Assembly: GCF_900108185.1 (NCBI RefSeq)
Contig: NZ_FNVA01000002.1
Span: 310,001 to 374,000 of the forward strand
DNA from: Bryocella elongata
Lineage (GTDB): Bacteria > Acidobacteriota > Terriglobia > Terriglobales > Acidobacteriaceae
Length of the DNA: 64,000 nt
Direction: 5' to 3'
How positions within the stretch are numbered: position 1 is the stretch's first letter; every line of letters starts with the position of its first letter. The position numbers and the translations under genes were made by a program. The notes under the pieces are model-generated. The model was given only the letters and a program-made list of their open reading frames with translations, was not told where the DNA came from and made no database searches. This document shows positions 1-64,000 of the stretch, one piece after another.

Positions 1-1
1 C

Positions 2-331
2 ACAAAGCCTCAGCCAACGGCCGTGCAGACGATCTGCGCGAGGGTGCAGGACCCTTCCACCACTGCGCTGCGTCTGGTGGTCGAACAGGGACAGCTGCGC
101 AGGGCCATGCCTGGCGTACCCTGGACGCTGCTGCTGGCTCTTCTCACCGTGCCGTGCAATATCGTGGTCTGGCAGGCCCTCTGGCGTGTCCTTGCCGGTG
201 ATGGTCTGAGTTCCAGCGAATCCGAGGACTGGTCCTCGCGCACGCTGCAGCGAACGATGGTGATTCCTCAGACCGGCAGCGTCAACGGCAGCTGGACCTT
301 TCCATCGTCGATGACCACGCACCGTCGCTAG
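2..331 (+). CDS. C-terminal part of an unrecognised protein, open at the left edge
   Basis: This frame is open from the first bases and ends at a TAG at 329-331, so only the last ~109 residues would be present. Third codon positions are G or C in roughly three quarters of codons, as in the neighbouring genes, which is the main reason to take it as coding. It has one hydrophobic stretch of about 20 residues (PWTLLLALLTVPCNIVVW) followed by a Ser/Thr-rich tail. I recognise no domain. A reverse-strand frame over 10-243 is also open but has less convincing composition. Identity and even coding status are uncertain; the left-hand neighbour sequence would settle it. Confidence 0.35.
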   Translation, partial: TKPQPTAVQTICARVQDPSTTALRLVVEQGQLRRAMPGVPWTLLLALLTVPCNIVVWQALWRVLAGDGLSSSESEDWSSRTLQRTMVIPQTGSVNGSWTFPSSMTTHRR

Positions 332-374
332 CGAGTCGCGATGCTCGCGACCTGTCTGCTGCGACAATAGAAGC

Positions 375-1076
375 ATGCTCATTCCTTCCATTGATCTGAT
401 GGGCGGCCGCATTGTGCAGCTCGTCCAGGGCGAGACCCTGAAGCTGGCGTTTGATGACTTCGAATACTGGATCGAACGCTTCTCGAAGTATCCGCTGGTG
501 CAGTTAATTGACCTCGATGCCGCGATGCGGCAGGGCTCGAACGCCGAGCTCGTTGCGATGATCTGCAAGCGGCTTCCATGTCAGGTGGGCGGCGGTCTGC
601 GCTCGGCCGAAGACGGCAAGCGGCTGCTGGACCTGGGTGCGAAGCGCGTGATCTACGGGTCATCGTTGTTTGGAACCTCGGAAGACGGCGAAGCACGCCG
701 CCACAAGCTCATCAGACTGGAGTTCGCCGAGGGCCTGAAGAAGGTGCTTGGCGAAGACGCGTTGTGCTTCTCCGTGGATACGAAGAAGGGCCAGGTGGCG
801 GTGAAGGGCTGGAAGGACTCGGTCGCGCTCACACCGGAAGAGGCCGTGACGTGGCTGGAGGACTCCTGCTCGGCGTTCCTTTACACCCACGTGGACACCG
901 AAGGCACGATGAGCGGTTTCCCGATTGACGTGGCTGCGATTCTCAGGTCGACGACGGCGAAGCAGCTGATCGTAGCCGGGGGAATCAAAGAGCAGCGCGA
1001 GATCGACGAGCTGGACGCCATGGGCGTGGACGCCGTCGCGGGCATGGCGGTCTACTCGGGAGCGATGGACGCGTAA
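375..1076 (+). CDS. hisA: HisA-like phosphoribosyl isomerase (ProFAR isomerase family)
   Basis: A 233-residue (beta/alpha)8 protein of the HisA/HisF family. HisA converts ProFAR to PRFAR in histidine synthesis by an Amadori rearrangement. The N-terminal strand IPSIDLMGGRIVQL carries the expected first catalytic Asp (D7), and the second appears in CFSVDTKKG. Phosphate-binding Gly motifs are present in CQVGGGLRS and IVAGGIKEQREID. Length is a little under the usual 240-250. No other his gene lies nearby, so it may be a stand-alone hisA or a paralogue with a related substrate. ATG at 375 is chosen because the hallmark strand starts at once. A hairpin follows 40 bp after the stop. Confidence 0.82.
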   Translation: MLIPSIDLMGGRIVQLVQGETLKLAFDDFEYWIERFSKYPLVQLIDLDAAMRQGSNAELVAMICKRLPCQVGGGLRSAEDGKRLLDLGAKRVIYGSSLFGTSEDGEARRHKLIRLEFAEGLKKVLGEDALCFSVDTKKGQVAVKGWKDSVALTPEEAVTWLEDSCSAFLYTHVDTEGTMSGFPIDVAAILRSTTAKQLIVAGGIKEQREIDELDAMGVDAVAGMAVYSGAMDA

Positions 1077-1116
1077 GCCACGCAGGCTGCACGAATTTTC
1101 ATTGAAGCGTTTCGAG

Positions 1117-1141
1117 CCACGGGCCGATAAGTGGCCCGTGG
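1117..1141 (+). terminator. Hairpin downstream of the hisA-like gene
   Basis: A perfect 9-bp stem (CCACGGGCC at 1117-1125 with GGCCCGTGG at 1133-1141) and a 7-base loop lie 40 bp after the stop codon. No T-run follows, so it is terminator-like rather than a classic intrinsic terminator. Confidence 0.45.
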
Positions 1142-1205
1142 GGCACCCGTGCTGCGGAAGATGCCCCGGCTTGCGCCCAAGGCGCGAGAACGAGGTGGGA
1201 TTCCA

Positions 1206-1367
1206 GTGAACGTGGGCAACGAGTACGGGTTGATCGAAGAGCCGCGAGGCATGGTGGAGCGGTTCTTCTCGGGCGACAGTCTATTGTGGACCCAGGCCGC
1301 CATCGCCGTCATTGCGGCGGCAGGCGTGCTGATTCTCGCAATCATCGTGCAGACGATCTTCTTCTAG
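1206..1367 (+). CDS. Small single-span membrane protein, unknown function
   Basis: From GTG at 1206 this encodes about 53 residues: a polar N-terminus (NEYGLIEEPRGMVERFFSGD) and one C-terminal membrane helix (AAIAVIAAAGVLILAIIVQTIFF), a tail-anchored layout. The frame is open back to 1131, but that start would lie inside the hairpin at 1117-1141, so I prefer the internal GTG; ATG at 1251 is another option. No family is recognised. It is convergent with the VWFA gene at 1390, with 22 bp between them. Confidence 0.5.
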   Translation: MNVGNEYGLIEEPRGMVERFFSGDSLLWTQAAIAVIAAAGVLILAIIVQTIFF

Positions 1368-1389
1368 GCCTGGATGGCGGAATCGATTC

Positions 1390-2529
1390 CTACTGGTTCC
1401 CGGTAGGGTCGTCGCCACCCGGCACAGCGTAGTACCCCTTGCGGGCCTGGATCTTCAGTCCCTTGCCGCAGTCCATCTCGATCTTGCGGAACTTGCCGTC
1501 GGCGGTCTTGTTGGTGGGCGTGTAGCTGGCGATGTACTGCGAGCGGAGTTCATCCTGGATCTGGTCGAAGGCGTCGTCAAGCTTGCGGCCGTTGTTGCCG
1601 ACGTTGATCACGCGGCCTCCGGTCTGCTCCGCAATCTGGCTCATCGCTCCCGAGCCCATGTAGATCTCGCCGTACGACGCGTACATGGCGCGGTCGGCGA
1701 TGAGGATGGGGTAGACGATGACGTTGGCCTTTTGCGCGGCCTCGATGGCGTCCTTGATGCGGTACTGCGAGCCCTGGTCCTGACCGTCGGTGAGCACGAT
1801 GATGACCTTGCGGCCGGCCTGGGTCTGGAGCTTCTCCGTGGAGGCCAGGTGGATGGCGTCGTAGAGCAGGGTGCCGCGCGGGTTCGAGGTGGGGAACGGT
1901 CCGCCGCCGATGCCGGGGACGCCTGCCGAGCTGGAAGCCTCGTTGATGGAAGCCTTGTTGATGGCTCGGGTGAGCTCGCGGGGCGAGTTGGTGAAGTCGG
2001 CGAGCTCATCGACGTTCACGTCGAAGGAGATGAGGAAGGCCTCGTCCTTGGGGGTGATGACCTCGCGGAGGAAGCGTGAGCCGGCGTCCTGTTCGAGGGG
2101 AAGGACGTGCTCCTGGGAGCCGGAGGTGTCGAGGAGGATGCCGATGGTGAGCGGGAGATTCTTCTCGAGCGTGAGGCGCTTGATGGTCTGCGGGGTCTTG
2201 TCCTCGGCGATCTGGCAGGAGTCCTTGCTCAGGCTGGTAACGAACCCACCCTTGTCGCGGACGGAGAAGTACACGTCGACGAGGTTGACGTTGACCTTGA
2301 GGGTCTGGCCGTCGTGAAGGATCGGGCCTTCATCGGAGGGCGCCGCGGCCGTCGAGGGCGGCGGCGGAGCGTCCACGGAGGGAGCGCACTGCCCGTGCAG
2401 CGCTGCCGGCGTCAGCAGCAGGCCCGCGGCGAGGCTCAGCGAGGCCATCGCTGGCAGGATGGTAGAGGGCGTCGAGAATGCAGAAGGCAGCAGGGAGACG
2501 GGGAATCGGCGAGTAGGCTGAAGCGGCAT
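1390..2529 (-). CDS. Acidobacterial-type VWFA domain protein (secreted)
   Basis: About 379 residues with a hydrophobic export signal ending near ALHGQ, then a von Willebrand factor A domain of the acidobacterial TIGR03436 type. The domain begins with VDVYFSVRDKGG, carries the metal-site motif DTSGS (intact DxSxS) in ILLDTSGSQEHV, has VIIVLTDGQDQGS mid-domain, and ends in the usual SQYIASYTP...RKGYYA segment. Such proteins are probably extracytoplasmic adhesion or ligand-binding proteins; the ligand is unknown. ATG at 2529 is chosen, but the frame is open upstream, and an ATG at 2721 starts another signal-like stretch (MRVTGFRSLAVMVLFALTL), so the start is uncertain. It is divergent from the related gene at 2847. 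Confidence 0.85.
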   Translation of the reverse strand: MPLQPTRRFPVSLLPSAFSTPSTILPAMASLSLAAGLLLTPAALHGQCAPSVDAPPPPSTAAAPSDEGPILHDGQTLKVNVNLVDVYFSVRDKGGFVTSLSKDSCQIAEDKTPQTIKRLTLEKNLPLTIGILLDTSGSQEHVLPLEQDAGSRFLREVITPKDEAFLISFDVNVDELADFTNSPRELTRAINKASINEASSSAGVPGIGGGPFPTSNPRGTLLYDAIHLASTEKLQTQAGRKVIIVLTDGQDQGSQYRIKDAIEAAQKANVIVYPILIADRAMYASYGEIYMGSGAMSQIAEQTGGRVINVGNNGRKLDDAFDQIQDELRSQYIASYTPTNKTADGKFRKIEMDCGKGLKIQARKGYYAVPGGDDPTGNQ

Positions 2530-2846
2530 GGGGTCTCTCGCCCTATTAGACGGGTTGGCGGGCTGTTTTGGCGACACAATCGGCATCCGGCGGGCGGGGC
2601 GTCGCCCGATGATGCAGTTTGGGGGCGATCCGGTGGGAATCCCGCGCAACGTTGCGGTGGGGTCAAGCGTCAGAGCAAATAGAACCATCACCGCGAGAGA
2701 ACGGAAGCCGGTCACGCGCATGCGCTTCCGATACGTTTGAGCGGGTAGGGTTGCGTTGATTTTGTTGATACTCTCAAAGGGTATTTTGAACCACAGGCAT
2801 TTGAAGCCGGGACCAAAACTGGTCACGGAGGCTGAAAAGAGGACGT
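2530..2846. promoter_or_regulatory. Intergenic region between two divergent VWFA genes
   Basis: This 317-bp region should hold the promoters of both VWFA genes. The right half is noticeably AT-richer (2755-2790: TTGATT, then TATTTT 20 bp later), which could be a weak promoter for the plus-strand gene, but the spacing is poor. The left part could instead be coding if the minus-strand gene starts at 2721. Confidence 0.3.
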
Positions 2847-4220
2847 ATGGCGTTGGGCACCACATTGAAGACGACGGGCATGGTGATGGCAACAGTGCTC
2901 ACACTGGCTATCGCAGGCGGAACCGCCGCAGCACAGGGCGGTCAGCAGAGCATCCCGGACGCTCCGCGGCCACAGACGCTGCCTGATCTCAACACTGTGA
3001 CTCCCGTGGGCCAGGCGCTGCCTGCGACCCCTCCAGCGCAGGCGTCCACCCCTGCCGAAGACAAGGCCGCCGAAGCCCAGGCCGTGAAGGAGAACGGGGG
3101 GATCGCTCCCTCCGGCAAGTTGCCAACCTCGGCCACCAAGGAGCAGACGGAGGACGAGGACGGTCCGGTGCCCATGCCTACGGGCCCGGAGAGCTCTGCA
3201 TCCATCATCCGGGTGCACGTCAACTTCGTGCAGGTCCCAGTCACGGTGAAGGACTCCAAAGGCAAGTTGTACCCCGGCCTGACGTGGCGCGACTTCCGGG
3301 TCTTCGAGAACGGTGTGCGCAAGAACATCACCTACTGGTCCTCGGATCCGTTCCCGATCTCTGTAGCGCTGGTCGTCGACCAGAGCGTGGACTTCCAGAC
3401 GATGGAGAAGGTGAACACCTCGCTGCACGCTCTGCAGGGTGCGTTCACTCCATACGACGAGATGGCGGTCTTCACCTACAACAACGGTGTCACCGAGCAG
3501 ACCAACTTCACCGCCGCGCAGAGTCAGCGTCTCGCCGTGGTGCTGGATCGCTCCAAGACCGCTGGACGCGACCAGGTCTGGTATGGAGCCGGCCCGCTTG
3601 GTCAGACGACCTACAAGAACGGCTTCGACGTCGATCCCAACACCAGCCCCACGCATTCGGCGGCTGGCAATGGGACGGTCTACCCGGAGAAGGAGTTCCA
3701 CACCCTCAACGACGCGATCCTGACGGCTGCAGCGGCACTGGCGAAGACGCCGAACAATCGCCGCCGCGTTCTGTTCGTGATCTCCGACGGCAAGGAGTAC
3801 GGCTCCAAGTCCAAGGAGAAGGACGTCATCAAGTTCCTGCAGGCGCACAGCATCGCGGTCTACGCCACGCTGGTGGGCGACTCCAGCGTTCCGGGCATGG
3901 GTTTCCTCGACCGCATCCACCTCCCGCTGACGATGCGAGACAACGTGTTGCCGCGCTATGCCGCCGCCACTGGCGGGCAGTGCGATCCGGAGTTCCGCCC
4001 CAAGGGGATCGAGGAGAGCTTCGCGAAGATCAGCGAAGAGGTCCGCTCGCAGTACACGCTCGGTTACTACTCGAACGAGAGCGTGCTGGACGGCAAGTAC
4101 CGCACCGTCGAGGTGCGCGTCCTTCGGCCGAATCTGGAGATCATCTCCAAGAAGGGGTACTACCCCACGGCGAGCGCCAGCTCGATCACTCCGCCGTCGT
4201 CCAACGCGCCCACGCCCTAG
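2847..4220 (+). CDS. Acidobacterial-type VWFA domain protein with degenerate metal site
   Basis: A 457-residue protein with a clear signal peptide (cleavage likely near GGTAAAQG), a Pro/Ala/Glu-rich linker to about residue 115, then a TIGR03436-type VWFA domain. The domain opens with IRVHVNFVQVPVTVKDSKG and ends with RSQYTLGYYSNE...KKGYYPT. The metal-site position reads VVDQSVD rather than DxSxS, so the third ligand is Asp instead of Ser. RRRVLFVISDGKEYGS matches the mid-domain strand. It pairs head-to-head with the VWFA gene at 1390-2529. The EamA permease starts 5 bp after its stop, so the two are probably co-transcribed. Confidence 0.85.
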   Translation: MALGTTLKTTGMVMATVLTLAIAGGTAAAQGGQQSIPDAPRPQTLPDLNTVTPVGQALPATPPAQASTPAEDKAAEAQAVKENGGIAPSGKLPTSATKEQTEDEDGPVPMPTGPESSASIIRVHVNFVQVPVTVKDSKGKLYPGLTWRDFRVFENGVRKNITYWSSDPFPISVALVVDQSVDFQTMEKVNTSLHALQGAFTPYDEMAVFTYNNGVTEQTNFTAAQSQRLAVVLDRSKTAGRDQVWYGAGPLGQTTYKNGFDVDPNTSPTHSAAGNGTVYPEKEFHTLNDAILTAAAALAKTPNNRRRVLFVISDGKEYGSKSKEKDVIKFLQAHSIAVYATLVGDSSVPGMGFLDRIHLPLTMRDNVLPRYAAATGGQCDPEFRPKGIEESFAKISEEVRSQYTLGYYSNESVLDGKYRTVEVRVLRPNLEIISKKGYYPTASASSITPPSSNAPTP

Positions 4221-4225
4221 TCAGG

Positions 4226-5125
4226 ATGCCGTTTCCTTCCAATGCATTTGTAGCTCTCGCTGCCGCCGCCTCCTGGGGCGGCGGTGACTTTTCCGGCGGC
4301 ATGGGCGCGAAGTACGCAGCCGAAGACGCGGGCGACGCCACGCGCGGCGCGCTGCGGGTGGTCATCGTGGGCCATGCCACGAGTCTCGCCGTGCTGCTGG
4401 CGGTTCTCTTCGCCCTGCATGCGGTGTGGCCGCTAGGCGCGCCCATGTACTGGGCCCTGGCGGCAGGCTCTGCCGCGGCAGTCTCCCTCACCGCGTTCTA
4501 TATCGCGCTCTCACGCGGGGAAATGGGCGTCTCCGCTGCCCTAAGCGGACTGCTGGCGGCGGCCATTCCTGCGCTGGTCTCAGCCTTCGTGGAAGGCCGG
4601 CCCGGAGCCTTGACGATCGCTGGCTTCGTCCTGGCTGGCGCAGCCATCTGGGCCATCGCAGCGGGGCCTTCGCCGGAGAATGCCGACGGTGCCGCGGCAA
4701 AGGGCACGATGACCCTCGCGCTCATCGGCGGTGTGGGTTTCGGCTTCTATTTCACTGCGCTGAAGTTCGCGAACCCGTTAGGTGTGCTGGAGCCGATCGC
4801 GCTGGCCCGCTCCTCGAGCCTTGCAACCTGCCTTGTGCTCCTGGCCGGATATTCCATCTTCAGCAAGGCAAGGTCGCCGAAGCGATGGCTCAGCCGCAAC
4901 GCGGTGGCCTGGGCCATGGGGATCGCGCTGCTGGATACGGGCGGTAACCTGCTCTTCGTGGCTTCCACGCGGCTGGGACGGTTGGACGTGGCGTCTGTGC
5001 TGGCGAGCCTGTATCCGGCAGGGACGATCCTGCTCGCGGCCTGGCGCCTGCACGAGCGGCCGACGCGAAGGCAGCTCGGCGGGATGCTGCTGGCTCTGGG
5101 CGCGGTGGTGATGATTACGTTGTAG
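4226..5125 (+). CDS. EamA/DMT-family permease
   Basis: A 299-residue integral membrane protein with about ten hydrophobic segments in two similar halves (roughly residues 3-145 and 150-295), the two-EamA layout of the drug/metabolite transporter superfamily. These carry small metabolites or amino acids across the inner membrane; the substrate cannot be read from sequence. ATG at 4226, 5 bp after the upstream VWFA stop, gives full family length. The frame is open far upstream only because it runs through the VWFA gene in another phase. It ends 6 bp from the convergent gene at 5132. Confidence 0.85.
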   Translation: MPFPSNAFVALAAAASWGGGDFSGGMGAKYAAEDAGDATRGALRVVIVGHATSLAVLLAVLFALHAVWPLGAPMYWALAAGSAAAVSLTAFYIALSRGEMGVSAALSGLLAAAIPALVSAFVEGRPGALTIAGFVLAGAAIWAIAAGPSPENADGAAAKGTMTLALIGGVGFGFYFTALKFANPLGVLEPIALARSSSLATCLVLLAGYSIFSKARSPKRWLSRNAVAWAMGIALLDTGGNLLFVASTRLGRLDVASVLASLYPAGTILLAAWRLHERPTRRQLGGMLLALGAVVMITL

Positions 5126-5131
5126 GCGGGG

Positions 5132-5341
5132 CTAAGCCGCCGGTGTGGATTTCCAGCGTGAGAACGCCAGCACGTAGAGCGCGATGATGTTGGCCATGGG
5201 GACGAGCATCAGGAGCGAGAGCGCCGCTGGGAAGCCGGCCTTCTTGAAGATCATCCAGAACGGCAGGACGACCAGCGCGGAAAAAGGTAGCCCGAAGATC
5301 ATCAGGATCAGCAGGTGCGCTGGCTGGAATAACTCGCCCAT
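5132..5341 (-). CDS. Small two-helix membrane protein with a TatA-like N-terminus
   Basis: A 69-residue protein starting MGELFQPAHLLILMIFG, almost the same as the first residues of TatA in this window (MGELFQPTHLLVIGVI, gene at 6453). The two then diverge completely. This protein continues with two strongly hydrophobic segments (about 8-30 and 38-60) and has no TatA hinge (FGGKKLPEL) or amphipathic helix, so it is unlikely to be a working Tat pore subunit. ATG at 5341 is set by the shared N-terminus. It lies downstream of the PPK2 gene on the same strand, with 65 bp between. Confidence 0.6.
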   Translation of the reverse strand: MGELFQPAHLLILMIFGLPFSALVVLPFWMIFKKAGFPAALSLLMLVPMANIIALYVLAFSRWKSTPAA

Positions 5342-5406
5342 GGTGTAGACCTCTGCGTGGAATGAGCTACAAATAACCGAGCATTCCAAAGAAGTCCAGC
5401 AAATTC

Positions 5407-6315
5407 CTACTGGCTCTTCTTCCCGTAGCTCATCGAATCGGCATCCGGCGCACGCTTTTCGCGGTCGGTGCGGATCTTCACCTGCTTCGCTGCCGCCTTG
5501 GGGCTCTCCTTGCCCAGCTTGATGCCGCTGGGGTCGAAGGTGGCCACCGGGTACTCGAGCTTCATCGAGCTCAACGCATCGACGAGAATCTTCGAGATCG
5601 CGAGGTTGCGGTACCACTTGTGGTCGGCGGGGATGACGAACCACGGTGCGTGCTTCGGGCTGGTGTGGCGCAGGATCTCCTCGTAAGCCTGCTGATACTT
5701 CGGCCAGAAAGGCCGCTCCTCAAAGTCCGCGGGAGATAGCTTCCAGTGCTTGGAGGGCGTGTCGATGCGCTCCTGCAGGCGCTGGGTCTGCTCCCCGTGG
5801 GAGATGTGCAGGAAGAACTTGAGGATCACCACACCGTTGTCGGTAAGCGTCTGCTCCCACTCGTTGATGTCTTTGAAGCGGAGGCGGCGCTGCTTGTCGC
5901 TGAGCGTGCCATGGACCCAGGGTGAGAGCACATCCTCGTAGTGCGAGCGGTTGAAGATGCCGATCATGCCGCGCGGCGGCACCTGCGCGTGACAGCGCCA
6001 CAGAAAATCATGCCGCGCCTCGATCGGCGTGGGCACCTTGAAGCTGGCGACCTGGCAGCCCTGCGGGTTCACGCCGGAGAAGATGTGCTTGATGGTGCCG
6101 TCCTTGCCGGCGGTGTCCATGCCTTGCAGCACCAGCAGAACGGACCTGGACTGAGCGGCGTAGAAGCGCTCCTGCAGGTCCTCGAGCCTGGTGCGGTGCT
6201 CGACGAAGACGGCCTGGGCGGCGCCTTCGTTGAGGCCGTCGTGCGCGCTCGTGGAGTGCGAGGACAAGCGGACCTTCGTATGCGGCTTGATCAGGTACGG
6301 GCTCTTCAGCTTCAT
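5407..6315 (-). CDS. ppk2: Polyphosphate:nucleotide phosphotransferase, PPK2 family
   Basis: A 302-residue P-loop kinase of the PPK2 family, which moves phosphate between polyphosphate and nucleoside mono- or diphosphates in the cytoplasm. Walker A is QGMDTAGKDG (residues 64-73) and the Walker B region is GIFNRSHYEDV (about 119-129), both typical of PPK2. PPRGMIGIFNR and WEQTLTDNGVVILKFFLHIS are further family signatures. The C-terminus has a short Lys-rich tail. Whether it prefers AMP/ADP or GDP cannot be told. A four-unit heptamer array (6326-6353) sits 10 bp upstream of the ATG. It lies between tatA and the TatA-like small gene on the same strand. Confidence 0.9.
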   Translation of the reverse strand: MKLKSPYLIKPHTKVRLSSHSTSAHDGLNEGAAQAVFVEHRTRLEDLQERFYAAQSRSVLLVLQGMDTAGKDGTIKHIFSGVNPQGCQVASFKVPTPIEARHDFLWRCHAQVPPRGMIGIFNRSHYEDVLSPWVHGTLSDKQRRLRFKDINEWEQTLTDNGVVILKFFLHISHGEQTQRLQERIDTPSKHWKLSPADFEERPFWPKYQQAYEEILRHTSPKHAPWFVIPADHKWYRNLAISKILVDALSSMKLEYPVATFDPSGIKLGKESPKAAAKQVKIRTDREKRAPDADSMSYGKKSQ

Positions 6316-6325
6316 TCAAAGAGAG

Positions 6326-6353
6326 ATGCGAGATACGGGATGCGAGATGCGAG
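6326..6353. repeat. Heptamer array, 4 units, upstream of ppk2
   Basis: Four consecutive 7-bp units (ATGCGAG, ATACGGG, ATGCGAG, ATGCGAG) lie 10 bp 5' of the ppk2 start. The same unit recurs in the 21-copy array at 56336-56482. Confidence 0.8.
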
Positions 6354-6382
6354 GGGAGGTGCGGGCGGATGTCCGGACGCAG

Positions 6383-6404
6383 AAAAGCCCGGCATCTGCC
6401 GGGC
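6383..6404 (-). terminator. Intrinsic terminator of tatA
   Basis: Read on the minus strand, GCCCGGCA, a 2-base loop and TGCCGGGC form an 8-bp perfect stem directly followed by TTTT (6386-6383). It lies 49 bp after the tatA stop. Confidence 0.75.
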
Positions 6405-6452
6405 CTCTCGAAGAGCCTGATGTTTCGCCGCTGGATGCGGCTGGCCGCGCGG

Positions 6453-6677
6453 TTACGCGACGGGGGGCTTGGTTGCGTCTTCGGCCTTGGGAGTCACGAC
6501 GTGTGCGGTCTCGCCGGGCTTGGCCGGATCCTCGGTAACGCCCTTCATGCCTTCCTTGAAGCCGCGCAGGCCTTCGCCCAGACCCTTACCGAGCTCCGGC
6601 AGCTTCTTGCCGCCGAACAGTACAAGCAGGATCACGCCGATCACGAGCAGATGTGTAGGCTGGAAAAGTTCACCCAT
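6453..6677 (-). CDS. tatA: Sec-independent translocase subunit TatA
   Basis: A 74-residue protein with the TatA/E plan: a short N-terminal membrane helix (HLLVIGVILLVLFGG), the hinge FGGKKLPELGKGLGEGLRGFK leading to an amphipathic helix, and an acidic/Pro-rich tail. TatA oligomers open the twin-arginine pathway for folded proteins; the amidase at 14853 has a likely Tat signal. ATG at 6677 has a GGAG 7-8 bases upstream and sets the start within a longer open frame. tatB and tatC are not in the window. An intrinsic terminator follows at 6383-6404. Confidence 0.9.
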   Translation of the reverse strand: MGELFQPTHLLVIGVILLVLFGGKKLPELGKGLGEGLRGFKEGMKGVTEDPAKPGETAHVVTPKAEDATKPPVA

Positions 6678-6971
6678 AAAAAGACTCCGGGCCGCGCAGA
6701 CGCGGACTCCGAACATTGTCGCACGTTTGGGGTTCAGCGGGCATGTGCGCTGCCGCACAGCGTTTTGCTTCGTCCAACAGGGCAAGAGTTAATCGTGCGA
6801 GATCGCCATACAGATGGCCGGATCGGGCCGAAGACGCCCGCGCCGGTATATCCTTGAGGCACGGACACCAAAGCTGGGCCGCCCTGTGGGCTGCTCGCGG
6901 TACAGGCAGGTTCGAAGGCGCCCCGGCGCTATTTTTTACGGCGCACACCACGAGGGCGCGGTTTGAGGACG
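6678..6971. other. Intergenic region between divergent tatA and an outer-membrane protein gene
   Basis: About 290 bp that must contain both promoters. I see no convincing gene, palindrome or repeat; the open frames here lack recognisable sequence. Confidence 0.4.
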
Positions 6972-7790
6972 ATGCTGCACAAGACATTCATGCGTTCAGA
7001 CACGGCGATGCGTAACACCACGAGCTCGCTGGCAACCAAGTTGACTTCGCGTAAAGCCGCGACCCTGCTGCTGGCCCTGGCCGGCGTGATTGGCGGCGCT
7101 GCGGGCGCCCAGGTTGTTGCTGCACCCGGCACGGCGCCCATGCAGCCCAAACCCGTGGCCCAGCTGACGGCCTACACCGGCCCCAAGTACAACAACCGCT
7201 ATGAGCTCTTCGGCGGCCTCAGCTTCATGAACGGCCAGGCCGGACAGAATCTGCAGTCGAAGTACAACATGGGCGGCGGCGAAGGCCAGTTCACCTACTG
7301 GCTGGGCAAGGGGCCTGTAAGCCGCCTCGGTGTGCTTGGGGACTACCGCTTCGAAGCGGGCACCACGCCGACAATCCCGAATCCCGGCAATGCGCAGAAC
7401 GTCCACCTTAACCGCGTGCTCGTCATGCAGCACGTCTTCTCGGGCGGCGTGGTCTATCGCGGCTTCAAGAATCGTTACTTCGCCATCGATTACCACGCAC
7501 AGGCTGGCGCCTCGCACGGCATCTTCGACCACGCGACGCAGAACTACCCTGGCGGAAGCCCCGTCTCTGCCTGCCCCGCGCAGCAGACGGCAGGACAGAC
7601 CGGCAACCTCGGCCTGTACTGCAACAGCACAGCTCCCTGGGGTGCGGTCGGTGGTTCGATCGACTTCAACCAGAGCAGCCGTTTCGCGGTGCGCCTCTCG
7701 CCGGACATGATCTTCGAGCACTTCGGCACCGAGACCCGCGAGTACTTCTCGCTCGGCGGTGGTATCCTGTGGCGCTTCGGCGCGCGGTAG
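6972..7790 (+). CDS. Outer-membrane beta-barrel family protein, unknown ligand
   Basis: About 272 residues: a basic N-terminus, a hydrophobic signal (AATLLLALAGVIGGAAGAQ) and then alternating strands rich in aromatic residues and Gly (RYELFGGLSFMNG, GGGEGQFTYWLG, GVLGDYRFEAGT), ending in YFSLGGGILWRFGAR, a typical barrel-closing strand. This suits an 8-strand OmpA/OmpW-like porin fold. Several starts are possible: TTG 6963, ATG 6972, ATG 6990 and ATG 7008; 7008 would give the most normal signal peptide, and none has a well-spaced Shine-Dalgarno. The transcript should end at the strong terminator 31 bp downstream. Confidence 0.7.
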   Translation: MLHKTFMRSDTAMRNTTSSLATKLTSRKAATLLLALAGVIGGAAGAQVVAAPGTAPMQPKPVAQLTAYTGPKYNNRYELFGGLSFMNGQAGQNLQSKYNMGGGEGQFTYWLGKGPVSRLGVLGDYRFEAGTTPTIPNPGNAQNVHLNRVLVMQHVFSGGVVYRGFKNRYFAIDYHAQAGASHGIFDHATQNYPGGSPVSACPAQQTAGQTGNLGLYCNSTAPWGAVGGSIDFNQSSRFAVRLSPDMIFEHFGTETREYFSLGGGILWRFGAR

Positions 7791-7820
7791 GGAGAAGCGG
7801 TTTTCCGTTCTCCGTTGTCG

Positions 7821-7853
7821 CGAAGACCCTCCTCTGGAGGGTCTTCGTCTTTT
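7821..7853 (+). terminator. Intrinsic terminator after the outer-membrane protein gene
   Basis: A 12-bp perfect stem (CGAAGACCCTCC with GGAGGGTCTTCG) and a 3-base loop are followed at once by TCTTTT. Confidence 0.9.
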
Positions 7854-7866
7854 CGAACGAAACATG

Positions 7867-7915
7867 AGAGCTAAGAGCTAAGAGCTGAGAACGGAAAACT
7901 GAGAACGGAAAACGG
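7867..7915. repeat. Heptamer array, 7 units
   Basis: Seven 7-bp purine-rich units (AGAGCTA twice, AGAGCTG, AGAACGG, AAAACTG, AGAACGG, AAAACGG) lie between the terminator at 7821 and the convergent GNAT gene. Sequence drifts along the array while the 7-bp period holds. Confidence 0.75.
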
Positions 7916-7943
7916 AGAAAGTCCAACCCCTCCCACCCTCGCC

Positions 7944-8945
7944 TCAATTTCCCGGCTTCTCCCACACCATGGCTTCAAACCGATGCCATGCCTGAAATCC
8001 GAGGCCTTCGTAGAGCTGTCGTGCGGGTCCATTGGACTCCGTCACCGTGAGCGACAGTGCCGTGTAGCGGCGTCGCAGCAGCACGCTGGCCACCTGCTGC
8101 AGCAGGAAGCGTCCCAGGCCCTTGTGGCGGGCGCCAGGGGCCACGCAGAGCTGCGTGATGTGCCCTGCGTCGTGGTCGACCCGGGAGCTGAGCACCATCG
8201 CCTCAATCCGCGGGATGCCATTCGCCGAAGCCGCATCCAGCAGCAGCCACGAATTGTCCGCATCGAAGACCCCGCAGCCGGGGAAGCGGATGATGTTGTG
8301 CAGGAAGCGCTCTGCGCCATGCAGCGTGCGGTACTGGTCGTTGATGCTGGCGTCGGTATGGCCTTCATAGCAGCGATGAATCAGCTGAGCTGCCTGCGTG
8401 GTGAAGCTCGTTCGCCAGGGCTCGAGATAGATTCCCGCAGGCACCGGAGGCGGCACGAACTGCTTGCCCAGCGGAGACTGCGCGAGATCGCACAGCATGA
8501 AGAGGCGCGGGTGGGCCTGGAATCCTCGCGAGAGAAACGGCGTGTGCAGCGACCCGGCGGGAAACATCAACAGCTGAGACTCGATGCGGTCGACGGCTGG
8601 CGTCGCTTCGAGGATCTCGATCAGGTGCATCAGCATGTTGTCGCAGATGGGGTTGATCTGCGATCCGGTCTCGGTAAAAGCGTACACGTCGCCGATGACA
8701 GCCTTTGCTGCCTCGTAGACCGCGAAGGCGTAGCCGATGACCCGCTTCGAGGAGTACGCCACCACGCCTGGCAGAATCCGGCTATCGAGGTACTCAAGCA
8801 GCAGGTCGGTCGACTGGGTGTAGTTCCAGTGCAGCCGCCTCTGCCATTGGGACGCTTCATCGCGCAGGAGGGGGCGAAGCTGCGCCGCCGAAAAGTGGCG
8901 CAGGTCGAGAATCTCCATTTGCGAGCCGGGGGACATGGTACCCAT
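7944..8945 (-). CDS. GNAT-family N-acetyltransferase, probably tandem-domain
   Basis: A 333-residue protein whose last ~150 residues form a clear GNAT domain: HITQLCVAPGARHKGLGRFLLQQV is the acetyl-CoA motif A, and LTVTESNGPARQLYEGLGFQ is motif B. The N-terminal half (from about residue 20, with GVVAYSSKRVIGYAFAVYE) looks like a second, degenerate GNAT fold. The acceptor is unknown. ATG at 8945 gives the longest form; ATG 8936 and 8918 are alternatives with equally weak ribosome sites. Upstream lies a degenerate run of heptamers (8969-8996). It is downstream of the GT39 gene on the same strand. Confidence 0.8.
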   Translation of the reverse strand: MGTMSPGSQMEILDLRHFSAAQLRPLLRDEASQWQRRLHWNYTQSTDLLLEYLDSRILPGVVAYSSKRVIGYAFAVYEAAKAVIGDVYAFTETGSQINPICDNMLMHLIEILEATPAVDRIESQLLMFPAGSLHTPFLSRGFQAHPRLFMLCDLAQSPLGKQFVPPPVPAGIYLEPWRTSFTTQAAQLIHRCYEGHTDASINDQYRTLHGAERFLHNIIRFPGCGVFDADNSWLLLDAASANGIPRIEAMVLSSRVDHDAGHITQLCVAPGARHKGLGRFLLQQVASVLLRRRYTALSLTVTESNGPARQLYEGLGFQAWHRFEAMVWEKPGN

Positions 8946-9027
8946 CGACTCTACAGGTTACGGACCGGATTGGCGATTGCCGATCGGCGGTTGGGGCTGT
9001 TACCGCGCGAGCGCTGCTATGGGCTGG

Positions 9028-10809
9028 CTACAGAGGAGCTGCTGCGGACGTCGCGGCTGCAGCGCTCACCTTGTACACGTTCAGTCCCTGAGGACCATAG
9101 GTAAACAGCTTCTGGTACGGACGGCCCTGCAGATAGTGGTCGATCTGGCTGGATTGCCGAATGGGCACGACCAGGATGTGTTCGCCTGCCGGGACCTCGC
9201 CACTGTAGTTCAGGATGCTCTGGTTCCGGTAAAACGCCAGGCCATAGACCATGTCGCGACGGACATCGAGGACGGCGACGGTCTGCTCGTGGGGGGTGAG
9301 CCCTGCGATCTCTTCGGCGAGAGGTCGCGCGGAGTAGTTCTCGTCGATCGTGCGGCCGTTGAGTCCCAGCAGGAACCACAGCAGGCAGCAGAGGGGAATC
9401 AGCGTGGCCAGGCGAAGCTTAGCGGGGCCACCGCGCCGCACCAGCACGATCACCAGGGCGGAAGCCAACACACCGCATACGGCGGCCTGGATAAAGAAGC
9501 GCGGCGCCGGCACGATCTTCTCGTACACCATGTACTGCGGGCAGAGCAGCAGCACGAAGGTCAGCACCCCGGTCAGGATCGCATGCGAGTTGAGCAGCCA
9601 CTTCGGCATACCCGTGCGGCGGATGCGGTAGAGGTAATCGCCTGTGAGGATGGCCAGCGGCGGTATCGAGGGAAGGATGTAGCCCGGCAGCTTGGATCCC
9701 GCAAAAGAGAAGAAGAGGACCGGGAAGAGCGCCCACAGCACAAGGAACTCGGGGAAGGCATCACCTGCGCGAATGTGGCCCAGGTAGCGCTGCGGCTTGT
9801 GGCGCGACCGCCACTCCGCCAGCGAAATCTCGAGGCCATCCACCAGCGCCCGCAGGCCGACGGCCGTCCAGGGCATCAGTCCCAGCACCAGGACGATCAG
9901 GTAGTAGTACCAGGGTTGGTGATGCTGGTAGAGATTCGTGGTGTACCGCTCGATGTTGTGTTCCCAGAAGAACTCACGAACGAAGCTCGGATTGCGCCGC
10001 TGCACCGCGATGTACCAGGGCAACACCATCAGGAGGTACAGGAGGATGCCTGGGATCCAGATCGTTCGCTTGAGCGCGCTCCATTCCTTGCGCAGTCCCA
10101 GGAACAGGCACAGGATGCTCAGGATCATGAACGGAGCGACGGGGCCCTTCGCGAGCGTCGCCGCCGCGCCAAAAAAGTAGAGATCGAAGAGCCAGAACTT
10201 CTTGCCGGTCTCGTACCACGCATACCAGCCGAGCATGCCGGCACATAAGGGCGCTGCCAGCTGCATGTCCGTCGACGCCCCACGCGCGAATGCCACCATA
10301 CCGACGCTGCTCACCATGATCAGCGCGGCGTCGAGGTGCCCGCCAGGACGGAATCGTCGCAGGTGCAGAAATGCCAGCAGGATGAGCACTGCCGTGGCGG
10401 TCGTGGACGGCAACCGGGCCGACCAGTCCGACACGCCGAACTCCTTGAAGAAGCCCATCGCGCGCCAGTAGTACAGGGCCGGCTTCTCGAGCCACGGTTT
10501 GCCGTAGAGGATCGGCGTAATCGTGCCGCCCACCAGGCACTCGTACGAGGCGTGGATCGCGCTCGGAGACAGGTTGTGCGGCGTGATCTTGGCGTGGACT
10601 TCGTGGCAGTCGATGGAGTGCTGCTCCAGCATCTCCCGTGCGATCTGCGCATAGCGGGGTTCGTCTGCCCCCACCAGGCCGACGCGATCGCCGCCAAACC
10701 AGGGGATCAGCCCGAACAGCAGGAAGTAGCCGCCCACCACCACCAGTACGAGGAATTCCCAGCCGGAGCGCCCAAGCTCGGTGGCCATCATGGAGCGAAG
10801 TCGGGCCAT
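9028..10809 (-). CDS. GT39/ArnT-like membrane glycosyltransferase
   Basis: About 593 residues. After a first membrane helix (EFLVLVVVGGYFLLFGL) comes GADEPRYAQIAREML, the acidic first loop typical of GT-C enzymes such as ArnT and protein mannosyltransferases. About ten more membrane helices follow, then a C-terminal periplasmic domain of about 130 residues. These enzymes move a sugar from a polyprenyl-phosphate carrier to lipid A or protein on the periplasmic side; the acceptor here is unknown. The frame is open to 10905, but that start would lie in the hairpin at 10890-10929, so ATG 10809 is preferred; 10791 and 10788 are also possible. Confidence 0.85.
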   Translation of the reverse strand: MARLRSMMATELGRSGWEFLVLVVVGGYFLLFGLIPWFGGDRVGLVGADEPRYAQIAREMLEQHSIDCHEVHAKITPHNLSPSAIHASYECLVGGTITPILYGKPWLEKPALYYWRAMGFFKEFGVSDWSARLPSTTATAVLILLAFLHLRRFRPGGHLDAALIMVSSVGMVAFARGASTDMQLAAPLCAGMLGWYAWYETGKKFWLFDLYFFGAAATLAKGPVAPFMILSILCLFLGLRKEWSALKRTIWIPGILLYLLMVLPWYIAVQRRNPSFVREFFWEHNIERYTTNLYQHHQPWYYYLIVLVLGLMPWTAVGLRALVDGLEISLAEWRSRHKPQRYLGHIRAGDAFPEFLVLWALFPVLFFSFAGSKLPGYILPSIPPLAILTGDYLYRIRRTGMPKWLLNSHAILTGVLTFVLLLCPQYMVYEKIVPAPRFFIQAAVCGVLASALVIVLVRRGGPAKLRLATLIPLCCLLWFLLGLNGRTIDENYSARPLAEEIAGLTPHEQTVAVLDVRRDMVYGLAFYRNQSILNYSGEVPAGEHILVVPIRQSSQIDHYLQGRPYQKLFTYGPQGLNVYKVSAAAATSAAAPL

Positions 10810-10889
10810 GGGACGCGCACTCGCTGCTGAGACGTCGGCGGGTTGGGAGGGGGCGTTCAAATGGGCCGGATAGGGTAGGGACAGGCGAA

Positions 10890-10929
10890 CGTTGACCCAC
10901 GACACGAGTTTCAGCGTCGTGGGTCAACG
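10890..10929 (-). terminator. Long hairpin between nrnA and the GT39 gene
   Basis: A 14-bp perfect stem (CGTTGACCCACGAC with GTCGTGGGTCAACG) and a 12-base loop lie 22 bp after the nrnA stop. There is no clear T-run, but it is well placed to end the rbfA-nrnA transcript. Confidence 0.6.
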
Positions 10930-10950
10930 GTCCCAGAAACAGAATCGAGC

Positions 10951-11955
10951 TTAGGCTAACAGAGTTGAGCGCACAGAGGGGCAGGCCGCCTGAAGTGCGG
11001 CCACGATGCGGGCGGTAGCCCTGTCGGCCGGACCTTCCAGGGTGCAACCGCTGGCATTGCGGTGGCCCCCGCCTCCCAGCTCCTCCGCTACCCGGGCCAC
11101 ATCGATCTCGCCCTTGCTGCGAAGGCTCAGCCGGTAATGACGATCGTTGTCCGGCAGAGCGACCTCGCGGAGGAACGCTGCGGCGCGAACCCCAGCGATG
11201 CCAATCAGGTAGTTCACCACGCCTTCGCAGTCTTCCACCTGGGCGCCGGCCTGGCGCATCTCGTCCTCGGTGACCAGCGTCCAGGCCACCTCGCCGTCGA
11301 TCTGCATGTTCGAGAGCGCGGAGCCCAGCAGCCGGATCTTGCCGACAGAGTTCGAATGATAGACCTGCTGGGCGATCCCGTTGGGATCGGCGCCACACTG
11401 GATCAGGTGCTCCGCGAGGGAGAACGTCGATGCCATGGTGCCTGCATGGGTAAACGCCGCGGTATCGGTCAGCACCGCAGTGTAGAGGCATGTGGCCATC
11501 GCGCAGGTGATGGGAATACCCATCGCCAGGGTCAGGTCGTAGATCATCGCGGCAACCGCGCAGGCCTTCATGTCGATCCAGTTGAAGTCCGCATAGTCGC
11601 GGCCGCTCTGGTGATGGTCGATGTTGACGACCATTCCCGGTCTCATCGCGGCAAAGCTGCGTGGATCAAATCCGGTGCGTTCCACCGAGTCGCACTCGAG
11701 AATCACGGCAACTTCAGGCGCAGCCGAGGGCAGAGCGTGAACGATGCGCTCCACTCCAGGTAGCGTGAGATATGTGTTGGGAATGGCGTCGGCGAAGGCG
11801 ACTACCGAATGCTTTCCAAGCGCGTCAAGCAGATGCATCACTGCCAGGGAGGTACCGATGGCGTCGCCATCGGGCCGGGCGTGAGACGTAATGAAGAAGC
11901 TCTGATGGCGCGCAATGATCCTTTGCAGCTCGGCGATGGCGGATTCATTGGTCAT
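10951..11955 (-). CDS. nrnA: DHH-family oligoribonuclease / pAp phosphatase NrnA
   Basis: A 334-residue DHH/DHHA1 phosphoesterase that would degrade short RNA oligomers and 3'-phosphoadenosine 5'-phosphate. Motifs seen: ITSHARPDGDAIGTSLA (motif I), ECDSVERTGF (motif II), VNIDHHQSGRDYADFNW (DHH), TDTAAFTHA, and near the C-terminus ELGGGGHRNASGCTL (DHHA1 substrate site). ATG at 11955 begins the family sequence. It lies 22 bp after rbfA on the same strand, the order seen around infB-rbfA in many bacteria, and so is probably co-transcribed with it. Confidence 0.92.
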   Translation of the reverse strand: MTNESAIAELQRIIARHQSFFITSHARPDGDAIGTSLAVMHLLDALGKHSVVAFADAIPNTYLTLPGVERIVHALPSAAPEVAVILECDSVERTGFDPRSFAAMRPGMVVNIDHHQSGRDYADFNWIDMKACAVAAMIYDLTLAMGIPITCAMATCLYTAVLTDTAAFTHAGTMASTFSLAEHLIQCGADPNGIAQQVYHSNSVGKIRLLGSALSNMQIDGEVAWTLVTEDEMRQAGAQVEDCEGVVNYLIGIAGVRAAAFLREVALPDNDRHYRLSLRSKGEIDVARVAEELGGGGHRNASGCTLEGPADRATARIVAALQAACPSVRSTLLA

Positions 11956-11977
11956 GTGGGGTCTTCGAAGCAGGGCG

Positions 11978-12424
11978 TTACTTGGCCTTTGGAGTTGGGT
12001 CGCTGGTTGGGGTTGAGTCGCCTTTCGGAGCGGCCTTTTTAGCAGCCTTCCGGACGATCTTCTTACGGCGTTTTTCGATATTCTCGAAGACCTGGTCCAG
12101 ACGGGCCCCGATCTTCTCCGAGCGGTCGATGGCAAAGCTGATCTCGGGAACATGGCGAACGCCCATGCGGTCGCGGATCTCCGTGCGGATGTAAGCGCGC
12201 GCGGCCATCAGGCCCTCGAGCGTGGAATCTTCCTCGTCCTCGTCACCATGGACGGCCACCAGCACCCGGCAGCTCTTGCCTCCGGGGGCGAGGATGACCT
12301 CCGTGACATGGCAGGATGCAATCCGGGGATCCGACAGCTCACCCTCGAGCATGGCGGTAATCTCTTCCCCGAAGGTGCTGGCCACTCGGCCGCGGTGATA
12401 ATCTCTTGCGCGTTGAACAGGCAT
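11978..12424 (-). CDS. rbfA: Ribosome-binding factor A
   Basis: About 148 residues. RbfA binds the 30S subunit and helps 16S rRNA 5'-end maturation, especially in the cold. Family features include MPVQRARDYHRGRVASTFGEEI at the start, LSDPRIASCHVTEVILAPGGKSCRVLVAV and IRTEIRDRMGVRHVPEISFAID, with a Lys-rich tail from about residue 115. ATG at 12424 is chosen over an upstream in-frame start at 12445. Neighbours ylxP-like DUF503 upstream and nrnA downstream support the call. Confidence 0.93.
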   Translation of the reverse strand: MPVQRARDYHRGRVASTFGEEITAMLEGELSDPRIASCHVTEVILAPGGKSCRVLVAVHGDEDEEDSTLEGLMAARAYIRTEIRDRMGVRHVPEISFAIDRSEKIGARLDQVFENIEKRRKKIVRKAAKKAAPKGDSTPTSDPTPKAK

Positions 12425-12578
12425 ATAGACAGTGCAGGATAGCACTTGCCAGGCGGCGGGGGACTTGCTGCTTTTGGGTCAGGTACCGTTATCGTCGGGT
12501 ACCGCAGCGTACCAAAACGGAGTTAACGTCGCGTTTTGCACACGGGATCGACAGCGTAACGGCTTGTCGCAACGCGGA

Positions 12579-12887
12579 TTAGCCCTCCGGGAGCTCGACG
12601 TCCGCTTCGATGAAGCTGTCCACGATCTCGCAACCCAGCCCGTTGGCGATCCGCCGCGCCGCTTCTTCCACCTCACGCAGCTGACCCGCAAGGTAGGCGG
12701 ACGATCCGGAGATTGCCGCCACGCCGATGGTGGCGCGGTTCCAGACCATCGCATCGTCCAGCTCTGCGACCGAGATGTTGAAGCCGTGCCGCAGCTTGTC
12801 CTTGAGCGAACGAACCGCCTGGCGGCGGTCTTTGAGCGACTGGGCGTGTTCGATGGCGAGTTCCAGCGTGAGCGAAGCGATGGGCAT
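12579..12887 (-). CDS. DUF503 family protein (YlxP-like)
   Basis: A 102-residue protein of the DUF503/YlxP family, usually found beside infB and rbfA and thought to act in ribosome assembly. Family features: MPIASLTLELAIEHAQSLKDRRQAVRSLKDKLRHGFNISVAELD. The start fits the family exactly. It is 154 bp upstream of rbfA on the same strand; that spacer shows no gene. Its start is 49 bp from the divergent receptor gene, so the two promoters must overlap. Confidence 0.88.
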   Translation of the reverse strand: MPIASLTLELAIEHAQSLKDRRQAVRSLKDKLRHGFNISVAELDDAMVWNRATIGVAAISGSSAYLAGQLREVEEAARRIANGLGCEIVDSFIEADVELPEG

Positions 12888-12936
12888 GGGGCGTGCCGCC
12901 ACTGGCGGACAGTATCCTGTAGGGCGGGTATAGACA

Positions 12937-14784
<1,848 letters not shown>

Positions 14785-14852
14785 GTGTCACTCCGGTGAT
14801 ATACCCGTTCTTGTTCCCCTCAGTACAAGCCTCAAAGCAGGAGGAAGAGACG

Positions 14853-16664
14853 ATGGCAGGTTCGCGGCGCGAGTTTCTGACCAAGGGCAGCATGGGAATC
14901 CTGGCTGCCGCTGTGGCGGTAGCTGGAACAGATGAGGCTGCGGCGCAGGTTTCGCAGACGCCGACTCCCGGCCAGCCTCCCGTTCCAAACAGTGCGCAGC
15001 CGGTCGGGCCCGCCGTTTCCGGCGCCACCTTCGCTGAGGCGGAGAAGCTGCAGCAGATCAGCTTTTCTCCCGCACAGTTAGAGGAGGCAGCTGCCGCGTG
15101 GCCGGTCGGCGTGGCGCCGATGATGGAGCGGCGCGTTGGGCCGCGCAAGGTTGTGCTGGGCGATGCGGATGCCCCAGCCACCATTTGGCGGCCGCAACTC
15201 GCGGCCGGAGAGCACCATCCAGAGCCCGTGCGGGAGCCGACACCCGTGCCCGTGAAGATGCTGCCAAAGCTCCCGGTTGCTGACGACGACATTGCCTTCG
15301 CCCCGGTGTGGCAGCTCTCTGGTTGGATTCGCACGAAGCAGATCACCTCCGAACGACTTACGCGGATTTATCTCGCAAGGCTCAAACGGTTCGATCCGCA
15401 GCTCAAGTGCGTCATCACGTTGTGCGAAGAGCATGCTTTGGAACAGGCTCGTGCGGCCGACGCCGAGATCGCAGCCGGGCACTATCGCGGCCCGTTGCAT
15501 GGCATCCCGTGGGGCGCGAAGGACCTGCTCGATACGAAGGGGATTCGTACCACCTGGGGCGCGGAGTTCCTTCGCGACCGCGTGCCTGCCGAGGACGCCG
15601 CCGTTACTCGCATGCTGAATTACGCCGGTGCTGTGCTGGTTGCCAAACTCTCGCTGGGTGCGTTGGCGCTGAATGACATCTGGTTCGGCGGCCAGACGAA
15701 GAACCCGTGGAATCTGGACGAAGGGGCATCGGGCTCAAGTGCAGGTCCCGGAGCGGCTGTGGCTGCGGGGCTGGTTGGCTTTGCGATCGGCAGCGAGACG
15801 CAGGGGTCCATCATTTCGCCTAGCATGCGTTGTGGGGTCACGGGGCTGCGGCCCACCTTCGGTCGCGTGCCACGCACGGGAGCGATGACGCTGAGCTGGA
15901 GCTGCGACAAGCTTGGTCCCATGGCTCGCAGCGTCGATGACACGCTGACTGTGCTGCGGGCCATCACCACGACCGACAATCGGGACTTTGGCAATGTGCC
16001 CTTGCCGGTCGAGTTGCCACATGCCAGGCCGCTGCCCCTCACGCGAGTCGGCTACGTGGAGAAGTGGATGGCCGAGGCTACCGATGTCGATCGCCATGCG
16101 CTTGAGGTGCTGAAGAAGCTCGGCGTGCAGACGGTGCCGGTCACGCTGCCCGATCTGCCCTACGATTCGCTCAACGTCATCCTGCTGGCGGAGGCGGGAG
16201 CCGCCTTTGAGGCGGAGACGCTGGATGGCCGCGTCGAACAATTGAAGATGCAGACGCCGGATGCTTGGCCCAATACGTTCCGGCAGGCACGCTTTCTCAG
16301 CGCGGTGGATCTTGTCCAGGCCGATCGTTTGCGCCGCCGGGTCGCGGTGGAGATGGGCAACCTGTTCATGAAGTTCGATGTGCTTCTCGTCCCGAGCCTT
16401 CGCGATGAGCCGATGGTGATCTTCAATTTCACCGGGCACCCGAGTCTCACGCTGCGGGCGGGCTTCGTCGAGGTCACCGAAGAGCGGAGCGACTGGATGC
16501 CGGATCCGGCGCATCCGCTCAAGAAGTTTTCTCCGCCGCGCCGCGTGCCGCATGGCATCACACTTGTCGGGCCGCTCTTCGGCGAAGAAGTACTGGGGCA
16601 GATCGGCGCCGAGCTGGAACATGAGCTGGATGTAGCGGCTGAGCGGCCGAAGGGCTTTCAGTAA
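14853..16664 (+). CDS. Tat-exported amidase (amidase signature family)
   Basis: A 603-residue protein with a twin-arginine signal (SRREFLTKGS followed by GILAAAVAVAG), a Pro-rich linker, and an amidase-signature domain from about residue 145. The Ser-cisSer-Lys triad reads K223 (WGAKDLLDTKG), S295 (GASGSSAGPG) and S319 (SETQGSIISPS); the spacing of 72 and 24 residues fits the family. It would hydrolyse a carboxamide in the periplasm; the substrate is unknown. ATG 14853 has a strong AGGAGGA ribosome site. The frame is open further upstream only through the receptor gene. Confidence 0.9.
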   Translation: MAGSRREFLTKGSMGILAAAVAVAGTDEAAAQVSQTPTPGQPPVPNSAQPVGPAVSGATFAEAEKLQQISFSPAQLEEAAAAWPVGVAPMMERRVGPRKVVLGDADAPATIWRPQLAAGEHHPEPVREPTPVPVKMLPKLPVADDDIAFAPVWQLSGWIRTKQITSERLTRIYLARLKRFDPQLKCVITLCEEHALEQARAADAEIAAGHYRGPLHGIPWGAKDLLDTKGIRTTWGAEFLRDRVPAEDAAVTRMLNYAGAVLVAKLSLGALALNDIWFGGQTKNPWNLDEGASGSSAGPGAAVAAGLVGFAIGSETQGSIISPSMRCGVTGLRPTFGRVPRTGAMTLSWSCDKLGPMARSVDDTLTVLRAITTTDNRDFGNVPLPVELPHARPLPLTRVGYVEKWMAEATDVDRHALEVLKKLGVQTVPVTLPDLPYDSLNVILLAEAGAAFEAETLDGRVEQLKMQTPDAWPNTFRQARFLSAVDLVQADRLRRRVAVEMGNLFMKFDVLLVPSLRDEPMVIFNFTGHPSLTLRAGFVEVTEERSDWMPDPAHPLKKFSPPRRVPHGITLVGPLFGEEVLGQIGAELEHELDVAAERPKGFQ

Positions 16665-16758
16665 CCGTGTTCCGCGCCTCGGACCTGGCTCAGCGTGGCA
16701 GCTGAAAACGTTGTCTAATGACTCTGGTTCCTCGAAACACATTCAGTGAGGGTTGTGC

Positions 16759-18027
16759 ATGCGTGCAGTGATGTTGCTTGGTCTTGGCCTGGGTGTCGCT
16801 GTTGCAGGTAGCTCCATGTGTGCCCAGATCGCCCCACCGACGGCCCCCGGCCAGCGCACCTGCCCGGTCGAGAAGTACGCGAAGACCGTCGGCGACGGAG
16901 AGCATCTCGACACAGTAGCCATCCAGAAGGCCATCGACGACTGCGCAGCCAAGGGCGGCGGCGTGGTGGAGTTGCACGGCGCGCCCCTGTTCGTCAGCGG
17001 CCCGCTGGAGCTGAAGAGCCACATCACGCTGGAGATCGCCGAAGGCACCACGCTGGCCGGCAGCGAGAACCACGCGGACTACCCGGAAGCCGAGCTGCTT
17101 CACGAGCCCTCACTTCGCGGCCTGCTATGGGCGAAGGATGCCGAAGATATTGCCATCCGTGGCGGCGGTATCATCGACGGCCGTGGCCAGAGCTGGTGGC
17201 TTCATCCGCAGACTCCGCGCCCGCGCATGATCTTTTTCGACCACGTGAAGGGGCTCACGATGGAGAACATCACCGTCGAGAACTCGCCCATGTGGCAGAT
17301 CACTGCCTACGAGAGCGAAAACCTGACCTTCCGCAACATGAAGATCCTCGCGCCTCTGCCTGCGGGCCACAACACGGACGGCATCGATCCCTTCAGCTCG
17401 AAGCACATCCTGATCGACCACGTCTTCATCGACACGGGTGACGACAACGTGGCGATTAAGAGCGGCCAGCCCGGCTCGGCGGGACCCAACGATCCCACGG
17501 TCGACGTAACCATCACCGACTGCACGTTCCTGCATGGCCACGGTCTCTCCATCGGCAGCGAGATCGCTGGTGGCGTGCAGCATGTCCGCGCGGAGCGCAT
17601 CACGTTCAGCGGCACCACGCAGGGCATCCGCATCAAGAGCGGACGCGACCGCGGCGACGACATCGGCGACTTCATCTACTCTGACATCACGATGGAGAAC
17701 GTCGGCACGGCCGTGCAGGTGACCGACTACTACGGCGGCCCCAAGGGCGGCGCAGCCGTCGTGGAGACGGCACCGGTCACACGCCTCACGCCGCACATCC
17801 ACGACGTCACGATCCGCAATCTGAAGGTGACCTCCGCGAAGAACGGCCTCGAGGTCGAAGGTCTTCCGGAGGCTCCCATCAAGGGGCTAACATTCGACAA
17901 CGTGACGATCACAGCGCAGAAGGCGGGTCGCGTGGCCTACGCCGACATCTCCGCGAAGGACCTGACGGTGACGGGCGCGGACGGCCAGCCGCTCACGATC
18001 GGCAAGGATGTCACAGGAATCAAATAG
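16759..18027 (+). CDS. Glycoside hydrolase family 28 (polygalacturonase-like), secreted
   Basis: About 422 residues with a signal peptide and a right-handed beta-helix. All GH28 catalytic motifs are present: NTDG (205-208), GDDN (DD at 228-229), GHG with H261, and RIK (291-293). It would cut alpha-1,4-galacturonan or a related plant polymer outside the cytoplasm. ATG 16759 has GAGGG upstream; a TTG at 16753 is less likely. It follows the amidase after 94 bp and ends 9 bp before an inverted pair of heptamer arrays that can form a hairpin with the convergent gene. Confidence 0.92.
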   Translation: MRAVMLLGLGLGVAVAGSSMCAQIAPPTAPGQRTCPVEKYAKTVGDGEHLDTVAIQKAIDDCAAKGGGVVELHGAPLFVSGPLELKSHITLEIAEGTTLAGSENHADYPEAELLHEPSLRGLLWAKDAEDIAIRGGGIIDGRGQSWWLHPQTPRPRMIFFDHVKGLTMENITVENSPMWQITAYESENLTFRNMKILAPLPAGHNTDGIDPFSSKHILIDHVFIDTGDDNVAIKSGQPGSAGPNDPTVDVTITDCTFLHGHGLSIGSEIAGGVQHVRAERITFSGTTQGIRIKSGRDRGDDIGDFIYSDITMENVGTAVQVTDYYGGPKGGAAVVETAPVTRLTPHIHDVTIRNLKVTSAKNGLEVEGLPEAPIKGLTFDNVTITAQKAGRVAYADISAKDLTVTGADGQPLTIGKDVTGIK

Positions 18028-18036
18028 CTGGGCTAA

Positions 18037-18076
18037 ATGCGAGAGACGAGATTCGAGATGCGATCGTCTCTCGCAT
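18037..18076. repeat. Inverted heptamer arrays forming a hairpin between convergent genes
   Basis: Units ATGCGAG, AGACGAG, ATTCGAG and ATGCGAT (18037-18064) are followed by the reverse complement of the first 13 bases (18064-18076), giving a 13-bp stem with a 14-base loop. Each strand therefore reads ATGCGAGAGACGA just after its own gene (GH28 on plus, the flavoprotein on minus), a likely shared bidirectional terminator. Confidence 0.75.
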
Positions 18077-18085
18077 CTTCTTCGC

Positions 18086-19378
18086 TTACTTCACCGGCCG
18101 CACACGCTGAGCCTGCACTGCCATCGAGGGCCGGGCGAGGCCGCGGATGCGGGCGAAGTCTGCCGCAAGGTGATTCGTCACCTGGGTCGCTGCGTAACCG
18201 GCTCCGGCGGCGAAACGCAGCAGGGGACCAAAGCTCGCAGCCGCAGCCGGTCCGACCAGGTACAGTCCCGGAACCGAAGTCTCGAAGCTGCGGCTCAGCA
18301 CCGGAGCCCCGTACTTCTGGCGGTGAATCGAGGCCCGCAGATTTGCGGCAAGGAACCGATAGCGGTCCAGATCCGTCCGGTACCCTGTGCCAGAGATGAT
18401 GTGCGACGTGGTGATCTCGCGCCGCTCACCCGCTTCGTTCGCCAGCTTCACGCGAACCATCTCCTCGCCGGACGGACCGGCAACGGCTTCGGCCTTCAGA
18501 ACCGACCAGCCGCGCAGGATCGGCATCCTGCCTTCAATGCGTCCCTGAAGCGTAGACCCCCCGGCTGGGCCAAGGTGCTTGTAGACCAGCGCGCGGCGCA
18601 GCGGCGCCGGCAGAGCCTGGAAGACTCCAGGAAAGTTTGAGGACAACCATGACCGGAGACTCTCGCCGAGCGGCGAGGAAGGATGCCGCAACCGATACCA
18701 CAGCGGCGTCTTGCCCTCAAACGCGGGCCGGTGGATGTGGATCTTCTGCGAGCGGGTCACGACGGTGGGGTGCGAGCCGATCTCGTTGAGGATCACCGCG
18801 GCGTTGAGCGAGCTTGCGCCGCGGCCCAGCACCAGTACCTCGCGTCCGCGGAATTGCTCGAACGTGCGGTGGTCAGCGGTGTGAGAAACGAGGCTGGCCG
18901 GCAAGTGCCGCAGCATCGGAGGAATCCACGAAAAGAGGCTTACGCCGGTCGCAAGGATGACGTGGCGAGCGAGGAAGCTCTCGCCGGTCTCCAGCGTCAG
19001 CCGGAAGGCCTTGCCTTCGGACTCGATATGCGTGACGTCGACCTCTTCAAGTTCAGGAACGAAGCGGTGCGCAAACTCCTGCCCATAAGCGATAAAGTCC
19101 TCGAGAGCAATGGGCACCGCGGTCGCGTGGTAGGGGCGGCCGGTAAGCCGCGCAAAGTCCTCCAGCGTAAAGGGGACCGAGCCGGCGGAGAGGTTCGAAG
19201 CGAATCCATCGGACTTGAGCTTCATGCCCACGGGCATCTGCGTCGCCCAGGAATGCATGGGCCGTCCGAAGATGCGGTGAGGCACGCCGGCCTCGCGCAG
19301 GTGGGCTGCGAGCGAAAGTCCATAGGGCCCCGCGCCGATGATGGCGGCGTGGAGGAACGACCCGGTATTGCGGTTCAC
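18086..19378 (-). CDS. FAD-dependent monooxygenase/oxidoreductase
   Basis: About 430 residues. An FAD-binding motif AAIIGAGPYGLSLAAHL is at the N-terminus and a second Rossmann motif VLVLGRGASSLNAAVIL, presumably for NADPH, is mid-protein. ISGTGYRTDLDRY resembles the ATGY motif of flavin-dependent N-hydroxylating monooxygenases and CzcO-like flavoproteins. The substrate is unknown. I prefer GTG at 19378 because a GGAG lies about 7 bases upstream; a TTG at 19384 lies too close to it. The gene is divergent from the ATP-grasp gene at 19661, which may hint at a shared small-molecule pathway, but that is only inference. Confidence 0.78.
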   Translation of the reverse strand: MNRNTGSFLHAAIIGAGPYGLSLAAHLREAGVPHRIFGRPMHSWATQMPVGMKLKSDGFASNLSAGSVPFTLEDFARLTGRPYHATAVPIALEDFIAYGQEFAHRFVPELEEVDVTHIESEGKAFRLTLETGESFLARHVILATGVSLFSWIPPMLRHLPASLVSHTADHRTFEQFRGREVLVLGRGASSLNAAVILNEIGSHPTVVTRSQKIHIHRPAFEGKTPLWYRLRHPSSPLGESLRSWLSSNFPGVFQALPAPLRRALVYKHLGPAGGSTLQGRIEGRMPILRGWSVLKAEAVAGPSGEEMVRVKLANEAGERREITTSHIISGTGYRTDLDRYRFLAANLRASIHRQKYGAPVLSRSFETSVPGLYLVGPAAAASFGPLLRFAAGAGYAATQVTNHLAADFARIRGLARPSMAVQAQRVRPVK

Positions 19379-19660
19379 GATCAAGCTCCGTCCTTTCGCG
19401 GCTCTGCGGACGCTTACGAAGATGAGAAATCCGTCGCTTCGGGGCCGCTATCCCCCGGATGAGTTATCCCCATTACGAACGGGTGCTGCGGCTCGCAAGA
19501 GGTGTTGGTATGGGACGTTCCCGCAGCGGATACCCCACCTTTGCGGGACAACGTGCACGGACTGTCGTGCGATAGACTCGACTTCGTTTCCATCACGGCG
19601 TCCTGCAGACGACTTGTCTAAGGGACTCGTTCAGAGGACCGGTTACAGAGGACCAGGGGA

Positions 19661-20905
19661 TTGAGCACAAGCTCAGAAGATTCGAGCCGGCCGGGCAAGA
19701 GCAAAGTGCTGCTCCTGGCGGGAGCAAAGTGGGTGTCGACCGCCCGTTTGGTGCTGGCTCTGGCCTCCTTCGATTGCGACGTCGAACTCATGGCGCCCAA
19801 GTCCCACCCGGCAATCCGGGCTGGCGTCGTGAAGCGGGGATATCGATACGACGTATTACGACCTGTCGAAAGTATCCTCAAAGCGATCCGTGCGTCGCAA
19901 CCCGACATCGTGATTCCTGTTGATGAGCTCACCGTCCTGCATCTGGAGGAGCTGCGGTCGGCTGCGGAGGTCAGCTCTGGCGAGGACCAGGAGGCGATCC
20001 GGCGCCTGCTGGCGACCAGCGGAGAGCGCGCTGAGACCACCGCCTTGGGCCGCTCGCGTCTGGCCCTGCTGACCCTGGCCGCGGGGCTGGGAGTCGCCAC
20101 CCCCGACACCATTGCCGTTTCCTCGCCGCAGGAGCTTGCCGTCGCCGTGCGCGATCTGGGGCTGCCTCTGGCCCTCAAGGCTGACGCCACCTTCGGTGGC
20201 CGCGGGGTCCGCCTCGTCGCCACCGAAAGTGAGGCCGCGCGCGCCTGGGGCCGTCTCCATCGGGCATCGACGTTCCTCACCGCACTTAGGCGCGGTATCG
20301 TCTGGCACGACTGGAGCTACATCCGCGAATGGGCCAACGGCACCACACGCGACGTCGCTGCCCAGCGCCTGGTCCGTGGAACGGAACGAACCGCCATGGC
20401 CGTCGCCGTCGCTGGGGAATTAAGGGCTGCTGTCTGCCTGGAGGTGATTCAGACTGCGGAGTATCTCGGCCCCTCCAGCGTGCTTCGGATCGTCGAGGAC
20501 GAGACCATGATGGAGGCTATCCGCAGCGTCGCGAAGGGCGCCAACGTCAGTGGCTTCTGCGGCTTCGACTTCATCGTCGACGAAGCGACCGGTACGCCTC
20601 TGCTGATCGAGATGAACCTTCGACCGACACAGCTCGCCCACCTTCCGCTGGGGCCTGGGCGGGATCTGGTTGCGGCTTACCTGAGGGGGATGCTCGGGCT
20701 CAACGTGGAAGATCGGCCAGCGGCTACCGCGCAGGACCTGATAGCCCTCTTCCCTCAGGAGCTTCTGCGGGATGCGGACAGCGAATGGACTCTAAAGGCT
20801 TACCACGATGTCCCATGGGACGTGCCTGAGCTGGTCCGGGAAGCACTGGACAGGAATGTGCCCGAGGTCATCGCGGCGGATAAGCGATATGGCGCTCGAG
20901 GATAG
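19661..20905 (+). CDS. ATP-grasp domain enzyme, unknown substrate
   Basis: About 414 residues. The N-terminal Rossmann-like part (VLLLAGAKWVSTARLVLALASFDCDVELMAP) precedes an ATP-grasp domain, with GLPLALKADATFGGRGVRLV as the nucleotide-binding Gly-rich loop and CGFDFIVDE...PLLIEMNLRPTQLAH carrying the metal-binding acidic/Asn residues. Such enzymes join a carboxylate to an amine or thiol through an acyl phosphate. The only start before the domain is TTG 19661, directly after GGGGA, so an internal start is possible. The neighbouring exopolysaccharide locus is convergent, and membership of it is unproven. Confidence 0.72.
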   Translation: MSTSSEDSSRPGKSKVLLLAGAKWVSTARLVLALASFDCDVELMAPKSHPAIRAGVVKRGYRYDVLRPVESILKAIRASQPDIVIPVDELTVLHLEELRSAAEVSSGEDQEAIRRLLATSGERAETTALGRSRLALLTLAAGLGVATPDTIAVSSPQELAVAVRDLGLPLALKADATFGGRGVRLVATESEAARAWGRLHRASTFLTALRRGIVWHDWSYIREWANGTTRDVAAQRLVRGTERTAMAVAVAGELRAAVCLEVIQTAEYLGPSSVLRIVEDETMMEAIRSVAKGANVSGFCGFDFIVDEATGTPLLIEMNLRPTQLAHLPLGPGRDLVAAYLRGMLGLNVEDRPAATAQDLIALFPQELLRDADSEWTLKAYHDVPWDVPELVREALDRNVPEVIAADKRYGARG

Positions 20906-21074
20906 CGCTTCGCGTTAGCCGCTCCGCGGGCAGCCCTTTCGGGAGCGGCTTCGCCGTTAGGTCGTTAGCGCCTTCGCCCTCAGCTCGTTGTTGGTTCGCG
21001 TTGGCGGAAAGCGACCCTGACCGCGAAGCGGCTGACGGCAACGCCGCTATCCCGAAGGGCTAACGCGAAGCGCT
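20904..21074. repeat. Nested inverted repeats between convergent genes
   Basis: A 17-bp sequence (AGCGCTTCGCGTTAGCC, 20904-20920) has its exact reverse complement at 21058-21074. Inside are further arms: GCCGCTCC near 20918 with GGAGCGGC near 20942, and GCCCTTTCGGG (20933-20943) nearly complementary to CCCGAAGGGC (21051-21060). The left arm starts at the stop of the ATP-grasp gene and the right arm ends just before the stop of the glycosylphosphotransferase gene. Confidence 0.8.
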
Positions 21075-21081
21075 GATCTCT

Positions 21082-22632
21082 TCAGTACGCCCCGCGCCGG
21101 CGCACCACCGCGGAGAACGTCCGCAGCAGGATCTTGATGTCCAGCAGCAGGCTCCAGCGGTCGATGTAGCGCAGGTCGAGCTTGATGAGGTTGTCGAAGT
21201 CCGACAGCGAGCGCCCGGAGACCTGCCAGAGGCCCGTAATTCCGGGCTTGACGGAGAAGCGGCGCATCAGCCACGCCTCGGAGAAGCGGCGCACATCACG
21301 CTCCGGCAGCGGCCTGGGGCCAACAAGCGACATCTCGCCCTTCACCACATTGAATAGCTGCGGCAGCTCGTCCAGCGAGGTCTTGCGGAGAAAGGATCCG
21401 ACCTTCGTGACGCGGGGATCCTGCTTGATCTTGAAGGTGGGGCCGTCGTTCTCGTTCAGGTGCTCGAGCGCAGCCTGCCGTGCCTCGGCGTCCACCACCA
21501 TGGAGCGGAACTTGATCATCCCGAACATCCGCTTGCCCAGCCCATAGCGCTGCTGGATGAAGAAGACCGGCCCGTTGCTGGTGAGCTTCACGGCGAGCGC
21601 AATGAGCAGTAGCACCGGGGCCAAAATCAGCAGGCCCAGCGATGCCAGAATGCGATCGAAGATGTTCTTGACCAGCAGGCGCTGGTCGCGGTGCACCATC
21701 TCCAGCACTACGCGATTGCCGTCCCCGGCGCCGACATGATGGTGCTTGGTCGCGGCGGCGGTGAAGAGGTCGAGGGAGTACTGCACCTCGATGCCTCCTC
21801 GCCCGCAAACGTTGATGATCTGTTCGATCTCGTTGAAATGGCTCTTGATGGGAAGCGCGATCAGCACTTCGTCCACCGGCAGCCGCATCAGCAGCATCTC
21901 CAGGTCGGAGACGTGGCCCAGATACGGCGCGAGGCCGTCGCACTCGGGCTGTGGCGTCGAGTCGACGTAGCCTTCCAGGTGATAGCGGAACTCCCGATCA
22001 TCCGGAAGCTCCAGCGTCGCGCTGCGGGCGCGCATGCCTGTGCCGCAGATCAGCACCGTCCGTGGCTTGCGGAAGGCCGGGCGGATGTTTTCCTCGTAGG
22101 TGTAGACGCAGACCCGCGTCGCCAGCATCAGCGAGCACCCCAGGAACCAGAACAGGCAGGCGGAGGTAATCGGGTCGAGGTGCTGCGCTCCGGTGTGCAG
22201 GGGTAAGACTGCGACCAGGGTGCACAGCGCGGCGCTCAGCGGCACCTTCACCATCACCGAGGTCAGGGTGCGGGTCAGCCGCGGGTGATACAGCCCCGTC
22301 AGCCAGAAGATGAGTCTCCACGTAAGCAGGAGAGCCAGCACGGCCAGCAGGTTGTGAACCGATATGCGTAGCTGGAGGAAGCTGCCGAGGCTTCCGTCGT
22401 GGTGAATGGCGAAGCTGTAAGCTGTTGCGAACAGGGCGGCGCACAGGCTGGCCTGGTCGAACAGTCGCACCAGGGGGGAGGCCAGTTGCCGGACGAGAGG
22501 CGGCACGGCGGGCGCACGGCCGTCGAAGTCGCCGGGCAGAACGGGTGCCAGCGGGGCGGAACGGGGCGACGTCCGCATCCGGCTCGTGCCGGACGAAGCC
22601 TGATGGATAGCCTCGAAGGTCTCTTCCGCCAT
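21082..22632 (-). CDS. Exopolysaccharide polyprenyl glycosylphosphotransferase (priming enzyme)
   Basis: About 516 residues: roughly four to five N-terminal membrane helices, a central Rossmann-like CoA_binding_3 region ([19 protein letters not shown]) and a C-terminal bacterial sugar transferase domain. The last begins at [26 protein letters not shown] and carries [29 protein letters not shown] and [15 protein letters not shown]. It would put the first sugar-phosphate on undecaprenyl phosphate and start the repeat unit. ATG 22632 is preferred; a TTG at 22722 would add 30 residues. It is transcribed away from the rest of the exopolysaccharide operon. Confidence 0.9.
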
Positions 22633-22993
22633 AAGAGAACAGCTTTCATCGGCCGCTGAGGCCGAGGACTGAGTGAGTGGTACAAGAGGCCCGGGTGAGC
22701 TCTCGAATGAAGTTGGTCTCAATCTACCCCTTCAATTGCCGAAGCGTAAGCCTCTAACGGGGACAGCGAAATTCGTCTTTGGTGTTACGACAATTTTAGT
22801 CGTACTACCTTTGCCTGCACGAAAGAATGATATTCCTTGCTAACGGTGTAGCGTCGATCCGGGTTTCTCACCGGTTTTCCTCCGCAATCGTCGGCTTTGT
22901 TCCCGGAATTCAAGGTAAAGAGGTTGGTACACTGGTGCGGGCAGCGAGAAGATACTGGACGAAACGGCAGCCTGTTCGCGTAAGTAACGCAAA
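22633..22993. promoter_or_regulatory. Divergent control region of the exopolysaccharide locus
   Basis: The 361 bp between the priming transferase and the co-polymerase gene is AT-richer than its surroundings around 22740-22870 and should contain both promoters. An imperfect palindrome, AAGAATGATATTCCTT (22823-22838), is the only operator-like element I see. Confidence 0.35.
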
Positions 22994-25198
22994 ATGAACA
23001 GTTACGCTCCGCCAAAGATGCGACAGATCGTCACCGAGGCCGTCTTCCGGCGGCGGCGCATCTTCCTGTTCACCATATACATCGTGGTTGGCGCGGTTCT
23101 TCTCCTCACGCTGCTCATGCACCGGAAGTACCAGGCGGAAGCCAAGTTGATGGTGCAGAATCTCCGTGCGCAGGCGCCGTTGACCACCAGCCCTGCCGAG
23201 CACCTCGTCCAGGCCAACGACGTCTCGACGACCGAGATCAACAACGAGGTCGACCTGCTGACCAGCACCGGCGTCGCCCGCCGCGCGCTCGGCCTCGATC
23301 CCCAGGGGACCAGTACGCGGGATGAAGAGAAGAGCATCTCCACGCTGGAACGTCATCTCAAGGTCGACCCCGTCCACCAGAGCAGCGTCATCGACATTTC
23401 TCTGATCGATAACTCCCCCGAAGAAGCCCGCGACCAGCTGCAGAAGATCATTGACGCCTATTTCGCCGATCGCGGCGATGCGGCTCGTTCCAGCGGTGCG
23501 GCGGAGTTCTTCGACCAGCAGGTGAAGGAGAAGGCCCGCCAGCTCGACGAGGATCAGCAGGAGCTGACACAGTTTGAGGTCGACCACCAGATCTCCGATC
23601 TGGAAGACCAGATCAAGCTGCAGACGCAGCGCGTCGGCGGGCTGCAGGACCAGCTGTCGCAGGCGGACGCGATGCTGGCCCGCCAGCAGAGCTCCCGTGC
23701 CGCGCAGCAGCGCGAGCTGGACAAGACCCCCCAGCGTTCCCGCACGACGGTCCGGACGATTACCAACCAGTACTCGCAGGAGCGCCTGAATACTGAGCTG
23801 GTAGACCTCGAGAACCGCCGCACCGAGCTGCTCAAACGCTACCCCGCCACTGACCGCCAGGTGCTGGAGATCGACGAGAAGATCGAGACCACCAAGGATG
23901 CGGTGCAGGCGGCGGCGAAGAACCCCGCCGGCGAGACGGCCACGGACGTTAACCCCGTCTACCAGCAGCTCAGCTCAGCCATGGCGACTTCGACGGCGGA
24001 GGTCAGCGGTACGGTGGCGGCGCGCGCCCAGCTGGGAGAGCAGGTCAAGAACGCAAAGGCCCGCCTCGATGAACTGGAGCAGGCTACCACCGAGTACAAC
24101 GGCCTCAAGCGCAAGCTCGCCCAGGCCCAGGACGACTACAAGGTCTACGCCCAGAAGCGCGATGAAGCGCGCATCTCCGACGCGCTGGACAAGGCGAAGA
24201 TGTTCGACGTGGCGCTCGTCCAGGCTCCCATCGCGTCTCCGGATCCCGTGCGGCCAAAGCCGGTCCTGTATCTCGCGGCGGGTCTTGCCTTTGCGATCCT
24301 GCTGGGGACGCTGCTCGCGGTCTACGCGGATACCTCCACCGAGCAGGTCTACTCGCCCGCCAGGCTCGACGAACTCACCGGCATGCGCACCATCGCCACC
24401 TTTGCTGACGAGGATGACCACGATGGTGCGAAGGACGGCAATGGTGTCGAGTACCGGCGCGTTCTCGTCGCAATCCGGGGAGGTCTCGGCGCCGATCAGG
24501 ATGGCTCGGGCGCCAGTGCGCACTTCGCTCCCGTGGCTTCAGTCGACGGCAGCGAAGGAGCTTCGGGCTGGGCCGCCGCCATCGCGCCCGCGCAGCGCAG
24601 GACAGCGAATGCCACGGCAAGCGGCCACGACGAGGCTGTGGCGCTGGGCAAGGGCAAGCCTGCTGGGTACGCTGTGGCCTTCCTCTCTGCGCTCTCAGGC
24701 GAAGGCACCTCCTACGTCGTCCGCAATCTTGCCACGGAGGCCTCACGCCAGGCCTCGAGCCGCGTGGCCATCATGGATATGGGCAAGCTGCTCAAGCACT
24801 TCGAGGCCGAGGAGGATGTCAGCTTCGGCCTGAAGTACGACTCCAGCAAGCTCTGCTGGGTGCTGGCCACAAACGGCGAGCTGGGCTCTCGTCCACGCCA
24901 GCGCGGAGCGACCCAGGGCCAGTTCTCGGCACGGCTTCGCCCGCTCATGATCGAGGCCCGGCGCGAGTTCGACTTCATCTTTCTCGACTGCCCCAGCCTG
25001 CAGGCCTCCACGCTCGCCAGCGAGCTAGCCCTCTGCATCGACGGTTACGTCGGCGTCGTCGCTGCCGGGCAGTCGCGCAAACAGAATCTCGAGCAGCTGC
25101 AGGCGATGTTCGGCTCCACGCGGGTTCCGTTGCTCGGCTATGTTTTGAATCGCCGCCGCTACGCTGTTCCGGGCTGGCTGCACAAGCTGTTGTTCTAG
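22994..25198 (+). CDS. Wzc-like polysaccharide co-polymerase with degraded kinase domain
   Basis: 734 residues. A Wzz-type N-terminus (helix IFLFTIYIVVGAVLLLTLLM at about 22-41), a long coiled-coil periplasmic region (about 170-400), the Pro-rich segment SPDPVRPKPVLYLAAGLAFAILLGTLLA leading into helix 2, then a cytoplasmic BY-kinase-like domain. In that domain the P-loop reads LSGEGTS (567-573), with Thr where the Lys should be; Walker A' is VAIMDMG; Walker B is FIFLDCPSL; no Tyr cluster follows. It probably sets chain length without working as a tyrosine kinase. ATG 22994 has a weak ribosome site. Confidence 0.88.
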   Translation: MNSYAPPKMRQIVTEAVFRRRRIFLFTIYIVVGAVLLLTLLMHRKYQAEAKLMVQNLRAQAPLTTSPAEHLVQANDVSTTEINNEVDLLTSTGVARRALGLDPQGTSTRDEEKSISTLERHLKVDPVHQSSVIDISLIDNSPEEARDQLQKIIDAYFADRGDAARSSGAAEFFDQQVKEKARQLDEDQQELTQFEVDHQISDLEDQIKLQTQRVGGLQDQLSQADAMLARQQSSRAAQQRELDKTPQRSRTTVRTITNQYSQERLNTELVDLENRRTELLKRYPATDRQVLEIDEKIETTKDAVQAAAKNPAGETATDVNPVYQQLSSAMATSTAEVSGTVAARAQLGEQVKNAKARLDELEQATTEYNGLKRKLAQAQDDYKVYAQKRDEARISDALDKAKMFDVALVQAPIASPDPVRPKPVLYLAAGLAFAILLGTLLAVYADTSTEQVYSPARLDELTGMRTIATFADEDDHDGAKDGNGVEYRRVLVAIRGGLGADQDGSGASAHFAPVASVDGSEGASGWAAAIAPAQRRTANATASGHDEAVALGKGKPAGYAVAFLSALSGEGTSYVVRNLATEASRQASSRVAIMDMGKLLKHFEAEEDVSFGLKYDSSKLCWVLATNGELGSRPRQRGATQGQFSARLRPLMIEARREFDFIFLDCPSLQASTLASELALCIDGYVGVVAAGQSRKQNLEQLQAMFGSTRVPLLGYVLNRRRYAVPGWLHKLLF

Positions 25199-25300
25199 GA
25201 ACTTGGGTTCTGCTTTGAGGATCTGGTCTTCGGTTCGGGGTTCCGTACCAAGTTAGGCTCTTGGCCCGGACGTCCGGCACAGGTCATGCTGAGGAAGAAG

Positions 25301-26134
25301 ATGCGCAAGGTGTCTGCCAAATCGAGCTCGTACATGAACCCGGTGCTGGGGCTTGCGTTGGGGTGCGCCCTGGGCGGGTTGCTTCCGTGCACGTCCGCTC
25401 TTGGACAGAATGCCACCCCCCCGGATTCCCCGAAGACTCTGCCCGGCTCAGTCCCGTCGACGCCCGTCGTAAAGGCAAAGGGGTCTTCGATCATCGCCGG
25501 TGCAGGGAAGTCCGAGACCGGTCCGCAGCACATGGGGGATGGCTCCGCGATCGGGCCGCAGGGGTACTACGAGGTCGAGCCCGGTGACACGGTCACCGTC
25601 AACTTCCGCTTTACTCCCGAGTTCAACGACGAGGTCGTCGTCGGCCCTGACGGCCGTGCGAGCCTCAAGTCCACCGGCGCCGTGAAGCTGGCTGGAATGA
25701 CGGTGCCCGAGATTGAGCGCATGATCGTCCGCGAGAGCTCGATGAAGCTCGTCAATCCCGAGGTCACCGTCAGCCTCAAAGACTTCCAGAGGCCGCAGAT
25801 CGTCGTCGCCGGCGAGGTGACGACCCCCGGGCACTTCGATCTCAAGCGGCCCATCACCGCGACGCAGGCAATCTTGATGGCCGGTGGCCCGAAGGACGAT
25901 GCGTCGATGGGCCACGTGCTGCTCTTCCGCCGGATCAACTCGGAGTACGCCGAGGTTCACGTGCTGGAGCTGGGACGCTACGACGCCCGGACCCGCGCGA
26001 AGAACGACATGATCCTGCAGCCCGACGACCTTATCCTGGTCCGGCATGATCTGGTCTCGAAGATCGATCGCTTCGTGAAGCTCATCAATCTCGGCGTCTA
26101 CTTCAACCCGATCGGCAACAACGGAATCTTCTAG
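25301..26134 (+). CDS. Wza-like polysaccharide export protein
   Basis: About 277 residues with an export signal (VLGLALGCALGGLLPCTSALGQ), a Poly_export domain (YYEVEPGDTVTVNFRFTPEFNDEVVVGPDGRASL...VTVSLKDF) and one SLBB domain (IVVAGEVTTPGHFDLKRPITATQAILMAGG). It would form the outer-membrane export channel for the polysaccharide. ATG 25301 is chosen because GAGGAAGAAG precedes it; ATG 25286 adds five residues. If the Cys in the signal region is lipidated, it would be a lipoprotein like Wza. GT4 follows after 14 bp. Confidence 0.88.
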   Translation: MRKVSAKSSSYMNPVLGLALGCALGGLLPCTSALGQNATPPDSPKTLPGSVPSTPVVKAKGSSIIAGAGKSETGPQHMGDGSAIGPQGYYEVEPGDTVTVNFRFTPEFNDEVVVGPDGRASLKSTGAVKLAGMTVPEIERMIVRESSMKLVNPEVTVSLKDFQRPQIVVAGEVTTPGHFDLKRPITATQAILMAGGPKDDASMGHVLLFRRINSEYAEVHVLELGRYDARTRAKNDMILQPDDLILVRHDLVSKIDRFVKLINLGVYFNPIGNNGIF

Positions 26135-26148
26135 CGCATGCTGGAACC

Positions 26149-27561
26149 ATGGAGCGACGCGTGAAGGTTCTGCTGATGGCCTACGAGTGCAGCCCTTACC
26201 GTGGCTCGGAATGGGCCGTGGGTTGGGGAAGATTGCTTGAGGGCGCCCGTGCGGCCGAGCTCCACGTCATCACCAGTGAGTCGAACTTTGCTGCACTGCA
26301 GCGTGCCGACAGCGAAGGGCTCCTTCCAGCGGGCGTCCGCTACTACACCCCGACGCCGGATGCAGCTCTCCGAAAGATGGAGCAGAAGCCCGCCCTCTTC
26401 GCCTACAACTACACCGCCTACCACCACTGGCAGAAGCTAGCCTTCGAGCTCGCGAGGAGCCTGCACGCAACGGAGAAGTTCGATCTCGTCCACCAGGTGA
26501 ACGTCTGCACCTTCCGCGAGCCCGGCTATACGTGGCAGCTCGATATCCCGTACCTGTGGGGACCGGTTGGCGGGACGCAGAACTTCCCATTCAGCTTCCT
26601 CTCGATGCTGCACCCGGTCGAAGCCATCAAGGAGTTCATGCGCGCCGTCAGCAACGAGTGCTCGCTGCGCTTCAAGGGGCGTGTGCGGGCCGCCGCGCGA
26701 CACGCCGCAATGATTATCGGGGCCAATTCCACCAATCAGCGCGACTACGAGCGCGTCTTTCAGCGCGACGTAGGCTTGCTGCTCGAGACCGGTCTGCGCA
26801 CGGTGATTGAACCTGATCGCTCGCGCTTTCAGTCCCGCGTGGACGACAAGCGTGCAGGACGGTCGGCACGGCCCATCAAGCTTCTGTGGAGCGGTGAGTT
26901 CCAGACCCGCAAGGCTCTGCCCATCCTGCTGCGAGCTCTTGCCAGGCTTGAAGAGGAGGATGTGCGCTGGGAGCTGGACATCCTCGGCAACGGCCCCATG
27001 TGGACCTCGTGGATCGCCGAGACGGGAAGGCTTGGCCTGCTGAGCATGGTTCGCGAGCCGGTGGCGCTCGCTCCATCCGCAGGCCCGGGCACTCCACCGG
27101 TCCTTCCCGAAGAGACGCTCGGTCGCCAGGCCAGGGGCCAGCGTCAGCTGGAACAGGCTCGCGCCGCCGGACGCAACATCGTCCACTTCCTCGGCCGTCT
27201 GCCGTTCCAGGAGGCAGTCGCGAAGATGAACGAGGCAGAGGTCTTCTGCTTCACCAGCCTTCGCGACACCAGCGGCAACGTGGTGCTGGAGGCGCTGGCC
27301 GCGGGTGTTCCCGTGGTCTGCTTCGATCACCAGGGAGCGGCCGATATGGTGAGCGACGACAGCGGGGTGCTGCTGCCGGTCGTCTCCCCCAGCGCCGCAG
27401 TCACCGACTGGGCTGCGACCCTGCGCGAACTCGTCGACGACCCCGAGTACCTGCTCGAACTGAGCGAGGGCACCACGGAGCAGGCGCGGAAGTTCCTTTG
27501 GAGTACCAATGGCGACCGTATCAACGAGATTTATCGTGAGCTCGCAAGTCGGCACGCCTAG
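26149..27561 (+). CDS. Glycosyltransferase, GT4/GT-B family
   Basis: A 470-residue GT-B enzyme. The C-terminal Glycos_transf_1 domain carries KLLWSGEFQTRKALPILLRAL and the retaining motif CFTSLRDTSGNVVLEALAAGVPVV. It would add a sugar to the lipid-linked repeat unit on the inner face of the membrane. Residues 305-345 hold an unusual Pro/Gly/Gln-rich insert between the two halves of the nucleotide-sugar domain. The start may be ATG 26149 or GTG 26161. It lies within the plus-strand exopolysaccharide operon. Confidence 0.88.
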   Translation: MERRVKVLLMAYECSPYRGSEWAVGWGRLLEGARAAELHVITSESNFAALQRADSEGLLPAGVRYYTPTPDAALRKMEQKPALFAYNYTAYHHWQKLAFELARSLHATEKFDLVHQVNVCTFREPGYTWQLDIPYLWGPVGGTQNFPFSFLSMLHPVEAIKEFMRAVSNECSLRFKGRVRAAARHAAMIIGANSTNQRDYERVFQRDVGLLLETGLRTVIEPDRSRFQSRVDDKRAGRSARPIKLLWSGEFQTRKALPILLRALARLEEEDVRWELDILGNGPMWTSWIAETGRLGLLSMVREPVALAPSAGPGTPPVLPEETLGRQARGQRQLEQARAAGRNIVHFLGRLPFQEAVAKMNEAEVFCFTSLRDTSGNVVLEALAAGVPVVCFDHQGAADMVSDDSGVLLPVVSPSAAVTDWAATLRELVDDPEYLLELSEGTTEQARKFLWSTNGDRINEIYRELASRHA

Positions 27562-27645
27562 GTTCCATTCGGCACATCACCCGGGGTGCGATAGTGCGCG
27601 AAAGGGGCATCGTGCGACCCTTGCGCGGATGAGACGATTGAGGCT

Positions 27646-28965
27646 ATGACGCCGCTTTCCGAGGCCGGTACTGCTGAGGAGATCGAGGTGAGCCCTGTCC
27701 GCCCACAGGGGCTGCTCACCCGTGCCCGCAAGCTCGTCAGCGAGCGCTTCGGTTATGCGCTGGGCGATCAGATCGTCTTCTCCCTCGGCAATATGGCTGT
27801 CGCCGCGTTCATCTCGCGCTACTGCACGCCGTGGGAGTTCGGCATCTACATCCTCACGCAGAGGTCCATCGATCTTATTCAGCAGCTCTGCAGCGTCTTT
27901 CTGTGGGCGCCGCTGATGTTCAACCTGCCTTCCCTCGAGAAGGAGAAGCAGCGGGCGTACCTTGGGAGCATCTTCGTCCTCCAGATCCTCGCGCTGCTCT
28001 TTGCGACGCTCGTGCTGCGCGGCGCAGCATGGTGGTCCACTACACCATCGCGCGGCATGTACTACGGCGTCTTTGCGCCACTGGTCGTCACCGCCTTCGG
28101 CATCATCTTCCGCGAATACACCCGGCGCATGTACTTCGCCGAGATCCGCATGAAGGAAGCCTTCTGGACCGATGTCGCCACCAACGGCCTGCAGGTCATT
28201 GCGGTTTGCTGGCTTTGGAGAGCGCATCGGCTCAACGTCGGGACGGCTCTCTCCGCCCTTTCGATCTGCGCGATCCTCGTGTCTTTCTGGTGGCTGATCA
28301 ACGAGTGGAAGACCTTCGACATTGAGTTCAGCTCCGTGCTCCCCGACCTCTGGAAGAACCTGCGACTGGGTAAATGGTTCCTGGGCAGCAACATGGTCTT
28401 TACGGTCAGCTCGCAGGCCAACCCCTGGCTCCTCGGCGCGCTCATGGGCGGCGGCGGCGTGGGCGCCTACTCCATCTGCGAACAGGTGGTGAACATCCCT
28501 CGCGTTGCGCTGGTGTCGATCCAGAACATCATGGCGCCGATGATGGCGCGGGCCTACGCTGATGGCGGCCGGCCGGCGCTGACAAAGATGGTCCGCCGCC
28601 TCGATGGCATTCTGTTCGGCGGAGCTGCCCTGTTTGCCGCGGGTGTCCTGCTCATCGGGCCGCAGTTTGCTCAGTTGGTCTACAAGCACTTTCCGGCCAA
28701 CGGACGGATGGTGCTCGTGGTGCTCGCGCTGAACCTTGTGGTCTACGCTTCTACGATGGCCCAGGGGTATGCGCTCACCGCGATCGAGCATGCGGACTTC
28801 ACCTTCTACGCGCAGCTCGCCGGGCTCGTCGCGCAGCTCGCGATCAGTGTCTGGCTGGTCCATGCCTTTGCCCTGCCGGGAGCCGCAGGCGCGATGCTGA
28901 TCGGCAGCGCCGTCGTGCTGGTGGTGCGGCAGTTCTTCTACACACGGGAGCTCAAAGCCATATGA
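27646..28965 (+). CDS. Polysaccharide flippase, Wzx-like
   Basis: 439 residues with about twelve hydrophobic segments, typical of the MVF/PST flippases that turn undecaprenyl-linked repeat units to the periplasmic face. FGYALGDQIVFSLGNMAVAAFISRY resembles the first helices of the family, and GGGGVGAYSICEQVVNIPRV the middle repeat. ATG 27646 has GAGG nearby. Its last codons overlap the next gene by 4 bp (ATGA), so the two are translationally coupled. Confidence 0.88.
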   Translation: MTPLSEAGTAEEIEVSPVRPQGLLTRARKLVSERFGYALGDQIVFSLGNMAVAAFISRYCTPWEFGIYILTQRSIDLIQQLCSVFLWAPLMFNLPSLEKEKQRAYLGSIFVLQILALLFATLVLRGAAWWSTTPSRGMYYGVFAPLVVTAFGIIFREYTRRMYFAEIRMKEAFWTDVATNGLQVIAVCWLWRAHRLNVGTALSALSICAILVSFWWLINEWKTFDIEFSSVLPDLWKNLRLGKWFLGSNMVFTVSSQANPWLLGALMGGGGVGAYSICEQVVNIPRVALVSIQNIMAPMMARAYADGGRPALTKMVRRLDGILFGGAALFAAGVLLIGPQFAQLVYKHFPANGRMVLVVLALNLVVYASTMAQGYALTAIEHADFTFYAQLAGLVAQLAISVWLVHAFALPGAAGAMLIGSAVVLVVRQFFYTRELKAI

Positions 28966-30404
28966 GCCTCCTTTTGAGTGCGCAGGTAGCTCGCGCCGAA
29001 CTGCAGAAAGCCGCGCTCGAGCAGGGCCGCGCCGACTACCGGTTGAAGCTCATCAAGATCGTTTGCGCTGTGCTGCTGGGCGTCTGCTTCTGGTACTCGG
29101 TGCCCTACTATCTCCCGCTCAAGGTCGATCCCGATCCGCTGAAGGCGGCGGCCAATGAAGCTCAGGCTTACGAAGGCAACTTCAGCCGCCAGGTCGCGAT
29201 GCCGATCGTCCTCGTGATCGCCACGTTCATGCTGTGGCGGCTCCCAAAGCGAGGGCGCTTCGGTGGTCCGCTCATGTTCGTGGCCATCGGCTACGTCGCC
29301 TGGTCGTTCGCGAGCTTTGGCTGGAGCGAGGACCCCGCCATCACAGGGAAGCGGCTGGTCGTCTTTGGCATCGACGCCTTCTTTGCGTACGTGATCGCGC
29401 GCGTCTATTCGAATCTGGAGATCGCCCTTTGGGGATTCCTGGCGACGGGCACCGTTGCCATGATTTCGTTCTACGTCGATTGGCTGCAGGAGGGCATCTT
29501 CCAGCCCTTCAACCCTGACTACCGCTTCACCGGCGTGATGACCGCGAACTACCAGGCGATGAACCTGCTCGTCTGTACGCTCTGCGGCCTGACGTTGTGC
29601 ATGCGAAGACCTGAATGGCGCAGCAGGCTCTTTCCTTTTCTCGCCTTCATTCTCGCGCTGCTCTTCTTCACACGGGCCCGTATGGGTGCGTTCATCTGCC
29701 TCGGTCTTGTGGTGATCATGTTCACGCGCATGACGAAGCGCCAGATGCGCCCCGCAGACCGAGCCATGCTGCTTCTCGCTTCGGTGATGATCGCTGTTCC
29801 TGGACTCATCCTCGTGCTCGGCCGTAACGCGAAGGGCGCGGCTACCGACATCTTCATGATGGGCCGCACCGACACCCAGAACACCTCCAGTCTGTCCAAC
29901 CGCGCACCGCTGTGGTCTGAGCTGATGGAGAGCGTCGAAGAGAAGCCGTGGCTCGGCTTTGGCTACGAGGCCTTCTGGGAGCCGAAGCGCGTCGAAAAGG
30001 TCTCAGCCGACCAGGGCTGGATGGTGCCGCACGCACACAACACCTTCCTCGATCAGACCCTGTCGCTCGGAGTGGTCGGAGCACTCCTCTATGCAGGGAT
30101 GATGGTTGGTGCGTTAGTCATCGCCTGGAAGCGCTATCGCCGCACGCGTTCCGAGAGCGACATGCTTCCCGCCGTGCTGCTCACCTGGCTCGTGCTCACC
30201 AGCCTCGCCGAGTCCACGCCGCTCGACCCATACCTGCCATCGATGTTCGTCTACATCTCGGTGGTCAAGATGTGCATGCGTGAAGGCTCCGAGGCGGAGA
30301 GCGATCTTGGCCTCGGACCGAAGGACATCATCGGGGGCATTCCTTTGCAGCCCACCGCTGCAAACGGCCGCAGATATCCTGCGTTGGCCGGAGACCGGTC
30401 ATGA
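28962..30404 (+). CDS. O-antigen ligase/polymerase family protein, Wzy-like
   Basis: 480 residues with about eleven membrane helices and a large periplasmic loop containing NRAPLWSELMESVEEKPWLGFGYEAFW and HAHNTFLDQTLSLGVVGALLY, the signature of the Wzy_C (O-antigen ligase) superfamily, including the HxxxL-type His. In this locus it is the likely polymerase of the repeat units. It overlaps both neighbours by 4 bp. Confidence 0.88.
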   Translation: MSLLLSAQVARAELQKAALEQGRADYRLKLIKIVCAVLLGVCFWYSVPYYLPLKVDPDPLKAAANEAQAYEGNFSRQVAMPIVLVIATFMLWRLPKRGRFGGPLMFVAIGYVAWSFASFGWSEDPAITGKRLVVFGIDAFFAYVIARVYSNLEIALWGFLATGTVAMISFYVDWLQEGIFQPFNPDYRFTGVMTANYQAMNLLVCTLCGLTLCMRRPEWRSRLFPFLAFILALLFFTRARMGAFICLGLVVIMFTRMTKRQMRPADRAMLLLASVMIAVPGLILVLGRNAKGAATDIFMMGRTDTQNTSSLSNRAPLWSELMESVEEKPWLGFGYEAFWEPKRVEKVSADQGWMVPHAHNTFLDQTLSLGVVGALLYAGMMVGALVIAWKRYRRTRSESDMLPAVLLTWLVLTSLAESTPLDPYLPSMFVYISVVKMCMREGSEAESDLGLGPKDIIGGIPLQPTAANGRRYPALAGDRS

Positions 30405-31432
30405 TGTCGCGAACGTCTCCATGCCTCGGAGGCGTGCAACTCTCTCCGCGCCGCGTGACCAGCCTTGGTCCTGGTCTGCCGGGACTCGTCAGCATCATCA
30501 TCCCCACGTATCGCCGCGTGAAAGAGATGCGTGAGGCCGCGCTGAGTGCGCTTGCGCAGACCTACCCGAATGTTGAAGTCATCGTTGTCGCAGATGGGCC
30601 AGACCCAGACGCGCGCGCCGCCGTCGAGGGCATCGATGCTCGACTCCGCTACTTCGAGCTGGAGAAGAACTCCGGACCGGCAGAAGCGCGCAATCGCGGC
30701 GTGCGCATGAGTCGCGGCGAGTGGCTCGCCTTCCTCGACGATGACGACCTCGTGCTGCCCGAGCGCGTCGAGCGCTGCATCGCGGCTGCCCAGGCCGACC
30801 GACCGAATGTGATGATCGCCTGCCGCACCATCTATCGCCGTGACGGCAAGCAGGACGACGTGTGGCCACAGCGGCCCATCGGTCCCGACGAGGATGTCTC
30901 TGAGTACATCCTCGTGCGGCCTTCGCTGCTGGGCAGGCCGGGCGTCATCCCGGTGCAGGCGCTCATGGTCCATCGCTCCATCTTCGAGATCGTGCCGTTC
31001 ACCACGCATCGCGATCACGAGGACTGGGCCTGGCTGCTGGAGGCCTGGAATATCGCCGGTGCGCGGGTCGAGTTCGTCTGGGAACCCCTGGTGATCTACA
31101 ACATCGTCACCGAGAGCATCTCGCGCAGCCGCCGCATGAACTGGCGCGACTCGTTGCACTGGGCCAATCGTTACCGCAAATGGCTCACGCCTCGAGCGTA
31201 CAACTCGTTCCTCGCCACCAAGGTCGCCCTCAAGGCCAAGCGCGCGGGCGAGCTCAAGGGCGTCGCCGAGATCTTCATGACGATCGCGAATAACAGGCCG
31301 CGACCGCTCGATATCCTCTTCGTCGCCGGCGTGGCCCTGCTGCCGAATGTGCTGCTCCAGGCCGCGTGGAAGCGGTCGCTTTCGTCAGGTGAGAGCCATG
31401 AAACGCCCGCGGAGGCTTCGACGCCGCGATGA
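30401..31432 (+). CDS. Glycosyltransferase family 2
   Basis: A 343-residue GT-A enzyme. VSIIIPTYRRVKEMREAALSALAQTYPNVEVIVVADG is the nucleotide-sugar fold, and WLAFLDDDDLVLPERVER contains the DDD metal site. A short hydrophobic segment near the C-terminus (FVAGVALLPNVLLQAAW) suggests membrane association. It would extend the repeat unit. ATG 30401 overlaps the upstream stop by 4 bp (ATG 30404 is adjacent), and its own stop overlaps the GH26-like start by 4 bp. Confidence 0.9.
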   Translation: MMSRTSPCLGGVQLSPRRVTSLGPGLPGLVSIIIPTYRRVKEMREAALSALAQTYPNVEVIVVADGPDPDARAAVEGIDARLRYFELEKNSGPAEARNRGVRMSRGEWLAFLDDDDLVLPERVERCIAAAQADRPNVMIACRTIYRRDGKQDDVWPQRPIGPDEDVSEYILVRPSLLGRPGVIPVQALMVHRSIFEIVPFTTHRDHEDWAWLLEAWNIAGARVEFVWEPLVIYNIVTESISRSRRMNWRDSLHWANRYRKWLTPRAYNSFLATKVALKAKRAGELKGVAEIFMTIANNRPRPLDILFVAGVALLPNVLLQAAWKRSLSSGESHETPAEASTPR

Positions 31433-32574
31433 ACTTCCCGCGCATCTACACCGCGCTTCTTGCCTTGATGGCCGCAGGCGCCGGTATCGTCGCGTTGCTG
31501 TGGACCGCTCCCCAGACGAAGCACCGCCTCGCGCGAAGCGTGCTTCGCGAGGTACAGGCGCAGCAGCGTTCAAGCTCCACCACGGGCCAGAGCCTCGCAG
31601 CGGCTCCGCTCGTGGCGCGTACCTACTATGGCCGCCGGCTCGAGCCGCGCGACCCCGTTGTGCTGCACGGCGCCGGGCAGAGTGACGCCGCCACTTTCAT
31701 CGCATACTCCAGGGCCGTCGAGCCATCGCAGCCGATCCTGTCGATGAGCTATGTCGACTTGCACGACGATATCCCCGCATTCTTCGCTCGGCTGCATGAT
31801 GAGCTCATCAGATATCCCGACCTGGTGGTGCCGCAGATCGGTATCGCCATGAACGAGGGCGACGCGAAGAAGCACTACGAGCAGGAGGTCGCCGACGGTG
31901 TTGATGACTCCCGCCTGCGCGCTTTATGCGACGGCCTCAAGTCGCTCGACCGGCCGGTATTCCTTCGCGTGGGCTATGAGTTCAACGGCTCATGGAACGG
32001 CTATCAGCCGCGCAGCTACGTCGACGCCTTCCGCCACGTCTCAGAGTCGATCCGCAGCTGCCATCTCGAGAACGTCGCGCTGGTTTGGGATCTGTCGGCC
32101 GAAGCGGAACTCGACACCGAGAACGGCGGTGCTCAGGTCAGCGACGCGGCGAAGCGTTGGGGAGCGTACTATCCGGGCGATGCATGGGTCGACTGGTGGG
32201 CGATCAATCTCTTTCGCAGCGAATCCATCACGTCGGAAGCCACCCGCGCGTTCCTCGCCGATGCCGACCGCCATCGCTTCCCGGTGATGATCGCCGAGTC
32301 CACGCCCTTCCACCACAGCGTCGAGGCGGGCCAGGCTCCCATCGACGCGTGGTTCGCCCCGTACTTCGGCCTCATCCGCAGCCAGCGCGGCATCAAGGCC
32401 TTCTGCTACATCGACTGGGACTGGAGCTCTTACCCGCAGTGGAAGGACTGGGGCGATGGCCGCATCGAGCGCAACCCCGCAGTGCTCGCGTTCTATCGGC
32501 GGCAGGTCAGCGCGCCGCTGTTCGCCAATGCACGCACCCGCGCGGCGACGATGAAGCTGCTCAACGCGAAGTAG
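31429..32574 (+). CDS. GH26-like glycoside hydrolase, membrane-anchored or secreted
   Basis: 381 residues with an N-terminal hydrophobic anchor (ALLALMAAGAGIVALLW) and a TIM-barrel domain resembling family 26 beta-mannanases. The probable acid/base is E184 in FLRVGYEFNGSWNGY and the nucleophile E290 in FPVMIAESTPF. Conserved aromatic residues (WWAINLF, FCYIDWDW) line the expected cleft. Being the last gene of a 4-bp-overlap operon, it probably trims or edits the exported polysaccharide rather than digesting food; that role is inference. It ends 23 bp from the convergent POTRA-like gene. Confidence 0.75.
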   Translation: MNFPRIYTALLALMAAGAGIVALLWTAPQTKHRLARSVLREVQAQQRSSSTTGQSLAAAPLVARTYYGRRLEPRDPVVLHGAGQSDAATFIAYSRAVEPSQPILSMSYVDLHDDIPAFFARLHDELIRYPDLVVPQIGIAMNEGDAKKHYEQEVADGVDDSRLRALCDGLKSLDRPVFLRVGYEFNGSWNGYQPRSYVDAFRHVSESIRSCHLENVALVWDLSAEAELDTENGGAQVSDAAKRWGAYYPGDAWVDWWAINLFRSESITSEATRAFLADADRHRFPVMIAESTPFHHSVEAGQAPIDAWFAPYFGLIRSQRGIKAFCYIDWDWSSYPQWKDWGDGRIERNPAVLAFYRRQVSAPLFANARTRAATMKLLNAK

Positions 32575-32597
32575 CCTCAAAACAGCGGTTCGCATTG

Positions 32598-33854
32598 TCA
32601 ATCGCGTGGTGCAGCGGTACGAAACTCGACCACATAGGTCACCGTGTGCTCGAGGCGGTCGACGCGCTCTCCAAGATTCAGCGCTCGATGCGGATAGAGC
32701 GGCATCAGGTCCTCGGCGATCGCATGTCCTATCTCGTTGTCCGCAGGAAGACCAGGCGAGAGTCGCTTGTCCTTTGCAAGCTCGGTCTGGGCATCCACGG
32801 GCAGCGCTCCTGTCAGGATCCCCGCAACGTGATACAGCGTGCCTGCCCTCAACGTCAGCGTGTACGCGGCCGTGTGAGCCACGTTGTCGAGTGAGATCGA
32901 CTGCGTCGCGCTGGCGTCGAGATAGCCTCGGTCCGCGTAGAGCCTCGCCATCTTCTGCCCGCTGATGAGCAGCCCCATGGGAGCAGCAGGGTCGCCCTTC
33001 TTCAACTCCGAGACGGCACGCAGCTCGGACTCCTGCAGCGGCTGCGCAGGAACGATTGCGAGCTCCACCACCTTGTAGATATCCCCGCGATGGACCGTTA
33101 CCTTCGCGTCCACGGCGTAAGTCCCCGCGGCCAGAGGGTGGGGCTCCGTGAACACTGGTGGGTCGATGGCTACATCGAGGTATCCGGCGTTACGGAAGAT
33201 GTCTCTTCCATCCTCCGTGATCGTTGTGGCCGTTGTGACCACGTCCAGATCTTGTCCGCGCATGCCTGCGACGAAATCGGAGATCTTCGGCCCGAGGGCC
33301 GGCCGGACATCGTCAATCGCGATCCGGCCGACGACGATATGAGGCTGATCGATACTCAGCACAATATGCCCGGCTCCGTGCTCGGCCGACACCTTGATGT
33401 CCAACCCCTTCTGCTTCGCCAGCTTGACCAGGGCCGCTTCCACTTCGGTGGTCAGCGACCCCGTGAGCGAGATCTGCCCGTGATAGATCGGCACCTCGGC
33501 TTCAAGAAGGCGCTCCAGCTCTTCCGGTTTCCACCATAGGAAGTTGGCGAACCGCACCGGCAGCAGCCCGGCGTTGTCCGAGCTGCCCAGCTTGATGACG
33601 AGTGCCTGGCTGTTCACCGTATAACTGATGTCTGTGAAAGAACCCGTATCGGCGAGCTTTCCCAGCCCGGCTTCGATCTGCTCCTTCGTCACCGTCGCGC
33701 CCGGGGTAAGGCCCGTGATGGCGAGCAGCCGCGCCTGGTCCTGGTCGGGAGCACCCTCAAAGCGAATGGCCTTGGGCTGGAAATCCTGCGCGACGATGTG
33801 AAGCGCGCACGCGAAGAGACTGACGACGGCAAAGAACCTCAGTGGCCGGAGCAT
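32598..33854 (-). CDS. Exported protein with POTRA-like repeats and no barrel
   Basis: 418 residues: signal peptide (FAVVSLFACALHIVAQ), then repeated segments of the POTRA kind, e.g. KAIRFEGAPDQDQARLLAITGLTPGATVTKEQIEAGLGKLADTGSFTDISY, VVGRIAIDDV and GRDIFRNAGYLDVAIDPPVF, ending in a strand-rich tail. BamA/TamA proteins have such repeats before a barrel, but here there is no room or sequence for one. It may be a periplasmic scaffold or partner of an outer-membrane machine. ATG 33854 gives a normal signal peptide. Confidence 0.6.
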   Translation of the reverse strand: MLRPLRFFAVVSLFACALHIVAQDFQPKAIRFEGAPDQDQARLLAITGLTPGATVTKEQIEAGLGKLADTGSFTDISYTVNSQALVIKLGSSDNAGLLPVRFANFLWWKPEELERLLEAEVPIYHGQISLTGSLTTEVEAALVKLAKQKGLDIKVSAEHGAGHIVLSIDQPHIVVGRIAIDDVRPALGPKISDFVAGMRGQDLDVVTTATTITEDGRDIFRNAGYLDVAIDPPVFTEPHPLAAGTYAVDAKVTVHRGDIYKVVELAIVPAQPLQESELRAVSELKKGDPAAPMGLLISGQKMARLYADRGYLDASATQSISLDNVAHTAAYTLTLRAGTLYHVAGILTGALPVDAQTELAKDKRLSPGLPADNEIGHAIAEDLMPLYPHRALNLGERVDRLEHTVTYVVEFRTAAPRD

Positions 33855-33897
33855 GCGTGCAGTGTACTGCGACACGCCGTGGGTTCCTGCAAAAGCA

Positions 33898-33923
33898 AGC
33901 CGGGCCCGCGAACGGGCCCGGCT
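33898..33923 (-). terminator. Intrinsic terminator of the aldolase gene
   Basis: An 11-bp perfect GC-rich stem with a 4-base loop, read on the minus strand 27 bp after the aldolase stop and followed by TGCTTTTGC. Confidence 0.75.
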
Positions 33924-33949
33924 CCTGGTGCTGCAGGCAAAGGGAAGAT

Positions 33950-34939
33950 CTATGCGTTCTCAACCTTGCTCGTCCAGGGAGTAGCGCCCTCGAGAGCCTT
34001 GTTCACGTTCTGAATGTTCTCGGTGCCGACGGTGTCGAGCCATTCACGGAAGGCTGCCTCGCCCTGCTTGGCGTAGATGGCGATGCCATCCTTCCAGGTC
34101 GCCCGGCCGCAGAGGACACCGTTGTACGCAACGCCCGACTCGTTGGCGAGCTCCAGGGTCTCGATGAAGACCGGGTTCGAGACGCCTGCCGAGAGGAAGA
34201 TGAAGGGAAGCGCCGTGTTGTCTTCGACGTTGCGGAAGAGCTGCATCGCTTCCTCGCGGGTATACGCTGCGTCGCCCTTGAATGCCTTGGTGCCAGCAAC
34301 GAACTCCATCTGGATCGGCACTTCGACCTTCAGCACGTCCACGCCATAGTTGGGCTTGGAGTACTCTTCCATCCCGCCCAGAACCACGGAAGGCTTTTTG
34401 CGCGCATACTCCACAGTCTTTTCATCGCCGCCTTCGGCGTCATAGCCCACCAGCTCAAGGAAGAACGGAATGTCGTTGGTGCGGCACTCGTCGCCAATGC
34501 GCTCGACCCACGCGTGCTTGAATTCGTTGGCCGAAGGCTTCTCGAAGGGGGTGTAGTAGAGCAGGATCTTGATGCAGTCCGCTCCTGCAGCCTTGAGGCG
34601 CTGCACGCTCCACACATCCAGCAGGTCCGGAAGGCGGCCGGGCGTCGCGGCATCGTAGCCGGTCTTCTCGTACGCCAGCAGCAGACCCTTGCCGTTGCGA
34701 TGGTGCGAGGCCGGAAGGCCGAACTCGGGATCGAGCAGGATCGCTGAGGCGTACCTCGTCAAGGTGTCGGCGACACAGGTCTTGAAGACCTCGAGATCGT
34801 GGCCGGTCGCAATTCCACCGCGTTCTTTGGCCAGCGACTTTTGCAGCGAGCCGCGCTGGTCCATGGCCGCTGCGGCAATGACGTTGCGGGCGTCAGATAC
34901 TGCCTTCATCCCCGCAAGTTTTCCAGGGGTAAGCTTCAT
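33950..34939 (-). CDS. lacD: Tagatose 1,6-diphosphate aldolase (LacD family)
   Basis: A 329-residue class I aldolase of the LacD family that splits tagatose 1,6-bisphosphate (and often fructose 1,6-bisphosphate) to DHAP and glyceraldehyde 3-phosphate. The Schiff-base Lys is K204 in YGVDVLKVEVP, with AAAMDQRGSLQ and GADCIKILLYYTP as other active-site strands. No other lac/tagatose gene is nearby, so it could act as a glycolytic aldolase. An intrinsic terminator follows. Confidence 0.9.
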   Translation of the reverse strand: MKLTPGKLAGMKAVSDARNVIAAAAMDQRGSLQKSLAKERGGIATGHDLEVFKTCVADTLTRYASAILLDPEFGLPASHHRNGKGLLLAYEKTGYDAATPGRLPDLLDVWSVQRLKAAGADCIKILLYYTPFEKPSANEFKHAWVERIGDECRTNDIPFFLELVGYDAEGGDEKTVEYARKKPSVVLGGMEEYSKPNYGVDVLKVEVPIQMEFVAGTKAFKGDAAYTREEAMQLFRNVEDNTALPFIFLSAGVSNPVFIETLELANESGVAYNGVLCGRATWKDGIAIYAKQGEAAFREWLDTVGTENIQNVNKALEGATPWTSKVENA

Positions 34940-35247
34940 CGATTGTTCTCCCAGGCGATGTCGAAACAGTCTTTCAGATGCGCACGGCGAGCCGGCGGTT
35001 CGGCGATTCTACACACAAGGCTGTACGGTATGCAGACACGCCGGACGGTAATCGATGGCTGCTATCGCGGCTCCTTCGAGCCCCGTTCAGCGCCCGGCGG
35101 AACAAATCCCCCGTGATCTGCCTGGCACATCACAGCCGTACTTCTACGATGGAGGGCACGCCTCGCCGGGATCATACCCCAGCCACCATGTCGGCCGCAT
35201 CCCTCCATCCGGCGAGATTCATCCGATCTTCTTCATCGCCTTGTGCC
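34940..35247. other. Intergenic region upstream of the aldolase gene
   Basis: A 308-bp gap before lacD. Open plus-strand frames crossing it have no recognisable sequence and run antisense to the pseudo-receiver gene. I see no strong palindrome; the lacD promoter should be here. Confidence 0.4.
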
Positions 35248-35739
35248 CTATATCTGAGCTCGAAGCCGGTCGCGGAGGTCGCCCGCGAGTTCCACCAGGT
35301 GCCGCAGCTTGGGAGCCTGGTCGGGCTGCGCACTTCGCAGAGCCAGTTGCGATTCCAGCAGGATTCCAGCCAGCGAAGCGTTCAACTCGGAGTGCAGGGA
35401 TGCTGTTACGGCGGCACGAGCCTGGGCGCGCTCGTGGGTGGCTCGTGCAATGGCGGCACGAGCCTGCCGCAGGATCCGTGGCGCCGTCGACACATGGAAG
35501 CTCATCTCCAGCACCGGGGCGGAACCCGCATTCTGGTAGATGATGTCGGCGGTTTCGGGCGAGGCCGAAGCGAGGCTCTCGTCGAGCAACACCAGGGCAT
35601 ACTCCGCCCGGCGCAGCGCGGCGAGGCCTGCACGACGGTTGGGGGCAACCTCCACGGCAGAGTCCAACTCCCGCCGCAGCAGGTCGGCAACCTGCGTCGC
35701 GGCGGCTTCGGGAGCGATAAGAAGAATGGTGTACGGCAT
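35248..35739 (-). CDS. Pseudo-receiver protein with a HisKA-like C-terminal helix
   Basis: 163 residues. Residues 1-120 look like a response-regulator receiver fold (MPYTILLIAPEAAATQVADLL, then EYALVLLDESLASASPETADII), but the acidic pair that binds Mg is absent at the N-terminus (IAPEA instead of VDDD); only the LLDE acidic residue is in place. The end, HSELNASLAGILLESQLALRS, resembles the dimerisation helix of histidine kinases around the phospho-His. It lies 78 bp after the NtrC-type regulator on the same strand and may tune that system. Function unknown. Confidence 0.6.
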   Translation of the reverse strand: MPYTILLIAPEAAATQVADLLRRELDSAVEVAPNRRAGLAALRRAEYALVLLDESLASASPETADIIYQNAGSAPVLEMSFHVSTAPRILRQARAAIARATHERAQARAAVTASLHSELNASLAGILLESQLALRSAQPDQAPKLRHLVELAGDLRDRLRAQI

Positions 35740-35817
35740 CTTGTGCCTCCCCTGAATTCAACTTTCCTGACCCGCCGACATCCCATTCCCTAAACTCCGG
35801 GATGTCGGTGATTTCCG

Positions 35818-37326
35818 TTACATCAGGCTTGCATCGCTGCCAAGCCCGTACTCCTTCAACTTCCGGTAAAGCGTCGTCTTGCCAATCCCCAGAAGCTTCG
35901 CCGCCATCAACTTGTCGCCCTTCAGCTGCCGGATCGTATTGAGGATCGCCTGTTTCTCCAACTCGGCAATGGAGAGCACTGCTTGTGGTGCGATGCTTCC
36001 CAATGGAATCTCCTCTGGAGCTGCCGAAAGAGCCATCGTGTCGGTCGGATTCGTCGCGTGAGCATTGTGATACTGCACCTGGGTCGGGAAGTCGGCCAGA
36101 TGCAGGACCGGTCCGCTCGACAGGGCGCAGGCACGCTCGATCGCGTTCTCCAGCTCTCGCACATTGCCTGGCCAGTCGTATTCCACGATCATTCGGAGAG
36201 CGTCGTCGGAGAACGTAAAGGCCGTGCCCGTCTGGCGCTGCAGGTTGTCGAGGATATGCGCCGCCAGCAGCGGAATATCAGCCCGTCGCTCCCGCAGCGG
36301 TGGGATGCGCAGCGTCACTACGTTCAACCGGAAGTAGAGATCCTTCCGGAATCGCCCGGTCTCCACCATCGCCAGAAGGTCACGGTTGGTCGCCGCAAGG
36401 ATTCGCGCCTGGATCGGAACCGCCTGCGTAGCTCCTACAGGACGCACCTCTTTCTCCTGCAGAGCGCGAAGCAACTTCGCCTGCAGATCCAGCGGAAGCT
36501 CTCCGATCTCATCCAGAAAGACCGTCCCGCCTTCCGCCGCGGCGAGTAGACCCGTCTTCGATCGGTTCGCTCCCGTGAACGCACCCTTGACGTAGCCGAA
36601 GAGTTCGCTCTCGATCAACGTAGGAACCAGCGATCCGCAATCGACAGGGATGAACGGCTTGGAGGCATTCGGTCCATTCTGGTGAATGGAGCGCGCGATG
36701 AGCTCCTTGCCCACGCCGCTCTCTCCCAGAATCAACACCGGATGCGACGTCGTCGAGACCTTCGAGAGGATTCGGTACAGCTTCTCCATTACCGGAGAGT
36801 GGCCGACGATGCCTCCCATGCCGGAGTCTGTGCGAAGCTTCTCCCGCAGGTTGCGACTCTCGACATCAAACACGCGCCTTTGACTGGAGCGCTCGAGGAC
36901 GGTCGATACCTCCTCCAGCGTAAAGGGCTTCGTCAGATAGTCGGTCGCACCCGTCCGCATCGCTTCCACTGCCGAACTCACCGTAGCGAACGCCGTCATC
37001 ACGATGACGATGACGTCAGGCTGCTTGGCGCGAACCTCTTCCAGCAACGTAAGTCCGCTGCCGCCCGGCAGCTTCAGGTCGAGAAGGATGATGTCGATCG
37101 GATGATGAGCCAGCACCGCGCGCCCGGTTTGAACGGAGTCGGCCGTATGCACAATGAAGCCAAGACTCGCTGCAATCTCGGCGCAGGCGCTTCGCACGGG
37201 TTGATCGTCGTCAACAATCAGGACGTGCACCGGAGGTTGCCGCTCCCCAGCGGCTCGCGATGGCGCCGGCCTGTTGTCGGTGATGGTTGAGGATGTGCTG
37301 CTCGGCGGAGTTACTTTGCTCTCCAT
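35818..37326 (-). CDS. NtrC-family sigma-54-dependent response regulator
   Basis: 502 residues in three parts: receiver (phospho-acceptor D83 in IILLDLKLPGG, acidic pair in LIVDDDQ), AAA+ domain with Walker A GESGVGKE (201-208), the sigma-54 contact loop KGAFTGA (247-253) and Walker B GGTVFLDEIGEL (266-277), and a C-terminal Fis-type helix-turn-helix (MAAKLLGIGKTTLYRKLKEYGL). It would activate sigma-54 promoters when phosphorylated, presumably by the kinase 10 bp upstream. ATG 37326 has AGGAAG upstream. I found no convincing -24/-12 promoter near, so targets are unknown. Confidence 0.93.
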   Translation of the reverse strand: MESKVTPPSSTSSTITDNRPAPSRAAGERQPPVHVLIVDDDQPVRSACAEIAASLGFIVHTADSVQTGRAVLAHHPIDIILLDLKLPGGSGLTLLEEVRAKQPDVIVIVMTAFATVSSAVEAMRTGATDYLTKPFTLEEVSTVLERSSQRRVFDVESRNLREKLRTDSGMGGIVGHSPVMEKLYRILSKVSTTSHPVLILGESGVGKELIARSIHQNGPNASKPFIPVDCGSLVPTLIESELFGYVKGAFTGANRSKTGLLAAAEGGTVFLDEIGELPLDLQAKLLRALQEKEVRPVGATQAVPIQARILAATNRDLLAMVETGRFRKDLYFRLNVVTLRIPPLRERRADIPLLAAHILDNLQRQTGTAFTFSDDALRMIVEYDWPGNVRELENAIERACALSSGPVLHLADFPTQVQYHNAHATNPTDTMALSAAPEEIPLGSIAPQAVLSIAELEKQAILNTIRQLKGDKLMAAKLLGIGKTTLYRKLKEYGLGSDASLM

Positions 37327-37336
37327 GAAATCTTCC

Positions 37337-38275
37337 TCAGTGGCCCATGCGCGGTTCCTGCGGTGCAGCCGGCTGCGCGCCGGTCGCCGAGGACTCATTG
37401 TTGCGTTGGGCTGGCCAGCTCAACGAGAAGGTACTTCCTTGTCCGGGGCGCGAGCGGATGGACAATCTAGCTCCTGTGGCGCCTGCGAGTTCATGTACGA
37501 CTCGGTGCCCAAGACCGCGTTCAGAGCCCGACATCGGATCAGACGGCAGCAGAAATGCCGCCGCCATCTCTGCCGAGATGCCTGGACCGTTGTCCGTCAC
37601 CTCGAGCAATGTTCGCTTTCCCGATCGCCGCAGAGTCACTGCGATACGCCCCTTCGGGGTCGCGTCTTGTCGCGTACCGCTCTTATCGGCCAATGGGCGG
37701 CGACTGGACAAGCCGCTTGGCGCAAGAGTCTGGGCCGCGTGACAAACCAGGTTGACGACAATACGCTCGAGCGACTCGGCCGGTGGCGTAGCCCACTCGT
37801 CCAGGCCATCCCCAATCTCCATCTCAAGCTTCGCGTAAGGAAACGCGAGCGACCGCAACAGGGGTTCCATCTGGCGAAACTTCGTGGCAGGTAAATAGGA
37901 CTTCCCCGCAATAGGGGGACGACCATTTCCCGCCGCAGGCTCCGAGTGCGCTGAGACCCGGGCCGAAGCTCCGCTCCGCTCCGTCAGCTGGTCGAGCAGT
38001 CGCTCGACCAGCCCGGAGCTCCTTCGCGCCAGCTCGTTCAGCTCGCGCGCGTAATGAAGGTGGCGCGGTCTCAGGACGCCGGGCTGCTGCAGCAGATCGC
38101 AATAGAGCAGCAGCGCGCTCAGGATATTCGCCGCGTCATGCGCCACCGCGGTCGTCTCACCCACTTCAGGAATTGCGCCGGATAGGAGGACAGACCCCAC
38201 CGCGGCGCCCGTATGCGACCGAGGTGGAGATAACGAGAATCTTGCGGCCGTAAAACTCTGCGGAAGAGCCTGCAT
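37337..38275 (-). CDS. Soluble histidine kinase
   Basis: About 312 residues with no membrane helix and no sensor domain of known kind. The likely phospho-acceptor is H46 in TTAVAHDAANILSALLLYCDLL. The ATPase domain has an N-box (RIVVNLVCHAAQTL), a G1 box (EVTDNGPGISAEM), a G2-like GLGHRVVHEL and a final QGSTFSLSWP. N-box Asn and G1 Asp are present. ATG 38275 is the first start that leaves a compact N-terminus. It ends 10 bp before the NtrC-type gene, so the two are co-transcribed and probably cognate; the signal must be cytoplasmic or arrive through a partner. Confidence 0.82.
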   Translation of the reverse strand: MQALPQSFTAARFSLSPPRSHTGAAVGSVLLSGAIPEVGETTAVAHDAANILSALLLYCDLLQQPGVLRPRHLHYARELNELARRSSGLVERLLDQLTERSGASARVSAHSEPAAGNGRPPIAGKSYLPATKFRQMEPLLRSLAFPYAKLEMEIGDGLDEWATPPAESLERIVVNLVCHAAQTLAPSGLSSRRPLADKSGTRQDATPKGRIAVTLRRSGKRTLLEVTDNGPGISAEMAAAFLLPSDPMSGSERGLGHRVVHELAGATGARLSIRSRPGQGSTFSLSWPAQRNNESSATGAQPAAPQEPRMGH

Positions 38276-38810
38276 AGAGATCTCTGTTCCCTGGCGGACT
38301 CGGACACCCTTCACGCTGCCGCAAATGACAGCACCGCATGCCAAAACCCGTCGGGGAACTGTGGTTACGGAGAAAATCCCAACACTTCGAGTACCAAACT
38401 GGAATCTCTGTCCGCAACTGCTGCAACTGCCAACGTTTGCTCGCATTATAGAGAGTGAGAGCAAACCCGTCTTTTATGTAATTCCATCCCAAATCGGAAC
38501 AGTAAAATCCGTGCTCGTTCTAGCGGCCTTCACTATCAGTCACTTATGCGCATTCCCGGTTTGGTATGGCTATTCCCGAAATTGATCCAAAGTGTACGCC
38601 TAAATTTATTGTCTGGCGGTTCGCGCTAGAAAATTCGCTACGAGAAAATTCGGCGCCCAAACCTTGCCTGTATGAAATCGGTAAGCGTCCGTTTCCCACA
38701 ACTCGCCTCGGCTCACACCTGTGATGTCACCTACCCGAGTGGCGTGGCTTGCAGCGCGAGTCCCGGAGCGGTAGTTCCTGATGTCGGCCTCTCGTTCCTA
38801 TAATGGCGGG
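38276..38810. promoter_or_regulatory. Long AT-rich intergenic region between the kinase operon and RNase PH
   Basis: A gap of about 535 bp, clearly lower in GC than the rest (38455-38650). A perfect TATAAT lies on the minus strand at 38450-38445 (the -35 is poor, AAAGAC-like), in position for the kinase operon. No gene is recognised; frames here are short. The low GC could mark a regulatory or acquired stretch. Confidence 0.4.
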
Positions 38811-39560
38811 ATGGTTGAAGCTTTGAAGCAACAAATATTCCGCTCCGGCGGACGTGGAGCGGGCGATGCGCGTCCGCTGAAGATGACTCCGGGGTGGGCC
38901 GCGACGGCCGAAGGCTCGGTGCTCATCGAAGTTGGTCATACGAAGGTGCTGTGCAACGCTACGGTGGACAATGGGGTGCCCGGCTGGCTGCGTAACTCGG
39001 GACGCGGTTGGGTCACAGCGGAGTATGGCATGCTCCCGCGAGCGACGCTGACCCGAACAGCTCGTGAGGCCGAGAAAGGTAAGATCGGTGGCCGTACACA
39101 CGAGATACAACGTTTGATCGGCCGCAGCCTGCGCAGTGTCGTGGATATGAAGGCCCTCGGGGAGCGAACCGTGACCCTGGACTGCGATGTCCTCCAGGCC
39201 GACGGGGGGACGCGCACCGCGGCCATTACCGGAGCTTGTGTTGCGCTGGCGATCGCGCTCGACAAGCTCGTCGCAGCCGGAACCTTGAAGGCTTCTCCGA
39301 TCCGCGAAATGGTCGCGGCGACGAGCGTGGGTGTTGTGGACGGCGACGTCCTGCTGGATCTGGCCTACGAGGAAGACTCCCGTGCTGACGTGGACATGAA
39401 TGTGGTGATGACAGCATCGGGCGGCCTGGTAGAGACCCAGGCGACGGCAGAGCACGACACCTACTCGCGTGCGCAGCTCAACGAGATGCTGGATATTGCA
39501 GAGAAGGGTATTCAAGTGCTGCTGGCGGCTCAGCTGGATTGCCTGAAGGCAGCAAGGTAA
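38811..39560 (+). CDS. rph: Ribonuclease PH
   Basis: A 249-residue phosphorolytic 3'-5' exoribonuclease that trims tRNA 3' ends. Family features: [88 protein letters not shown] and [20 protein letters not shown] 38811 is preferred; ATG 38781 would add ten atypical residues. Followed by a stem-loop at 39580-39616. Confidence 0.95.
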
Positions 39561-39579
39561 ACGCATAAGCGATCCCGTC

Positions 39580-39616
39580 CGCGGTCCGTCGCCGGTGATT
39601 CGGGTGACGGACCGCG
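39580..39616 (+). terminator. Hairpin after rph
   Basis: An 11-bp perfect stem (CGCGGTCCGTC with GACGGACCGCG) and a 15-base loop lie 19 bp after the rph stop. No direct T-run follows; CTCTTTTGG lies about 20 bp further on. Confidence 0.5.
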
Positions 39617-39703
39617 AACGTCAAGTCCCAAGCGACTCTTTTGGCTCTGTTGCATCGAAGAGCCAGCACGATACCCTCGATGCTTGAGAAGGAGAACCCC
39701 GCC

Positions 39704-39979
39704 ATGTCCTGCCATCACTTTGAACATCTCAAGCCCGTTCCTCCAGCCTCGGAGAGCTACAAGAAAGGCTGTGAGGAGTGCAACAAGACCGGCGGCTGGT
39801 GGGTGCACCTGCGCGAGTGCCTGGTGTGTGGCAAGGTCGGCTGCTGCGACTCCTCGCCGAGCAAGCATGCCACCAAGCACTTCCACGAGACCAAGCATCC
39901 CGTGATGCGCTCGGTCGAGCCGGGCGAGACGTGGGGATATTGCTACGTCGACGGCAACATGGTGGAGATGGGGAAGTGA
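39704..39979 (+). CDS. UBP-type zinc finger protein
   Basis: A 91-residue protein consisting of one zf-UBP domain: CHHFEHL, GCEECNKTGGWWVHLRECLVCGKVGCCDSSPSKHATKHFHETKHPVMRSVEPGETWGYCYVDG. The Cys and His spacing matches the zinc-binding ubiquitin-specific-protease fold, which also occurs as small stand-alone bacterial proteins of unknown role. ATG 39704 has AAGGAG 10 bases upstream; ATG 39680 is an alternative. The stop codon TGA is part of the first AGTGAGT heptamer of a repeat array. Confidence 0.88.
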   Translation: MSCHHFEHLKPVPPASESYKKGCEECNKTGGWWVHLRECLVCGKVGCCDSSPSKHATKHFHETKHPVMRSVEPGETWGYCYVDGNMVEMGK

Positions 39980-40051
39980 GTAATGGACAGTGAGTAGAGA
40001 GCAGAGGAACCTCGTCTACTCTCTACTCACTGATGTCTACTCACTCGGCTT
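39975..40051. repeat. Inverted pair of AGTGAGT heptamer arrays between convergent genes
   Basis: On the plus strand AGTGAGT, AATGGAC, AGTGAGT, AGAGAGC (39975-40002); on the minus strand, starting 6 bases after the M28 stop, AGTGAGT, AGACATC, AGTGAGT, AGAGAGT, AGACGAG. The arrays face each other, and GAGTAGAGAG can pair with CTCTCTACTC, so the RNA of either gene ends in a hairpin. Confidence 0.75.
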
Positions 40052-41749
40052 CTACTGCTTCTCAAACCGGTGAAAGAAGCTCGAATCCAGATAGTGCGGT
40101 GTCGCTGGATTGTTCGCAACTTCGGTCGCCAGGTCGGCGTAGAAGCTGTTGAACTGCGCGGCAGCGACGAGGTCGACGGGCTGGTCCAGATCATCCGTCG
40201 TTGAGTGATACCGCTGCGCCAGCCAGTTGCGCCAGGCCTTGTACTCGGGGGTGCCGAACTCCCAACCGAACTTCATGGCGAGGGCGGGGACGCCGGCCTG
40301 CACGAAGCTGTATTGATCCGTGCGGGTGAAGCTGTTGCGATCGGGCTCGGGATCGTTGGCGATGATGATGTGGTGCTCTGCGCCGACCTTGCGGGCGTCG
40401 TCGCCCAGCGTCGATTCGGCCAGCCCTTGTACATGCAGCTTCTTGAAGGCGAACAGCGGCATGAACATGTCGAGGTTCAGGTCGGCGGTCAGCGTGCTCG
40501 CGGGCACCGTGGGGTGGCTGGCGAAGTAGCGTGAGCCGAGCAGGCCTTTCTCTTCCGCGGTGAAGCATAGAAAGAGGATGCTGCGCTTGGGACGCTCGCC
40601 CTTGGCGGCTCGGGCGCTCATCAGTTTGGCGGTCTCGAGGACCGTGGCGACACCCGAAGCGTCGTCCATGGCGCCGTTGTAGATGCGCTTGTTGGGGTCG
40701 GCGGGGGGCGTGGTGACGGGTTCGCCGACGCCGAGGTGATCGAGGTGCGCGGAGACCAGAACATACTCGGCCTTCAGCTTGGGGTCGGAGCCTTCGAGCT
40801 TCGCCACGATGTTGGGCGAGACTACCGTCGAGTGCTCCACGGAGACGTGAGCCTTGACCGACTTGTGCAGGTCGAAGCGGGGCAGCGGCTTCTGGGCGTC
40901 GGCGAGGGCGAGGAGTTCGGCGAAGGTGTGACCCGTGCCGGCGAAGAGCTTCTCAGCCTCGGCGGGATTCATCGTGACGCTGAGGGTGTGATTGTGGAAG
41001 TTGGCCAGCGCCGGATGTTCCTTCGCGACGGCGAGGTCGGCAGGCGTCGCGGCGAGGGTCATGGCAGGCTGCGACGCGCCGGTGGCGACGCGCTCGAAGC
41101 CGAAGTCCATGGACTTGGGCGTGGGGATGCTGATGACGCCGACGATGCCGAGCTCGGCCAGCTCGCGCGCGTGGGGCGAGGTGCGGGCGTAGCTCTTCAG
41201 CGGGCCGGGAAGATCCGAGGGACCGCCGTTGATCTCGACGACGATCTTGCCCTTGAGTGAGGCGGCAGGGAGATCGGCGGAGTTGAAGTCGTCGTAGCCG
41301 CTTTCGGGCAGGTGCAGACCGTAGCCGATGAAGACGATGGGAGCGCTCACGTCGCCCGGCGGGTTGGAGCGGGCTCCGAGGATGGCGTCCTTGCCGAGAA
41401 CGAGCGGGGCGGTCTTGCCGTCGTTGGTCAACGCGAGCGAGGACTTCGACTGGTCGACACGGGTCACGTCGAAGTGCACCTGCTGGAACCAGCCGCCGTT
41501 CTCTCCGGCAGGCTTCAGGCCGTCGGCCTTGAACTGATTCACCACGTAGTCGGCGGCCTTGAGGTACTCGGGCGAGCCCGTGAGGCGGCCCTGCATTGCG
41601 TCGCTGGCCAGGTATTGCACGTGGGCCCACCACTGTTTGCCGTGGGCTAGATCGGTAGATGGATCGGTGTCGGCGGGCAGGGCGGAGAACGCCAGCGTGG
41701 CGGGAAGGAGCGTGGCAGCGGTGGCAAGACGAAGGACGCGGCTGTTCAT
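40052..41749 (-). CDS. M28-family metallopeptidase with PA domain, secreted
   Basis: 565 residues: signal peptide (TAATLLPATLAFSALPA), a PA insert (about 110-260) and an M28 Zn-dependent aminopeptidase domain. Metal ligands appear in LVSAHLDHLGVG (His/Asp), NGAMDDASGVATVLE (Asp), CFTAEEKGLLGS (catalytic Glu pair) and RYHSTTDDLDQP (His). It would remove N-terminal residues from peptides in the periplasm or outside the cell. ATG 41749 opens the signal peptide. The array of heptamers follows its stop. Confidence 0.92.
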   Translation of the reverse strand: MNSRVLRLATAATLLPATLAFSALPADTDPSTDLAHGKQWWAHVQYLASDAMQGRLTGSPEYLKAADYVVNQFKADGLKPAGENGGWFQQVHFDVTRVDQSKSSLALTNDGKTAPLVLGKDAILGARSNPPGDVSAPIVFIGYGLHLPESGYDDFNSADLPAASLKGKIVVEINGGPSDLPGPLKSYARTSPHARELAELGIVGVISIPTPKSMDFGFERVATGASQPAMTLAATPADLAVAKEHPALANFHNHTLSVTMNPAEAEKLFAGTGHTFAELLALADAQKPLPRFDLHKSVKAHVSVEHSTVVSPNIVAKLEGSDPKLKAEYVLVSAHLDHLGVGEPVTTPPADPNKRIYNGAMDDASGVATVLETAKLMSARAAKGERPKRSILFLCFTAEEKGLLGSRYFASHPTVPASTLTADLNLDMFMPLFAFKKLHVQGLAESTLGDDARKVGAEHHIIIANDPEPDRNSFTRTDQYSFVQAGVPALAMKFGWEFGTPEYKAWRNWLAQRYHSTTDDLDQPVDLVAAAQFNSFYADLATEVANNPATPHYLDSSFFHRFEKQ

Positions 41750-41857
41750 CGGTGGCTCCAGCAGGTTCTGGTTTCGGTGAAGGTGAGGCTAGCACAGGCG
41801 CCGTGTCATCAGCCGTTGCGGTGGCGCTGGTATCCTGAGGGTCTCGGAGGAACCACT

Positions 41858-42106
41858 ATGTCTGAAACACCTTTGCCGCTTCCTGCTGCTCCTGTCACGA
41901 TTACGGTCCGTCCTAACGGCCCGCTGCGCGTGGAAGGCCACATCATCCTGAAGGACGTTGACGGCAAGGAATGGGACCTGACCGGCAAGCCGGCGATCAG
42001 CCTGTGCCGTTGCGGTCTCAGCGAAAAGCGTCCGTTCTGCGACGGCTCCCATGGCCGCCAGGGCTGGCAGTGCAACGTGATGGCGCCGGGCGAGAACCTG
42101 GGCTAG
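41858..42106 (+). CDS. CDGSH iron-sulfur domain protein
   Basis: An 82-residue protein with one CDGSH motif: CRCGLSEKRPFCDGSH, the C-x-C-x(8)-C-x3-H pattern that binds a 2Fe-2S cluster with three Cys and one His. The N-terminal ~45 residues (ITVRPNGPLRVEGHIILKDVDGKEW) match small bacterial CDGSH proteins of unknown redox role. ATG 41858 has GGAGG upstream. The frame is open earlier, but without family sequence. Confidence 0.9.
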   Translation: MSETPLPLPAAPVTITVRPNGPLRVEGHIILKDVDGKEWDLTGKPAISLCRCGLSEKRPFCDGSHGRQGWQCNVMAPGENLG

Positions 42107-42509
42107 GCGAATCGGGGGCGGGGTACCCCCCCCCTCCCCCTGTTTTCTGCAAAATATTCAAACGGCGTGGGTTACGAGGGTACTTGGTGGCATCGAGCGT
42201 CGTCACGCGTCGCATGCGAGACGCGCCTTAGCGGCTCAAGTCGCTATTCGCTGAAGCTTCAAATCTCACGGCAGAAGTCCATCAGCGGTACCAGGATGTC
42301 CGGGACGACCTGCCGTTCGTTGGCTGTTGATGTGTCGGGCCTTCAGCCCTCGGACGTTCTGTAAACCCCAACCTAGGCCTGCGGCCCAGGCTAGTATGTA
42401 TCGGGCCTTTGGCCCTCCTAACGACCTGCTACGAGGTTTCGACAAAGAGCCCTAGATTCATTGTAGAGAGTTGAGACGGGAACTACGCCAAATGGCGTGC
42501 GGAGTGTCG
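42107..42509. repeat. Repeat-rich intergenic region with C-tract and three hairpins
   Basis: About 400 bp. It begins with a C-run (42127-42140) inside GTACCCCCCCCCTCCCCC, then an A-rich stretch. Further on are GGGCCTTCAGCCC (42337-42349), AGGCCTGCGGCCCAGGCCT-like arms near 42374-42392, and GGGCCTTTGGCCC (42403-42415), spaced about 35 bp apart. These resemble dispersed acidobacterial intergenic repeats. No gene is seen. Confidence 0.55.
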
Positions 42510-44393
42510 ATGACGAGGATGATGTGCTGGGCCGCGGCGGTATTGCTTGCGGCGACGTGCGGAGTGCAGGCGCAGGAGCCTGCGGCGGGCCTGAAGTATG
42601 AGCGCACGGAGGCGATGATCCCCACGCGCGACGGTGTGAAGCTGCACACGGTCCTCATCCGCCCGATCGGCAGCGAGAGCGGCGAGAAGCTGCCCTTCCT
42701 GATGCAGCGGACCCCCTACGGGGTTGATGGCGCTTCTCCGGAGAGCGTCTCGCGCTCCAAGCCGGAGCTGGCGGCGAGCGGATACATCTTTGTGTTTCAG
42801 GACATCCGCGGGCGCTACAAGAGCGAAGGCACGTTCGTGATGAACCGGCCGGTCGTCGCCCACAAGACGAAGGCCGATGTCGATGAGACCACGGACACCA
42901 ACGACACGATCAACTGGCTTCTGAAGAACGTGCCGAACAACTCGGGCAAGGTGGGCGTATTGGGGGTCAGCTATCCGGGATTCCTGGCGATGATGGCGGG
43001 GATCGACGCCAGTCCTGCGGTGAAGGCAATCAGCCCGCAGGCGCCGATGACCAACATCTGGAAGGGCGACGACTTCTTCCACAACGGCGCCTTCCGCGAG
43101 ACGTACGGCTTCGACTATGTGCAGGAGCTGGAGGCGCAGAAGACCGACGGCACCGTCGATTCCAAGGAGGATCAGTACGACTTCTTCCTGCAGCATGGCA
43201 ACTTCGAGGGCGCGGCGACCTCGGCGCACATGGAGAACCTACCGACGGCGAAGGTCTTTCTCTCGCAGCCGAGCTATGTGAAGTTCTGGCAGGACATGGC
43301 GGTTGAGCCGCACCTGAAGGCTCCGGAGGTTCCGACGCTGGAGGTGGGTGGCTACTGGGACCAGGAGGATATGTGGGGCACGCAGGCTGAGTATGCCGCG
43401 CTACGGGCCGGAGAAGAAAAGGCGGGCCTTCGGCCTGGCTCGAATCCCAATGATCCAAAGCACCGGGTCTTCATGGTGCTGGGACCGTGGAACCACGGCG
43501 GCTGGGGCCGCGGCTCCTGCACCGAGCTGATGAGCAACTGGGGCGGCGTAGGGTTCGGGGGCAAGAACATCTGCGGCGAGTACCACACGATGTTCGAAGC
43601 TCCGTTCTTCGAGTTCTACCTGAAGGGCAAGCCGGGCTTCGACCTCAAGGACACGGCCAGCTTCCGGACGGGAGAGAACGCCTGGCATCGTTATCCGGTA
43701 TGGCCTCCGGTGGAGGGATTTACGACCAGGAAGCTGTACCTGGCTCCGGAGAAGAGGGCGACGTTTACCTCGCCGTCGGGTGCGTACGACGTGAAGGCTG
43801 CGGCGTATGTCGCTGATCCTGCGGACCCGATCCCATTCCGGCATCGGCCGGTGCAGTCGACGTATGGGGATGGCTCGACCTGGCGGACGTGGCTCGTGGA
43901 GGACCAGCGGTTCGTCTCGGGACGCAAGGACCTGGCCAACTTCACCACGCCGGCTCTGGATCATGACGTAACCGTGGCTGGCGACGTGAAGGCTGATCTT
44001 TTCGCGGCGACGACGGGCACGGATGGCGATTGGATCGTGAAGCTGATCGACGTCTATCCGGATGGACAGGAGCTCATGGTGGCCGAGGAGATCCTGCGCG
44101 GGCGGTATCGCAACAGCTTTACGACGCCGGAGCCGGTGAAGCCGGGCGAGGTGAACGAGTACAAATGGAGCCTCCACGGCATGGACCACACCTTCCTGAA
44201 GGGCCACAAGATGATGGTGGAGGTGCAGTCGACGTGGTTTCCGCTCTACGACCGGAACCCGCAGACCTGGGTGGAGAACATCATGAAGGCGCCTGCGTCG
44301 GCGTACAAGGCAGAGACCATTAGCATTTATGGTTCCGCGAAGTATCCGTCGCATCTCGACCTACCGGTGTCGAGCGATAGCGAGCTGCCTTAG
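42510..44393 (+). CDS. CocE/NonD-type hydrolase (X-Pro dipeptidyl-peptidase-like), secreted
   Basis: About 627 residues: signal peptide (MMCWAAAVLLAATCGVQAQ), an alpha/beta-hydrolase domain and a C-terminal jelly-roll (from about residue 415, LDHDVTVAGDVKADLFAAT). The triad is Ser in GVSYPGF, Asp in GGYWDQED and His in GPWNHGGWG. The layout matches cocaine esterase, alpha-amino-acid ester hydrolases and glutaryl-acylases; the substrate is probably an ester or amide of an amino acid. ATG 42510 has GGAG 5 bases upstream; earlier TTG/ATG starts lack one. Confidence 0.9.
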   Translation: MTRMMCWAAAVLLAATCGVQAQEPAAGLKYERTEAMIPTRDGVKLHTVLIRPIGSESGEKLPFLMQRTPYGVDGASPESVSRSKPELAASGYIFVFQDIRGRYKSEGTFVMNRPVVAHKTKADVDETTDTNDTINWLLKNVPNNSGKVGVLGVSYPGFLAMMAGIDASPAVKAISPQAPMTNIWKGDDFFHNGAFRETYGFDYVQELEAQKTDGTVDSKEDQYDFFLQHGNFEGAATSAHMENLPTAKVFLSQPSYVKFWQDMAVEPHLKAPEVPTLEVGGYWDQEDMWGTQAEYAALRAGEEKAGLRPGSNPNDPKHRVFMVLGPWNHGGWGRGSCTELMSNWGGVGFGGKNICGEYHTMFEAPFFEFYLKGKPGFDLKDTASFRTGENAWHRYPVWPPVEGFTTRKLYLAPEKRATFTSPSGAYDVKAAAYVADPADPIPFRHRPVQSTYGDGSTWRTWLVEDQRFVSGRKDLANFTTPALDHDVTVAGDVKADLFAATTGTDGDWIVKLIDVYPDGQELMVAEEILRGRYRNSFTTPEPVKPGEVNEYKWSLHGMDHTFLKGHKMMVEVQSTWFPLYDRNPQTWVENIMKAPASAYKAETISIYGSAKYPSHLDLPVSSDSELP

Positions 44394-44729
44394 TCTTCAG
44401 CAAGAGGATGCCACGAAGGCACGGCTGCAGCCGTGCCTTCGTGGCGTTCCGGAGAGAGAAATGCAGCCTGCCTTAAGCATCCCTTCAGCGGGTCCGCGGT
44501 AAGGTCATAGACCAGAAGGCCAGCGTTACGAAGAGTTACAAACTCCGGGGAAACTTTTTGATTTCCCTAGCGTCTCCTCAGCATCAGTCCAGACAGGGGG
44601 TACCGTCCGGAGGCTCGGCGCATCCCGGCCCCCCGATGTTCCCCATGTGACTGAGAAGATTGGCGCGGAGGAGGAATTTCGCGCACGAGTTTTTCGATGC
44701 GCCATGCATCGATCTCTGGAGTTTCTCGA
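44394..44729. promoter_or_regulatory. Intergenic region before the DUF5666-like gene
   Basis: A 336-bp gap. It holds the 36-bp palindrome at 44410-44445 and, after an A/T-rich patch near 44530-44570 (ACTTTTTGATTTCC), presumably the promoter of the receptor operon. No gene is seen. Confidence 0.4.
44410..44445. repeat. 36-bp perfect palindrome, GGCACGGC family
   Basis: Each 18-base half is the exact reverse complement of the other (GCCACGAAGGCACGGCTG / CAGCCGTGCCTTCGTGGC). Placed 16 bp after the CocE-type gene, it can end transcription. Its core GGCACGGC-N4-GCCGTGCC recurs at 57784 and 61938. Confidence 0.9.
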
Positions 44730-45932
44730 ATGACGAAGACGGTTCGCACAGCGGTTTTGTTTACAGCGAGCCTGGCGATTGCCAGCGTAGCAATGATTCC
44801 CGCAGAGATGGTCGCTCAGGCCACGGCGACGCCGCACCAGTCCGGTACGGTGAAGTCTGTGGAGGGCGATAGCCTGACGGTGACCAACGCGGCCGGCCAG
44901 GATTACACGGTCAAGGTTCCGGCCGGGGTCTCGATCCTGAATGTACCTCCCGGGGCGAAGAGCCTCAGCACCGCAACGCCGGGCCAGATCAGCGACGTCG
45001 CGGTGGGCGACAAGGTGATTGTGACTGGTACCGACGGCGATACGGGCACAACCCTTACTGCGCGCCGCGTGGTGCTGATGAAGTCGGCGGCGATCGCTGA
45101 CCTCCACGCTGCGGAAGAGGCTGCGTGGGCGAAGGGCGCCGGCGGCATTGTGAAGAGTGTGGATGCAGCGTCGGGCACGATTGTGGTCTCGAGCGGCATG
45201 AAGCCGGTGACGGTGAAGACGACCGCGACGACGGATGTGAAGCGCTACGCGAACGGTTCGGTGAAGGCGGCGGACGCGGTGAAGAGCAGCATCGCAGAGA
45301 TTCATCCGGGTGAGCACCTGCGGGTGCGCGGGACGAAGTCGGAGGACGGTTCGACGATTACGGCGGACGCGATTCTGGCGGGCGACTTCAAGGATTATTC
45401 GGGGCTGATCTCGGCGATTGACCAGACGGCTGGGACCATCACGCTGAAGGACCTGACGACGAAGAAGTCGGTGACGGTGGTGGTGGGCGCGAACTCGGAC
45501 ATGCGGGCGATTCCGGAGATGATGGCTCGTATGGTGGCGGCACGGATGAAGGGCGGCGCAGCGGCTGGTGCTGGAGCTGGCCGTCCGGGTGGTGCGGCGG
45601 GCGCAGGTCCGGGGGCAGGTCCAGGCGCTGGGGCGCCGGGAGGCGGAGCTGCGGGTGGTGGTTTTGGCGGAGGCGAAGGCCGTCCGCGAAACATGGACCT
45701 TGGGCAGATGCTGCAGCGGCTGCCGACGCAGACTCTGGCGGAGCTGAAGCCGGGCGAGGCGATCATGATCGTTGCGATGCCGCCGATGACGGGCTCGGGT
45801 CCGGCTACGGCGGTGACGTTGCTGTCGGGTGTGGAGCCTCTGCTGGAGGCTGCTCCGAACGGACAGGGAGTTTCGCTCTCGGCGTGGAGCCTGGGTGGCG
45901 GGGATGCAGGCGCTGCGGGCATGCCGCAGTAG
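44730..45932 (+). CDS. Exported DUF5666-like protein with Gly-rich linker
   Basis: About 400 residues: signal peptide, then three similar small beta domains. SGTVKSVEGDSLTVTNAAGQDYTVKV (from about 48), GIVKSVDAASGTIVVSSGMKPVTVKT (from about 138) and SGLISAIDQTAGTITLKDLTTKKSVTVVV (from about 223) are repeated units of the DUF5666 kind. The third is interrupted by a Gly/Ala/Pro-rich linker (about 275-325) before LKPGEAIMIVAMPP. ATG 44730 has GGAG upstream. It precedes the Oar-like receptor by 179 bp on the same strand; both carry Gly-rich low-complexity segments. Function unknown. Confidence 0.72.
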   Translation: MTKTVRTAVLFTASLAIASVAMIPAEMVAQATATPHQSGTVKSVEGDSLTVTNAAGQDYTVKVPAGVSILNVPPGAKSLSTATPGQISDVAVGDKVIVTGTDGDTGTTLTARRVVLMKSAAIADLHAAEEAAWAKGAGGIVKSVDAASGTIVVSSGMKPVTVKTTATTDVKRYANGSVKAADAVKSSIAEIHPGEHLRVRGTKSEDGSTITADAILAGDFKDYSGLISAIDQTAGTITLKDLTTKKSVTVVVGANSDMRAIPEMMARMVAARMKGGAAAGAGAGRPGGAAGAGPGAGPGAGAPGGGAAGGGFGGGEGRPRNMDLGQMLQRLPTQTLAELKPGEAIMIVAMPPMTGSGPATAVTLLSGVEPLLEAAPNGQGVSLSAWSLGGGDAGAAGMPQ

Positions 45933-46111
45933 CGTTTTGGCGCTGTGCCGCGGTGATTCGACGGCGGCAGGTACGAAGAGTTTGAAGACCGGGCAGGGCG
46001 GATGCGCGAATGCGGACCGCGCCCCCGGGAGACGTGTGGATCCGGCTCGTATGGTCGGACAAAGAAATTCGCGTATGCGTGCCCCAAGGCCGCGACGACT
46101 GAGGAGAAGGA

Positions 46112-49100
46112 ATGACGCGCAGGAAGATGCAACTCGGAGCAGTGGCTACGATGCTGGTGCTACCCGCCATGCTGTGGGGACAGGCGGCAGCGGTCACCGC
46201 GGCTCCTGGGACCTCGCCCCAGGCCGCAGCGGCGGCCCAGACGGCGGCGGCGAAGGCTCCGGCCTCGGCGACGAAGGTTCATGGAACGATCACGGATCCT
46301 GACGGAGAGCTGATCCCAGGTGCGACGATCACGCTGACGCCGTCCAGGGGGCCTGCCGTGGTGGTCAAGTCGGGTTCGGACGGTACGTACGCGGTGAGCG
46401 CGACTCCAGGAACGTACACCTTCGTCGTCAGCATGCCGGGTTTTGCTTCTTACGTTGGCAACGGCGTCAAGATCACTCCGGTGGTGAGCATGACGCTGGA
46501 TGCGAAGCTGAAGATTGGCACCGCGGACCAGGTCATCAACGTGGATGCCGACTCGGTGCAGCTGTCGGTCGATGCGGACTCCAATGCGAGCTCGACGATT
46601 CTCTCCGGTAAGGACCTGGAGGCGCTCTCGGACGATCCGGATGAGCTTTCGAGCGAGCTTCAGGCGCTGGCCGGCCCCTCGGCCGGCCCCAACGGCGGCC
46701 AGATCTACGTGGATGGCTTCACCGGTGGTCAGCTGCCGCCGAAGTCGTCGATCCGCGAGATCCGTATCAACCAGAATCCCTTCTCGGCGGAGTATGACCG
46801 GCTGGGCTTCGGGCGCATTGAGATTCTGACCAAGCCGGGCACGGACAAGCTGCACGGCAATATCCAGGTTAACGGCGATCCCTCGCAGTTTGATACGGCG
46901 AACCCGCTGACGACGGGCTATCAGCCGCCGTATCACACGACCTTCATCTTCGGAAACATGACCGGTCCAGTGAACAAGTCCGCGTCCTACAACCTGGGTG
47001 GCTCGTTCCGTCAGATCCAGGACGACTCGTTTACCAACGCGACGATCTATGCGCTGCCGGGAACGACGACGCTGTGCGCCGCCCAGACGGCGGGCTGCGC
47101 TTCGACCAGCTACCAGACCTCGACGTACTACCCCCAGACGCGCGGTGACATCAACCCTCGCCTCGATCTTGCGCTGGGCTCGAAGAATGTTCTGACGACG
47201 CGCTACCAGTTTGTGCGCAACGTTTCGACCGATGCCGGACTCGGGAACCTGACGCTGCCTTCGGCGGGCTACAACACCAACTCGATGTCCAACATCGTGC
47301 AGGTGAGTGACTCCGAGACGGTGAACTCGCACATCGTGACCGAGACCCGGTTCGAATATGAGCGCGAGCATGTAGCGAACTCGACGACGAACAACAGCCC
47401 CAGCGTGTCGGTCTCAGGCGCATTCAACGCGGGTGGCTGGAGCGGACAGCTGCTTTCTGATCACCAGGACCACTGGGAAGTGCAGAGCTACAGCTCGATC
47501 CAGCTGAAGAAGAACTTCATCCGCTTCGGTGGCCGCTACCGCGCAACGCGTGAGGCGGAGAATACCGCCGGCAACACGAACGGCTCGTTCCAGTACAGCA
47601 GCCTGACGAATACGAACGGCAGCACGCTGGATACGAGCTATGCGACCGGCAAGCCGCGCCAGTTCGGCTACACGATTGTGAACAATCACAAGATCGGTGA
47701 CACCTACCAGGATCTTGGCCTGTACGCCGAGGACGACTGGAAGCCCAAGTCCAACCTCTCGATCAGCTACGGCCTGCGGTACGAGACGCAGAACCACCTG
47801 GGCGATCATCATGACTTTGCTCCGCGTCTCAGCTTCAGCTACGGCATGTTCTCCGGGAAGGGATCTCCCAAGACGGTGCTGCGCGGCGGCTTCGGTATCT
47901 TCTACGATCGCTTCGCGCAGAGCAGCATTCTGAACCTGCAGGCGGAGAACGGCACGAACGAGACCGTCTACACGATCAGCAACGTTCCGACCGGTTGCTC
48001 GGCGCCTGCGCCTGGGACGACGCTCTCGTCGACACTGCTCGCGACCTGCCTTGCGGGCGCGACTGCTTCCTCGCAGACGACCTACCAGACAGCAAGCAAC
48101 CTGCGCACGCCTTACATCGTGCAGGAGGCCATCGGCGCGGATCAGCAGGTGGGCCGGATGGCGACGCTGTCCTTCAACTACATCCACTCGCAGGGTGTGC
48201 ACCAGCTGGCGACACAGAACATCGGCTACGTTCCGGAGACCACGCCCGGTGTGGTTCGCTCGACGGCGACGTACCAGTACTTCAGCGAGGGCATCTTCAA
48301 CCAGAACCAGGCGATGGTGAACGGCCGCATGCAGATGTCCAAGCGCATCTCGCTGTTCGGATACCTGTCGTTCAGCAGCGCGCACGGTGATTCGTCGGGC
48401 GCTGGTTCGGCGATCTCCACGCCGGGCAACATCTCGGCAGACTACGGCCGGACCTCCTTTGCGGTGCGCACGCGGTACTTTGTGGCTGGTTCGGTAACGC
48501 TGCCGCACTACATCCTCTTCAGCCCGTTCATGATTGGGCAGAGCGGCAACCCTTACAACATCACGAGCGGTTCGGACGACAACGGCGATACGTTCTTCAA
48601 CGATCGTCCGTACCTGGCCAACGGGGCGACGCCCAACGGCACAACGATCAAGTCAATCGCCGGTTGCGGTACGTTCGCTCTGTCCGGCTCGCAGCCTACG
48701 GGCTCGACGATTGTGCCGATCAACTACTGCACGGGACCATCGCAGTTCACGTTCAACTTCCGCCTGACGAAGACCTGGGGTTTTGGTGGCATGCGTAATG
48801 CGCCGGCTGGACGGGGTCAAGGTGGTCAGGGCGGTCCTGGTGGTCCGGGAGGTCCGGGCGGCGGCGGCCGTGGTGGTGGCGGCGGCGGTGGCCGTGGCGG
48901 TGGTGGCGGCGGCGCAAACTTCGGTGGCGGCGGTGGCGCCAGCACTGGCAAGCACTATAACTTTGCTCTCGGCCTGCAGGTACAGAACCTCTTCGGGAAC
49001 AAGGACTACGCGACTCCGCAGGGCGCCCTGACTTCGTCAAACTTCGGCACGTCCACCCAGCTTGCAGGCGGACCCTACACTACGAATGCAGCGACTCGCC

Positions 49101-49132
49101 GCATTGCGCTGCAGGCGTCCTTCCAGTTCTAG
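46112..49132 (+). CDS. Oar-like TonB-dependent receptor with carboxypeptidase-regulatory-like domain
   Basis: 1006 residues: signal peptide, a CarboxypepD_reg-like beta-sandwich (VHGTITDPDGELIPGATITLTP, about 52-135), a plug (SSTILSGKDLEALSDDPDELSSELQALAGPSAGPNGGQIYVDGFTGGQLPPKSSIREIRINQNPFSAEYDRLGFGRIEILTK) and a large barrel ending RRIALQASFQF. Such receptors are greatly expanded in acidobacteria and are thought to take up large substrates. Between late strands there is a pure Gly/Arg/Pro loop (about 896-950). ATG 46112 has GAAGGA upstream. An intrinsic terminator follows. Confidence 0.92.
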   Translation: MTRRKMQLGAVATMLVLPAMLWGQAAAVTAAPGTSPQAAAAAQTAAAKAPASATKVHGTITDPDGELIPGATITLTPSRGPAVVVKSGSDGTYAVSATPGTYTFVVSMPGFASYVGNGVKITPVVSMTLDAKLKIGTADQVINVDADSVQLSVDADSNASSTILSGKDLEALSDDPDELSSELQALAGPSAGPNGGQIYVDGFTGGQLPPKSSIREIRINQNPFSAEYDRLGFGRIEILTKPGTDKLHGNIQVNGDPSQFDTANPLTTGYQPPYHTTFIFGNMTGPVNKSASYNLGGSFRQIQDDSFTNATIYALPGTTTLCAAQTAGCASTSYQTSTYYPQTRGDINPRLDLALGSKNVLTTRYQFVRNVSTDAGLGNLTLPSAGYNTNSMSNIVQVSDSETVNSHIVTETRFEYEREHVANSTTNNSPSVSVSGAFNAGGWSGQLLSDHQDHWEVQSYSSIQLKKNFIRFGGRYRATREAENTAGNTNGSFQYSSLTNTNGSTLDTSYATGKPRQFGYTIVNNHKIGDTYQDLGLYAEDDWKPKSNLSISYGLRYETQNHLGDHHDFAPRLSFSYGMFSGKGSPKTVLRGGFGIFYDRFAQSSILNLQAENGTNETVYTISNVPTGCSAPAPGTTLSSTLLATCLAGATASSQTTYQTASNLRTPYIVQEAIGADQQVGRMATLSFNYIHSQGVHQLATQNIGYVPETTPGVVRSTATYQYFSEGIFNQNQAMVNGRMQMSKRISLFGYLSFSSAHGDSSGAGSAISTPGNISADYGRTSFAVRTRYFVAGSVTLPHYILFSPFMIGQSGNPYNITSGSDDNGDTFFNDRPYLANGATPNGTTIKSIAGCGTFALSGSQPTGSTIVPINYCTGPSQFTFNFRLTKTWGFGGMRNAPAGRGQGGQGGPGGPGGPGGGGRGGGGGGGRGGGGGGANFGGGGGASTGKHYNFALGLQVQNLFGNKDYATPQGALTSSNFGTSTQLAGGPYTTNAATRRIALQASFQF

Positions 49133-49197
49133 ATCGCCAGCAGGTTTCCGATGCCTTTCCGGGCATCGCGACCGGCTGGAAAGATGTCCACTCGGGT

Positions 49198-49235
49198 GCC
49201 CCGGGGCCGTCGATCGGCCGCGGGGCTTCTTTTTT
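49198..49235 (+). terminator. Intrinsic terminator of the receptor gene
   Basis: A 12-pair stem with one mismatch (49198-49209 with 49215-49226) and a 5-base loop, followed directly by TTCTTTTTT, 65 bp after the receptor stop. Confidence 0.85.
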
Positions 49236-49281
49236 GCCGCCGTGGAATTCCCATCGTACGGACTCCCTTAGCATTGGTTTC

Positions 49282-49908
49282 ATGCGTAACGATTGTCCCG
49301 TGCTGGAGGGACGCCACGTCCGTCTGGAGCCGATGCAGCTCACCCATCTGGATGGCCTTGTGGCCGCAGCAGCCGTCGATCCGACCCTGTACGGGTGGAC
49401 GATCGTCCCGCAAGGCCGGGCGCCCATGCTCGGCTATATGGAGAGCGCCATCGCGGCGCGCGAAGCAGGCTCTGCCGTGCCGTTTGTGCACGTGCGGGTT
49501 GAGGATGGCCGCGTGGTGGGATCGACGCGATTCTTCGATCTGGATCGCTGGGCGTGGCCGGAGACGCACGAGCGCTTTGCGGGCTCGATCTACGATGGCT
49601 GCGAGATCGGCTGGACCTGGCTTGCGGCGGATGCTGTCCGCACGGCTCTCAACACCGAGGCCAAGCTGCTGCTGATGACGCACGCTTTCGAGCGGTGGAA
49701 CGTCCTGCGTTTGCAGCTGTCGACCGATGCCCGCAATGAGCGCTCGGCCGCAGCGATCGAGCGGCTGGGTGCGAAGCTCGACGGCAGGCTCCGTGCGCAG
49801 AAGCTGGCTTCGGATCTCACGCCGCGGCTGTCGCTGCGTTACTCCATCCTGAACGACGAGTGGCCTGCGGTGAAGGCAGGGTTGGAGCATCGGCTGGCGC
49901 GGAGTTAG
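49282..49908 (+). CDS. GNAT acetyltransferase, RimJ/RimL type
   Basis: 208 residues. LEGRHVRLEPMQLTHLDGL, GRVVGSTRFFDLDR, GCEIGWTWLAADAVRTALNTEAKLLLMTHAFERWNVLRLQLSTDARNERSAAAIERLGAKLDGRLRAQK follow the pattern of the RimJ/RimL-like acetyltransferase group; the usual QxxGxG/A acetyl-CoA loop is replaced here by RTALNTEAK, as is common in this subgroup. The acceptor is unknown. ATG 49282 begins the family sequence. Convergent with the aldehyde dehydrogenase gene, 63 bp away. Confidence 0.82.
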   Translation: MRNDCPVLEGRHVRLEPMQLTHLDGLVAAAAVDPTLYGWTIVPQGRAPMLGYMESAIAAREAGSAVPFVHVRVEDGRVVGSTRFFDLDRWAWPETHERFAGSIYDGCEIGWTWLAADAVRTALNTEAKLLLMTHAFERWNVLRLQLSTDARNERSAAAIERLGAKLDGRLRAQKLASDLTPRLSLRYSILNDEWPAVKAGLEHRLARS

Positions 49909-49971
49909 CCTCCTGTCTCAGAGGGACTGCCGTTATTGCCGTCTGGTTCGTGATTTCCGGGGCGGGGGCTT

Positions 49972-51522
49972 CTACTCAGATCCGCGGGAGCGGCCGAAGA
50001 TCGAATGGCTGCGGAGCGGCAGCAGGTCGGGGTCGCGCTCGAGGAACGGCTCCATCGGAGGGGCCATGGCGGGCAACGGCTCCGGCTCGGGGTGCTCAAA
50101 CAGTGACGGCTGATCGGCCGGGCTTGCCACGCCTTCCACGACGACGGTCTTGGCGTTGAGGAACTCCCGCATGCCTGCGCTGGAGAGCTCGCGGCCGTAG
50201 CCGGAGTGCTTGATGCCGCCGAAGGGCAGGCGCGGGTCGCTGGCGACGGGGGCGTTGAAGAAGACGCAGCCTGCCTGGATGCCCTCGGCAAGCCGCTCCT
50301 GCTCTTCGGGGTCGTTGGTCCAGCAGCTGGCGCCGAGGCCGAAGGGGGTATCGTTCGCGAGCTCGATCGCGTCTTCCACGTCCTCGACGCGGAAGAGCAT
50401 GGCGAGAGGGCCGAAGGTCTCTTCCTTGGCGACGGCGGCATCGCGTGGTACGCCCGCGATGACGGTGGGCGGGAAGAAGCAGCCTGGAACGGCACTCGTG
50501 TCGACGGCGTTTTCGCCGAAACCGGGACGGCCACCGCACAAGAGGCGTCCGCCGGCGGCGACCGCGGCCTGTACCTGAGTCACGAGTGCGGAGACGGCGC
50601 TGGGCATGGCCATTGGGCCAAGTTCCGTGGTCTCCCGCATGGGATCTCCCACAACAGTCGCCTGCATCGCTGCGACGAAGCGTGTCTCGAACTCGTCGTA
50701 GATCGCCGTGTGGACCAGGAAGCGCTTGGCGGCGATGCAGCTCTGGCCGTTGTTGATGAGGCGGGCCTGCACGGCGTTGGTAACGGCGGCATCGAGGTCG
50801 GCGGACGGAAGGACGATGAAGGGGTCGGAGCCGCCGAGCTCCAGCACGGATTTCTTGATCAGCCAGCCAGCCTGCGCGGCGATGGCGCGGCCGGCGGCTT
50901 CCGAGCCGGTGACGGTGACGGCGGCGACGCGCTTATCGGCGAGGACGGCTTCGACCTGCCGGGCTTCGATGAGCAGCGTCTGAAAGACGCCGCGGGGGAA
51001 GCCGGCGCGGCGCACCAGGGCCTCGATGGCAAGGGCGCACTGCGGCACGTTGGAGGCGTGCTTCAGGAGGCCGATGTTGCCGGCCATCAGCGCCGGCGCG
51101 AGGAAGCGAAAGACCTGCCACAGAGGGAAGTTCCACGGCATGACGGCGAGGACCACTCCCAGCGGGTCATAGCGCACGTAGCTCTGGGCATGCTCGGATT
51201 CGATCGGCTCGGGCGCAAGGAAGCTGTCGGCGTTTGCGGCGTAGTAGCGGCAGCCTGCCGCGCACTTCAGCACCTCGGCGCGTGCGGAACGCAGGGTCTT
51301 GCCCATCTCGGCGGTCATCAGCGCAGCCAGATCGTCGGCGTCGTTTTCCAGCTGGATGGCGAGGCGGCGCATCCAGAAGGCTCGCTGGCCGAGGGGCTCG
51401 AGGGGATAGGTCACCGCAGCCTGAGCGGCGAGCGCGAGCTTGGATTCGAGCTGTTCGGGCGTGAGGGCGTCGAAGCTGCGGAGCAGCTGGCCGGTGGCCG
51501 GGTTGAGGGACTGGATGGGCAT
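49972..51522 (-). CDS. Aldehyde dehydrogenase, succinate-semialdehyde dehydrogenase-like
   Basis: 516 residues of the NAD(P)-dependent ALDH superfamily, closest in feel to the YneI/SSADH group. Catalytic Cys in [12 protein letters not shown], general base Glu in LELGGSDPF, cofactor and active-site strands in [14 protein letters not shown] and [11 protein letters not shown]. The core ends near TVVVEG; about 55 further residues form a Pro/Glu-rich tail ending [12 protein letters not shown] that is not part of the usual enzyme. It sits at the end of the purine cluster on the same strand, but no direct role in that path is evident. A six-unit heptamer array begins 7 bp upstream of the ATG. Confidence 0.88.
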
Positions 51523-51872
51523 GAGGCGAGGGTTCAGGGGTTAGGGCTCAGGGCCCAGAGTTAAGGGTCAATCAACAGTTTACGGGATTGAAAGAATGAT
51601 TTGCGGTTCCAGGCGCGATTGGGTGGCGGAGCCCGTGAAACCCGGGGCTGAAGCCCCCTTCGTGATCGCCGGCGTTCCGCGGGCTGAAGCCCGCTGCTAC
51701 TCCGCCTCGCGTAGCTGGCAGGCGATCTGGAATCCCACTCGTTGCGAGGATGCCATCACTATCACGGAATGGGGGCTGGGCATTCCCTCTGCGGCTGAAG
51801 CCGCCTTGCAACCGCGTGCTCTTATGGTGGGACTGAAGTCCCGCCCTGACAAAACACATCGAGGGCTCATCC
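51523..51872. repeat. Intergenic region packed with heptamers and four GGCTGAAGCC-type palindromes
   Basis: 350 bp. Heptamers AGGGTTC, AGGGGTT, AGGGCTC, AGGGCCC, AGAGTTA, AGGGTCA fill 51529-51570. Then come palindromes GGGGCTGAAGCCCC (51644-51657), GCGGGCTGAAGCCCGC (51679-51694), GCGGCTGAAGCCGC (51791-51804) and GGGACTGAAGTCCC (51829-51842), in two pairs with centre-to-centre spacing of about 36-38 bp. No gene is seen. Confidence 0.8.
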
Positions 51873-53207
51873 TCACTCGTTGGCGAGGCGGGCGAGGGTG
51901 AGGGCCAGGACACGGGTTCCTAGCTCGATGGCTTCGGGTGTCGAGTACTCGTCGGGCCGGTGGGAGACGCCGTTGCGGCAGGGGATGAAGAGCATGGCGA
52001 TGGGCGCGATCTGAGCGATGAAGGTGGAGTCGTGGTACGCGCGGGAGACCATTTTGCGGTAGCTTGCGCCTTCGGCTTCGCAGACGGCCTCGAGGGTGGC
52101 CACGATGGACTCGCTGGAGTGGGCGGGGGCGTCTGCGTTGACGAACTCTTCGGTCACCTTGACGCCGCGCCGCTGCTCGAGCTCGCGGATGTCAGCGCGG
52201 ACGGCGTCCATGGTGCCGTTGCGGCGGTTGACGTCGGTGTCGCGGATGTCGAGGTTGACGAGGACGCGGGAGGGGACGGCGTTGACGTTGCCGGGGTGGA
52301 TCTCGAGCTTGCCGACGGTGGCGACGGAGTCGACGCCGGAGTGGCCTGCGGCCCTGGCGGCGGCGTTGGCGGCTAACGTGTGGCGCTCGATGGAGAGGAT
52401 GAGCTCGGCGGCGGCGCAGAGGGCGTCGCGGCGGTCGGGCATGAGGAGAGCGCCAGCGTGTCCGCCGAATCCTTCCACGAGGAACCGATAGCCCGCCGGG
52501 GCGGAGATGGCAGTGACGATGCCGAGGGCGATGCCATCGCGTTCGAGAAGCGGGCCCTGCTCGATGTGGAGCTCGACCCAGGCGTGGTAGTGGTCTGCGG
52601 CGAGCTTGACGTCGGCGAGCGAGCCGGTGAAGCCGGCGGCGGTGCGGACGTCGTGGAGGGTGAGAGCTATATCCGGCTTGGGGGCGCTGGGGTCGGATTC
52701 AGCGATGCGATCGGGGAACGCGTCGGCGGTGTGCGGATCGAGGACGCCGCCGAGGAGCCGCGAGCCGAGGCAGCCGATGCCGAAGCGGGTGGGCTCTTCG
52801 CTGGTGAGCAGGAGGAGCTCGAGGCTTCGTTTGGGCTGGAAGCCGGACTCCTTGAGTGCGCGTAGAGCTTCGAGGCCGCCTAAGACACCGACGGTGCCGT
52901 CGTACATGCCGGAGTGGGGTATGGCGTCGATGTGGGAGCCGGTGCCGACGGCGGGGAGCGAAGGCTCGGAGCCTTCCCAGCGGATGAAGGTGTTGCCGAC
53001 GGGGTCGACGCGCACGGTGAAGCCTGCGGCTTCCGCGAGGGACGTGAGCCAGGCACGGGCTTCGAGATCGCGGGGCGTGAAGACGATGCGCGTGACGGCC
53101 TGCGTGGGCTCGGGGAGCGAGGTGTCCGTGTTGGGCGGGCAGTCGGTGATGGTGGCGAGGTGGTGGAGCTCGCGGAGGAGGCGGTCGGTGTTGATGGGGA
53201 GGGTCAT
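51873..53207 (-). CDS. Ureidoglycolate amidohydrolase (M20 family)
   Basis: 444 residues of the M20/AllC-like amidohydrolases. It would hydrolyse ureidoglycolate to glyoxylate, CO2 and ammonia, the last step of urate breakdown. Assignment to the ureidoglycolate rather than allantoate branch rests on strong resemblance to plant UAH: LLLTSEEPTRFGIGCLGSRLLGG, VELHIEQGPLLERDGIALGIVTAISAP, GGHAGALLMPDRRDALCAAAELIL and MVSRAYHDSTFIAQIAPIAMLFIPCRNGVSHRPDEYS. Metal ligands are in GSHIDAIPHSGMYDG, the EE pair, the HIEQG His and the GVSHRPDE His. It is the final gene of the purine cluster on this strand, after an unknown gene with 6 bp between. Confidence 0.85.
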   Translation of the reverse strand: MTLPINTDRLLRELHHLATITDCPPNTDTSLPEPTQAVTRIVFTPRDLEARAWLTSLAEAAGFTVRVDPVGNTFIRWEGSEPSLPAVGTGSHIDAIPHSGMYDGTVGVLGGLEALRALKESGFQPKRSLELLLLTSEEPTRFGIGCLGSRLLGGVLDPHTADAFPDRIAESDPSAPKPDIALTLHDVRTAAGFTGSLADVKLAADHYHAWVELHIEQGPLLERDGIALGIVTAISAPAGYRFLVEGFGGHAGALLMPDRRDALCAAAELILSIERHTLAANAAARAAGHSGVDSVATVGKLEIHPGNVNAVPSRVLVNLDIRDTDVNRRNGTMDAVRADIRELEQRRGVKVTEEFVNADAPAHSSESIVATLEAVCEAEGASYRKMVSRAYHDSTFIAQIAPIAMLFIPCRNGVSHRPDEYSTPEAIELGTRVLALTLARLANE

Positions 53208-53213
53208 GGTTCT

Positions 53214-53786
53214 CTATTCGTGCTCGGTGAGGTGCGCTAAGTCGCCCGGCGTAGCCCAGTGTATGCAATCCACAGGATTTGCATCGATTCCGGCCTGCGC
53301 CCGGGTGATGAATCCTTCGGGAACCCAGGCGAGGATGGCTCCGTCGGAGTACCAAAACCAAGTGTCCCAGGGCGGCGTGTCGTGAAGGTCGAAGAAGCCG
53401 TGTGAGGAGGCCTCGGCGGCACCGCAGTCCACCGTCTCCATGGGGAAGTAGACGAGGAGGCGTCCGCGCGACTGCGAATCGTCGCTGTGTTTGATCGTCG
53501 CCGGCCTCATCTCATTTAGTCGTTCCGACCGGCGCAGTGTCAGTTGCGCTATGGAGCGACCGTACTGCTCGTATCTCCGTTGAGACCAAACCCCGATTGG
53601 ATCTCCGTCGTTCCAAGGCTCTGGCTCGAGGGCTCTTGACGGATCAATTTCAGGACTTCGAAGGTTGTGTGTTTGCGAACTGTTGAGCGAACACCAGGCG
53701 ACCGTTTCCGCGAGCGCTTTTGCAGCGGCCGGAGAGAGCCGAGGAGGAGCAACGGGTTGGGGACTTGAGAGGCCAAGTCGGATCAT
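53214..53786 (-). CDS. Hypothetical protein inserted in the purine cluster
   Basis: 190 residues, no signal peptide or membrane helix. The C-terminal half has SRGRLLVYFPMETVDCGAAEASSHGFFDLHDTPPWDTWFWYSDGAILAWVPEGFITRAQAGIDANPVDCIHWA, which looks like a globular beta-rich domain with many aromatic residues. I do not recognise the family. It starts inside the cluster and ends 6 bp before the ureidoglycolate amidohydrolase start, so it is probably co-transcribed with it. Codon use is like its neighbours in the C-terminal part and less biased in the first half. Confidence 0.6.
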   Translation of the reverse strand: MIRLGLSSPQPVAPPRLSPAAAKALAETVAWCSLNSSQTHNLRSPEIDPSRALEPEPWNDGDPIGVWSQRRYEQYGRSIAQLTLRRSERLNEMRPATIKHSDDSQSRGRLLVYFPMETVDCGAAEASSHGFFDLHDTPPWDTWFWYSDGAILAWVPEGFITRAQAGIDANPVDCIHWATPGDLAHLTEHE

Positions 53787-54076
53787 CGGCTGCGCGTTCC
53801 CTGGAGACTACGATCGTATCTCGAAGGTAGATTCTGGTGGTCGCCGTCCGACGTGGCTTCGCGCCCTCAGCGGCTGAAGCCGCATCGATGGGAGGTCTCT
53901 TTTGTCACGGCTGAAGCCGTGACCTGCCGTCCGTGCTGGGTGACGGTGTGCGCTTTCCCTTGGGGGATGTTCACGCGTGTCACATAAGGGACTGGGATCG
54001 CGCGAAGGTCAGGGGGGAGCTCGCGCGTTCGATTCATGGACCTCAAGCAGCGGCATCCGTCGAGGATCGAGGGCGT
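53787..54076. repeat. Intergenic region with two paired palindromes
   Basis: 290 bp. GCGGCTGAAGCCGC (53870-53883) and GTCACGGCTGAAGCCGTGAC (53904-53923) lie 37 bp apart centre to centre, as in the pairs at 51644-51842. The rest shows no gene; it is A/T-richer near 54095-54120, at the end of allE. Confidence 0.7.
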
Positions 54077-54850
54077 CTACGCCAGGGTATGGCGATTAAA
54101 ATCCTTGTAAATAAGGTATTTTGCGGGGGCCTTGCCTAGCGCGCCGAACCATTGGGGGCAGTAGGTGGCCATCCAGATGAAGTCGCCTGCCTGGGTGGGG
54201 TACCAGGAGTCGCCGACGCGGTAGATGCCGCCGCCTTCGAGCATGAGCAGGCCGTGCTCCATGTAGTGGACCTCAACCTGGGAGAGTGCGGCACCGGGCT
54301 GGTACTCCATGGTGTTGCAGGCGAAGTCGAAGGCGATGGACGCGGGCATGAGCGAGCGGACCTGGAGGTCTTCGTCGCCGCCGAGGGGCGTACCGGGGAG
54401 GTCGGGTTCATGACCGACGAAGAACCAGGGGACCTCCTGCTCGCCGCGGGCGGCGATGAGTTTGGCGTGCTCGAGCGAGAGTGGTTGGTACGGCTTTTCG
54501 ATGACGGCGACGCGAGCTTTGGTGTCGGCGGTGAGCATGTGCTCGTAGCCTTCGGGGCAGAAGGCGAAGCTGCCGGCGGTGAGCTCGTGGGGCGTGGGGC
54601 TCTCGGGTTCGGAGAGCGCGAGCGAACCTTCGAGGACGTACAGCAGCCGCTGCGTGGGACCTTCGGTGAGCGTGCCGCCGGGCTCGAGCTCGACGGTCAT
54701 CTGCGTGAAGCCGGCGCCCGTTTGCGGGGCGACGTGGATGATCGCCACGCCGTCGGTGAGGCCGGGGAGCGGCGTGCGGATGAAGGTATCCGGGGTGAGG
54801 AAGAGATGGTCGCGCCGGTTGGCGCTGCGGGTGTGGCCGAGTGAGTGCAT
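54077..54850 (-). CDS. allE: (S)-ureidoglycine aminohydrolase, bicupin
   Basis: 257 residues with two cupin domains. It would turn (S)-ureidoglycine into (S)-ureidoglycolate and ammonia. Family features: TRSANRRDHLFLTPDTFIRTPLPG at the start, the first cupin around LEPGGTLTEGPTQRLLYVLEGSL, and the second around QVEVHYMEHGLLMLEGGGIYRVGDSWYPTQAGDFIWMATYCPQWF, with the metal-binding Glu, His and Gln residues in place and KYLIYKDFNR at the end. ATG 54850 lies 9 bp from a six-unit heptamer array, and no Shine-Dalgarno is visible. Confidence 0.92.
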   Translation of the reverse strand: MHSLGHTRSANRRDHLFLTPDTFIRTPLPGLTDGVAIIHVAPQTGAGFTQMTVELEPGGTLTEGPTQRLLYVLEGSLALSEPESPTPHELTAGSFAFCPEGYEHMLTADTKARVAVIEKPYQPLSLEHAKLIAARGEQEVPWFFVGHEPDLPGTPLGGDEDLQVRSLMPASIAFDFACNTMEYQPGAALSQVEVHYMEHGLLMLEGGGIYRVGDSWYPTQAGDFIWMATYCPQWFGALGKAPAKYLIYKDFNRHTLA

Positions 54851-54859
54851 ATAGGGATG

Positions 54860-55060
54860 AGTGAGTAGAGAACAGTGAGTAGAGAGTAGTGAATAGGGAA
54901 TGCGGCCCGGCGTCAAGGGTGGGTGGGGTTCAGATCCCAGATGCCAGTGGGCCAGATGCCAGTGAAAGAATCTGGTTCGAGTCGTGGGATTCGAGTTGCG
55001 AGTTGCGAGTCCTTCGGGCTACCGCAGCCAGCCAGCGTTCTCACTACTCACTACTCACTG
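54860..55060. repeat. Facing heptamer arrays between allE and allC
   Basis: Plus strand: AGTGAGT, AGAGAAC, AGTGAGT, AGAGAGT, AGTGAAT, AGGGAAT (54860-54901). Middle: TTCGAGT, CGTGGGA, TTCGAGT, TGCGAGT, TGCGAGT (54976-55010). Right: CTCACTA, CTCACTA, CTCACTG (55040-55060), which on the minus strand reads AGTGAGT and forms the last codons and stop of allC. Left and right arrays are inverted relative to each other. Confidence 0.8.
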
Positions 55061-56307
55061 ATCTTGTGCGGATGCAGGTGGATGAGCAGGTTGAGCAGGG
55101 TGGCGAGGGCGGCTTCTACGTCTTCTTCGCGGACGTTCTCGTCGGGGTGATGGCTGAGGCCTCGGGGTGAGCGCACGAAGAGCATCGTCGTGGGCACGTG
55201 GGGCGCGAGGATCATCGAGTCATGGCCTGCGCCGGAGAACATTGGCTCGGCATCGAAGCCGGCTCGCTCGGCGGCGCGGTGGAGGGCGGTGGTGAGGGTG
55301 CGGTCGAGGTTTACGGCCTTCTGCTCGGCCATAGCCTTGGCAGAGACCTTGACGCCGCGATGCGTCGCAGAGGACTCGGCCTTGGTCAGCAGGTGAGCGA
55401 CGGCGGCATGACGCGACTCGTCCTTGGGGTGTCGGACATCGAGCGTGGCATGGACCTTGGCGGGAACGATGTTGGTCGCGCCGGGGTAGGCATCGACGCG
55501 GCCGACGGTGGCGACGAGCTGCTTGTAGTTGGCGGCGTACTGCTCGACTTCTACGATCCACTGGGCGGCGGCTACGAGGGCATCGTGGCGCAGGGCCATG
55601 GGGGTGGTGCCAGCGTGGTTGGCCTGGCCCTCGAAGGTGAGCTCGAAGCGGGACTGGCCGACGATGGCTTCGACGACGGCGAGGGAAGCGTCTTCCTTCT
55701 CGAGGACGGGACCCTGCTCGATGTGAACCTCGATCGCGGCGAAGGTGCTGGGCGCGAGCGGGCAGGTTTCGGGGATTCGGGTTGGATCCAGCCCGAAGCT
55801 GCGGATGGCCTCGGCGACGGAGATGCCCTGCTTGTCTTTGCGATCGAGCATTGCGGCGTCGAGCTTGCCCACGACAGCGAGCGAGGAGAGGAATGGGAAG
55901 CCGAAGCGTGCGCCCTCTTCTTCGGCGAAGGCGATGAGTTCAATGTGGAAGGGAAGGGCCGTGGCGCCGAGCTCCTCGATGGCCGCGAGGCCAAGGAGCA
56001 CGCCGAGCGGGCCGTCGAAGGCACCGGCGTTGGGGACGGTGTCGATGTGCGAGAAGAGGACGAGGGTAGGTGCGTCAGGCTTTCCGGAGCGGCGGACGGC
56101 GCGCAGGTTGCCGGCGTCGTCGGTACGGGATTCGAGCCCGGCCTGACGCATCCACCAGCTGATCAGGGTGTGTGCATCGCTTGTGGCGGGCGAAAGGAAG
56201 AGGCGGGTGGTCTCGCCGGGGATGTCGGTGATGCGGGCCAGCTCGCGGCAACGGGTGATGATCTTAGCGGCGCGGGTGGTGGGGTCGGGGGAGACTGCGT
56301 TCGACAT
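55051..56307 (-). CDS. allC: Allantoate amidohydrolase
   Basis: 418 residues of the M20 amidohydrolase family. It would convert allantoate to ureidoglycine, CO2 and ammonia with two bound metals. Features: LVLFSHIDTVPNAGAFDGPLGVLLGL (His and bridging Asp), IAFAEEEGARFGFPFLSS (EE), EVHIEQGPVLEKE (His), FEGQANHAGTTPM and FSGAGHDSMILA...GLSHHPDENV (final His). Sequence differs clearly from the second M20 gene here (51873), which looks like the ureidoglycolate enzyme. Its final Ser-Glu-stop is encoded by an AGTGAGTAG heptamer unit, and a 21-unit heptamer array begins 29 bp upstream of its ATG. Confidence 0.88.
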   Translation of the reverse strand: MSNAVSPDPTTRAAKIITRCRELARITDIPGETTRLFLSPATSDAHTLISWWMRQAGLESRTDDAGNLRAVRRSGKPDAPTLVLFSHIDTVPNAGAFDGPLGVLLGLAAIEELGATALPFHIELIAFAEEEGARFGFPFLSSLAVVGKLDAAMLDRKDKQGISVAEAIRSFGLDPTRIPETCPLAPSTFAAIEVHIEQGPVLEKEDASLAVVEAIVGQSRFELTFEGQANHAGTTPMALRHDALVAAAQWIVEVEQYAANYKQLVATVGRVDAYPGATNIVPAKVHATLDVRHPKDESRHAAVAHLLTKAESSATHRGVKVSAKAMAEQKAVNLDRTLTTALHRAAERAGFDAEPMFSGAGHDSMILAPHVPTTMLFVRSPRGLSHHPDENVREEDVEAALATLLNLLIHLHPHKISE

Positions 56308-56335
56308 GCAGGGTCGATTGTACGGCGGGGCGGAG

Positions 56336-56482
56336 ATGCTAGATGCTAGATGCTAGATGCGAGATGCTAGATGCTAGATGCGAGATGCGAGATGCGAGAT
56401 GCGAAGAGCGAGAAGCGAGAAGCGAGAAGCGAGAAGCGAGAAGCGAGAAGCTAGAAGCTAGAAGCTAGAAGCTAGAAGCTAG
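56336..56482. repeat. Heptamer array of 21 units
   Basis: Twenty-one exact 7-bp steps with no length change: first ATGCTAG/ATGCGAG units (10, the last ending in GAA), then one GAGCGAG, five AAGCGAG and five AAGCTAG. It ends in AAGCGG. Neighbouring units are identical in blocks, as expected from slippage or unequal exchange. Placed between allC (starts 56307) and uricase (stops 56521). After it, GGGGATGACAACCAGAAAAAC (56497-56517) looks like another dispersed intergenic motif. Confidence 0.95.
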
Positions 56483-56520
56483 AAGCGGTCCCTCTTCGGG
56501 GATGACAACCAGAAAAACAG

Positions 56521-57387
56521 CTAGGCGCGGGTGATGGTGGCTTCGATGGTGCCGTGCGGCTCATCCGTGGGGACGAAGATGTGGTTGGGGTTGTCGAGAC
56601 CGAAGCGGGTCATGTCGACAGGCAGCTGATGCTTGTTGGGCATGCGCAGGGTGATCTCGCTGATGACGTTGGTGTGCGCGAGCGCTGCCTCGCCCATCGC
56701 GAAGAGGGTCTGCTGAACGCTCAGGGAGTCGTGGTCGGCGAAGGTGGCGAGCATGGCTTCGCGGAGGTGGGTGCGGACCTTGTTGAAGTCGATGCCAGCC
56801 GCCAAAGCTTTGGGCGTGTAGGTCCACATGGCGCGCATGGCGGTGGCGAAGAGGCGGTCTGTTGTCGGAGGCAGCGTGGTCAGCTCATCCTTGATGTAGC
56901 CGACGAATCCGGACTTGGAGGTCTTCATCACGGTGAGGTCGTCGAGCCCGCTGGAGATCGAGAAGGCCTCGCCCTGCTTGCGGGCGACGGTGGTGATCTG
57001 GCGCTCGTCGGATCCTCGCATGAAGGCGGTGGGGTGCGGCTTGCCGGCGACGGTCAGCCGCTTCCAGAGTGAGGACTCGACGACGCACTCGGCGGCGGAG
57101 ACCTGGGGATTGCGGCTGAGGAGGAAGTCGACGAGCTCCTTCGCGTAGTCCTCCATGCTGGTGGCGGTGGACTTGCGCGCGACGTAGTAGACCGTGTTCT
57201 TCATGGTGTCGGTGGGCAGGATCTTCGAGTTGTCGCCGAGGGTGTGGGCGGTCTCGAAGTCGCCGGAGAGGAGGATCTGGACGTTCCACTCGTCGACATC
57301 GTGGTGGGAGTCATGGCGGGTGACGCGCATGAGGCGGACGCGGGATTTTCCGTAGCGGTCAGAGATCAGGCGGGCGGTAGCGGCCAT
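56521..57387 (-). CDS. Urate oxidase (uricase)
   Basis: 288 residues with the two-T-fold uricase pattern. It oxidises urate to 5-hydroxyisourate with O2 and no cofactor. The catalytic Lys-Thr pair is K14 (DRYGKSRVRLMRV) and T59 (ILPTDTMKNTVYYVA), and LTVMKTSKSGFVGYIKDELTTLPPTTDRLFAT matches the substrate-binding stretch. It follows the HIU hydrolase by 3 bp, so the two are co-transcribed and act in series. Confidence 0.93.
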   Translation of the reverse strand: MAATARLISDRYGKSRVRLMRVTRHDSHHDVDEWNVQILLSGDFETAHTLGDNSKILPTDTMKNTVYYVARKSTATSMEDYAKELVDFLLSRNPQVSAAECVVESSLWKRLTVAGKPHPTAFMRGSDERQITTVARKQGEAFSISSGLDDLTVMKTSKSGFVGYIKDELTTLPPTTDRLFATAMRAMWTYTPKALAAGIDFNKVRTHLREAMLATFADHDSLSVQQTLFAMGEAALAHTNVISEITLRMPNKHQLPVDMTRFGLDNPNHIFVPTDEPHGTIEATITRA

Positions 57388-57390
57388 GGT

Positions 57391-57738
57391 TCAGCTTCCT
57401 CGATAGGTGGTGTAGCCGTTGGCTGTAAGCAGCAAGGGTATGTGGTAGTGCTGCGCGGGATCACGCACGGTGAAGGCAATCTCGATGTCGGGATAGAGGC
57501 TTTCGACTTTGAGGTCGTAGAAGTAGACGGAGGTACCGAAGCGGAGCTTGTAGTCAAGTGCCAGGAGAGGTGTGTCCCCGAGCAAGGTCTTGCAGCGGCC
57601 GTCGGCATCGGTGCGACCGCCGCCGATGGCCTCCCAGATTCCGTCGATAGCCGTGTCGCGCCACCGGTAGAGAGTGATCCCGACGTTGGCTGCGGGGCGG
57701 CCTAGATTGGTATCGAGGATATGTGTTGAGAGTCCCAA
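57391..57738 (-). CDS. uraH: 5-hydroxyisourate hydrolase (transthyretin-like)
   Basis: 115 residues of the transthyretin-like family. It hydrolyses 5-hydroxyisourate to OHCU. Active-site signatures are all present: LSTHILDTNLGRPA at the N-terminus, DGRCKTLL, FYDLKVESLYPDIEIAFTVRDPAQHYHIPLLLTANGYTTYRGS, including the C-terminal YRGS. Lies directly upstream of uricase on the same strand. Confidence 0.95.
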   Translation of the reverse strand: MGLSTHILDTNLGRPAANVGITLYRWRDTAIDGIWEAIGGGRTDADGRCKTLLGDTPLLALDYKLRFGTSVYFYDLKVESLYPDIEIAFTVRDPAQHYHIPLLLTANGYTTYRGS

Positions 57739-57905
57739 GCCGTACCTCAGGGGCTAAAGCCCGTTTGCTTTGTGTGCTGCTACGGCACGGCTTAAGCCGT
57801 GCCCTTAACGAGTGCCTAGCTGCAAGCGTCTTGCCTGCGTCCTGCCCGCGTTATGGTGAAACTCCGGGGCTCTGGCTGCGGTCAGAATAAAGGCGGATCA
57901 AGCGG
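57739..57905. repeat. Intergenic palindromes between uraH and uraD
   Basis: GGGCTAAAGCCC (57751-57762) and the 20-bp perfect palindrome GGCACGGCTTAAGCCGTGCC (57784-57803) lie 37 bp apart centre to centre, the same pairing seen at 51644-51842 and 53870-53923. Confidence 0.85.
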
Positions 57906-58427
57906 TTAGGACAGCGGGCCGAGCCACTTGCGTAGGCGGATCTGGGTGATCTGGCGTTGCTGTTCGGCGGTCTCTTTGAGCTCGGTTTCGGGATCGTTGT
58001 TGAGGCGGCGGTGGAGGACCTCGATCATCTCGGGGGCGTTCTTGCCGGTGGCGCAGACGATGAAGATGCGGCCGAACTTCTGCTCGTACTCGCGATTGCC
58101 CTCGGCCAGCGTGGCCTGCATCTGCTCGTCGGGTTTGGCTGCGGCCTGCTCGCCGGCTGACCACTCGAGGCTTTGCTTGGTGGCGTGCATGGCGAGCTTT
58201 TCGCCGATGCGGGGATGCGAGTCGAAGGCCTGCTGCCAGTCGTGCGCGGGCAGCGCCCACCACACCTTGTCGGCTGCCGCGAAGAGCGAGCTTGCGGTGT
58301 GGAAGGGGCGCGCGGCGGCCATGCCTTCGGCCCAGGCGCGGGAGCCGTTGCAGGGCAGAATGGCCATCATGGCCTCGGCGGGCGTCATGTCGTTGAATGC
58401 TTCGAGCGTGGGACTGAGATCGTTCAT
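57906..58427 (-). CDS. uraD: OHCU decarboxylase
   Basis: 173 residues. It decarboxylates OHCU to (S)-allantoin. Active-site motifs: FDSHPRIGEK (catalytic His and binding Arg/Glu), EWSAGEQAAA and RIFIVCATGKNAPEMIEVLHRRLNNDPETELKETAEQQRQITQIRLRKWL at the C-terminus, as in the family. ATG 58427 gives normal length. Upstream is allantoinase (ends 58483). Confidence 0.94.
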   Translation of the reverse strand: MNDLSPTLEAFNDMTPAEAMMAILPCNGSRAWAEGMAAARPFHTASSLFAAADKVWWALPAHDWQQAFDSHPRIGEKLAMHATKQSLEWSAGEQAAAKPDEQMQATLAEGNREYEQKFGRIFIVCATGKNAPEMIEVLHRRLNNDPETELKETAEQQRQITQIRLRKWLGPLS

Positions 58428-58482
58428 AGCGGACGAGAAAAACAGAAGGACTGCACGGGAACCGCGGTTGTTGGGGCTTGCA

Positions 58483-60030
58483 TCAATGTGTGTGGAGCGA
58501 GTCTAAAGTGTACTCTCGTCCGCCGGGAGCGAGGGGGAAGGCGGGGTGCTCGCGGTTCTCATAGACCTGTTGCCCGCGCAGCCAGGTGGAGCGGACGACG
58601 CCACGGAGTGTCTCGCCCAGGTAGGGAGAGATTGCGTGGCGATAGTGCAGCCTGTCGGGTGTGAGGCGGAAGGTGGCGTCGGCGTCGAAGGCGACGAGGT
58701 TGGCGTGCTTGCCGGGCTCGATGGAGCCCACCCAGGCGCCGAGGCCGGCGAGTTGTGCGGGCGCGGCGGAGGTCCAGTGGGCGAGCTTCGCCAGGGGGAC
58801 GCCACGAGCGACGCAGTCGGTCCAGAGGACGGAGAGCGCGGTGGAGAGCGATGGGATGCCGCCCCAGGCCTGGTCGAAGCGGCCGTATTCGAGGCCGGGG
58901 GGCGGCTGCGATGGTAGAGAAGCAGGTCCTTCGACTGCGCCCTGCGCGCTGCGCTCAGAATGACGAAGTTGGGGGTCATCGGGAGCCAGGCGCTTCATGT
59001 GCGGCGGGCAGGGGGAGTGGTCGGTCGCGATCATGTCGATGAGGCCGCTCTCGAGCGCGGCCCACAGCTGGTCGCGATTGGCTGCGGAGCGGATGGGCGG
59101 AGCGCACTTGAAGAGCGTGGCGCCGTCGGGGATGTCCTCGGCAGCGCAGTGGAGATAGTGCGGGCAGGTCTCGACGGTGACGGGCAGGCCTTCGAGGCGG
59201 GCGGCCTGCAGCATCGGCAGCGCCTTCGCGGTGGAGAGGTGCACGATGTGCAGGCGAAAGCGGTGCGCGCGGCAGAGGTCGAGCAGCATGGCGATGGCGT
59301 CGAGCTCGGCTTCGTCGGGACGCGAGGCGAGGTAGGTCGAGTACTTGTGCCAATCAGCGCCGGATGCGTTGAGGCGCGCGACGGCGCGGTCGATGGAGGG
59401 TGCGAGTTCGGCGTGCGTCAGCAGCGGAAGGCCGGTCTTCGCGATGTGGGGGATGGCGAGCTCGAGGTTGGCGCGGTCGATCTCGGTGAAGCCGTCGCAG
59501 CCGGGGTAGATGAGGAAGCACTTGTAGCCGGCGACGCCGGCTAGGGCGAGTGGCTCGATCTCGGCCTGGTTGCCGTCGACGGCTCCGCCCCAGAAGGCGA
59601 GGTCGACGAGGCACTGGTTTGGGGAGGCGTTGTTGGTGGTCGGGTGTTGGGTGTTGGGAAGAGCGGAACCGAAGGCTGCTTCGCGCTTGAGGGCCAGCGC
59701 GCGCTCGTCGATGGTCTCGGGGAGGCAGTTCAATGGCATATCAACGAGGGTGGTGAAGCCGCCTGCGGCGGCGGCGCGGGTGGCGGTGGCGAAGCCTTCC
59801 CACTCGGTGCGGCCGGGCTCGTTGATGTGGGTGTGCACGTCGACGAGACCGGGGAGCAGGGCCAGGTTGCCAAGGTCTTCAATGGGAAGTCCGGTCGGCA
59901 GATTCGAGATGCGAGAGTCGAGATGCGAAGCGGGGTGGACGCCGATGATGAGACCATCTTCGATGACGACGGTAGCGTCGATTTCGCCATGCGGTGTGAC
60001 GACGCGACGCGAGCGCAGAGCGTGTACCAT
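58483..60030 (-). CDS. allB: Allantoinase with three in-frame repeat-derived insertions
   Basis: 515 residues, about 60 more than usual. It opens allantoin to allantoate using two metals. Ligands: DVHTHINEPG (HxH), GYKCFLIYPG (carbamylated Lys), LPLLTHAE, LHIVHLST and IATDHSPCPPH (Asp). Extra sequence coincides with repeats in the DNA: SHLDSRISNL near residue 40 (four heptamers, 59902-59929), LPNTQHPTTNN near 130 (four heptamers, 59630-59657) and QLRHSERSAQGAVEGPASLP near 355 (a HSERS-type intergenic repeat, 58921-58969) just before the FDQAWGGI motif. The frame stays open, so the gene is probably functional. Confidence 0.9.
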   Translation of the reverse strand: MVHALRSRRVVTPHGEIDATVVIEDGLIIGVHPASHLDSRISNLPTGLPIEDLGNLALLPGLVDVHTHINEPGRTEWEGFATATRAAAAGGFTTLVDMPLNCLPETIDERALALKREAAFGSALPNTQHPTTNNASPNQCLVDLAFWGGAVDGNQAEIEPLALAGVAGYKCFLIYPGCDGFTEIDRANLELAIPHIAKTGLPLLTHAELAPSIDRAVARLNASGADWHKYSTYLASRPDEAELDAIAMLLDLCRAHRFRLHIVHLSTAKALPMLQAARLEGLPVTVETCPHYLHCAAEDIPDGATLFKCAPPIRSAANRDQLWAALESGLIDMIATDHSPCPPHMKRLAPDDPQLRHSERSAQGAVEGPASLPSQPPPGLEYGRFDQAWGGIPSLSTALSVLWTDCVARGVPLAKLAHWTSAAPAQLAGLGAWVGSIEPGKHANLVAFDADATFRLTPDRLHYRHAISPYLGETLRGVVRSTWLRGQQVYENREHPAFPLAPGGREYTLDSLHTH

Positions 60031-60046
60031 GAAGCTGATTAGAGCA

Positions 60047-60081
60047 AGGGAACAGGGATTAGGGAATAGGGATCAGGAAGA
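60047..60081. repeat. Heptamer array, 5 units, supplying the ribosome site of guaD
   Basis: AGGGAAC, AGGGATT, AGGGAAT, AGGGATC, AGGAAGA. The last unit provides AGGAAG, 5 bases before the guaD ATG. The array lies in the 55-bp gap between divergent allB and guaD. Confidence 0.85.
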
Positions 60082-60085
60082 ACAG

Positions 60086-60559
60086 ATGCACGGGAATGCG
60101 GAGTTTATGCGCCAGGCGATTCGCCTGGCTACGGAGAATGTGACGAGCGGCCGCGGTGGTCCGTTCGGCTGCGTCGTCGTGAAGGACGGCAAGGTGATTG
60201 CCACCGGCACCAACCAGGTGACGTCGAACAACGATCCCACCGCGCACGCCGAGGTCACGGCCATTCGCAACGCCTGCAATGTTCTTGCGACCTTTCAGCT
60301 GATCGACTGCGATGTGTATACCAGCTGCGAGCCCTGCCCCATGTGCCTGGCCGCGCTCTACTGGTCGCGCTGCCGCGCGATCTATTACGGCAATGATGCT
60401 GCCGATGCCGCGCGTGTCGGCTTTGACGATTCGTTCCTCTACGAGGAAGTGAAGAAACCTCTCGATCAACGCACCATCCCCATCGTGAACCTGTTGGGCG
60501 AGGAAGCGTGGGAGAGCTTTGCGCTGTGGGAGAAGAGTTCGTTTCGCGTGGATTATTAG
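60086..60559 (+). CDS. guaD: Guanine deaminase (cytidine-deaminase fold)
   Basis: 157 residues. It would deaminate guanine to xanthine, feeding the urate pathway. Zinc site: TAHAEVTAIR (HAE) and SCEPCPMCLAALYWSR (PCxxC). FDDSFLYEEV...LDQRTIPIVNL and the Tyr-ending C-terminus match Bacillus-type GuaD rather than general tRNA or cytosine deaminases. ATG 60086 has its Shine-Dalgarno in the last heptamer of the array. Divergent from allB; hom follows after 36 bp. Confidence 0.88.
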   Translation: MHGNAEFMRQAIRLATENVTSGRGGPFGCVVVKDGKVIATGTNQVTSNNDPTAHAEVTAIRNACNVLATFQLIDCDVYTSCEPCPMCLAALYWSRCRAIYYGNDAADAARVGFDDSFLYEEVKKPLDQRTIPIVNLLGEEAWESFALWEKSSFRVDY

Positions 60560-60595
60560 CCGCGTGGATGATTCGTTTGTGAGGTTGGAGTTCTG

Positions 60596-61906
60596 ATGGC
60601 TGCAGGAGAAGCAAGCAAGACGCTGCGTGTAGGGTTGCTGGGATTTGGCACCGTGGGCAGTTCGTTCGCAGAGGTGCTGGACGCGCATCGCGAACGGCTG
60701 GAAGATGCGGGATCCGCAGTGGTGATCACGCGTGTGTTCAACCGCGGTGTGGAGCGCAAGAAGGCTCATCCCAAAGCAAGCTTTGTCCCGGCTTCTGCCC
60801 AGTGGACGGAGAACGTCGACGAGGTGCTGACTGCCGATGACGTTGATGTCGTCGTCGAGCTGATGGGCGGCCTCGATCCGATCGAGGGCTGGCTACGCAC
60901 GGCGCTTGAGGCGGGCAAGCATGTGGTTTCGGCGAACAAGCAGCTGATTGCGTATCGCGGAGCTGCGATGTTCGAGCTCGCCGCAAAGCAGGGCGTGCAG
61001 CTGCTGTACAACGCTGCTGTGGCTGGTGGTGTGCCGGTGATTCCGGGCATGGCGCAAGGGTTGAGCGGCGACATCATTCATCGCATCAGCGGCATTGTGA
61101 ACGGGACGTGCAACTTCATCCTCAGCTCGATGGAGTCTGGCGCGGAGTATGCCACAGTGCTGAAGGAAGCGCAGCGGCTGGGTTATGCCGAGGCCAATCC
61201 TTCGGCCGATGTCGATGGCTTTGACGCGCGGGCCAAGCTTTGCGTGCTGGCGCGCATCGCGCTGCGGGCTGAGATCAATCCCGATGACGTTCCCGCACAG
61301 ACCATCGCGCGCGTCGATGCTATCGACTTTGCTTACGCGAAGGAGCTGGGCTGCACGGTGCGTCAGGTCGCGCGTGCGGAGCTCGATGGCGATACGGTTC
61401 GCGCAGCGGTGGGTCCGGCGCTGGTGCCCAAATCCTCGCCGATCGCCTGGTCGCACGGCACGCAGAACATGGTGGTCACCAGCGGACGCTTCGGCGGCGA
61501 TGTGGTGTTCAGCGGCCATGGCGCCGGGGGACATCCCACGGCGGTGGCTGTGCTGAGCGATGTGATCGCGGTGGCGAAGGGTTCGTCCAAAGTAAGGATG
61601 CCGGCGCGCAAGCTGAAGGTGTCGGGCGATGTGACGGCGCCGTTCTACCTGCGGTTTGTGGTGAAGGACAAGCCGGGCATCGTGGCTGCGATCGCGGGTG
61701 CGCTGGCGAAGGAAGACATCAACATCGATGCGATTCTGCAGCACCATGGCCATGCCAGCGAGCGGCTGCCGTTCGTCGTGACCACCGAGCCGTGCCTCAG
61801 CTCGACGCTGGAGCGCGCGGTGACTGAGATGACGAAGCTGGACTTCATGCATGATCCGCCGGTGGTGATGCGGATCCTGGTGGTCGACGACCCGGACAAC
61901 ATTTAG
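60596..61906 (+). CDS. hom: Homoserine dehydrogenase
   Basis: 436 residues. NADP-dependent reduction of aspartate semialdehyde to homoserine for threonine and methionine synthesis. Domains: Rossmann (VGLLGFGTVGSSFAEVL), catalytic domain with GGVPVIPGMAQGLSGDIIHRISGIVNGTCNFILSSM and GYAEANPSADVDGFDARAKLCVLARIA (family signature), and a C-terminal ACT domain (LRFVVKDKPGIVAAIAGALAKEDINIDAILQH), which suggests feedback control by threonine. Start fits the family. Confidence 0.95.
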   Translation: MAAGEASKTLRVGLLGFGTVGSSFAEVLDAHRERLEDAGSAVVITRVFNRGVERKKAHPKASFVPASAQWTENVDEVLTADDVDVVVELMGGLDPIEGWLRTALEAGKHVVSANKQLIAYRGAAMFELAAKQGVQLLYNAAVAGGVPVIPGMAQGLSGDIIHRISGIVNGTCNFILSSMESGAEYATVLKEAQRLGYAEANPSADVDGFDARAKLCVLARIALRAEINPDDVPAQTIARVDAIDFAYAKELGCTVRQVARAELDGDTVRAAVGPALVPKSSPIAWSHGTQNMVVTSGRFGGDVVFSGHGAGGHPTAVAVLSDVIAVAKGSSKVRMPARKLKVSGDVTAPFYLRFVVKDKPGIVAAIAGALAKEDINIDAILQHHGHASERLPFVVTTEPCLSSTLERAVTEMTKLDFMHDPPVVMRILVVDDPDNI

Positions 61907-61927
61907 TCTTCTGATCCGGTTCAAGGA

Positions 61928-61967
61928 ACACGCAAAGGGCACGGCTTCGGCCGTGCCCTTTGCGTGT
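61928..61967. terminator. 18-bp stem-loop between convergent genes, GGCACGGC family
   Basis: A perfect 18-bp stem (61928-61945 with 61950-61967) and a TTCG loop, 21 bp after hom and 21 bp before the stop of the convergent lipoprotein gene. It lacks T-runs but is symmetrical and very stable, fit to end both transcripts. It shares the core GGCACGGC-N4-GCCGTGCC with 44410 and 57784. Confidence 0.8.
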
Positions 61968-61988
61968 TGGGTGCGCTGGTGACGATCC

Positions 61989-63005
61989 CTACTTCTCGCC
62001 GATCGCCTGCAGTTCGAGTGGGTCGACGCGACCGGAGTTTGGCAGCATCTGCCAGGCGGACTCGTCGACGACCTCGAAGTCTCTTGCTGTCACCCGGCCG
62101 AGGCTGTGCAGTTCGTCGTCGTTCCAGCGCGGATCGGAGAGGCCGCTGATGAAGATCGCAGAGCCATTGTCGGCGAGGATCATCCCGTAGCGTTTCATCG
62201 CACGCAGGATGACCTGGTCTTTGGCGGGGAAGCCGGAGATGTCGAAGTTGGCGCGCAGCCGCATGCGCATCCCCATCGGCGGCAGAGTCTCGTCGGTTTG
62301 GCTGGAGGCATCGTGACGGGCGGGCCAGATGTGGGCCTTCTGGGTCCTGGGTACCGTGAAGCGGATGGCGTGGTGGATCTCACCGGAGGCGACTTCGTCG
62401 TAGCGGACGAGGCCTGGCAGTATCGGGAGCCCCGCAGCGTCTGCCGAGGTCTTGCCGTCTTCGCGCAGGGCGTTGCTGGTGAGATCGAACTTTGACGCCG
62501 AACCGACGTGCCAGACGCCCGTGGGCAGCTGATGCGCGCCGAAGAGCTCGTACAGCAGGCATCGCCGGGTGTCCATCAGGAGAATGTGCGAGTCTCCGCC
62601 GGCTTCGAGGTGGGGATGCGCGGGCATGGGGTAGCTGCCGAGGTCGCTGTCGTCGCGATACTCGATCTCGAGCTGCACCCACTTGGTACCGGTCGGTACC
62701 TGGCTCACCCAGAAGCCGTTGCCAGGATCCTGCCCGAAGTCGGGGTGCACCTTGGCCGCGGCGCCTATGCTGGCGATGTACGCAGGGGTCTTATCCGAGA
62801 CGGGAAGCTTGTCGACGGGCGTGTTCCAGACGTTATCGGCGGGGAAGACGGGGCAGCCGTTGAAGGTGTTAGCACCGGTGGCTGCGGTTGCAGGTTTCGC
62901 CGCGGGCCGGGCGGGCGCCGGGGCACAACCTGCGGTCGCGGTGAAGAGACTGACTGTTGCAAGACAAAGGCCGGCCATGCCGAACCCGATGCGCCATTGC
63001 GGCAT
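61989..63005 (-). CDS. Probable lipoprotein of unknown function
   Basis: About 338 residues. The N-terminus has a hydrophobic signal (MAGLCLATVSLFTATAGCAP) with a Cys in lipobox-like position and an Ala/Pro linker. The folded part begins with CPVFPADNVWNTPVDKLPV and includes DSHILLMDTRRCLLYELFGA, HAIRFTVPRTQKAHIWPARHDAS and MKRYGMILADNGSAIFISG. I know this pattern only as a conserved uncharacterised exported family. ATG 63005 has GAGGA 9 bases upstream; ATG 63035 is an alternative. Confidence 0.68.
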   Translation of the reverse strand: MPQWRIGFGMAGLCLATVSLFTATAGCAPAPARPAAKPATAATGANTFNGCPVFPADNVWNTPVDKLPVSDKTPAYIASIGAAAKVHPDFGQDPGNGFWVSQVPTGTKWVQLEIEYRDDSDLGSYPMPAHPHLEAGGDSHILLMDTRRCLLYELFGAHQLPTGVWHVGSASKFDLTSNALREDGKTSADAAGLPILPGLVRYDEVASGEIHHAIRFTVPRTQKAHIWPARHDASSQTDETLPPMGMRMRLRANFDISGFPAKDQVILRAMKRYGMILADNGSAIFISGLSDPRWNDDELHSLGRVTARDFEVVDESAWQMLPNSGRVDPLELQAIGEK

Positions 63006-63062
63006 GGAGAAGATCCTCAGAGACTGCTTGAGCATACTAGGCAGGCACTGGTGGCGCGGGGA

Positions 63063-64000
63063 TCAATTCGCGAGCGGGAGCCGGATGATGAATTCGGTGC
63101 CGGGACGTACATCCGGGTTCGATTCGAAGGTAAGCGTGCCCTCCGCCCGTTCGACCATCTCGCGTGAGATCCAGAGCCCGACCCCAGTGCCGCCCTCGGC
63201 GCGTGTCGTGTAGAACGGCTCGAACAGGTGGCGGCGCGTCTCTTCGGAGATCCCCATGCCTTCGTCCCGGATGCGGACTTCGGCGAAACCTGAGGATTGC
63301 CGCAGCGTGAGCGTCACGGGCTGTCCTTCGGGGGAGAAGTGGGCGGCGTTCAGGATGAGATTGAAGAGCACCTGGCGCATCTCGCCGGGAACCAGGCTGA
63401 CGATGAGCGAGTCTTCAAGGGAGGTGACGAGCCGGGTGTGAGCGGGAAGGTGGAGGTTGGCGGCGAGCTCGTCCACGAGCTGGCTGAGATTGACGGATTG
63501 CGGGACCTGCTTTTGTCCGCGGAAGAGCTCCAGCGTGCGCCGTGAGATCTCGGCCAGGCGTTCGACCTGCTCTTCGGCGCGTGTGAGCATCTCGGCGGAT
63601 TCAGCGTCTGCGGCAGAGCCTCGGAGGAGGAAGAGGATGTTGTTGAGCGTCTCGAGGGGGTTGTTGATCTCGTGGGCCAGCGTGGCGCTCATGCGGCCGA
63701 GGGTCGCGAGGCGCTCCATCTCGCGCAGGCGGGCGTTCTGCATGCGGCGCTCGGTGGCTATGGTCACCTGCTTGGCGATGAGGCCGAAGAGGTCGTTCTC
63801 GTCGGAGGTGAACTCGTCGCGGTGTGTGCTGCCGAAGGACAGCGTTCCCGCGATGCGTCCCTGGATGATGAGCGGCTTGCAGGAGTAGCAGCGAATGCCG
63901 AAGGTGCGGATGAGGAAGGTCTTCGGGTCGTTGCTGGAGAGCACGTGCGTGGCGGTCATGGGAAGGCAGGTCTGGGCTACGGTGCCGCAGATGGCTTCCC
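63063..64000 (-). CDS. GAF-domain sensor histidine kinase, cut by the right edge
   Basis: At least 312 residues; the frame continues past 64000, so the N-terminus is missing (an ATG at 63959 is internal, because EAICGTVAQTCLP precedes it in frame and belongs to the GAF domain). GAF ends near ATERRMQNAR. HisKA has the phospho-His in ATLAHEINNPLETLNNIL. The ATPase domain has the N-box VLFNLILNAAHFSPEG, G1 RIRDEGMGISEETR, F-box HLFEPFYTTRAEGGTGVGLWIS and final GTEFIIRLP. Two Cys (GIRCYSCKPL) in the GAF core could sense redox state or bind a cofactor; that is inference. Confidence 0.88.
   Translation of the reverse strand, partial: EAICGTVAQTCLPMTATHVLSSNDPKTFLIRTFGIRCYSCKPLIIQGRIAGTLSFGSTHRDEFTSDENDLFGLIAKQVTIATERRMQNARLREMERLATLGRMSATLAHEINNPLETLNNILFLLRGSAADAESAEMLTRAEEQVERLAEISRRTLELFRGQKQVPQSVNLSQLVDELAANLHLPAHTRLVTSLEDSLIVSLVPGEMRQVLFNLILNAAHFSPEGQPVTLTLRQSSGFAEVRIRDEGMGISEETRRHLFEPFYTTRAEGGTGVGLWISREMVERAEGTLTFESNPDVRPGTEFIIRLPLAN

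Follow-up and report, generated by a model that had tools for sequence, protein, structure and literature searches.

Two classes of small repeats lie in frame within an allantoinase and other enzymes of a soil acidobacterium

An allantoinase with three extra segments

The window (the entire stretch of 64,000 nucleotides that we analysed) includes a gene for allantoinase (AllB) at 58483-60030 on the (-) strand. This gene has 515 codons plus a stop codon. Its product scores 472 bits against TIGR03178 from NCBIfam, above the cut-off of 358, and the metal-ligand motifs are conserved (H66, H68, K170, H206, H261/H264, and D337), both as expected of this family. The surrounding genes form a purine-degradation cluster (ureidoglycine aminohydrolase, allantoate amidohydrolase, urate oxidase, hydroxyisourate hydrolase, and OHCU decarboxylase), and beside allB is a divergent deaminase gene whose top match in NCBIfam is TadA-like and under the cut-off. 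Elsewhere in the window, 42372-42416 (+) matches the Acido-Lenti-1 small RNA (Rfam RF01687) above the gathering score. The closest named relatives are Granulicella, with 67-70% protein identity.

The first-pass annotation described three repeats within this gene and stated that all metal ligands were retained despite them. We found all three repeats, with its coordinates off by a few bases at most, along with the full set of ligand motifs. Reading along the protein, the first repeat is a heptamer array at 59900..59928 (-) with the words TCGCATC, TCGACTC, and TCGAATC; it encodes SHLDSRISNL (residues 35-44; 59928-59899). The second is a heptamer array at 59629..59659 (-) with CCCAACA-type words, and it encodes LPNTQHPTTNN (residues 124-134; 59661-59629). 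The third, at 58912..58965 (-), is a REP-like palindrome together with a downstream stretch that is common to some copies, and it encodes RHSERSAQGAVEGPASLP (residues 356-373; 58965-58912). The palindromic element itself is 40 nt (58964-58925, (-)), with the core GTCATTCTGAGCG at 58952-58964.

Both arrays are imperfect (16/21 period-7 matches each), and array 2 is degenerate; TRF reported array 1 and missed array 2. If the codon order of allB is shuffled, then one such array arises in 0.4% of trials and two arise in 0 of 3000. If synonymous codons are shuffled instead, one array arises in 18% of trials and two in 0.03%, which is a weak control because the peptides themselves are repeat-derived. 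The words of both arrays are found elsewhere. The array 1 word matches an intergenic array of 164 bp at 56328..56491 (+), with GAGATGC/GAGAAGC words, that lies upstream of the allantoate amidohydrolase gene, and the array 2 word recurs in the gene for an ABC exporter, where it gives the near-identical peptide NPNTQQPTTNN. Another intergenic array separates allB from the divergent deaminase gene (60045..60077, (+)). Further heptamer arrays in the window are at 6321-6356, 7857-7921, 51529-51558, 54873-54905, and 55036-55065, and several of the window's arrays are at gene boundaries in the purine-degradation cluster.

Our alignment compared AllB to 21 orthologues (one is split across two contigs), which came from its own genus, family, and class. 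AllB from the window is longer than its orthologues by 7, 17, and about 25 amino acids exactly at the three segments, which is where the first-pass annotation had placed the extra length. That annotation also reasoned that a 28-bp array would shift the frame and must be offset by flanking bases. However, at array 1 the net gain relative to most orthologues is 7 amino acids or 21 bp, which is three heptamer units, so no compensation by flanking bases is required. In two relatives (L011 and L012), the same loop contains a decayed array, with period-7 scores of 13-14 (all others are at most 10) and 4 fewer amino acids. In the tree, these two group with L022, apart from AllB of the window, and the nearest rows to the latter (L013 and L014) are without array 1. 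Either the same word was gained twice or there was one gain followed by loss, and the support in the tree is too weak to choose. Given this decayed counterpart in a separate clade, array 1 is not unique to the window's species.

The region of array 2 has a net gain of 51 bp (17 amino acids) relative to most orthologues, or of 10 amino acids relative to five relatives in which another short loop, of the GGPNGT type, takes its place. The region of the palindrome has a net gain of about 75 bp relative to most orthologues, and the repeat-free version of this loop spans 1 to 13 amino acids in relatives. About 35 of those 75 bp have no recognisable repeat, and the same is true of part of each net gain. 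Because the loops vary in length among relatives, the repeats entered loops that were already tolerant of length change. As to the exact shorter versions that the first-pass annotation proposed for strains lacking the repeats, the available relatives are at most about 80% identical, their loops are themselves length-variable, and none of them has an exact empty site.

This variability in repeat-free relatives would also fit with ordinary, indel-prone surface loops whose likeness to repeats is a coincidence of low complexity. We consider this very improbable, and it is already disfavoured: two period-7 arrays and a palindrome with 35 copies lie in a single gene, codon-order shuffles did not yield two arrays, and the peptide from the palindrome recurs in unrelated proteins.

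We also modelled the structure of AllB with AlphaFold, using a 22-row alignment of AllB and proteins from retrieved loci. The mean pLDDT is 89.5, and confidence is low mainly at the C-terminal end and in three blocks (residues 31-50, 121-140, and 351-380). According to Foldseek, the model superimposes on allantoinase from E. coli (8hfd and 3e74) with TM scores of 0.92-0.94 (by target length). When the extra residues are mapped onto the structure, as the first-pass annotation had suggested, the fold of the E. coli enzyme is kept in the model and confidence drops mainly at the inserts. The insert loops are probably disordered.

It is unusual for one gene to have three foreign segments, and allB could be a decaying pseudogene, or the repeats could be artefacts of sequencing or assembly. 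This seems extremely improbable given that all 515 codons are open, with a coding signal on both sides of the palindrome, that the ligands are kept and the predicted fold is confident, and that the purine-degradation neighbourhood is complete. The same pattern is also found in presumably essential genes, such as that for D-Ala ligase, and in many relatives. From the open, coding-like frame and the intact catalytic residues, we predict that this protein is an active allantoinase.

Copies in the genome and its relatives

Our genome-wide figures are from pattern searches, one full contig (C6, with 698,657 bp and a coding fraction of 84% by a crude gene caller), and sampled stretches. An exact search of the genome gives 35 copies of the palindrome's core, GTCATYCTGAGCG, and 0 of the reversed control. 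Long copies have the form GTCATYCTGAGCG, then a variable hairpin, then AGTCGAAGRACC, and short copies are 25 bp. We read 30 copies, and about 28 of these are real elements; two matches to the core (L153 and L171) have no right arm and were taken as chance matches in coding sequence. The stem covaries. Across 16 copies, all 9 of the 9 inner pairs have changed on both sides, and 96% of cells are paired, as compared to at most 52% in slid controls; the pyrimidine/purine positions of the outer stem (TYCT/AGRA) co-vary as well. The palindrome does not match any family in Rfam at the gathering threshold, and literature searches with its sequence or its peptides gave unrelated primer-type matches or none.

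Among the 30 copies that we read, 11 are mid-frame within coding-like ORFs. By profile, the hosts are allantoinase, agmatine deiminase, D-Ala ligase, ATP-dependent DNA ligase, and an M3 peptidase. As read from the sequence, they also include MnmG, the B12-dependent ribonucleotide reductase NrdJ (two copies), an ABC exporter, an ALDH fusion, and a symporter-hydrolase ORF. (The last of these, L144 at C4:217142, is one long ORF whose two parts resemble a sodium symporter and a beta-lactamase-like hydrolase, with the palindrome at their junction.) Three frames are used, giving RHSERS (3 copies), VILSE (4), or, in antisense, LRSAQDD (4); the frames that contain a stop are unused in genes. The RHSERS... 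peptide is common to the M3 peptidase and the ABC exporter, and in the exporter it adjoins NPNTQQPTTNN. Just 39% of the palindromes are within genes, versus the coding fraction of 84%, so there are fewer than expected; this is as expected if most copies in genes get purged.

The heptamer arrays are also a genome-wide class. On C6, with a threshold of 17/21 matches, there are 22 arrays with a period of 7 and 0-1 arrays with periods of 5, 8, 10, 11, or 13. Of the 22, 14 are intergenic and 5 are within genes, so tandem 7-bp units are over-represented and mostly intergenic, as in heptameric simple sequence repeats. At 16/21, there are 42 arrays, and 13 are within ORFs, including the two in the window's allantoinase. 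(We rejected the ORF at 600058-600696 as a host because we judged it to be spurious, and the array in the ORF at 608054-612571 was unconvincing.) In-gene arrays are found in TrpE and RsmI (both identified by profile), with the peptides RVQGSGSRAQ...LNPGP and LNPGPWALNPGP, respectively. MurD has an array at its C-terminus and a short internal palindrome-like stretch (SPSAQDDK). The arrays are frequently inverted pairs that are about 50-160 bp apart, for example in the gene for a probable MnmG. This gene (C7:57814-59928; L161/L176/L337) contains the palindrome and three inverted pairs of arrays, in frame, and the arrays give peptides such as GIREQGLE...LIPNPYSLIP. Overall, two repeat classes that are normally between genes are found in frame inside allantoinase and about a dozen other enzymes, and the window's allantoinase is one of many such cases in its genome.

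The inserts of the window's genome are missing from most of the 23-25 orthologues of MnmG, the ABC exporter, and NrdJ in the same genus. Several of these orthologues have other repeat copies in the identical loops, such as HPERSEGP (L177, L186), VILSERSESKDPEG (L233), AVILSAARSAQSKDPEG (L251), or a further repeat family, SSPTASSSAKVG (L205, L252). Across the genus, repeats have thus landed repeatedly in these loops. A third recurring in-frame peptide, SSPTxSSAKVG, is found in the relatives' MnmG, ABC exporter, and NrdJ (L179, L205, L252) and is probably another repeat family. The palindrome's core is common in most of the family (229 copies in G002, a relative with a complete genome) and nearly absent from the sister family that we sampled. 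The G002 copies are arranged as inverted pairs with a spacing of about 205 bp; we also noticed cassettes, each about 230 bp long and with inverted palindromes at its two ends, which have many copies among the matches listed for the first megabase (L257, L263-L275, L286).

The compensatory changes in the palindrome's stem, and the ability of four-unit G-rich heptamers to form quadruplexes in other bacteria (PMC4692102), raise the alternative that the inserts were selected for a function, either as DNA or RNA hairpins or G-rich arrays that regulate the transcript, or as loops that are useful to the protein. However, copies are found across unrelated proteins, they use three frames and both senses, and most orthologues lack them; the insert loops have low confidence in the model and are probably disordered; and the conservation of the stem is a property of the element family, not of the site in AllB. 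We consider selection for function to be very improbable.

Instead, we propose that the three extra segments of AllB, which are copies of small dispersed repeats, very probably arose by in-frame insertion into surface loops that already existed and tolerated changes in length. The first-pass annotation had described repeat elements invading an active gene: the dispersed repeats in frame are supported by the alignment of orthologues, the copies across the genome, and the structure model, while "active" is a prediction from the sequence. Under our proposal, repeat copies would arrive in genes, and most that land there would be purged. Copies would persist, and slowly decay, where they leave the frame intact and lengthen a surface loop by a polar, flexible peptide. 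The palindrome would behave as does an intragenic REP or a palindromic element of Rickettsia, and the heptamer arrays would act like simple sequence repeats with long units, for which a gain of three units (21 bp) would preserve the frame.

Strand preference

The palindromes are oriented. In all 29 of the cases tested (L143-L172, L327-L346, and C6), the palindrome lies on the locally C-rich strand, whichever the direction of the host gene: GTCATYCTGAGCG is on the C-rich strand for 24/24 palindromes from the window's own genome (20-kb windows) and for 5/5 on C6 (50-kb windows). Relative to their host genes, 7 of the in-gene palindromes are sense and 4 are antisense, so the direction of transcription does not explain the bias. 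Asymmetric heptamer arrays follow the sign of the local skew in 50 of 59 cases (50 versus 9). We used skew as a proxy for the direction of replication, in an assembly of 16 contigs in which the sign of the skew changes more than once within contigs, so a link of repeat orientation to replication is our inference. In G002, the palindromes among the matches listed are inverted pairs, and no replichore polarity could be read from them.

A transposase of the RAYT/Y1 type does not seem to be the driver. PF01797 gives three genes in the window's own genome and 21 matches among four relatives, almost none of them near a palindrome: an exact core is within 1.5 kb for 1 of 24 loci, and one more has a core with a mismatch. 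We saw no evidence of recent movement of the repeats and no target duplication. Tentatively, and with considerable doubt, we suggest that, in this family of Acidobacteriota, the spread of palindromes and heptamer arrays is strand-specific and coupled to replication (for example, via exposed lagging-strand DNA). Such a process would hit both genes and spacers, and across the genus it would have rebuilt the same loops of enzymes time and again, with differing repeats. It would explain both the palindromes on the C-rich strand and the arrays that follow the skew.

Relation to known repeats and implications

CGTC-tagged REPs have an unpaired CGTC end (often TGTC or CCTC), a stem of 8-9 bp with complementary A and T at the first and second positions, and a loop of 4-5 bases; they are mostly head-head dimers, have no dedicated tyrosine transposase, and have intragenic copies in several species, including RPE-4 and RPE-6 of R. 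conorii (Di Nocera et al. 2013, PMC3733652). That study gives five phyla for these repeats, and Acidobacteria is not among them. Our palindrome is similar in that it is a few tens of bases with many copies, mostly intergenic and some in frame; it has an unpaired tag (the base before GTCAT is C in 18/30 copies and T in 12/30); it has a palindromic stem (the outer TYCT/AGRA and a 9-bp inner stem with compensatory changes); and it has no linked transposase. But its first pair is A-C instead of A-T in nearly all copies (the second position, T-A, does pair), and the loop of the long copies contains a second, variable hairpin instead of 4-5 bases, so we regard it as REP-like without assigning it to the CGTC-tagged REPs. 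As to dimers, G002 has inverted pairs with their wide spacing, and copies in the window's own genome are mostly single.

The classic in-frame palindromes are the Rickettsia palindromic elements, which are about 150 bp (Ogata 2000, 2002, as summarized in the review PMC10969869). Compared to that summary, the insertion habit is alike: the inserts are in frame in unrelated housekeeping genes, they are absent from most orthologues (allB, mnmG, nrdJ, and the ABC exporter), and their peptides leave the fold plausible. In contrast, our palindrome is just 25-61 nt, the bacterium that hosts it is free-living in soil and has a large genome, and a second class of repeat, the heptamer arrays, is in the same genes. 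An excess of heptameric repeats is known from bacteria, where they form inverted pairs and favour four units (PMC4692102, PMC4679880). Our arrays resemble those of Xanthomonas, Nostoc, Calothrix, and Beggiatoaceae in having 7-bp units, often about four of them, and G-rich words, and in being mostly intergenic with inverted pairs common. They differ in that the window's genome has many different words and in that they are also in frame in core enzymes, beside a REP-like palindrome. Our literature search, which mostly covered open-access papers, found no description of either repeat class for Granulicella, or of such in-frame repeats for its phylum.

Until now, Rickettsia and some Proteobacteria have been the best-known cases of small repeats inserted in frame. 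These results add free-living Acidobacteriota from soil, where two unrelated repeat classes occupy the same host genes, including presumably essential ones. They also call for caution in annotation: peptides such as RHSERS..., VILSEA..., and LIPNPYPLIP are translations of repeats. Some 28 genomes from this genus, with different repeats in the same loops, are a natural experiment on the tolerance of proteins for random in-frame peptides, and the strand lock of the palindrome is a testable handle on how repeats without a transposase spread.
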